Shown: piece by piece, positions 1 to 25,736 of the stretch
How positions within the stretch are numbered: position 1 is the stretch's first letter
How the letters are laid out: each line of letters starts with the position of its first letter
Virus record (IMG/VR): IMGVR_UViG_3300001750_000008
Span: 1-25,736 of that record
Origin: a virus
Length of the DNA: 25,736 nt
Strand: one strand, 5' to 3'
Position numbers and translations under genes: made by a program
The notes under the pieces: generated by a model
Seen by the model: only the letters and a program-made list of their open reading frames with translations
Told to the model about the DNA's origin: nothing
The model's database searches: none

Positions 1-1922
1 TCATCCTTGTTTTTATATAGCCCTAATGCCGTTCTAAAACCCGTGTGAGTATAAGGCCCATCAGCGTTATTATTTCCTGTGTGAACCCCAAAGAAGCTGA
101 ATCCCTCGATCTCCATTAAGGCTATGACCCTATATGTTCCGGTAGGTGCTGCGCTTTTTATCGTTATATTGGTATTGTCTACAGCAACATACTGAGTAGC
201 GGTTTCTGCTTCTGCCGGTGATGGATCGATCCTGATGTTATAGTTTGATGTCAACCCGGGATGGGTCAAATACAAACTGCCGGCGATATTTGTTAATTTT
301 GCAATTCCAACCTGCGCAGAATCCAAACCATGGGCCTGATTCGTATCTGATCCGGTTGTATGAGATATCTCAGTGGTAAAGACGCCGTAACCGGATTCAA
401 CCCTTAAAGACACTCCTGTATAGGTATCACCACTCACTAAGGTTTGTTTTGTTCCTTTGGCTGCGTCCGTGTCAAAATGTATCGAGTTAGTGGGGTCGTC
501 TGAAAATCTTACATCCCAGGATTCAAGGTTGGATAAGTTTTTATATATGTCTATCCAGGCACTCCAACTCGAACGAGCAGCAGCTATGTTTGATTCGATT
601 GCCGAGCCTAAAGCTGAATCAGTAACACAGCCTGTTTTAGAGTCGGAAATGAGTGGGTCGGATATATTATCCGCGCACAGCGCTTTAAATCCTGTGGGCG
701 GGGAATAGGTGAAACCGAGTTGACCGAAATTTAATGTTCCTCCTGAGCCCTGTCCTACACCAAAAAATAAATCATCAGGAAGTGAAGAATACATGATGCC
801 TTGCGAAACATTGTTCTTATACATGGTAATTGTTTTAGCATCTGAGTCAACCGCAATACCAATTACATCACCTGCTCCAAAAGTCAGGCCATAAGAACCA
901 TCTGCGCCAATATGATATTTTACAGCACTACCGTGATAAGTCCAGCCATAGGCATCTGATCCAAGATAAGTTGCTACTGTTCTTTTTTCTGTACCCACTC
1001 CAACCATTTCAGTTCCAGCAGCAGCGGTATATTCGGCATACCATTTCCCACTATTTGGTATCCGCATTGTGCTCAATCCAGCGAGCACAGAATCAGCCTT
1101 TAAATTACCGTCTAAAAGATCAGTTACACCCAAAGCTAATTCATTAATAACTGGATAATTATTTGTCGGTGTATCTATAACCTGATTATCGGTAGTGAAA
1201 TAATAATCGGTGAAGTCGTTGCCCCTACCGGATTGATCTTCGCCAAAATGAGATGGGTTAGAATAATCAAGATAAAAACTGTTTGCACCATACGTCCCTG
1301 TGTATTTTTTTGGTATCCATATATTGTTTTTACTTTCGCCAAATGATGACGGCAAAAGTTGTTGGCCTGTGATAAGTTGAGTTTCAGCCATATATCCTAA
1401 AAAATAATTTCCAGAGTAGTTTCTTCCAACATAATGCGCCTGTTGCCATCCAACCCCACCATTATAATCCTGAGTTACATAATTACTATAAGAAAATTCA
1501 GATTCTACTCCATTAATATATACTTTTACTCTATCAGCAGCTGTCGCCAATGTAGTATCGACAGAAATTACGAGATTATACCAATTTGTTATATCACGAA
1601 ATAATGGTGCTGTGTAATAACGACCACTACTACCACCACTAAATTGGATATCTATATAATTATTACTACTAATAAATATATTATCATAACTCGTCGGAGC
1701 AGTTGTCCCAAGTAAACAATATGTATCATTTAAAAAATAAACTTCACCTCCTCGTTTAAACCATGTTGAAAATGTCCACTTTTTTCTATCTAAATTAGTT
1801 TCAGTCATTGATCTACGTAAATATGCCAGATTAACATTTCTAGTAAACATACAAGCACAATAAATTTTGTAGTCATAAAAAGAAAGTTCATCATCAGCAG
1901 GTATTAAGAAAAAAGGAAACAT
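1..1922 (-). CDS. Lectin-like tail fibre / receptor-binding protein (LamG + SPRY + start of DUF7483-like), 3' end outside window
   Basis: I translated this frame by hand from the ATG at 1922. It stays open for 640 codons to the window edge with no stop. Residues about 45-195 look like a LamG/concanavalin-A-like jelly roll (WTFSTWFKRGG, WYNLVISVD, DRVKVYINGVE). Residues about 230-420 match a SPRY-type domain as found in phage fibre proteins (GKWYAEY, GDVIGIAVDSDAKTITMYKN, FSPPTGFKAL-like YSPPTGFKALCADN). From about 600 the pattern FFGVHTGNNNADGPYTHTGFR resembles the start of the phage DUF7483 module. The start codon overlaps the stop of the upstream fibre gene (TAATG), so the two are translationally coupled. 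The likely role is adhesion to host surface glycans at the virion tip. The 1400-1900 part is visibly AT-richer than the neighbouring structural genes, as is common in exchanged host-range genes. The C-terminal part, which would decide the exact type, is not in the window. Confidence 0.82.
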   Translation of the reverse strand, partial: MFPFFLIPADDELSFYDYKIYCACMFTRNVNLAYLRRSMTETNLDRKKWTFSTWFKRGGEVYFLNDTYCLLGTTAPTSYDNIFISSNNYIDIQFSGGSSGRYYTAPLFRDITNWYNLVISVDTTLATAADRVKVYINGVESEFSYSNYVTQDYNGGVGWQQAHYVGRNYSGNYFLGYMAETQLITGQQLLPSSFGESKNNIWIPKKYTGTYGANSFYLDYSNPSHFGEDQSGRGNDFTDYYFTTDNQVIDTPTNNYPVINELALGVTDLLDGNLKADSVLAGLSTMRIPNSGKWYAEYTAAAGTEMVGVGTEKRTVATYLGSDAYGWTYHGSAVKYHIGADGSYGLTFGAGDVIGIAVDSDAKTITMYKNNVSQGIMYSSLPDDLFFGVGQGSGGTLNFGQLGFTYSPPTGFKALCADNISDPLISDSKTGCVTDSALGSAIESNIAAARSSWSAWIDIYKNLSNLESWDVRFSDDPTNSIHFDTDAAKGTKQTLVSGDTYTGVSLRVESGYGVFTTEISHTTGSDTNQAHGLDSAQVGIAKLTNIAGSLYLTHPGLTSNYNIRIDPSPAEAETATQYVAVDNTNITIKSAAPTGTYRVIALMEIEGFSFFGVHTGNNNADGPYTHTGFRTALGLYKNKD

Positions 1923-3325
1923 TAGTTTGCACTCCAGATTCTGCGAGCATATACGTTGCTACCCACATTCCAGTATAAATATTGGGTTACTTCATTGATC
2001 CCGGTGTTTACTGCAAAAGGATGATTAGCAAAATTATAAACGGCGGGTTGGGTGTATGAAAAACCTCCTGCATTGGTAACCACGACTACAACAGCATAAT
2101 TTTTATCAAGCCCGGTAGGAGCGCTGAGGACTGCGTTTTCAGTCAAAGATAGCGTTCTGAGTGGCCCGGCTGACATATCTAAAGCAACATTACCAGTAGA
2201 AATTGAAAGAGCAGACGATGGCATGGCTTGAGTTTTTGACCACTCATTATTGAGATTCAAAAAACCTGCATTTGAAACAAGGGCTGCTGCATCCGCACTT
2301 CCAAGAACCGTTCGCATGAATGATGTAAGGGTAGTCAATGCCATAGCTGCAGCACCGGTGAAATATGCCAGTTGGTTTGCGGATGGAGATAGGCCGGCCA
2401 GGGCATTTAAAATCGTGCTTGCTTGTTGAGCATCGAGATTTGATCTTGCTGCTGGTGCATCAACACTGCCAAGCAGCGTCCGCATAAATGATGTCAACGA
2501 GGTCAAGGCAACTGCCGCAGCACCGGTAAAATACATCAATCTATCTGCCGATGGAGATAAACCGGATATGGCCGTTAGGATGGCATTGAGTTGTTGAGCG
2601 TCAAGATTTGTTCTCGCTGCTAATGCATCCGCACTGCCGAGCAAAGTTCGCATGAAAGCCGTCAATGATGTCAACGCCATTGCCGCAGCACCGGTGAAAT
2701 ATGCCAGTTGGTTTGCGGATGGAGATAGGCCGGCCAGGGCATTTAAAATCGTGCTTGCCTGCTGTGCATCAAGGTTTGTTCTTGCATCTAAGGCGTTCTC
2801 ATCTTTTAATAGATTCTGCATAAAAGCACTTACAAGCAGGCCACCAGCCGAATATACATCGATTGTTTCAAGTCCATCCCCTGCGGCGTTAAATCTTACA
2901 AGATGCAATGGAACTGGATCGGGAAAATCAAAATTTGAATACACTGATGTTAAAGCAAATTTTATTGCCCTTCCAAAGGTCTCAGCAACCTCCTGATCCT
3001 TGAATGTGAGTTTATCGAATCCGCTTTCAACCAGCTCGGCGTCAAAGTCATGTGAATTGAGAAGATTCAAAAGCTGGTCGGATGGTGTTACCCGGGTAAT
3101 ATGCAGTTTCTCAGTTGATGAAGGTGCCGTATCCATAACGACTTCATCATTAACCACATTATAATCAACGCCTAATGTCTGGAGCGTTTTCCCACCCGTG
3201 ACGGTATCAATCAGGTTAACAACCAGGTCGCCGGAAGCTATATAGTCAAAAGTCACAGGGAAGTTTGTAGTACTTCCATTTCCTGTGTATAATTCAGGAG
3301 TAAAGCTTTGCGCCGTGACACTCAT
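1922..3325 (-). CDS. Tail fibre protein with T7 gp17-type N-terminal anchor and three 56-residue repeats
   Basis: The product has 467 residues. Residues about 1-140 have the phage T7-type tail-fibre N-terminal pattern (YTGNGSTTNFPVTFDYI, then a beta-rich segment with LGVDYNV and ITRVTP), known to attach fibres to the tail adaptor/nozzle. Residues 168-335 are three tandem 56-residue repeats (FMRTLLGSAD, ARTNLDAQQ, GLSPSA, YFTGAAAMALTSLTS) plus a fourth partial copy to about 354, probably a trimeric shaft. The C-terminal 110 residues are beta-rich (NYAVVVVVTNAGGFSYTQ) and end in IWSAN. The ATG follows the upstream stop directly (TAAATG) with an AAGGAG Shine-Dalgarno. The stop overlaps the next fibre gene. 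No intramolecular chaperone or enzymatic motif is visible, so the adjacent lectin-like protein may supply most receptor contact. Confidence 0.85.
   Translation of the reverse strand: MSVTAQSFTPELYTGNGSTTNFPVTFDYIASGDLVVNLIDTVTGGKTLQTLGVDYNVVNDEVVMDTAPSSTEKLHITRVTPSDQLLNLLNSHDFDAELVESGFDKLTFKDQEVAETFGRAIKFALTSVYSNFDFPDPVPLHLVRFNAAGDGLETIDVYSAGGLLVSAFMQNLLKDENALDARTNLDAQQASTILNALAGLSPSANQLAYFTGAAAMALTSLTAFMRTLLGSADALAARTNLDAQQLNAILTAISGLSPSADRLMYFTGAAAVALTSLTSFMRTLLGSVDAPAARSNLDAQQASTILNALAGLSPSANQLAYFTGAAAMALTTLTSFMRTVLGSADAAALVSNAGFLNLNNEWSKTQAMPSSALSISTGNVALDMSAGPLRTLSLTENAVLSAPTGLDKNYAVVVVVTNAGGFSYTQPAVYNFANHPFAVNTGINEVTQYLYWNVGSNVYARRIWSAN
2264..2824 (-). repeat. 168-bp tandem repeat, 3 copies plus partial, in the tail fibre gene
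   Basis: Copy 1 is 2824-2657, copy 2 is 2656-2489, copy 3 is 2488-2321 and a partial fourth is 2320-2264. Each unit codes 56 residues and keeps the frame. Copies 1 and 3 share an uninterrupted identical stretch of 74 bp (2685-2758 and 2349-2422, exactly 336 bp apart), whereas the middle copy has diverged. Confidence 0.93.
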
Positions 3326-6300
3326 TTATCTTCTCCTTGATCTTTTCTGTTCGCTGAAAAACAACCTTGAAAAATCCTCGGTTTCACCGGTCATCAAATC
3401 AATCATACCATCCACAGTAATGATAAGCTGGTTTGATGGTAATCCCCACCAGTAACCGATTACTTTCGTGGCCGGTTTTATAATTTTGCCTAATTCTTTT
3501 TCTTCGGCCCAAATAGCCTTATTCAGTCTTTTGATTTCCTCTCCAAATCCCACGGCCGGACTCATTGTATACCCATAATCTTTGATCATCCCGGAAACTA
3601 TATCACGCACAAACGGCAAACCGCCGGTACCGTACGATACAAGGTCTTTCCACCATTCATCATCTTCCGGTAATCTTCGCCGGTTTATGATGCCGCCGAG
3701 TATGGACGGGAATATCAGTATCCACCAATAGGCTTTCATTGCCTGTAATGTATTGATGTTTCCAAGCCGATACATCTGTGCTGTCTTCATCATTTGATTT
3801 TGAAACACTGAAAAAAACGTGTAGAACATCGTAAACAGTTTTTTCAATTCACCGCCTCTTTGAATCCCGGCCAGGTCTTTAGGTGATGCTGCGGGCTGTG
3901 TTTGCCGAACCAGTTTGTCCGCGTGATCCACGGCTTTATCTTGATTATTATTATACCGGTCCATACCTTCCTGATATCCTGCCAACCAGGTCGGCATGGT
4001 CGCCACTGCATCCATAAAGCCGATCATACCAAAGAATGCTTCCCGGGCAGTTTCCAAACCCGGTCTATGGGTCGGATCAAATTCTCGGGCAAACTGGGCA
4101 AGCTCACGGTCCCATTGACGCTTCCTGTTACGGATCATGGCTGAATTTTCTTTTATAAACTCTGCCGTTTTTCGTGGATGTGCGTAAAACCTTGACATTG
4201 CCCTTAATGTTCGGCCTAAACCCACTTCTTTAATGGTTTGGGTCAAAGACAGCGCCTGTTTTGCGGCTACAGAGAATTTTGCACCAAGTGCAACCACCGT
4301 TGTTCCCCTGCGGATCCTGCCCAATATTTTTTCAAGATTGCATGTGGGTTCAGGCTTTGGCCGGGCCACATATTTTAACCATGGCATTAGCTGGAGGTAA
4401 TTCTCTTTTCCGATCGTGCCTTCTACCATGTGCCGGTACACCTTATCGGCAATAATTTGCTGCGCGTTTCTGATCGGGATTTGATGAGAAATATTGTGCA
4501 CCACATCAGTAACGTGTTTTGCAATGGTAGAAAATTTAAGCAGGGGCGGTAATTTTCCGCCTTTCCTTGCTTTCATATGCCCGGCTTCCACTTTTGGCCG
4601 TGTATATGCTGACGCACTGTGATCCAACATATCCTTTTCAGAGGCGTGCTTTGCCACCAAGAAGGACAATTCCCGATCGAAAATTAAAGGAAAATAATTC
4701 CCTCCCACCTTTTTCAGATCCACACCGGTCAGATCTTTATGTACCGTGTTTAATTCCGGGTATAATTCATCAATAATATTCCATATGTTAATAACGAGCT
4801 GCCGTTCATCTTCATTCAGGGTATTCACGATTTCCTGTATCTGCTGATCTTCCCATCCGTACCCTGCCCGTAATGCTTTCAGGTTTCCTTCATTTCCTGA
4901 GTTTAAGGCAACCATGACCACTTCTTCTTTCGTCAACGGTTTTTTCATCCAGGGCAGACGGATTTTTTCAAAAGCCCACTTTCGGTTAAAACCTTTAAAG
5001 GCAGTACGAAGCTTTTTCCATACATCTTCGCCTAATTTAAACTCATGGTCTTCCGCTTTTTTGATCCATTGGAAAATTTGATAATTGGGACCGTCATCTT
5101 TCCACCCATCCAGCCATTGAAAAAGAAATTCAGCTTTTCTGAGTTGTGCCAGAAATTCCTTTGAACCCTGGCTCATCGATTGCCACCATCCCATCTTCCG
5201 TTGAGACGGAGTTTCAATATCTTCGGATATGCCGGCACTACCATGGACCTCGTACCCGCGTTTAGTCATTTCACCGATCGTCGATCTCAATTCCCGTTCT
5301 TTTTCAGCTTTGATCAACTTGCCTTCAGTTCTACCCATATGAGCCAGCATGTCTGCAATATCCGCAACGATTTGCCTTTCATCCGGTGTAAGAGGTTTGC
5401 GAAAGCCCTTAATATTTCTCATTTGTACCGGCCGCATGGTAAGTAGGTCTTTTATGGTATCAACAGTCCATTCATTATTTTCATATCGTTGCTCTAAGAA
5501 TGCCTCCAGGTTCTTTTCGGGAGTAACCTGAAACGACGGTGGGACATAATAATACTCCTGGAGAAAATGTGTGATCTGCTCTCTATATTCCGGAGGTATG
5601 GACTTTGACCGCATGTATCTGTTCATACGGTTATCGATGATAGTCTTTTTTCTCTGTTCCTTGATATTTCCCCGGATCTTCCGGACCCTCTCTCGTTGCT
5701 GTTCCCTCAATTTCAGTGTTTTTTCCAAGGCCCCTTCTTTCTTACCCTCACGGAAGGCTTTACGGGCTAAAATCTCATCATGTTTAAAATCCTGAACGAG
5801 TTTCCGATAATCTTCATCCTTGATCTGTCCAGTCTGCTCTCGGATGGTCTTTTTAAGATCTTTTCGCGCTTTCGACTTTTTCTTTCCGAGCATCTGGTTG
5901 AGGATATTGATTTCTTCATCAATGATTTCCTGGTACGATTCTGCATTCTCGTAATCGAGGCCACGCTCATATTCCATCCAGAGATCGTCATTGTATCTTT
6001 GTATGGCTTCCTTTTTTGTGGGATGATTAAGGATGTCCTGGATTAATTCATCCGTATTATAATAGTTGTATTGAGTGGCGAAGAAGTCTGCATTTAAACC
6101 GTTCTCAGATATGAGTCCTGGCATTCTGGAAATAAGATCTCTAATATGATCCTTATCGTAAAGATCGTACAGGTCTGACAGCTTCAATCCTCCGGAAGCT
6201 TTCAAATCATCCATCATCAAATAAAAACCATCATTCTGAATTGAGTCTATGGCCTCTTTAAGGAATGCAGCTTTAAGTTTTTTCTCATCCTTCTTGCGCT

Positions 6301-9300
6301 TTTGAGCAATGCTGCCCAGTACACGCTTTCTGGCTTCGACAACTATCTGATCATATTCGTGTACACTGGCAGGATCGATGCCCCGGATTTCGTGTTCATT
6401 GATTTTTGACTGTTCATCTATTTCCAGATCACCCGCTTTAATCCACTCATTAATATCGGCAAAGGGATCCGCTTGCCGCTCGATTTCCGTGGACACCCAT
6501 CGATCAAATATAGATCTGACAGAATCATTCAGCTGGATGTCAAGATTTTGGATCGACTGATATATATCGATCAGCCACTCTTTCATTTTTTTAAATACAT
6601 CCTGGAGACGTGAGGTGGGCGCCTTTCCTTCCATACAATAGGCTTCAAAGGCTATGGCTGATTTTTCCCGTTCTGATTTAGACCATGCGGATAAACCTAT
6701 TTCCGCACGATCCGGATCAACGCCCGCGAATTCGGCAAGGGTATAATAATCCGCATGTTTTTGCTGATATAACAGATCGGTGATGATATGGCCGAGCTCA
6801 TGTATCGGGGTTGATACGTCGGCAGACTCAAAAGCATGAATGATCTTTGGTATGTTTTTATGTAGGTTTTCAATGGCCCCGCGAGGTGGCGCGGAGTCCT
6901 GATATAGAATATCGTCGTCTTCGTCTACAGACCGAGGTTTAGAACTTCCTCCCAGGAGAGTCTCAGAAGTGCCTGGTTCTTTTTCACCCAATCCAAGCCT
7001 CTTTTCTGTACTCTCTTTTCTGTCCAGTCTATCAGGGTCAGCAGTTCTTCTTCGGTCCCCGGTGGTCTTTCTTTGTAACCGAGAACTTTCGTAATGTCTT
7101 CTAATGTCATCGGCATTTCGTGTGCCTCCTTCATAGCGCATGTATACAACGTCTGGTTCTCCGAATTTATCATAATCCCACTTTTCTGGTGCGTACTCAT
7201 CATTCCATGCATCCCGCTTAACTTCCTTGAAACCAAAACGTTCGTAATATTCAGCTAAAAAGCCATCATAACAATCAAGGGTTTCACCCCCGTTGACAAT
7301 AGCAGCAATTACCGCTTCAGCACCGGCGCCACGTTGTTCGCTATTGTTGAATACATTTACAACATCATTTTCAGGAGTCAGAGCATATCCAACCGTTCCG
7401 TCCTCGGTTGTGAATGTCTTGAAGTTAGAAAGTTCCTCATCAGAATACCGGTATAGAAAATCAGGCCGAGTAGTATTATCAAGTGCCTTGTTAAATGAGG
7501 ATGGATCGGTTTCAACAAATTGAGGCTTTACTTCTTGGCTTTTTTCTTCAACCGCTTTTCGAGAGAATTCATTAGAGTCTTGATATTCCGCATCTCTCGG
7601 AGCTTCCTTTTCAATTCTTTTCTTTTCTCTTTTTCTGAGCTGCTCACTGCCTAATGCCTCCTGCTTTCTCTTATTATAAGCCTGCACTAATTCATTGTAA
7701 AGCAGTTTTTCATCAAATTCTATCTCCCCTTTTAACCATTTTTTGGCTATGGTTTTAGCAGAGTTCTGAGTTTTATTTTTAATGGCATCGATGATTTCAA
7801 GCCCTTCGCGGAAGGACTGCTTTGCTGCAGCAAGATCCAGCATTTTCTGATGATCATTATCTTTATGGGCTTCTTCATATTCTTCGTTTAATGTTTCCCT
7901 GGCTTCACTCATGGAGACCTGGAGGCTGTCATTATCCAGGGCCTTAATTCCTAACTCATAACCGAATTGTGTGATTTGTCGCGTATTCTTGGCAGAATCA
8001 ACCAGGATTTGAACCACATCGGGAGCAGATAAAATGGTGTCAATGTCCACGGCACCTTTTGCCGCCTGCATCACTGCGGACTGAAACTGCTCTGCGGTTC
8101 CGGTTTCAAATCCGCCGATTACATCGGTATAAAATTCTTCCGGGCTTTTTCCATTCCTTTCGGCCCATGACCGGGCAACACCGTCAAACAAATCCTGTTG
8201 TGTTTCCACTTCTTCATCAGAATATCTCTTTTTCATCGAGTCAAAGAATTGTTCCCGGGATTCACTTTCAATCGGTTTTTGAAGATCGATCCGCCTTTTA
8301 ACGGTTTCCACAACAGTATCGATGTCAACCATTTCATCGATATGTTTTATTTTTTCTATTAGCTCATTTTGGTTGATATTTTTTTCATGAACGTGACTTT
8401 TAACTGATTCATTTAAGGCATCTTCCTCGGACACGCCCTGCTCCACCATGTTACCGACCTTGACATCTATCGCAGTTTTTTCTTGAGCCGGTAAAGATTC
8501 ATAGATTTGTTTTACTTGTTCATCTTCAGATTGTTGCGCCTTGCTGTCCGCGTACATTTTACCTGCACTGGTCAACCCACCAAACCACATAGCCAGGCTC
8601 CCTTCATACCAGCCCTCTTTGGTTGCCTGCCAGAAACCCTCGATTACTTTTTTAAATCTTTGATCAATGGATTCACCAGGTGTTTTTGCCCATACTTCGG
8701 TGATAAGCTCCGGGTATTTTTGAAACCACTCTGTAATAAATTCCGCCACCATTGCAGAGCCGACATCTTTGATTACTTTTGTTACAGTCCGGCCCGGCTT
8801 AAAAAACCTCAATGCCTTGCCCAAACCAAACGCCTCAAGGGGGGCTTCCATGATTCCAGCCGCAATGCTTGATTTAAAAGCTCGCGCTGGTTCCACTCCC
8901 TCTTTAATCAACTTCTCATATTGTCCGCCGGCGATCTGTGTACCCATGAAGAACATACCGCTGGCGGGACCACCAATCAGAGTGGTGACTATCTGAGCGA
9001 GAGCCTGCGGAATCATCTGGACAAAATCTTCACCGTATCGAACAAAACCGGATTTATGTTTTCTCGATTCCAGATAAGCTTTGTCAGGTTTGATTGTTTC
9101 GGATTCTATAACTTTTTCATGCCATGATTTTTCGTGTGGTTTTCTCTGGTTGACGAATGGGTCATGGAGCTCAGAAAATACCCGTTTGATTTCCTCCAGC
9201 TCTGACCTTGAATATGTCCCTTCCGCCTTTAACTCTGAATACATCTCGGCCATGTCTTTCTGATATTTATCCGCCCAGGCTTTATTCTCCCAGGCAGCAG

Positions 9301-9430
9301 ACCGAACTAGGTCCTTACCCCCTTCTTTGAGCGGACGCACCAATTCAAAGGTCGGGTCAAAGGACTCGTCTATCTCCCAGGTCTCCTGGAATTCTTCTTC
9401 CTCTGCTAATTCCCATGTTTCAGTTGTCAT
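3326..9430 (-). CDS. Giant internal virion (ejection) polyvalent protein with GNAT-like and zincin-like segments, 2034 aa
   Basis: By position this corresponds to the largest ejection protein of T7-like phages (gp16 position), but it is longer and its domains differ. An acidic N-terminus with repeated TWE/WEL motifs is followed by an apolar glycine/alanine-rich stretch around 130-205. Residues about 640-765 look like the acetyltransferase-like module of phage polyvalent proteins (GYALTPENDVVNVFN, RGAGAEAVIAAI, AEYYERFGF). HELGH at 877-881, within STPIHELGHIITDLL, is an HExxH zincin motif; FEAYCMEG near 927 fits the rest of that module. A long charged helical part follows, and the C-terminal 330 residues are rich in hydrophobic helices (FSVAAKQALSLTQTI, FTMFYTFFSVFQNQMM, WWILIFPSILGGI). 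I see no lytic transglycosylase motif like that of T7 gp16. Known relatives are carried in the virion and injected; acting on host proteins is inference. The start overlaps the upstream gene by 11 nt and has only a weak Shine-Dalgarno, suggesting coupling. Confidence 0.82.
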   Translation of the reverse strand: MTTETWELAEEEEFQETWEIDESFDPTFELVRPLKEGGKDLVRSAAWENKAWADKYQKDMAEMYSELKAEGTYSRSELEEIKRVFSELHDPFVNQRKPHEKSWHEKVIESETIKPDKAYLESRKHKSGFVRYGEDFVQMIPQALAQIVTTLIGGPASGMFFMGTQIAGGQYEKLIKEGVEPARAFKSSIAAGIMEAPLEAFGLGKALRFFKPGRTVTKVIKDVGSAMVAEFITEWFQKYPELITEVWAKTPGESIDQRFKKVIEGFWQATKEGWYEGSLAMWFGGLTSAGKMYADSKAQQSEDEQVKQIYESLPAQEKTAIDVKVGNMVEQGVSEEDALNESVKSHVHEKNINQNELIEKIKHIDEMVDIDTVVETVKRRIDLQKPIESESREQFFDSMKKRYSDEEVETQQDLFDGVARSWAERNGKSPEEFYTDVIGGFETGTAEQFQSAVMQAAKGAVDIDTILSAPDVVQILVDSAKNTRQITQFGYELGIKALDNDSLQVSMSEARETLNEEYEEAHKDNDHQKMLDLAAAKQSFREGLEIIDAIKNKTQNSAKTIAKKWLKGEIEFDEKLLYNELVQAYNKRKQEALGSEQLRKREKKRIEKEAPRDAEYQDSNEFSRKAVEEKSQEVKPQFVETDPSSFNKALDNTTRPDFLYRYSDEELSNFKTFTTEDGTVGYALTPENDVVNVFNNSEQRGAGAEAVIAAIVNGGETLDCYDGFLAEYYERFGFKEVKRDAWNDEYAPEKWDYDKFGEPDVVYMRYEGGTRNADDIRRHYESSRLQRKTTGDRRRTADPDRLDRKESTEKRLGLGEKEPGTSETLLGGSSKPRSVDEDDDILYQDSAPPRGAIENLHKNIPKIIHAFESADVSTPIHELGHIITDLLYQQKHADYYTLAEFAGVDPDRAEIGLSAWSKSEREKSAIAFEAYCMEGKAPTSRLQDVFKKMKEWLIDIYQSIQNLDIQLNDSVRSIFDRWVSTEIERQADPFADINEWIKAGDLEIDEQSKINEHEIRGIDPASVHEYDQIVVEARKRVLGSIAQKRKKDEKKLKAAFLKEAIDSIQNDGFYLMMDDLKASGGLKLSDLYDLYDKDHIRDLISRMPGLISENGLNADFFATQYNYYNTDELIQDILNHPTKKEAIQRYNDDLWMEYERGLDYENAESYQEIIDEEINILNQMLGKKKSKARKDLKKTIREQTGQIKDEDYRKLVQDFKHDEILARKAFREGKKEGALEKTLKLREQQRERVRKIRGNIKEQRKKTIIDNRMNRYMRSKSIPPEYREQITHFLQEYYYVPPSFQVTPEKNLEAFLEQRYENNEWTVDTIKDLLTMRPVQMRNIKGFRKPLTPDERQIVADIADMLAHMGRTEGKLIKAEKERELRSTIGEMTKRGYEVHGSAGISEDIETPSQRKMGWWQSMSQGSKEFLAQLRKAEFLFQWLDGWKDDGPNYQIFQWIKKAEDHEFKLGEDVWKKLRTAFKGFNRKWAFEKIRLPWMKKPLTKEEVVMVALNSGNEGNLKALRAGYGWEDQQIQEIVNTLNEDERQLVINIWNIIDELYPELNTVHKDLTGVDLKKVGGNYFPLIFDRELSFLVAKHASEKDMLDHSASAYTRPKVEAGHMKARKGGKLPPLLKFSTIAKHVTDVVHNISHQIPIRNAQQIIADKVYRHMVEGTIGKENYLQLMPWLKYVARPKPEPTCNLEKILGRIRRGTTVVALGAKFSVAAKQALSLTQTIKEVGLGRTLRAMSRFYAHPRKTAEFIKENSAMIRNRKRQWDRELAQFAREFDPTHRPGLETAREAFFGMIGFMDAVATMPTWLAGYQEGMDRYNNNQDKAVDHADKLVRQTQPAASPKDLAGIQRGGELKKLFTMFYTFFSVFQNQMMKTAQMYRLGNINTLQAMKAYWWILIFPSILGGIINRRRLPEDDEWWKDLVSYGTGGLPFVRDIVSGMIKDYGYTMSPAVGFGEEIKRLNKAIWAEEKELGKIIKPATKVIGYWWGLPSNQLIITVDGMIDLMTGETEDFSRLFFSEQKRSRRR
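6925..7116 (-). CDS. Candidate nested overlapping gene inside the giant virion-protein gene, 63 aa
   Basis: This ATG-to-TAG frame runs on the same strand as the giant gene but in another frame. A full AAGGAGG Shine-Dalgarno lies at 7131-7125, eight bases before the ATG, better than that of most real genes here, including the host gene. The product starts MPMTLEDITKVLGYKERP, is balanced in composition, has three tryptophans and two predicted amphipathic helices (TEEELLTLIDWTEKRVQKR, LDWVKKNQALLRLSWEEV) and ends in LNLGL. The giant protein's own frame here is a low-complexity charged linker between the GNAT-like and zincin-like segments, so a second frame could evolve there at little cost. I recognise no family, signal peptide or membrane segment. 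It may be a genuine overprinted gene or a chance frame; the ribosome binding site is the main argument for it. Confidence 0.4.
   Translation of the reverse strand: MPMTLEDITKVLGYKERPPGTEEELLTLIDWTEKRVQKRGLDWVKKNQALLRLSWEEVLNLGL
7125..7131 (-). promoter_or_regulatory. Strong internal Shine-Dalgarno (AAGGAGG)
   Basis: AAGGAGG on the minus strand, 8 nt before the ATG at 7116. It sits well inside the giant ejection-protein gene, where no ribosome binding site is otherwise needed. Confidence 0.5.
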
Positions 9431-11222
9431 CTAGTAAATTATCTTTCGCGTAATATGTTATGGTTTCAGTTTTAGGATCATATACGAGCATGGCGCCTGA
9501 ATTTAATTTCACCATACCTTTAACAACGACTCTTTTTAATATAGCTTCCGGAACTGGTTTACCCTCCGGAGCATTGACCACCTGAATCTTTTCCGGATCG
9601 TATTGTGGAGGCGATGGAACATCAGGGACACCGGTAAAAGGATCATCAGCAAGTTGTGGGAGTTCTTTTTTCGGTGTCTCCTTTTTTTTCTTTTTTTCTT
9701 CTGTATGTTTTTCAGCTTCGATTTCAAGGGGTGTGGTTTTCTTTCCATCAACAAAAGGTATAAAATCATACCATTTCGGCACCAAAGTATCCTCGATGAC
9801 TGAAGTCCCAATTTCCGCCACTTCCTGGTATGTAAGATGTCTTTTCTCTCCCGCCTTCTGAAGTTCAAGCTCCCGGATCTGGATGCCTTCGAGGATCATT
9901 GAGTTGAAAAGGGGTCTTAATTCCAGTACGGCTTCATCTCCCTGAAACTTTTTCGCAAATGCAAACTCAAGGTCCGTTATTGCAGTATTGTAATGTTGAG
10001 GAAACCCGACCGCCTTTTTGATTTGGGCATCCAGCGAGATCATATCTGCTGATGATAATCGGGATGAAAATTCTACAAGCTGAAAGGAGTCATTAAGATT
10101 GCCCTTGTATACCTCCACCAAAAGCGCATGTTTCAGAGCTTCATTTGACTTAACCTTTTTTCCATCTGCCCTGCTTTCCAACCCATTCTTGAAATGATAG
10201 AATTCCTGTTCAGTAATGCTTCCCTCTTTTCTTGCCTTATCCGCTTCAAACAATGCGTTGTTAAAGTATCCCTGGTTGAGCTGACCGAACATGGATTGAT
10301 AAGCGTTATTCCTGTTTTCTTTTTTCTGCTCCTGCTCCCGTCGTCGAATTTCGTTGTATTCGTTTCTGAGCCGGGATTTCACATAGTCCCGGACCGCATA
10401 AGGTTGATCAGATGTGTCAGCGTATTCCGCTGCCAATAAAAGATCATCCGGGTTCTGTTCAATTGCTTTCCTATAAAGAATGCTGGCCTGTATCTGGTTG
10501 TTTAATGTTTCGTGAGCCTGACTTGAAATATTTCCTTTATATTTGTCGAGGATCTTTAATGCTTCATCCGGGTTTTGTTCTTTAAGCTGGCCCACTGCGG
10601 CAATCACAAAATCATTGATCGTCTCGGATATAATATGTTCTGCCGGCTGCCCCTGGTTTGTCTGTTTGATCAGATCCACCTGGTCATCAACGGACATAGA
10701 GAAATCTTCAACCGTGAGGTTCGGATTTGATCTTAATTCTTCGGTAATCCTGGCGTGCTCAGACTTTAGGGTATCAACTTTTATCTGCTGATGCTTTCGC
10801 GCCTGAAAACCGGCCAGCATACTGACACCCTGTCTTTTAAGGCCTTCCGCCCGCTCAAGGTACATGGCCTGCTGTTCAGCATTAAGACCTTCGCCGGCTA
10901 ATCTCGCAAGCTCATCATAATGACCCACACCGGTCTTGAACCATTCCGGAGTGTTGGCAAATACTTCTTTATGCTGGTTAATCTTGCCATCCGGAGCACT
11001 TTCAATGGTTCGAAACTTTGTCATTGCCTGGGCTACAGCCAGGACATTTCTTTCGTGATTGAGCCGTCTTCTTCTTTCCGTAAATATATTAAAAGACGTA
11101 TCACCCAGTTTTTTGAGCTCATCCGCCACAGGATCCTGAATACTTCGCTTCGTATTATCCATTGGCATGTTGACCGCCGCGGGTGCGGATCGTCTTTGTT
11201 GGTATCCTGTAAAGTTCGGCAT
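9420..11222 (-). CDS. Internal virion protein (T7 gp15 position), 600 aa
   Basis: I do not recognise specific motifs, so this call rests on position and composition. The gene lies between a gp14-like protein and the giant ejection protein, the slot of T7 gp15. The product is almost entirely predicted helix, with long charged heptad-like stretches (NEYNEIRRREQEQKKENR, LEFAFAKKFQGDEAV) and no signal peptide or membrane segment. A lysine-rich hinge (EKHTEEKKKKKETPKKE) near residue 510 separates the helical body from a short C-terminal beta-like part (VVVKGMVKLNSGAMLVYDP). Such proteins leave the capsid with the DNA and help form the ejection conduit. The start codon abuts the upstream stop (TAAATG) with only a weak purine-rich ribosome site, so it is probably translationally coupled. 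The 3' end overlaps the next gene by 11 nt. Confidence 0.6.
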   Translation of the reverse strand: MPNFTGYQQRRSAPAAVNMPMDNTKRSIQDPVADELKKLGDTSFNIFTERRRRLNHERNVLAVAQAMTKFRTIESAPDGKINQHKEVFANTPEWFKTGVGHYDELARLAGEGLNAEQQAMYLERAEGLKRQGVSMLAGFQARKHQQIKVDTLKSEHARITEELRSNPNLTVEDFSMSVDDQVDLIKQTNQGQPAEHIISETINDFVIAAVGQLKEQNPDEALKILDKYKGNISSQAHETLNNQIQASILYRKAIEQNPDDLLLAAEYADTSDQPYAVRDYVKSRLRNEYNEIRRREQEQKKENRNNAYQSMFGQLNQGYFNNALFEADKARKEGSITEQEFYHFKNGLESRADGKKVKSNEALKHALLVEVYKGNLNDSFQLVEFSSRLSSADMISLDAQIKKAVGFPQHYNTAITDLEFAFAKKFQGDEAVLELRPLFNSMILEGIQIRELELQKAGEKRHLTYQEVAEIGTSVIEDTLVPKWYDFIPFVDGKKTTPLEIEAEKHTEEKKKKKETPKKELPQLADDPFTGVPDVPSPPQYDPEKIQVVNAPEGKPVPEAILKRVVVKGMVKLNSGAMLVYDPKTETITYYAKDNLLDDN

Positions 11223-11702
11223 TTATCTTCTTTCCCACATTTCGTTTCCGGTTTGAAGCAGTGTTCTTGCCATGCCCAACCGTGACGACAGCTTTCTGTT
11301 TTTTGCGTCGAGCGTAGTAATTTTTGCCTTTTGCCTATATTGATCGGCTTTTCCCCGTGCCCTTTCTTCTGCCATGGTGCCTTCCATTTCGATTAACTGT
11401 GCATCGATCTCAGCTTGATATTCCGTGTCTGCCAGCGCGTCTACAGCACTTCCTTCCATAGTCACCCCGGAAGCCGCAATCCTGGCAACCTGAGCACCCT
11501 TGACCTGTCCGACCCTTCGACGATGTGTGCTTAATTCAAGGTCAGTTCTTTTCCGCTGATATTGAGCTTCAAACTCCGCTTTCTTTGCGTTGCTGGTATC
11601 GACGGCCGCATTATATTCTCCCACATCTTCAGCATGTTTCATCTGGTGGTACTGAGCGTACAGACTTACCGCCGATGACGCTGCCTGTCCCATACTACCC
11701 AT
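11223..11702 (-). CDS. Internal virion protein, T7 gp14-like, 159 aa
   Basis: An upstream in-frame start at 11771 would overlap the nozzle gene by 70 bases. The ATG at 11702 is preferred because it overlaps the nozzle stop (TAATG) and has GGAGGT six bases upstream. The product begins MGSMGQAASSAVSLYAQYHQ, an alanine/serine-rich segment, followed by a long alpha-helical body. The motif IAASGVTMEGSAVDALADT is typical of small phage ejection proteins of the gp14 type (SGV...GSxxDxLADT), and the C-terminus is charged helix (EERARGKADQYRQKA). In T7 the equivalent protein sits in the inner core and is ejected to form part of the channel across the outer membrane. Its order after the nozzle and before two larger ejection proteins supports this. 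Confidence 0.65.
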   Translation of the reverse strand: MGSMGQAASSAVSLYAQYHQMKHAEDVGEYNAAVDTSNAKKAEFEAQYQRKRTDLELSTHRRRVGQVKGAQVARIAASGVTMEGSAVDALADTEYQAEIDAQLIEMEGTMAEERARGKADQYRQKAKITTLDAKNRKLSSRLGMARTLLQTGNEMWERR

Positions 11703-14284
11703 TACGGCACCTCCAATACCGGCACAATGGCAAGTACTGTAAGGGGCAAGGGCAGTTCCTGCCTGATGCAAATATTTCCATCATATTCAAAATCAGCATC
11801 AAAGCCTAACCGCCGTTCGCCTGTAAAAAGCGGCAGGGGTTCTCCCATAAGATCATCCGATGACCTCATAAATTCCTCACCCAGGCTGTCAAAGCTGTCC
11901 CCGTATTTAAAGCCCAGGGATTTATGCAGGTTTACGGTTAAATCAATAATTCTCTTTTTCTTTCCTTTTATGGTTCCCTGTTCAGGACCCAATGTGATCG
12001 GCAGGGTTTGAACGTCGGTATTATATTTAAGTCCGATGTGTGCTTTTCGGGTTCGACGTTCAAGAGTAATGGATCCGCTCGAAACTGTGAGTGGCGGATG
12101 GACACTGCCATCGGCCAATATCTGCACCTCTCGACCTTCAAGATGATCAAGTCCGGAAATCGTCTGGGCCATCTGCTGTATCTTTCCGCCACCGGTGTAA
12201 ACAGTGAACCCGGTGCCATCAATGTTATTTCCGTTCTCATCCTGCAGCTCAAAAGTATTGGCTGTTACATTGGCAATTTTATATGTGATTCCGTTTAATT
12301 CGGTCATGCTCTGGCTGATACCGGCCTGGGCATCCGCTTCCGGCATTCGATCGATATACCCATACTTACCGTTAGTTAAGCCGTGGCCAGTAGCGGTGAT
12401 CACAACCGGATTCGCCTGCGTGGCTCCTTCAACGTCCATTTCATTATGGAACGTAAGCCCTGAGTCCACATAGAAAGCGTCCCTTGCAGTGTTGGAGGTA
12501 AAAGGCGGTGCCATCCGTTCTATATATCTTTTATAGGTTCCGTTTATGGCCCGCCTTACCGCCAGCCACAATTCATCATTCCCATCAATTCCCGGGATGG
12601 TCGCGATAGCCTCAACCTTGCCATCGGTAATATGCCTGTGCCAGCCCATGACTTCATGAGCTTTCATGTATGTAAGACCAAGCAAAACCCCATCATCCCG
12701 GACACTCCATACAATCCGGTGAGGCATCTGCTGATATGTTAACTGCTTTAATGTATTGTTTTCGGTCAGGTGTGTAGCCAGTACCAGTAATTCTTCACTC
12801 TGATACCCGTCGGTTTCATAGGCATACACACACTCCATAAGGTTCTTACCGCCTCTCTGGACAAAAAGAATTGTGTTACCCACAACAACAGGTATGATGG
12901 GTTCAGAACCATATGCGGATTGTGGTTTGACATCTACTTTTGTGGGTGTAATCGGTTCGGAATCTGTAGCGCCGGACATGGCCCATTCTCCGCCTGCAGT
13001 ACCGATGATCAGTTTTCGAAGGGACACCAGCCAGCGTCCAACATCGACCGTGTTGGACGCTAAAATAAACGTGCATGCGTCATCATCCTTAAGAGGATAA
13101 CTGATGTTAAAGTTTTTAAACCCGGCTGACTGACTGAGAAATATGGCCTGTGGCTTATTCAGGGTACACATGGTGGCCAGGCGTTCCTCGTGAAACGTAA
13201 TGCATGACGGATAATTGCCAGCGCCTTGAAATGGATTGCGATACGCCGGCGGCACATCATTCACGTTCGGAACAATGCTGCCGTCATCTTTGAATTGCTC
13301 AGTATCTGCCCGGGCCAGATAACCGTATGTACCCGCCTTTTCACGGTATACATAATAATGAGAGACTCCGGCCACTTTGTCCCAGGAAAGATTAACATAA
13401 TTGCTGGCATTCAAAGCGGCTGCAGCGCTGATCCTGTGTATCTGTGTTGATTTACCGCCACTTGTATAAGCGGTATATGCTGTGCCATTAATCCCGGAGA
13501 GCTCATAGGTATTTGCTGTTTTATTTGCAGCCGTGTATTCATTGCCATTGAGCTCGGTCATGCCCAGCACATCCTCAATTAGAATAACCTCCCCATTTTC
13601 ATAGGGATGACCATTATCGGTGATGACAACGGGATTTGTCTGAGTAGCCCCCGAAATATTTCCGCTTTTGCCGCCAGGGTTACTTTCTTCATAGGTATCT
13701 GCATCGACAGCCGTGATTTTATACCTGTAATTCGTGCCTGTAGTTCCGGTTTGAGTAAGAGCAATGTTTTCAGGCGAGCCAGTCAACGGTCCGATTTCCA
13801 ATGCCTGAATGTTCCAGGATGTGTGTCCGGATCGCGTCAGCTCTTGGATTGGCCAGTTGGGATGAACAAGAAACATGGTGTCTGCGGATTGGGTGTATTG
13901 AATCATTGGAAATTCATCCGCTTTCCACGGTATGACAACACCGCTCACACCGTTTACAAGTTCATAGGGACTACCCCCGTCATAGATTCGCCCGCCATCC
14001 ATATAGAAACGAAGATATCCGTCACCCCCCGGGGTTTCTCCCAATTCCAGCATGTAAGCTTGAGTCACTGAAAACTCGAAAGGTATCAATCTGACTTTCT
14101 TACCGGAATTTTTAGCTTCACCGATAAATTCTAATCCCGGTCGCCGGGTCAGTCCGCCCTGGGGATACAGCACGGCATTGACCAGGGTTTTCAGACCTGA
14201 TGAATACTTGGCAAGGTCCACCCGGCCGATCATGACCGGCGATAATTCACCGGCATTAAATGATTTTTGAATGGTTGTTGTCAT
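11702..14284 (-). CDS. Tail tubular protein B / nozzle (T7 gp12-like) with two FCCH-like insertions, 860 aa
   Basis: The N-terminus IQKSFNAGELSPVMIGRVDLAKYSSGL followed by NAVLYPQGGLTRRPGLEFI is the signature of phage nozzle proteins of the T7 gp12 type, which form the distal end of the short tail and hold the fibres. Length (about 800-900) fits. Two related segments, at about 212-280 and 620-703, carry ATQTNPVVIT.NGH, MTELNG..Y, ANTYEL/ANTFEL and YT(S/G)GGK; they resemble the E1 FCCH-type beta module often inserted in these proteins. The gene starts in an ATGA overlap with the adaptor gene and ends in a TAATG overlap with the gp14-like gene. Confidence 0.88.
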   Translation of the reverse strand: MTTTIQKSFNAGELSPVMIGRVDLAKYSSGLKTLVNAVLYPQGGLTRRPGLEFIGEAKNSGKKVRLIPFEFSVTQAYMLELGETPGGDGYLRFYMDGGRIYDGGSPYELVNGVSGVVIPWKADEFPMIQYTQSADTMFLVHPNWPIQELTRSGHTSWNIQALEIGPLTGSPENIALTQTGTTGTNYRYKITAVDADTYEESNPGGKSGNISGATQTNPVVITDNGHPYENGEVILIEDVLGMTELNGNEYTAANKTANTYELSGINGTAYTAYTSGGKSTQIHRISAAAALNASNYVNLSWDKVAGVSHYYVYREKAGTYGYLARADTEQFKDDGSIVPNVNDVPPAYRNPFQGAGNYPSCITFHEERLATMCTLNKPQAIFLSQSAGFKNFNISYPLKDDDACTFILASNTVDVGRWLVSLRKLIIGTAGGEWAMSGATDSEPITPTKVDVKPQSAYGSEPIIPVVVGNTILFVQRGGKNLMECVYAYETDGYQSEELLVLATHLTENNTLKQLTYQQMPHRIVWSVRDDGVLLGLTYMKAHEVMGWHRHITDGKVEAIATIPGIDGNDELWLAVRRAINGTYKRYIERMAPPFTSNTARDAFYVDSGLTFHNEMDVEGATQANPVVITATGHGLTNGKYGYIDRMPEADAQAGISQSMTELNGITYKIANVTANTFELQDENGNNIDGTGFTVYTGGGKIQQMAQTISGLDHLEGREVQILADGSVHPPLTVSSGSITLERRTRKAHIGLKYNTDVQTLPITLGPEQGTIKGKKKRIIDLTVNLHKSLGFKYGDSFDSLGEEFMRSSDDLMGEPLPLFTGERRLGFDADFEYDGNICIRQELPLPLTVLAIVPVLEVP

Positions 14285-14841
14285 TTTCTCGCTGATATAA
14301 AAGAATCTTCTTCTTCGGACCCTCGCATTGAAATATTTTCCTGAGATTGATCCACAGCTATAGCCTGTGGAAGCTCAAGATTATAAATCTCCAACATTAA
14401 CTTTGGTAGATTGGATGATTTGGATCCGGTTTTCCGAGTTGCGATCATTGACGCAAGTCGGTACGCTAAAACATTGACAAAATGAACTGGATATAATTCC
14501 GGATTTTCTACACTTTTAGTGTAGTGGAGAATACGGGAGGATTCATTCGTGTAGATCGCACCTCCGATGATTTCATATTCTGTTGATTCATCATCCATGC
14601 GTCTCGGATATAAACAATCGTTTGGAATCTGATACATGTAACTCCAAGCCGCCGTGTCCGGTTCCTGGGACAGCTGCGCCAGTTCTTTGATCTCATGTGC
14701 AAATTTCCATGTATGATCAATTAAAGTCGTATCCCTGGCCAAAGGCCACATGGCTTTGACCGCAAGATCCTCGTCCGGAGAAATGATTTGTTTTGCCCCA
14801 ATAAGAGTTAATGAGGCATTTGATATTTCTACCTGGTCCAT
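14281..14841 (-). CDS. Tail tubular protein A / adaptor (T7 gp11-like), 186 aa
   Basis: The protein starts MDQVEISNASLTLIGAKQI, then DEDLAVKAMWPLARDTTLIDHTWKFA, WSYMYQIPNDCLYPRRM and a helical part with FVNVLAYRLASMIA. These are the conserved blocks of the short-tail adaptor family (NxALxxIGxxxI, W.FA, YxYxxPxDCLxxR). Length fits T7 gp11 (about 196). It joins portal and nozzle in the assembled tail. The nozzle gene follows with a 4-nt ATGA overlap, and the two are expected to be co-translated. Confidence 0.87.
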   Translation of the reverse strand: MDQVEISNASLTLIGAKQIISPDEDLAVKAMWPLARDTTLIDHTWKFAHEIKELAQLSQEPDTAAWSYMYQIPNDCLYPRRMDDESTEYEIIGGAIYTNESSRILHYTKSVENPELYPVHFVNVLAYRLASMIATRKTGSKSSNLPKLMLEIYNLELPQAIAVDQSQENISMRGSEEEDSFISARK

Positions 14842-14854
14842 GATTTACTCTTTC

Positions 14855-15184
14855 TTATTTTTCGGCATTCCCTCGAACAATTTCGAGTGCCTGAATTAAA
14901 GCCTGTTCCTTAGTCTGAGAGCGGTCTATCTTGATTTGGTATTTCTTCGCAATATAGTCCGCCAATTTATTCACATTCATTCCCTTCAATTGTTCTTCAA
15001 GGAGTGTTTGAGAATCAGTGTCTGTTTCCTTTTCAGGCTCTCCAAACAGCTCGAAATGATTGTTTGGTTCGTCCTCGGACACAACGATTCCGTCCTTATA
15101 GATGTATCTCCCATTGTAAATACATGCGCGCTTTGCCTTCCATTTCTTCATCGATTTTTTCTTTGGCATTGTTTTTTTCTCCAT
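14855..15184 (-). CDS. Small structural-region protein of unknown function, up to 109 aa
   Basis: I recognise no family. The N-terminus is lysine-rich (MPKKKSMKKWKAKRACIYNGRYIYKDG), followed by a short beta-like unit, an acidic linker (EPEKETDTDSQTLLEEQLKG) and a C-terminal helix pair that could be SAP-like (NVNKLADYIAKKYQI..SQTKEQALIQALEIV). The gene lies between the cement protein and the adaptor, where BPP-1-like phages carry a small conserved virion protein. Two starts are possible: the ATG at 15184, or an ATG at 15169 that has GGAG nine bases upstream and gives 104 residues. I give the longer form; the shorter has the better ribosome site. Confidence 0.72.
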   Translation of the reverse strand: MEKKTMPKKKSMKKWKAKRACIYNGRYIYKDGIVVSEDEPNNHFELFGEPEKETDTDSQTLLEEQLKGMNVNKLADYIAKKYQIKIDRSQTKEQALIQALEIVRGNAEK

Positions 15185-15189
15185 AGATA

Positions 15190-15214
15190 TCCGGAGAGGG
15201 TTTTCCTCCCCGGA
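15190..15214. other. Stem-loop just upstream of the small structural gene
   Basis: TCCGGAGAGG at 15190-15199 faces CCTCCCCGGA at 15205-15214. On the minus strand this is a 10-bp stem with one G-U pair and a 5-nt loop, ending 5 nt before the ATG at 15184. There is no T-run, so a terminator is unlikely. Its position suggests a translation or RNA-processing element between the cement and downstream genes. Confidence 0.45.
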
Positions 15215-15237
15215 GATTTAAGGTTGAAATTCAGGAA

Positions 15238-15666
15238 TTATAACTGCCCGTACTGATTTGCGAACCCATGAATATTGTTTGTTTTGTCAAGTACGAGTCC
15301 GGCATCGATCTTGCCCGCGGTCATCGGCCCGGTTGCAACGGTAAAATACAGCCGGACAAACTCTTCCAGGTTGTCAGGCAGTGGCGGTAGGGGTATTTTA
15401 TACCCTGCCTTAAGAGTGTCCTTACTGATCGCACCGGTTTGATATACCGTTGTCGGGGAAGCAAAACCCTCGTTATCATCAGTTTCAATTCCGACGACAA
15501 GGGTTGCAGCTCCAACAGCCGCAAAGTCTTCCCCAATTTCCGCAAAGACCTCAACCGGCTCACCCTCGCCAAGCCTTCCCTCAACACTCTTGATCACATG
15601 ATCAGACGGTGCAGAGACGGTGATTGCCTGGTTGTCTGAAAATTCAGTTTCATAATCCATCATCAT
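15238..15666 (-). CDS. Capsid cement/decoration protein, Bbp16-like, 142 aa
   Basis: Conserved blocks of the Bbp16-type cement family are visible in order: FSDNQAITVSA, LGEGEPVEVFAEIGEDF, VGAATLVVGIETDD, KAGYKIPLPPLPDN, VRLYFTVATGPMTAGKIDAGLVLD. The protein is beta-rich with no membrane segment. In BPP-1 this protein decorates and stabilises the expanded capsid. It is directly downstream of the major capsid gene, as expected. An AAGGAG Shine-Dalgarno precedes three consecutive ATG codons (15666, 15663, 15660); the first has the most usual spacing. Confidence 0.85.
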   Translation of the reverse strand: MMMDYETEFSDNQAITVSAPSDHVIKSVEGRLGEGEPVEVFAEIGEDFAAVGAATLVVGIETDDNEGFASPTTVYQTGAISKDTLKAGYKIPLPPLPDNLEEFVRLYFTVATGPMTAGKIDAGLVLDKTNNIHGFANQYGQL

Positions 15667-15740
15667 GATATCTTTCTCCTTGATTAGAGTTGTTTATTAT
15701 AAAACGCGATGAATACTATTTATCTATTCCAAGCTAAGTA

Positions 15741-16718
15741 TTACTCTGGAACCAGTTGACTTTCTGTATTCAAGATCGCATCACTTCTCTTGATCGGCAT
15801 CTCCCAGAAGTGTGGTACCGGACGGCCAAATACCTCTCTTGAGGTGTAATATGCGTTGTTCTTGTCAAAGGCCGCTTTGTCGAATTGTGTTTTAACCGTC
15901 TTATTGCAGTAAATCACCGGATTACCAATCTTCATGTTGGGCAGAGTATTGTAGGCATCAATCATAATAGTTGGATCTGCAAGTATGTTGTTGGTGGATC
16001 CTGTGGTTGCAATGTTGCAAATTCTCACAACATACCGCCAATCACGAACGGTCAGACCGATATCCCACTTATAATGAGTGCTGTAACCTTCATATTTGCC
16101 ACCATTAACATCATACAGAGTAACCTGACCCTTATCTGATATCTGAAGTCCAGCTTTGCTGCCTTTTGGAAAAATACCAAAAGTCGTGTCTTCACCCCAA
16201 ACCACCATCCAAAGTGATGTAAGGTTGGATCCGGTTCCGCCGGAATCAATTACATTAGGAGCGTCTGAAAAAGGATATCGAGGACCAAACCCCAAGAACT
16301 CTTCGGGTGCGCCTATGGTGTCCCCATAAATAGCCTTGGTTGCCATTTCCTGGTTCATACTCTCAATGTGTGATTTGTCTTCAGAGAGTCTGAATGCTGT
16401 TGTATTGCCATTCAGATCGGCAAGAGCCTTATCTACATCTCCGTATGCTTCACACATACCGCATGTGTCATCGACCTGTGCGGTTTTGGATTTGCTTGAC
16501 TGCACGCCTTGGTTGTATTTTCTCCAGGTGACAGAAGGCAGGCCGGTTCGTATTGTTGTTCTGTGTCCGGTAGGAAGGTTTCCCTCAACAAATAGCATGT
16601 CTTCGAGAATCTCGTTGGTCTGATTCAACAGCTCAACGATCTTATCTACCTTACCACCCGGATCGAGCCGTTTGGCCCATTCCGCTAAAGTAAATGCTAT
16701 TAAACTTTTTGTTGCCAT
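15741..16718 (-). CDS. Major capsid protein (BPP-1-type), 325 aa
   Basis: An alternative GTG at 16754 lies inside a stem-loop, so the ATG at 16718 was chosen; it has AAAGGAG eight bases upstream. The sequence FTLAEWAKRLDPGGKVDKIVELLNQTNEILEDMLFVEGNLPTGHRTTIRTGLP is written here only as its recognisable blocks: LAEWAKRLDP, ILEDMLFVEGN, PTGHRTTIRTGLPSVTWR and AAFRLSEDKSHIESMNQEMA-type helix. These are the conserved N-terminal half of the BPP-1-type HK97-fold capsid protein. Length and the flanking scaffold and cement genes agree. The C-terminal half contains the usual YNTLPNMKIGNPVIYCNKTV and REVFGRPVPHFWEMPI blocks. The gene is preceded by a terminator-like stem, which makes its high expression of special interest. 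Confidence 0.92.
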   Translation of the reverse strand: MATKSLIAFTLAEWAKRLDPGGKVDKIVELLNQTNEILEDMLFVEGNLPTGHRTTIRTGLPSVTWRKYNQGVQSSKSKTAQVDDTCGMCEAYGDVDKALADLNGNTTAFRLSEDKSHIESMNQEMATKAIYGDTIGAPEEFLGFGPRYPFSDAPNVIDSGGTGSNLTSLWMVVWGEDTTFGIFPKGSKAGLQISDKGQVTLYDVNGGKYEGYSTHYKWDIGLTVRDWRYVVRICNIATTGSTNNILADPTIMIDAYNTLPNMKIGNPVIYCNKTVKTQFDKAAFDKNNAYYTSREVFGRPVPHFWEMPIKRSDAILNTESQLVPE

Positions 16719-16745
16719 TATTAAAACTCCTTTCGGGCAATAAAA

Positions 16746-16788
16746 AAGGGGCACGATACAGCGTATACAGCCGCTGTATCGGCCCCTT
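16746..16788 (-). terminator. Terminator-like stem-loop directly upstream of the capsid gene
   Basis: On the minus strand AAGGGGC-CGATACAGCG pairs with CGCTGTATCG-(one bulged base)-GCCCCTT: a 17-bp stem with an 8-nt loop, followed at once by a T-run (CCCCTTTTTTATT). This is a textbook intrinsic terminator in the direction of the operon, 28 bases before the capsid ATG and with no room for a promoter between. Either transcripts read through it, or it serves as an RNA-processing/stability hairpin for capsid mRNA. Confidence 0.75.
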
Positions 16789-16807
16789 AGTTATTCCTTT
16801 GCGGTCA

Positions 16808-16825
16808 CCCTGATGGCCATCAGGG
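16808..16825. repeat. Perfect 18-bp palindrome between scaffold and capsid genes
   Basis: CCCTGATGGCCATCAGGG is fully self-complementary. It lies between the scaffold stop and the terminator-like stem, so the capsid leader would carry two tandem hairpins if transcribed from upstream. It could equally be a protein-binding site. Confidence 0.85.
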
Positions 16826-16849
16826 ATTAGCCCAAATTGTTATATTTTT

Positions 16850-16878
16850 ATTTTACTTTGATGTTGGATTATCGTAAA
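16850..16878 (-). promoter_or_regulatory. Weak candidate promoter at the end of the scaffold gene
   Basis: On the minus strand TTTACG (16878-16873) and TAAAAT (16855-16850) are separated by 17 bases, a partial sigma-70 match. The -10 overlaps the scaffold stop codon. Transcription from it would still meet the stem-loop before the capsid gene. AT-rich sequence makes chance matches common, so this is only a candidate. Confidence 0.2.
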
Positions 16879-17515
16879 AAACATCGCCGGTCGTTTTACC
16901 GCCGGATTCACCCTTTCCACCAACATCAAAGCTGTCTCCCTTAAAATGTTTGCCGATTTCATACATGCCGGCAACAAAGTCCTTGTGTACATGCAAGCCG
17001 GTCTGACGGATAATTGAGCACACTTCTTCAGGAAAAAACTTGGTTAATGCCTGCTCCGCAACTTCACAATTACCATCGTAACCTTCACCCCAGTCAGTCT
17101 TTAAAGCCTTTTCGGTTTCGGTCTTTGTGGTTTCAATGAAGTTATTATAATTTTCAGTCTGATTTAAAACATTCTGAAAATTAATGTCTGCCAGACCTTT
17201 AAGCTGATCGGCGGTAAGACCCAGTTCCAGAGCTTTCTCCTTGAATGCTTTGATTTCTTCATCGTTTGTTTTGATTCCTTCGGGAACGTCCAGCTCATAT
17301 CCTTCAATCGATTCCGGTACTACCGGTTTGCCTTCCTGGAGTTTGATGTAATTGCCTGCAAGGGAATTAATATCCTTGATTTCTTTTAATGCCTCATTCC
17401 CCTTGAGGTCATCATTTAAGGTTTCTGTCCAATGTGTTCCTTCGCCACTACCGTCATTGCTGGTGCCCTCTCCGCTGTTAGCTTCAGAGCCGTCAACATT
17501 AGTTCCATCAGCCAT
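16853..17515 (-). CDS. Capsid scaffolding (assembly) protein, 220 aa
   Basis: The protein is acidic and mostly helical, with a disordered N-terminus rich in G, S, E and D (DGSEANSGEGTSNDGSGEG). The following blocks WTETLNDDLKGNEALKEIKDI, NSLAGNYIKLQEG and FKEKALELGLTADQLKGLADI are typical of podovirus scaffold/capsid-assembly proteins. A glycine-rich tail with SGGKTTGDVFYDN closes it. It lies immediately before the capsid gene, which is the usual place. The start overlaps the end of the Bbp19-like gene by 8 nt and has AAGGAG upstream. It is expected to guide procapsid assembly and then leave or be degraded. Confidence 0.82.
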   Translation of the reverse strand: MADGTNVDGSEANSGEGTSNDGSGEGTHWTETLNDDLKGNEALKEIKDINSLAGNYIKLQEGKPVVPESIEGYELDVPEGIKTNDEEIKAFKEKALELGLTADQLKGLADINFQNVLNQTENYNNFIETTKTETEKALKTDWGEGYDGNCEVAEQALTKFFPEEVCSIIRQTGLHVHKDFVAGMYEIGKHFKGDSFDVGGKGESGGKTTGDVFYDNPTSK

Positions 17516-17867
17516 TATTATTCTCCTTGATTTGCTTTAAATAATTAGTTTTATTTTCCTCATGCTCCTTTGACCACTTTTTGACTAAAGCAATATATAT
17601 TTCAGGATCCGCGGCAATGATGTCCGCCAGCACCTGACAGCCGAAATCGTGCAAAGCCGTGCGCCTGTAAATATCAGACGAAGTAATAAAAAGCGGATCC
17701 AGAACACCCCATTCATCGAGCCATCGATCCAGGATATCCAGACCCTCGGAAGTACCAAAAACCGCTTTCAGCTTGGCATGATATCTTTGTTCTTCCGCGA
17801 AATTTTCCAGGTCGGCCCGTGATTGTTCTTTGTCTCTTTCTTGTATAAACGCAGGTTTAGGTTTCAT
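17508..17867 (-). CDS. Bbp19-like small phage protein, 119 aa
   Basis: The central part VFGTSEGLDILDRWLDEWGVLDPLF, then RRTALHDFGCQVLADIIAADPEIYIALV resembles the Bbp19 family of BPP-1-like phages, a short helical protein encoded between portal and scaffold (FGT..G..VL..LL, R....G.....I...DP..Y). The N-terminus is charged and probably a helix. Function is not established in the family as far as I know. The start codon overlaps the portal stop (TAATG) and the stop overlaps the scaffold start, so expression is coupled to both. Confidence 0.7.
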   Translation of the reverse strand: MKPKPAFIQERDKEQSRADLENFAEEQRYHAKLKAVFGTSEGLDILDRWLDEWGVLDPLFITSSDIYRRTALHDFGCQVLADIIAADPEIYIALVKKWSKEHEENKTNYLKQIKENNNG

Positions 17868-19522
17868 TAAACGCCTTCCATAGAGCTTCTCAATTCTGAT
17901 AATGCATTGTCACCTTCAAGTGATGTCTCACTTAATGTTTTCGCGCCTTCGAGCATTTGAGTTTGTTCCACTTGCTGTTGCTCTACCTGCTGCGCTTCCG
18001 CCCTGGCCTTTCTGATGGCTGCCACCTTGTCATCAGATCTAACTATTTTTGGTGGTGCCCCTGTCATATCCGCGTACTGATCAACCGCCTCATCAAAATC
18101 AATTTTATCCAGAACCTCGGGGTTGAATTCAGCAAGCGTTCCTGTAAAACCGGTTAAGGCATTAATGCTCTGAGTGCCTAAAAGCTTTTGGGCCTGCGCG
18201 AGCAATGATACATACTCTACACCCAGTGGTGCCTCGTTCAATTCTTCCGGCCATTCTGGAACTTCACCCTTTCGAAGCATGATGTTGTAAATCCGATTGA
18301 TGGTCGGGTCCAGGAGCTCAAAGAACTGCCGTTCAATAACAGGACCAAGCAGTAATAGTTTTTCCTGCTGCATCTCCCGGACTTCGGTTGCGGTAGCCGG
18401 GTTACGATCCTGAAGCATAAGAAACAAGTCATTATATAATGCTTCCCGGATATGGATTCGCTGTTCATCGATTGCCGCGGTAATTGCAGTGATATCCGGT
18501 TTAATATCGTATAATGACTTGATACCCTCAGCTACTTTCGGGTCAGCCCAGTTTTCACCGGCGGGGTTAATGTTTAACCGGCGTTTGAATCCCGTGGGTT
18601 TTACTGTGGGAGGATCGTTCAGCTTGTGCATTGCCCGGGTGCGGCTGTAGACCATTTCTTGGAGTTGTTTTACGTCGGGCAGTGCTTCCATGCCGATTGA
18701 ATAGCCGTATGCGCCGGTGGACATATCCCAGCGCGGAGCCGCAAACGACTTCTCCTGAAAACCGCTCTGGCTTAAGATGTGATCGAATTTGTTTTCATAG
18801 AAAATGGACCGGTAAGGCATGTTCTGATTATTGAACAACTCATAATTTCTATTATGATTCGGCTCGACCACATGAACAATCTCAGTCCATTTGTCCGGAT
18901 GGCGATCGACGGTTGTTTTAATTGAGTGGCTGACATTATTAAGCCCAAACTTTTTCACGACCTGCTCATATGTCTGCCAGTAACGCCGATACAGGGTATT
19001 AACGATTCCGTTAGGTCCTTCAGCCAGACAGTATTCCCCGCACTGATAGACCTTGAATCTAACAGTATATTCCGGATCTTCATCAATGGTTAATACTGCG
19101 GTTCCGAACCCTGCCTCATCACAGTACACGTCCTTGATAGTCGCGTAAAAATTACTGCGGCTGAAAACAGCGTACATACGCTTTTCGGTCTCATGAAGCC
19201 AGCTGCGGACCGCGCCGTTTTCCATCAGATCTTCCCGGCCCTCAATCTTGAGGTTAAACCACGGTCTGGCCGGTGATGTCAGACCGCCCTGCATGCCTGC
19301 GATTAATACCCGCATTGCCCGCCAGCCTGTATTGTCGAGGATATTATTGTGGATCTTATCTCCGCGGTTCGGCTTTTGGCCTTGAGAAATGAACATTCCC
19401 CGATGCGCGACAAGATGATCTTTAATATCTTTCCAGTGCGGGATCCAGGTGTTTCGATCATCCTGCAGCTGTTTATGACGCCGCTTTAATTTCTCAAGAA
19501 GCTGTGAGTCCTGGTTTTCCAT
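17867..19522 (-). CDS. Portal / head-to-tail connecting protein, 551 aa
   Basis: Length and sequence fit the podovirus head-to-tail connector family (T7 gp8 and BPP-1 type). Recognisable blocks are RNTWIPHWKDIKDHLVAHRG, GWRAMRVLIAGMQGGLTSPARPWFNL, VYCDEAGFGTAVL, MSTGAYGYSIGMEALPDVKQLQ and ATEVREMQQEKLLLLGPVIERQ. The C-terminus is glutamine-rich coiled coil (RKARAEAQQVEQQQVEQTQ). Twelve copies form the ring through which DNA enters and leaves the capsid, contacting the terminase during packaging. The ATG overlaps the preceding stop (TAATG). Confidence 0.92.
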   Translation of the reverse strand: MENQDSQLLEKLKRRHKQLQDDRNTWIPHWKDIKDHLVAHRGMFISQGQKPNRGDKIHNNILDNTGWRAMRVLIAGMQGGLTSPARPWFNLKIEGREDLMENGAVRSWLHETEKRMYAVFSRSNFYATIKDVYCDEAGFGTAVLTIDEDPEYTVRFKVYQCGEYCLAEGPNGIVNTLYRRYWQTYEQVVKKFGLNNVSHSIKTTVDRHPDKWTEIVHVVEPNHNRNYELFNNQNMPYRSIFYENKFDHILSQSGFQEKSFAAPRWDMSTGAYGYSIGMEALPDVKQLQEMVYSRTRAMHKLNDPPTVKPTGFKRRLNINPAGENWADPKVAEGIKSLYDIKPDITAITAAIDEQRIHIREALYNDLFLMLQDRNPATATEVREMQQEKLLLLGPVIERQFFELLDPTINRIYNIMLRKGEVPEWPEELNEAPLGVEYVSLLAQAQKLLGTQSINALTGFTGTLAEFNPEVLDKIDFDEAVDQYADMTGAPPKIVRSDDKVAAIRKARAEAQQVEQQQVEQTQMLEGAKTLSETSLEGDNALSELRSSMEGV

Positions 19523-19899
19523 TAGGCACCTAACAGGGTTTTCTTTTTCAATTCAGTTTCAGGAGTTTTCAAACCACTCGGGCCGGTCATAATGGTTCTG
19601 GCACGGCCCGCGAGCTTTTTTCTTTTTATTTTTTCTTTCTCGGCTGCACTTTTAGCCTGGTCCTGGATCTCGGTATCGGTTTTCATGATGGTCTTACGGG
19701 CTTCGGGATCTATATTTTCTGTTTTCGGATAATCGATTTTATCTTTTTCCCGGGCTATCAGCTTGTTGGTTACTGCGGTCGTTGCTGCGGCCGTGGCCAC
19801 GTCTTTGACCACGCCTCCGACTCCGGAGCTTCCTATATCAGATATTGCGCTGCTCCCCCATTTCCATACTTTTTTTATTCCGGATCCGACTGCTCCCAT
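19522..19899 (-). CDS. Small phage protein upstream of portal with LLGA C-terminus, 125 aa
   Basis: The protein has an alanine/glycine-rich first half (GVGGVVKDVATAAATTAVTNKL) and a basic, probably helical second half. It ends in GRARTIMTGPSGL....KKKTLLGA. A tail of the form (S/T)ILTGPQGL...KKTLLG recurs in small proteins encoded beside the portal in many podoviruses and related phages; the function is not known to me. A GGGAG ribosome site lies inside the end of the preceding gene, six bases before the ATG. The stop overlaps the portal start by one base. Confidence 0.7.
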   Translation of the reverse strand: MGAVGSGIKKVWKWGSSAISDIGSSGVGGVVKDVATAAATTAVTNKLIAREKDKIDYPKTENIDPEARKTIMKTDTEIQDQAKSAAEKEKIKRKKLAGRARTIMTGPSGLKTPETELKKKTLLGA

Positions 19900-19900
19900 G

Positions 19901-20728
19901 TTATACTCCCATTAATATGCGTCGTCTGTTTTTCAATGGCGGTATGCCTAACGGTGTTGTACTTCCCATGCTTTGCCGGCCGGATAGAACACCCCGTGCA
20001 GCTTTCCTTTCCGCGAGCTTCGGTTTTTTTTCAATAGCTGGAGACTGCTTTTTAACAGTATCCTTGGCTTTTCTTTCCGTTGCCCCTCCGGTTTGCGCCT
20101 GCATCGTTTGTCCCGGGGTTGTTCTCATCAGTACGTTTTTGGCTCTTCCCGTGTTTTCAAGGCCGTCGTCACTTCGCCGCGCGTTTGTCTTGTCTAATGT
20201 TTCGCCATGGGGTGATCCGGCTTTCACTAAAGCCTTATTTAACAATGCATTATCCCTCGAAGCATCAAAGAATCGATTTATTGCTGTTTCTGCAGCGATC
20301 GCTGCAGGCATACCTAAGACAGGATTTATGGCTGCGAGTGCTTTCGTACCAACATGACCGAATACACCCTTAACAAATTCTGTGGTGCCGCGAATAAACC
20401 ACTCTGATAACTGATCTTCCCATCCCCATTGACCGGTTGCCTTCAGGCGGGCTTTATCAGCCTGGTAAACCTTTTGCTTCTCTTCCACATCCCAGAACCC
20501 GCCATACTTTTTAGATTGATTCAGTTTCATTAAATTGAGCTTACTTCTACCTTCCGACGTTATGTTTACCATTTTCCCGCGGCCCGGGCCGCCATACGCC
20601 GTCATCTGATCGGCTTTCATCTTATCCATCTTTGCCCGGGCTTCTGAAGTGATTTCCACACGCTTGAAAGGATCGTACACAGCTTCTCTCTCGCTCGATC
20701 CGCCACCGCCACCGCCGCCTTTACCCAT
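19901..20728 (-). CDS. Glycine-rich protein of unknown function with an internal 30-residue repeat, 275 aa
   Basis: I do not recognise a family. The ATG at 20728, with AGGTGA eight bases upstream, is preferred over an in-frame GTG at 20737. After a poly-glycine start, two similar units follow: VEITSEARAKMDKMKADQ..YGG and VNITSEGRSKLNLMKLNQ..YGG. A central helical, mildly hydrophobic part (EFVKGVFGHVGTKALAAINPVLGMPAAIAAET) precedes a basic disordered tail ending PPLKNRRRILMGV. That ending echoes the KKKTLLGA ending of the next gene. Position between terminase and portal suggests a virion or assembly role, but that is inference. Confidence 0.7.
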   Translation of the reverse strand: MGKGGGGGGGSSEREAVYDPFKRVEITSEARAKMDKMKADQMTAYGGPGRGKMVNITSEGRSKLNLMKLNQSKKYGGFWDVEEKQKVYQADKARLKATGQWGWEDQLSEWFIRGTTEFVKGVFGHVGTKALAAINPVLGMPAAIAAETAINRFFDASRDNALLNKALVKAGSPHGETLDKTNARRSDDGLENTGRAKNVLMRTTPGQTMQAQTGGATERKAKDTVKKQSPAIEKKPKLAERKAARGVLSGRQSMGSTTPLGIPPLKNRRRILMGV

Positions 20729-21083
20729 TTTCTTCACCTATTTCCATGATAGACATTTTGGTCATCACTGGAGGCGGGAATCCCGCCAGCTGTATGAACT
20801 TATCAAACACAGGATCATCAGCCTTTATGTCGGTTGACGCAATCAGGGTCTGATAACCGCTTTCAATGCAGAATGCTTTGATCCTGTCCCAGTCTCTGAA
20901 CATTTCTTTATAGATGTTATGTGACCAGGTCAGTATTTCCAGGTGGATGACCGCTGTTTCCTGTCCGAAGTATAACGCCATCCATCCGTATATTTTGCCT
21001 TTAAACTCTCCCCGGATCCAGGTATGAGGGTCCTTCAACGTATCAAAAAGGCCCTCCGGTTTATCTTTTGTGATCTCTATCAT
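20721..21083 (-). CDS. GNAT-like small phage protein, 120 aa
   Basis: The layout IYGWMALYFGQETAVIHLEI (two strands), a central helix RDWDRIKAFCIESG, the strand YQTLIAST and a final VFDKFIQLAGF block looks like a reduced acetyltransferase (GNAT) fold, as in the DUF2833/T7 gp13-like virion proteins. No clear acetyl-CoA P-loop (QxxGxG/A) is visible, so catalysis is doubtful. The start overlaps the large terminase stop (ATGA) and the stop overlaps the next start by 8 nt. It could assist early virion assembly, as T7 gp13 does, but this rests on fold impression only. Confidence 0.65.
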   Translation of the reverse strand: MIEITKDKPEGLFDTLKDPHTWIRGEFKGKIYGWMALYFGQETAVIHLEILTWSHNIYKEMFRDWDRIKAFCIESGYQTLIASTDIKADDPVFDKFIQLAGFPPPVMTKMSIMEIGEENG

Positions 21084-22594
21084 CTGTCCGTCATCCTTAA
21101 TCGATGTGAGCTTGGATCATAGGGTTCCGGGTGATTCAAATCGTACAACTCTCCACCAAGTCTTAAGTCGTCACCGGCAATAATCGGCATGTAAAATGTA
21201 TAAGCCAATACATCCCCGCAGTCAGGTGATGCCAATCCTCTTTCCTTCATGTCCTGCTTCTTTTCCAGCTGGAACTGTTCTTTGACACTGAATCCATATT
21301 CCGGACCGACCAGATCGTCTCTTAATTCGTTGTCATCCGGGATGGCCCCGCCAGCCTTCAGCCAGTCCCTCAGGTCGCCCCACATCTCTACACGCTTATT
21401 GAAATAAATATCTTTTTTATTTGCTTCCAGTCCCGGGTTTACTCCAATCACTTCATATCCAAGCTGCCTCAATCGATCCACGACACCAGCTCCAATTCCC
21501 ACTTCATCAACGAAAACAGCATCCGGCTTCCAATCGTTGATTTCTTTAGCCACCAAAGAAGCAAGATGCATCGTATCGATGCCCCTATACTTCTTAAGAC
21601 CAAACGCAGCCAGTCCCTGGCGTTTAATCATACAGCTCTGATCATCTCCGAATCGCGCCACATCCACGGCCAGTATTCTTGCGGACCTGCGATATATTGA
21701 CGGATGAATGACTTTTCCGAGTGCTGACTCAACCAGGTCACCTGGTATGAACTGCTTGAGCCCTGCCCGGGGTTCCTGACCCTTGACCCTCACGCGAACA
21801 AAATCAGAATCCTCTCCGTAGTCATCGATCCACTGCTGCAACTTCTTCTGGTCGGCTTTCTTGGCTGTACGACTATCAACCTCATATGTCAGCCAGCGGT
21901 GACGAAACTTCTTAAAGCACTCTGAAAATCTGCCGGTGTTTCGAGTGGGATTACCGAAGGCAATCCAGATCGCACCCGGCGTGGTCATCGCACCCTCGGC
22001 TACTTCCCAGATAATGTCATCAATGGCGGAAGCTTCATCAAAGAGCATCAACACGTGTTTTTCATGGGTTCCGGCAAATGATTCGGATCGTTCCTTGGAC
22101 CAGGGCACTGCAGATGCAAACCAGGTATCCTGTTCAGGTAGAAATACATATTTTGTGGCGGATCTCTTAAACCAGTGACGATTGATTGACAGCTTGTGCC
22201 ACTTGGCCAGCTCTCTCCAGGTCTTATTTAAAAGCTGTTCTTTTGTGTTGGCTGTGGCAACTACCTGGGGGAATGGGCGGGTACTCATGAACCAGTGAAT
22301 GATCCAACCGATTAAAGCGGTCTTACCGACACCGTGACCGGACCGGACAGCAAGCTGAATGGCGGCTTCAATAATCCGGGTCATGCCGTCAAATGAAATT
22401 TTTCCAGTCTGTATGGCCTCTTGTAAGGCTTTCAGTACTTTTGTTTGCCATTTGTCGGGACCGGTCTCGTGCTCTAAGATTGTCCCCGGCTCTCCCCAGG
22501 GAAACACCCACATGACAAAATCATATGGCCGGCTATAATATTCAGCACATTTTTCCTGAAGGATCTGCTCTGGATCAATCTTTCTAGCCTGCAT
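21080..22594 (-). CDS. terL: Large terminase subunit (packaging ATPase-nuclease), 504 aa
   Basis: The N-terminal ATPase is complete: Walker A SGHGVGKT at 85-92, Walker B VLMLFDEA at 181-188, coupling motif GNPTRN at 214-219. The C-terminal RNase-H-like nuclease carries ILAVDVARFGDD (D311), FVDEVG (D363) and SPDCGDVLAY (D458/D461), the expected acidic triad. It cuts concatemeric DNA and drives it into the procapsid through the portal. The start overlaps the small terminase end by 11 nt and has AGGAG upstream. The gene looks intact. Confidence 0.96.
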   Translation of the reverse strand: MQARKIDPEQILQEKCAEYYSRPYDFVMWVFPWGEPGTILEHETGPDKWQTKVLKALQEAIQTGKISFDGMTRIIEAAIQLAVRSGHGVGKTALIGWIIHWFMSTRPFPQVVATANTKEQLLNKTWRELAKWHKLSINRHWFKRSATKYVFLPEQDTWFASAVPWSKERSESFAGTHEKHVLMLFDEASAIDDIIWEVAEGAMTTPGAIWIAFGNPTRNTGRFSECFKKFRHRWLTYEVDSRTAKKADQKKLQQWIDDYGEDSDFVRVRVKGQEPRAGLKQFIPGDLVESALGKVIHPSIYRRSARILAVDVARFGDDQSCMIKRQGLAAFGLKKYRGIDTMHLASLVAKEINDWKPDAVFVDEVGIGAGVVDRLRQLGYEVIGVNPGLEANKKDIYFNKRVEMWGDLRDWLKAGGAIPDDNELRDDLVGPEYGFSVKEQFQLEKKQDMKERGLASPDCGDVLAYTFYMPIIAGDDLRLGGELYDLNHPEPYDPSSHRLRMTDR

Positions 22595-23060
22595 GTTTTT
22601 GCTCCTGGGTTCTTTTCTCGGCGTCCGTTAATCGTTTAATCAACTCATCAGATCCGGTAATCTCAAACTTTTCGACCAGCATGCCTTTCATTTTCATCAC
22701 CAGTTCAAGATACTTTCTTCGCTCAGTCCAGCTGATGACTTCTCTTTCATCTTCCACGATTCCTTGAAATGCGAAGAACCGGGTCTCCTTTGCGTCCAGG
22801 CCTTCAAACAGTTTTCGTTTTATTCTGGACTCTGACAGCCCTTCTTCTTCAATCCATTTTTCAATCTGTTTTTGTAGTTTCCTGTAGTTTTGAGCTCCTA
22901 TGGCTCCAAAGTTTACATCGCTCCTTGCTTTATAACCTGCGGCTTTTGCAGAAGCTGTGGCGTTGAGGAAGGTTTCTTGATTAGCACTGTCGAGGAAAAA
23001 GGATATCCAGATATCCCTTTTGGTGATTCTTTTTGTGGTTTTTTTCTTTTTATCCACCAT
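22584..23060 (-). CDS. terS: Small terminase subunit, 158 aa
   Basis: The lysine-rich start is followed by a helix-turn-helix-like region (FLNATASAKAAGYKARSDVNFGAIGAQNYRKL, residues about 30-65) of the kind used to bind the packaging start. A helical oligomerisation part and a C-terminus (LVMKMKGMLVEKFEITGS) typical of small terminases follow. It is directly upstream of and overlapping the large subunit. The ATG has AAGGAGAG upstream; that ribosome site can pair with an upstream CTCCTTA (see separate entry), so translation may be controlled. It is the first gene of the late operon in this window. Confidence 0.85.
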   Translation of the reverse strand: MVDKKKKTTKRITKRDIWISFFLDSANQETFLNATASAKAAGYKARSDVNFGAIGAQNYRKLQKQIEKWIEEEGLSESRIKRKLFEGLDAKETRFFAFQGIVEDEREVISWTERRKYLELVMKMKGMLVEKFEITGSDELIKRLTDAEKRTQEQKHAG

Positions 23061-23069
23061 GGTTGCCCT

Positions 23070-23123
23070 CTCCTTACCCTGGCTGGGACCGAGCCACCAA
23101 CCAGGGTCGGCTTAAGGAGGTGA
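23070..23123 (-). promoter_or_regulatory. Leader stem with anti-Shine-Dalgarno upstream of terS
   Basis: On the minus strand TCACCTCCTTA (23123-23113) is identical to the 16S rRNA 3'-tail sequence. Downstream, ACCCTGG (23107-23101) pairs perfectly with CCAGGGT (23082-23076), and the flanking CTCCTT can pair with AAGGAG (23075-23070), the terS ribosome site. The result is a 7-bp plus 6-bp stem with a bulge on one side that would hide the site. Function as a translational switch is inference. Confidence 0.45.
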
Positions 23124-23227
23124 GAAACCCTGAATCTGCTGTTTTATATTTGTGTGTGTCAGATTAGGTGTTTCTCTGGATTTGATTTAATTTTGGAGAG
23201 AAAAAAAGAATATTGCAAGAAGTTGTA

Positions 23228-23259
23228 CCCCCATATAGGGGTATAGGGCTATATGGGGG
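23228..23259. repeat. Perfect 11-bp inverted repeat with 10-nt spacer
   Basis: CCCCCATATAG at 23228-23238 and CTATATGGGGG at 23249-23259 are exact complements. The spacer GGGTATAGGG repeats the TATAGG theme. On the plus strand AATTTTT follows, but the stem is upstream of the plus-strand gene, so an operator or a terminator insulating the two operons are both possible. Confidence 0.85.
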
Positions 23260-23300
23260 AATTTTTCCGGAATTTCATAAACCTTGATTTATAAATTTAT

Positions 23301-23331
23301 TTGAGTTACACAAATTTAAGCTGATTATAAA
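23301..23331 (+). promoter_or_regulatory. Candidate promoter for the abortive-infection-like gene
   Basis: TTGAGT (23301-23306) and TATAAA (23326-23331) are separated by 19 bases, 41 bases before the start codon. The spacing is wider than ideal and the area is AT-rich, so confidence is low. Confidence 0.25.
23324..23329 (-). promoter_or_regulatory. Candidate -10 box for the late operon
   Basis: A perfect TATAAT reads on the minus strand here, facing terS, but no good -35 hexamer lies 16-18 bases upstream. A phage-activated or extended promoter is possible; chance in AT-rich DNA is also possible. Confidence 0.2.
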
Positions 23332-23371
23332 ATACCTAAATATTCCGATTAAAACTTTTGGGAGAAATGTA

Positions 23372-24184
23372 ATGAAACCTTTATTTGTAATTCTGATTTT
23401 TTTAGGTGTGTTACTAATGTGGTTTCTTTGTGGATATCTACTATATGACAATACCGCCGGCAGAGGAACCTTTGGAGATATGTTTGGTGCGGTAAACGCC
23501 CTATTTTCTGGTTTGGCTTTTGCCGGTATTATTATAGCCCTTTTCTTTCAAAAAAAAGAATTAGAGCTCCAGCGTGGAGAACTCGCCCAAACCAGAGAAG
23601 AGCTCAAAGGCCAAAAAGAGCAATTAAAGATACAAAACACTGTTTTTAGGGAACAAGCATTTCAAACAATGTTCTTCCAAATGTTATCTTTTCATAATGA
23701 AATTGTGAACAGTATGGTTTTTAAACAAGATCCTGGACGAAAGAATTTCGATTATATATATGCTCAATTTAAACGGAGTTTTGAAGGCCAATTGAAACAA
23801 AGTAACGTGGTGGGTGAAACTAATTTAGTACAGTTTATTGCTGCGCAGTTTGATAGTTTTTTGCTATCATATCAATCAAACATCGGACATTATTTTAAAC
23901 ATTTGTGCAATATTTTGGATTTTGTAGATAATAATAAATATTCAAACGAAGAAGAATGTTTCAATATAATAAAATCATTGTTATCCACTTCAGAGCTCTG
24001 TTTGCTTTTTTATTATAGCCTCTCTAGGTCAGGACGCCCTAAAATCGGTAAATATGTTATAAACTTTAAATTGCTTGAGGGGTTGGTATTTAATCTTCTT
24101 ATTGCGGAGCATCATAAACGCGCATATACCAGCATTACATATGGCATTAATGAACCATCATGGCCGTTATTGGGGGAAAATTAG
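23372..24184 (+). CDS. Putative phage abortive-infection membrane protein (AbiC-like family), 270 aa
   Basis: This is the only gene on the plus strand. Two hydrophobic segments (about residues 3-27 and 44-60) enclose FGDMFGAVNALFSGLAFAGIIIALFFQKKELELQR, recognised here by its blocks GAVNALFSGLAF and KKELELQRGEL. A coiled coil follows at about 61-90, then FREQAFQTMFFQMLSFHNEIVNS. This architecture matches the putative phage abortive-infection protein family (putAbiC type): a membrane anchor plus a cytoplasmic helical domain. The ATG has GGGAG seven bases upstream. The reading frame is visibly AT-richer than the flanking phage genes, converges with and overlaps the zinc-ribbon gene by 4 nt at its end, and breaks the otherwise uniform minus-strand operon. 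These are features of a moron, an added gene useful to the lysogen. Defence against other phages is inferred from the family. Confidence 0.8.
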   Translation: MKPLFVILIFLGVLLMWFLCGYLLYDNTAGRGTFGDMFGAVNALFSGLAFAGIIIALFFQKKELELQRGELAQTREELKGQKEQLKIQNTVFREQAFQTMFFQMLSFHNEIVNSMVFKQDPGRKNFDYIYAQFKRSFEGQLKQSNVVGETNLVQFIAAQFDSFLLSYQSNIGHYFKHLCNILDFVDNNKYSNEEECFNIIKSLLSTSELCLLFYYSLSRSGRPKIGKYVINFKLLEGLVFNLLIAEHHKRAYTSITYGINEPSWPLLGEN

Positions 24185-24336
24185 GCTTCAACCGGAATCT
24201 TCTCTGTTTCCTGCGTGGTCCAAGAGTGAGAACAGGTTTTACAATATCTAACACGTTCTATAAGGGTTTCGAATTTCCCATCCGGGTCTGTATCAGATAC
24301 TTTATGTTTTTCACTCCCGCACTTCGGACACTTCAT
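24181..24336 (-). CDS. NrdR-type zinc-ribbon mini-protein, 51 aa
   Basis: MKCPKCGSEKHKVSDTDPDG and RVRYCKTCSHSWTTQE place four cysteines at 3, 6, 32 and 35, the pattern of the N-terminal zinc ribbon of NrdR, but the ATP-cone domain is absent. A TTG at 24381 could give 66 residues, but the ATG at 24336 overlaps the stop of the preceding mini-gene (ATGA) and adds no lysine-rich leader, so it is preferred. It may bind nucleic acid; its target is unknown. It converges with the plus-strand gene, their stops overlapping in TTAG. Confidence 0.7.
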   Translation of the reverse strand: MKCPKCGSEKHKVSDTDPDGKFETLIERVRYCKTCSHSWTTQETEKIPVEA

Positions 24337-24464
24337 TTTTTTACCTGTTTTTTTATTGTGTACCTTCCGCTTTTCCCGCAATTCGGGCAGTGGCCTGATA
24401 TTACCTGTTCGTGTGTCAATTTCTGATCACAATATGAGCAATAAATACGTAATCGTTTTTTCAT
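24333..24464 (-). CDS. Small CxxC-CxxC zinc-ribbon protein, 43 aa
   Basis: This short gene starts at an ATG with GGAGGGG seven bases upstream and reads MKKRLRIYCSYCDQKLTHEQ, then a second CPNC pair at 26-29 after C9 and C12. It ends KKQVKK. Two CxxC pairs 13 residues apart make a compact zinc ribbon. It sits between the endonuclease gene and the NrdR-type ribbon gene, overlapping the latter by 4 nt (ATGA). The good ribosome site and tight coupling support a real gene. Function unknown; regulation of replication or transcription is conceivable. Confidence 0.65.
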   Translation of the reverse strand: MKKRLRIYCSYCDQKLTHEQVISGHCPNCGKSGRYTIKKQVKK

Positions 24465-24478
24465 TTCAGACCCCTCCG

Positions 24479-24784
24479 CTACTTCACAGCCTGAGTTCGT
24501 TGATTCGCCACAGCCGTTAGATCTGAGCTGTGAGTTAATAACCAGAATCCCTTACGGCCCTTCTGTTTGATCGCCACCACAGGGATCTTGTCTGACTTAT
24601 CAGCCACTTTCTTTGCAGCATCCCAAACATTCACAATCGCAACTTTCTTTGAATGCTTACACTGAACATGCAGAAAATCATGATTAATATCGCTCGCATT
24701 TTTTTCCTGCATGGGTCCGGTACGTCTGCAGCCAAAGAAACCGGCCACAACTCTTTCAAACTTTTTCCAGGTTTTATCAGGCAT
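24479..24784 (-). CDS. PDDEXK-type (Holliday-junction-resolvase-like) endonuclease, 101 aa
   Basis: The pattern E10 (KKFERVVAGFFGCRRTG), D32 (NASDINHDF) and Q41-x-K43 (LHVQCKHSKKV) is the catalytic core of small PDDEXK nucleases, with Q in place of the usual E as in several families. A final beta part (IPVVAIKQKGRKGFWLLT) fits the fold. Its length is like phage resolvase-like enzymes that process recombination or replication intermediates before packaging. The ATG at 24784, with GGAGGG upstream, overlaps the end of the replication gene; a TTG at 24790 is the less likely alternative. Confidence 0.7.
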   Translation of the reverse strand: MPDKTWKKFERVVAGFFGCRRTGPMQEKNASDINHDFLHVQCKHSKKVAIVNVWDAAKKVADKSDKIPVVAIKQKGRKGFWLLTHSSDLTAVANQRTQAVK

Positions 24785-25736
24785 CCTCAAACCCTCCCCA
24801 CATACCCTGCGTTAATTTTTTCAGATCCGGAGCTTTCATATTTTTCAGTTTCTCATGGATCTTGAGCGCCTCTTTCTCATTCCAGTTCCCATTTTTGGTT
24901 TTCATAATCGCCTCAACATATGACCAGGGTTTATCAATATCGTTCCACTGTAGAATTAAACCCTTCAAAGATTCTTCAATCGCTCCTGGATGACCACGGC
25001 TGTTTACGTTTTTTTGAACCCACTGGTATGGGTTGAACGGCCTCCCCTCTTTTGGTGTTAGTTTTAATATTTTTTCACAGGATGATTTGATCGATTTGAA
25101 ATATTCACCAACCTGTGTTGAAAAGTGTTTTGATTTTTTTATGTCAGGAATTTCGAAAGGAAGATCGGCGTCAGCCGCCTCCGAAGGAGGCTGTTTTTCA
25201 GCTTCGGATTTTTGGTCGGAATTCGATATATTACGTAGTAATATATCTCTAGCAGAAGCAAAAGCAAAAGCAGGGCTAGCTTTTTTGGCTGTGACACTAC
25301 CCGTGACATTTGTGTGACACTTGCGTGACATTGCCCTTTTTTTGCGTTGTTTTTTCTTCCTCAAATTGTCGGAAAGCCTTCTGGCTGTAGTGCGCCACAC
25401 CCTTCGGTTAATGATGTGACATTCCTGTGACATCAACCGTGACATTTCCGCGACGTCGCTGTGACATTTTTGAAAAATGGGGTCAAAATTTGGATCAAAA
25501 AATGAAAAATCACAGAACTCATGCTCGAACGCTTCCTCGATAAAAAGGCAGATTTCGGCCTCAGTTGCCCCCCCGGTCATTTTAATTATTTTTGACACCT
25601 GGCAATCAATTCTCCCCTGCTCGTTTGCTATCCACATATGACATAAAAGATCGATCCAGATCCCCTTGGTGGAGGCACTGCATAACCTCAATTCGGTATC
25701 TGAAAGCCAGTCCTTCACATAAAACGGCATCGATGG
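24777..25736 (-). CDS. DUF1376-like phage replication protein with embedded repeat array, 5' end outside window
   Basis: The block MPFYVKDWLSDTELRLCSASTKGIWIDLLCHMW is typical of the DUF1376-type N-terminal domain of phage replication proteins. This block usually sits some residues into the protein, and the frame is still open (P-S-M) at the right edge, so the true start is probably outside the window. A winged-helix-like segment (GRIDCQVSKIIKMTGGATEAEICLFIEEAFEHEF) follows. Then comes a basic, low-complexity linker (residues about 88-150) whose DNA carries the GTGACAT array, and a C-terminal helical part (FNPYQWVQKNVNSRGHPGAIEESLKGL, WSYVEAIMKTKNGNWNEKEA), perhaps for recruiting the host helicase. 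The layout parallels lambda O: DNA-binding N-terminus, origin in the middle, partner-binding C-terminus. Confidence 0.75.
   Translation of the reverse strand, partial: PSMPFYVKDWLSDTELRLCSASTKGIWIDLLCHMWIANEQGRIDCQVSKIIKMTGGATEAEICLFIEEAFEHEFCDFSFFDPNFDPIFQKCHSDVAEMSRLMSQECHIINRRVWRTTARRLSDNLRKKKQRKKRAMSRKCHTNVTGSVTAKKASPAFAFASARDILLRNISNSDQKSEAEKQPPSEAADADLPFEIPDIKKSKHFSTQVGEYFKSIKSSCEKILKLTPKEGRPFNPYQWVQKNVNSRGHPGAIEESLKGLILQWNDIDKPWSYVEAIMKTKNGNWNEKEALKIHEKLKNMKAPDLKKLTQGMWGGFEDA
25177..25198 (+). terminator. Terminator-like hairpin on the antisense strand
   Basis: GCCTCC (25177-25182), loop GAA, GGAGGC (25186-25191), then TGTTTTT. It reads in the plus direction, opposite to the replication gene that contains it, so it could stop antisense transcription. 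The 6-bp stem is short. Confidence 0.35.
25225..25247. repeat. Perfect AT-rich palindrome beside the repeat array
   Basis: GATATATTAC (25225-25234) and GTAATATATC (25238-25247) are exact complements around a 3-base spacer. It lies 44 bp from the first GTGACA repeat, with a purine-rich tract (AGCAGAAGCAAAAGCAAAAG) between. It lies inside the replication gene. Confidence 0.9.
25291..25467. repeat. Iteron-like GTGACAY array: candidate replication origin
   Basis: Copies start at 25291, 25303, 25314, 25325 and, after a gap of about 85 bp, at 25416, 25427, 25439, 25450 (degenerate GCGACGT) and 25461. Spacing is 11-12 bp, one helical turn. Because 11 is not a multiple of three, the copies fall in different codon phases and give different residues (MSR, KCHT, NVT, SVT), so the repetition is kept at DNA level. 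T-tracts lie in the gap. All copies are on one face and in one orientation, as in initiator-binding iterons. Confidence 0.75.

Follow-up and report, generated by a model that had tools for sequence, protein, structure and literature searches.

A putative small phage gene nested out of frame at a module junction of a giant polyvalent-protein gene, with relatives at the same junction in other viruses

Introduction

Can the DNA that encodes a linker between two modules of a giant phage protein also encode, in another reading frame, a small protein that is translated in its own right? This question is raised by a virus sequence from IMG/VR (record IMGVR_UViG_3300001750_000008, positions 1 to 25,736), the whole stretch of which, 25,736 nucleotides in length, is referred to here as the window. 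An original prediction, made from the sequence alone, held that an out-of-frame gene of 63 codons is nested in a giant gene of this virus. To our knowledge, most nested genes reported in tailed phages are isolated examples, lysis genes above all. Rz1 is nested in the +1 frame. Standard annotation, and gene callers that forbid overlaps, miss such genes. The classic nested phage gene is Rz1 within Rz, the spanins of phage lambda (PMC5295617, PMC6139136).

The giant gene and the module junction

The features of the locus are listed in Table 1. The product of the giant gene had been named an ejection protein; it is better described as a polyvalent protein of the phrog_9880 type with GNAT and metallopeptidase modules, and its delivery into the host is plausible. 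Iyer et al. 2017 (PMC5512222) described GNAT, ART and metallopeptidase (MPTase) modules among those of polyvalent proteins. The family to which the acetyltransferase module of the window was assigned, phrog_2563, is GNAT-like, and an AlphaFold model of a relative (L033; L-numbers denote viral loci) matches solved acetyltransferases.

Table 1. Coordinates of the features of the nested locus in the window.
Feature	Positions	Strand	Remarks
Giant host gene, polyvalent protein, 2034 aa	3326..9430	minus	phrog_9880, E 4e-145, residues 324-2018
GNAT-like acetyltransferase module, host residues about 646-766	7133..7495	minus	phrog_2563, E 3e-17
Shine-Dalgarno GAAGGAGG	7125..7132	minus	8 nt ahead of ATG; doubles as host-protein Y-E-G-G codons
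Nested ORF, 63 codons + stop	6925..7116	minus	+1 frame relative to giant gene
Host-frame linker, GNAT to metallopeptidase module, overlapped by nested ORF	6866..7132	minus	codon score at 8th percentile
HELGH zinc motif of next module, metallopeptidase-like	6788..6802	minus	sequence

Of the annotated relatives of the giant protein, the nearest is that of vir555 (BK063671; host given as Methanomicrobiales), in which the GNAT module and the linker are absent. At one and the same site of the giant gene, the window has the GNAT module (7133-7495, minus strand) and vir555 has an ART-like module (L003, about 13000-13700), the downstream sides being similar; the junction is therefore a site of module exchange. 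The 3′ end of the exchanged GNAT module is precisely where the nested ORF sits. A giant gene closely related to that of the window and also carrying the GNAT module was not found.

The nested reading frame in the window

The nested ORF, MPMTLEDITKVLGYKERPPGTEEELLTLIDWTEKRVQKRGLDWVKKNQALLRLSWEEVLNLGL, reads on the minus strand from an ATG at 7116-7114 to a TAG stop at 6927-6925. The full AAGGAGG ribosome site on which the original prediction was built is present on that strand at 7131-7125, 8 nt upstream of the ATG; the host-frame sequence in this region, RNADDIRRHYESSRLQRKTTGDRRRTADPDRLDRKESTEKRLGLGEKEPGTSETLLGGSSK, is the charged, low-complexity linker that had been described, and the giant gene itself, for which a weaker ribosome site had been claimed, has no clear Shine-Dalgarno (SD) sequence. 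The SD of the nested ORF has a duplex energy of -11.0 kcal/mol, and the best SD score of its start zone was matched by none of 90 control windows. AAGGAG-like sites also stand upstream of several ordinary genes of the window. In part, this SD is to be expected, because the host residues Y-E-G-G spell GAAGGAGG. When the giant gene was shuffled synonymously 2000 times with its protein preserved, 8% of the shuffles yielded an out-of-frame ORF of at least 60 aa with an ATG and a 6-nt SD, and the +1 frame remained open in 26% of local codon resamplings. Taken alone, the SD, the ATG and the ORF length in the window are weak evidence, hardly beyond chance. The ribosome site itself is present, but as the sole argument for a gene it does not suffice, about 8% of synonymous shuffles doing equally well.

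The window ORF stands apart from chance because of its codon usage. Scored with codon frequencies taken from the window's other genes, the nested frame minus the host frame came to +0.24 bit per codon, compared with -0.68 ± 0.22 (sd) over 2156 control windows. In none of these (0/2156, a count that is no strict probability, since the control windows overlap) did the frame corresponding to the nested one beat the host frame, and zero was never reached. Relative to real coding windows, the host frame lies at the 8th percentile and the nested frame at the 71st.

The model of the 63-aa protein has a pLDDT of 77 and predicted helices at residues 22-39, 41-46 and 48-61; as read from its sequence, the protein has neither a signal peptide nor a lipobox. 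A protein search with this product, suggested together with the prediction, gave no direct homologue in the databases covered: none was found in phages, plasmids or viral contigs, and there was no match in Pfam, NCBIfam or solved structures. A fold search with the model also returned nothing. Two matches were rejected, phrog_24097 (E 0.029) being not specific and a Microbacterium “DNA binding protein” (E 2) being chance-like. Viral loci were then collected through the GNAT module, because the 63-aa protein itself had yielded no homologue.

A family of small genes after GNAT modules

In many viral loci, a small +1 ORF follows directly after the GNAT module, with the GNAT frame still open. A survey without hand selection covered 82 non-redundant viral GNAT loci, in each of which the host frame stays open for 110 or more further codons. 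At the GNAT junction, a +1 ORF of at least 45 aa with a codon score above that of the host frame was present in 37 of the 82 loci, compared with 128 of 3047 positions (4.2%) elsewhere in the same ORFs and with none of the 82 loci when the +2 frame was read at the junction. The nested codon score exceeded the host score in 20/21 examined loci; the nested ORFs of L071 and L183 failed the codon test.

Beyond the nested gene, the host frame runs on, in the same frame, into a MuF domain (L017), an ADP-ribosyltransferase (L019) or a NUDIX domain with a head-protease block (L024), and in L071 into a metallopeptidase, judged by its HENGH motif. Most of the downstream modules have no start codon near the junction. 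By all appearances, the host frame really is translated through the nested region.

Many members of the small +1 family end in ..LEQARxLGxL. The window ORF has the traits of the family, i.e., it lies directly after a GNAT-type module, is in the +1 frame, falls within the length range of about 45-90 aa and is closed within the host ORF. Against a profile of 35 members, 15 of 5000 shuffles scored as well as the window ORF, and against another broad profile 11 of 3000 did so; the similarity in sequence is modest (p about 0.003-0.004 with these broad profiles), and the link of the window ORF to the family is of moderate strength. With a subset chosen by hand and after the fact, the members of which have a GxxWV-like motif in common, no shuffle of 5000 scored as well. 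In its C-terminal pattern of a helix, a 6-residue helix and a further helix, the window protein (22-39, 41-46, 48-61), the model of which is of moderate confidence, resembles the C-terminal domain of L033 (205-218, 220-225, 227-238), which was modelled separately, without its relatives. Because position, frame, length and codon signal agree, membership is favoured, and the window ORF probably belongs to this family. The family itself matches no Pfam or PHROG family convincingly. A scan of genome contigs with the family alignment returned nothing, and 14 matches to the C-terminal motif in genome contigs were set aside, as they do not resemble the small +1 family.

Selection on the two frames

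The frames were compared in 55 ungapped, stop-anchored pairs of relatives with 60-97% DNA identity. Amino-acid identity was higher in the nested frame than in the host frame in all 55 pairs, which are not mutually independent, the means being 0.56 and 0.35, respectively. Mismatches at nested codon positions 1, 2 and 3 numbered 682, 403 and 918; therefore, the wobble position of the host frame is the least variable. A protein-guided alignment of 16 members had the same outcome, and the GNAT module served as the opposite control. At the level of sequence comparison, these patterns show that protein-level selection keeps the nested frame in the relatives, the host frame being a poorly conserved linker.

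The pattern had been described as that expected of an overprinted phage gene. A nested gene is indeed what the evidence favours, but the direction of overprinting appears to be the reverse, as the small frame looks older and the linker frame runs over it. The small frame is probably the older of the two, with the giant gene's linker frame as the later arrival. In the ancestral state, a small gene would have overlapped the 3′ end of an effector gene, for instance that for GNAT. The effector would have been fused in frame to the next gene, with the fused frame extended across the small gene, and the DNA of the small gene would now serve as an interdomain linker as well.

Start sites and members that are not nested

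In the start zones of the family, an ATG was present in 20 of 21 loci (11.4 ± 2.1 expected), and the mean best SD was -6.5, compared with -3.3 in controls; several nested relatives (L045, L103, L098 and L064) have poor SDs. No slippery sequence common to the relatives was seen at the change of frame.

Viral contigs were searched blindly with a DNA motif encoding the last 11 residues and the stop, with one codon position free and the context ignored. The motif matched 18 viral stretches, and all 18 encode the small +1 family; 16 members are nested in the +1 frame of long ORFs (15 of these with GNAT) and two, L203 and L207, are not nested. In L203, the small gene is an ordinary gene with its own AAGGAG and ATG, it adjoins the genes for the small and large terminase subunits, and no frame exists upstream from which ribosomes could shift; the small gene resembles the family even without the searched motif. 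The small gene of L207 overlaps in part with a GNAT gene whose frame ends early. In L102, a small gene is nested (ORF ending at 3126) in a record with no GNAT and precedes a module resembling that of L038. In L033 (3611-4693), a small helical domain is apparently in frame at the C-terminus of the GNAT protein. As an ATG lies internally in that same frame, the small domain may be either fused or re-initiated.

Weighing the explanations

We consider that the window ORF is a genuine small phage gene, which would be translated from its own ribosome site within the mRNA of the giant gene, and give this reading a probability of about three in four. The nested gene that was originally proposed is supported by codon usage, by dozens of +1 relatives, by conservation of the nested-frame protein and by the members that are not nested. 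A chance ORF would be in line with the synonymous shuffles (8% with an ATG ORF and an SD) and with the +1 frame remaining open in 26% of resamplings, but it is highly improbable given the codon usage (0/2156 overlapping windows), its place directly behind GNAT and in the +1 frame, as in the family, and the model of a folded protein (pLDDT 77). Alternatively, the GNAT module may have been captured together with a downstream small gene that is now silent in this phage, its DNA being kept only as a linker of the giant protein. Such a fossil would agree with the weak similarity of the window ORF to the family and with the intact host frame across the region. Yet the nested frame is also intact and has a near-perfect SD (dG -11.0; 0/90 control windows), it still beats the host frame on codon usage, and its counterparts in the relatives are under protein-level selection, all of which makes a silent remnant unlikely.

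A different mode of expression would be a programmed +1 frameshift after GNAT, by which a short product comprising GNAT and the helical domain would be made beside the long polyprotein. The shift is always +1, the GNAT protein of L033 ends in the small domain without a change of frame, and a good SD is missing at some nested relatives, as a frameshift would explain. Against this stand the lack of a slippery sequence common to the relatives, the excess of ATG and SD in the start zones, the ordinary gene of L203 with AAGGAG and ATG and without an upstream frame, and the near-perfect SD and ATG that the window ORF has of its own. Frameshifting was dropped on account of the missing common slippery site and of L203, and we regard it as very unlikely. 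Internal initiation is preferred, because ATG and SD are enriched in the start zones, no common slippery site is seen and the small gene of L203 stands alone, although several members have weak SDs; on this reading, ribosomes would start anew within the giant-gene transcript.

At two loci, the GNAT residues GGDR are spelled GGAGGTGATC or GGAGGAGATC just before a GTG start in the nested frame (L031, about 1827-1850; L058, about 845-870). The stretch encoding GGDR in these loci is a near-complete complement of the 3′ end of 16S rRNA.

Relation to known systems

The nested gene resembles Rz1 in being a small phage gene inside a larger one, in another frame and with its own start. The spanins, however, are membrane proteins for lysis that work as a single functional unit, and their outer gene is small, whereas the outer gene in the window encodes a giant protein of the head or effector type and its inner product looks soluble and helical, with no lipoprotein signal of the Rz1 kind in its sequence. 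The host gene is of the polyvalent-protein class (PMC5512222), with GNAT beside a metallopeptidase, and vir555 has its ART-like module at the same site; in the text of PMC5512222, the word “overlap” is absent and no nested gene was found described. The MuF polymorphic toxins (PMC5576092) share a head/packaging neighbourhood and the order of an effector domain with a small ORF behind it; in those systems the small ORF lies after the toxin gene, whereas the present family is usually overrun by the host frame and also occurs without an effector. Programmed-frameshift gene pairs of phages (PMC5009743) likewise have two frames in one transcript with a constant shift; the present family differs in having no slippery site that could be seen, its own SD and start, and a stand-alone member.

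No earlier description of a recurrent nested family at this junction was found in the searches made of the openly licensed literature. As far as the tools reach, what is new is such a family at a fixed junction, with the host frame behaving as a later arrival. Across dozens of viruses, the small family is found again in one frame and at one module junction, which suggests a way in which multidomain polyvalent proteins can expand over a gene that is already there. We lean towards a broader reading, in which giant phage proteins would have been built recurrently, by frames fused again and again across an existing small gene, so that the same DNA would be both a linker and a selected, independently translated gene of the head module, belonging to an unannotated family widespread in uncultured tailed phages. 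From this comes a specific list of proteins in head and packaging modules that have so far been overlooked.

Possible function of the small protein

The product may be an accessory protein, soluble and helical, that belongs to the head and packaging module and acts beside the neighbouring effector module. This role is suggested because members adjoin terminase, portal, MuF and head-protease modules and not always GNAT, and it appears to be a more general fit than that of a partner of GNAT. A dedicated partner of GNAT, or an immunity protein like the small ORFs after MuF toxins, is possible by analogy, though doubtful. Most of the nested members found directly follow GNAT, L033 has an in-frame fusion, and a small ORF has been proposed as immunity after 89.4% of MuF toxin genes (PMC5576092). 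The association with GNAT is, however, inflated, because most of the sampling went by GNAT; the nested gene of L102 has no GNAT in its record, the small gene of L203 follows the gene for the small terminase, and many GNAT genes lack the small +1 gene. A strict partnership was dropped on account of L102 and L203, in which no GNAT lies beside the small gene.

Other arrangements were observed at the GNAT loci. In L017 (1407-6221), a single ORF encodes portal, anti-CBASS Acb1, GNAT and MuF domains, and the nested small ORF lies between the last two. A different conserved small gene, with the cysteine motif ..CDxCRHY..CKAF.IP.., begins at the GNAT stop codon in L043 (4297-4521), L051 (4333-4608), L072 (about 4333-4590) and L073 (about 906-1190). 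Another small gene (MTNDERDFVKGCCKFKDYANIEEYVADIQK..) comes after a GNAT gene that ends normally, in L111 (2132-2413), L112 and L114.

Follow-up and report, generated by a model that had tools for sequence, protein, structure and literature searches.

The DNA analysed here, referred to as the window, comprises 25,736 nucleotides, positions 1 to 25,736 of the IMG/VR virus record IMGVR_UViG_3300001750_000008. The record is 47,625 bp long and classed as linear; its first and last 3631 bases (1–3631 and 43995–47625) match at 99.5%, the two terminal copies differing slightly. Because the record ends overlap, the genome was taken to be about 43,994 bp long and essentially complete. A gene for a replisome-organiser-like initiator occupies 24777–25736 on the minus strand, 319 amino acids of it in the window; it starts just beyond the window, at a probable GTG near position 25769 of the record. 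Upstream of it and in the same direction lies a Cro-like HTH gene (27371–27586), from which a CI-like HTH gene diverges, with an integrase gene further on; because of these genes, we regard the virus as a temperate phage whose early operon is lambda-like. No gene near the initiator gene was recognised as encoding a helicase loader. Directly after the initiator gene comes an ORF of 103 amino acids (window 24479–24790, minus strand) with no Pfam match, which gave us the impression of a small nuclease or resolvase. Beyond the window, the intergenic DNA upstream of the initiator gene contains four copies of GGTTAAC at exact 10-bp steps (record 26866–26902; L002:2867–2903). This is the genome's second most clustered word apart from A/T-rich ones, and possibly marks an operator or an accessory array.

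A winged-helix protein related to phage replisome organisers

AlphaFold2 predicted a winged-helix domain (residues 5–107) prolonged by a long basic helix (109–141), disorder from about residue 142–144 to 200, and an all-helical C-terminal domain (203–316). On the minus strand, the winged-helix domain and basic helix (residues 5–141) are encoded by 25308–25718, the linker (about residues 142–200) by 25131–25307 and the C-terminal domain by 24780–25124. The pLDDT was mostly 80–96 in the N-terminal model (residues 5–141), except in the wing, and about 41–50 in the linker.

The earlier note had called this a replication-protein gene, and the comparisons agree: its product, which has this layout, is related to phage replisome organisers. 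An iterative profile search among the fetched loci grouped it with proteins matching Phage_rep_org_N. Since that search takes in linker positions, the independent check was a profile–profile comparison (hhalign) of the N-terminal domain only with Phage_rep_org_N members, which gave a probability of 93% over 53 columns. The N-terminal domain also matched phrog_3992, 'primosomal protein', in PHROGs (E=0.0024), and the window's protein had a weak tblastn match to the 'replisome organizer' of Bacteroides phage Versailles. The gathering threshold of Phage_rep_org_N (PF09681) was not reached: the window's protein (P0001) had no significant match in Pfam, to this family or to the RepA_N domain, and one A1 member matched weakly (E=0.037). 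A fold search returned winged-helix matches only, all weak (best E=0.47); the third-ranked, 4pt7, titled only 'Structure of initiator', was not significant.

The C-terminal domain, which probably contacts the replication machinery, had no Pfam match and is 35–50% identical to those of L012, L013/L272 and L212. A DnaD-like C-terminal domain (DnaD/DnaB_2, PF07261), considered on account of the helical layout, found no Pfam or profile support.

Two clusters of repeats in the wing loop and the linker

Two clusters of GTGACAY lie within the initiator gene. Cluster 1 (25291–25331) has exact copies at 25291, 25303, 25314 and 25325, in steps of 12, 11 and 11 bp. It encodes residues 134–147, where the basic helix ends and the linker begins, a position shared by most relatives. 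Cluster 2 (25416–25467) has exact copies at 25416, 25427, 25439 and 25461 (steps between exact copies of 11, 12 and 22 bp) and, in register, the decayed copy GCGACGT at 25450–25456. It encodes residues 88–105, the wing loop and its edge, between strands 74–77 and 103–107 of the AlphaFold2 model; the array of L212 is placed in the same way. These positions verify the description from which we started, eight exact copies and one degenerate one in two clusters at 11–12-bp steps and in one orientation. All copies are on the plus strand, antisense to the gene; none was found in the opposite orientation. The peptide pieces that they encode are KCH, MS, ECH, MS, KCH, NVT and SVT.

The array is placed in the coding stretches most tolerant of change, the wing loop and the interdomain linker. 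This tolerance would account for there being two clusters, as the gap of about 90 bp between them encodes a conserved strand and the basic helix. The flank at 25468–25520 is a candidate unwinding element; it is 72% A+T compared with 58% in the genome, an unremarkable value at about the 93rd percentile.

Chance and peptide repetition

In the whole record, GTGACAY occurs 11 times on the forward and 0 times on the reverse strand, and 8 of the 11 are in the array. Two of the other three, at 3315 and 47309, are one site present twice in the overlapping ends, so that the unique genome holds only two copies outside the array; the motif is neither equally frequent nor equally phased elsewhere, as the earlier note had expected of an origin. 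The Markov expectation is 0.026 GTGACA per 177 bp, and in a genome-wide comparison of hexamer clustering GTGACA came first after A/T runs. A window-wide shuffle test was only mildly unusual (9 matches for 4.5 expected), because the signal is one of clustering and not of total count. GC skew, with a broad minimum at about 26–31 kb, tracks gene orientation and is therefore uninformative as an origin marker.

The repeats could in principle be those of a peptide, in a low-complexity linker, or the product of chance, and many 12-bp GTGACA matches in viral contigs are indeed in-frame protein repeats. Against this, the copies are spread over all three codon phases, which, as had been argued beforehand, protein repetition does not explain. 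Furthermore, when the array peptide was recoded synonymously 100,000 times according to the codon usage of the phage, seven copies of GTGACA (equivalently TGTCAC) were obtained twice and eight never. The words of relatives also drift in concert across phases (see below). The recoding test and the concordance of words within genes rule out peptide repetition and chance, to which we attach practically no probability.

Relatives found by the DNA pattern

Viral contigs were scanned for three GTGACA at exact 11-bp steps, with the reversed word as a control; an initial scan that allowed 12-bp spacing had returned many codon-phase protein repeats and was narrowed accordingly. The pattern was present in at least 119 stretches, compared with 43 for the reversed word in a complete scan. 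Where arrays among these at least 119 stretches lay in ORFs of at least 150 amino acids, they were antisense to the ORF in 37 of 37 cases (9 of 17 in the control); 37 is an upper figure, since a small number of ORFs in this set are unlikely to be genuine genes. Most array-bearing ORFs have the replisome-organiser layout, the array usually coming right after a winged-helix-like N-terminal domain. L212 and L271 are full-length homologues of the window's protein; in both, the GTGACA array is in the wing and encodes a different peptide. L099 carries GTGACA arrays at both cluster places, again with a different peptide.

In 29 arrays, the additional GTGAC spacings were 11 bp in 25 cases, 10 bp in 7, 12 bp in 7 and 22–23 bp in 9, a count that leaves out the 58 steps forced by the pattern (two 11-bp steps per array). 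For 82 of the 119 stretches listed, the array lay in no long ORF (L020, L031, L032, L049, L055, L081, L084, L102 and others), and several of these have copies on both strands. They are perhaps intergenic origins of other phages.

Concerted drift of the repeat word

A second sample, of 80 loci, was picked solely by the N-terminal 74 residues of the protein, which avoids the bias of a DNA pattern; many of these loci have an array in a fixed 11-bp register. In the nearest subfamily the array falls at nucleotides 322, 333, (344), 355 and 366 from the start of the domain, in a fixed 11-bp register. The repeat words (GTCACG, GTAACG, GTAACC, GTAATG, GTCCAG and GAAACG) vary between genes and agree within a gene, and the peptides shift with them: VTxMSxxCHxxVT, VTxMKxxCNxxVT, VMxMKxxCNxxVM, ETxMKxxRNxxET. 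In 18 distinct arrays, six-base identity was 0.765 for sites within one gene and 0.631 for sites of different genes at equivalent codon positions, whereas at control offsets the between-gene value was always the higher (permutation test, 0 of 2000). The earlier note had proposed checking whether the array is kept as DNA while the coded residues vary; this is what relatives do, the 11-bp register being held while words and residues change, the opposite of a protein segment that is kept without its DNA spacing. This concerted change of word at a kept spacing shows selection on the DNA word rather than on the protein, and is our main evidence for it.

Roughly one in three of the 80 relatives chosen by protein lacked any chain of at least three repeats, and some of the three-copy chains are codon-phase repeats in serine-rich linkers. 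L515 (Desulfobacterota) has a close N-terminal domain and no GTGACA array. Among the matches L515–L523, L521–L523 were rejected as relatives since their sequence reads as an iron-sulphur cluster assembly protein; L520 has an in-gene phased array, three GGATAC at 11 bp. An alignment of twelve diverse N-terminal domains was too variable for use in scanning.

These arrays could be operators rather than origins, through which this protein, or some other regulator of the phage, would autoregulate the early operon or stop transcription, replication starting elsewhere. Phage DNA-binding proteins can act as regulators through the repeats that they bind, and the GGTTAAC copies form a second phased array between the upstream genes. 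However, the array lies about 300–450 bp into the coding region, relatives retain it there under many different words, and its placement and layout fit those of proven in-gene origins (PMC5703833, PMC6316719, PMC7466680). We therefore judge an operator unlikely.

Exchange of N-terminal domain and repeat class

The C-terminal domains of L012 and L013/L272 are, respectively, 50% and 43% identical to that of the window's protein, whereas their N-terminal domains are unrelated to its own. L013/L272, from a Desulfobacterales genome, carries eight GCATGC at 10–11 bp in all three phases (L013:3773–3890). The N-terminal domain and the repeat class are co-inherited, and both swap against a common C-terminal domain. 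This bears on another reading, in which the array serves partition, as a centromere-like site, or binds a host factor, and lies in the gene by happenstance. Plasmid centromeres can consist of short direct repeats spaced by about one turn; yet no ParR- or ParB-like gene was recognised beside the array, and different N-terminal domains of the gene family go with different repeats. Such a site is, in our estimation, even less probable than an operator.

Near-identical N-terminal domains with different words differ chiefly at residues 102–107 of the basic helix. First, L286 (GTAACG) and L291 (GTAACC) differ within residues 1–107 only by R103K and I104V. Second, L286 differs from L290 (GTAATG) by E102D, I104V, R106K and W107F. 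A tentative interpretation, which we hold with limited confidence, is a small exchangeable specificity cassette, in which the word would be read by a few residues of the basic helix next to the array, and helix and array would swap or drift together, the rest of the winged helix remaining constant. Simple linkage of neighbouring codons is a possible alternative to such a reading code. When words were predicted beforehand for new genes, the predictions were right for L419, L423, L427 and L442 and clearly wrong for L433; a strict residue-to-base code, which held only partly in the new genes, was rejected. If the cassette is real, the family would lend itself naturally to the study of a residue-to-base code.

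Discussion

Very probably, in our view, the gene contains an origin of phage replication in which the array serves as the initiator-binding part, and the protein that binds it is the winged-helix, replisome-organiser-like product of this same gene. We observed the array and its statistics, the conservation of its register as DNA despite the change of words and residues, and the exchange of N-terminal domain and array against the C-terminal domain; tandem direct repeats within an initiator coding sequence, kept as DNA, are what characterises an in-gene iteron origin. In the mechanism that we propose, the product would bind the 7-bp GTGACAY sites, whose spacing of about one helical turn (11 bp) would make them all face the same side of the double helix. 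Several monomers might then line up, presumably loading cooperatively, and bend or load the region; the A+T-rich flank would melt, the helical C-terminal domain would recruit a helicase or helicase loader, and replication would start at the array.

Only a minority of environmental phages have a known replication origin. Phage origins become searchable as phase-changing, 11-bp-stepped repeats in replisome-organiser genes, and the array even leaves a peptide shadow usable for searching, CHxxVTxMSxx. This one family supplies numerous natural combinations of an initiator with its origin word, in which the coevolution of a protein with DNA of its own gene can be measured and tested. What is new is the family, the compact 7-bp words at 11-bp steps, their placement in the wing loop, the strict antisense orientation over many phages and the concerted word drift. 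The literature covered, which took in a minority of the subscription papers, held no report of these features and nothing relevant on the repeat words.

In the lambda early operon, the O gene lies downstream of cro. The lambda origin lies within this initiator gene, with iterons and an A+T-rich tract in mid-gene (PMC7466680). Lambda ori/O and the O genes of Stx phages resemble the present locus in their mid-gene iterons and in their place in the early operon past cro; the A+T-rich flank seen here is a candidate counterpart of their tract. They differ in having longer iterons, four in lambda and six in Stx phages, whereas the words here are 7 bp long and recur in 11-bp steps, and half of them lie in the DNA that encodes the wing loop. 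The likeness to lambda drawn by the earlier note, iterons within the initiator gene, is supported. No search, in Pfam and PHROGs included, related the window's protein to lambda O; the note's suggestion of a possibly distinct initiator–origin pair agrees with the word and step lengths and with the protein lying outside the lambda O family.

Phages with PF09681 organisers (SM1, phiEf11, phi11, PH15, phiRgPS_6) have an N-terminal domain related at profile level and GTAACG/GTCACG-type repeats located within the gene as they are here; their repeats are often palindromic (GTAACGTTAC), whereas those of the window are direct only. Linker repeats of GTAACGTTAC or GTCACGTGAC type were seen in replisome organisers of named Gram-positive phages: VEsP-1 (L359), Javan290 (L361), SM1 (L362), PH15 (L364), phi11 (L366), phiRgPS_6 (L367) and phiEf11 (L368).

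By analogy, closer functional parallels than lambda O would be SPP1 gp38, 80alpha ORF20 and the plasmid RepA_N initiators. At SPP1 oriL, the replisome organiser gene of gp38 contains direct repeats and an A+T-rich region (PMC6316719), and in 80alpha an origin was proposed within the replisome organiser gene, ORF20 (PMC5499656); neither protein matched P0001 significantly, and the repeats differ. The winged-helix N-terminal domain of pSK41 RepA_N binds boxes in its own rep gene, where the origin encodes the linker, and the helical C-terminal domain is separate (PMC5703833). In pPR9, the N-terminal domain and origin were exchanged as a block for a phage-type N-terminal domain, the C-terminal domain being kept (PMC5703833). 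The RepA_N systems of pSK41 and pPR9 differ in belonging to plasmids of Firmicutes, in having four Rep boxes with other words and spacing, and in showing no sequence homology to the present protein. In conclusion, the best explanation is that the locus would work like the origins of lambda O, SPP1 gp38 and pSK41 RepA_N, yet stands outside those families, and outside Phage_rep_org_N in Pfam, at family thresholds.
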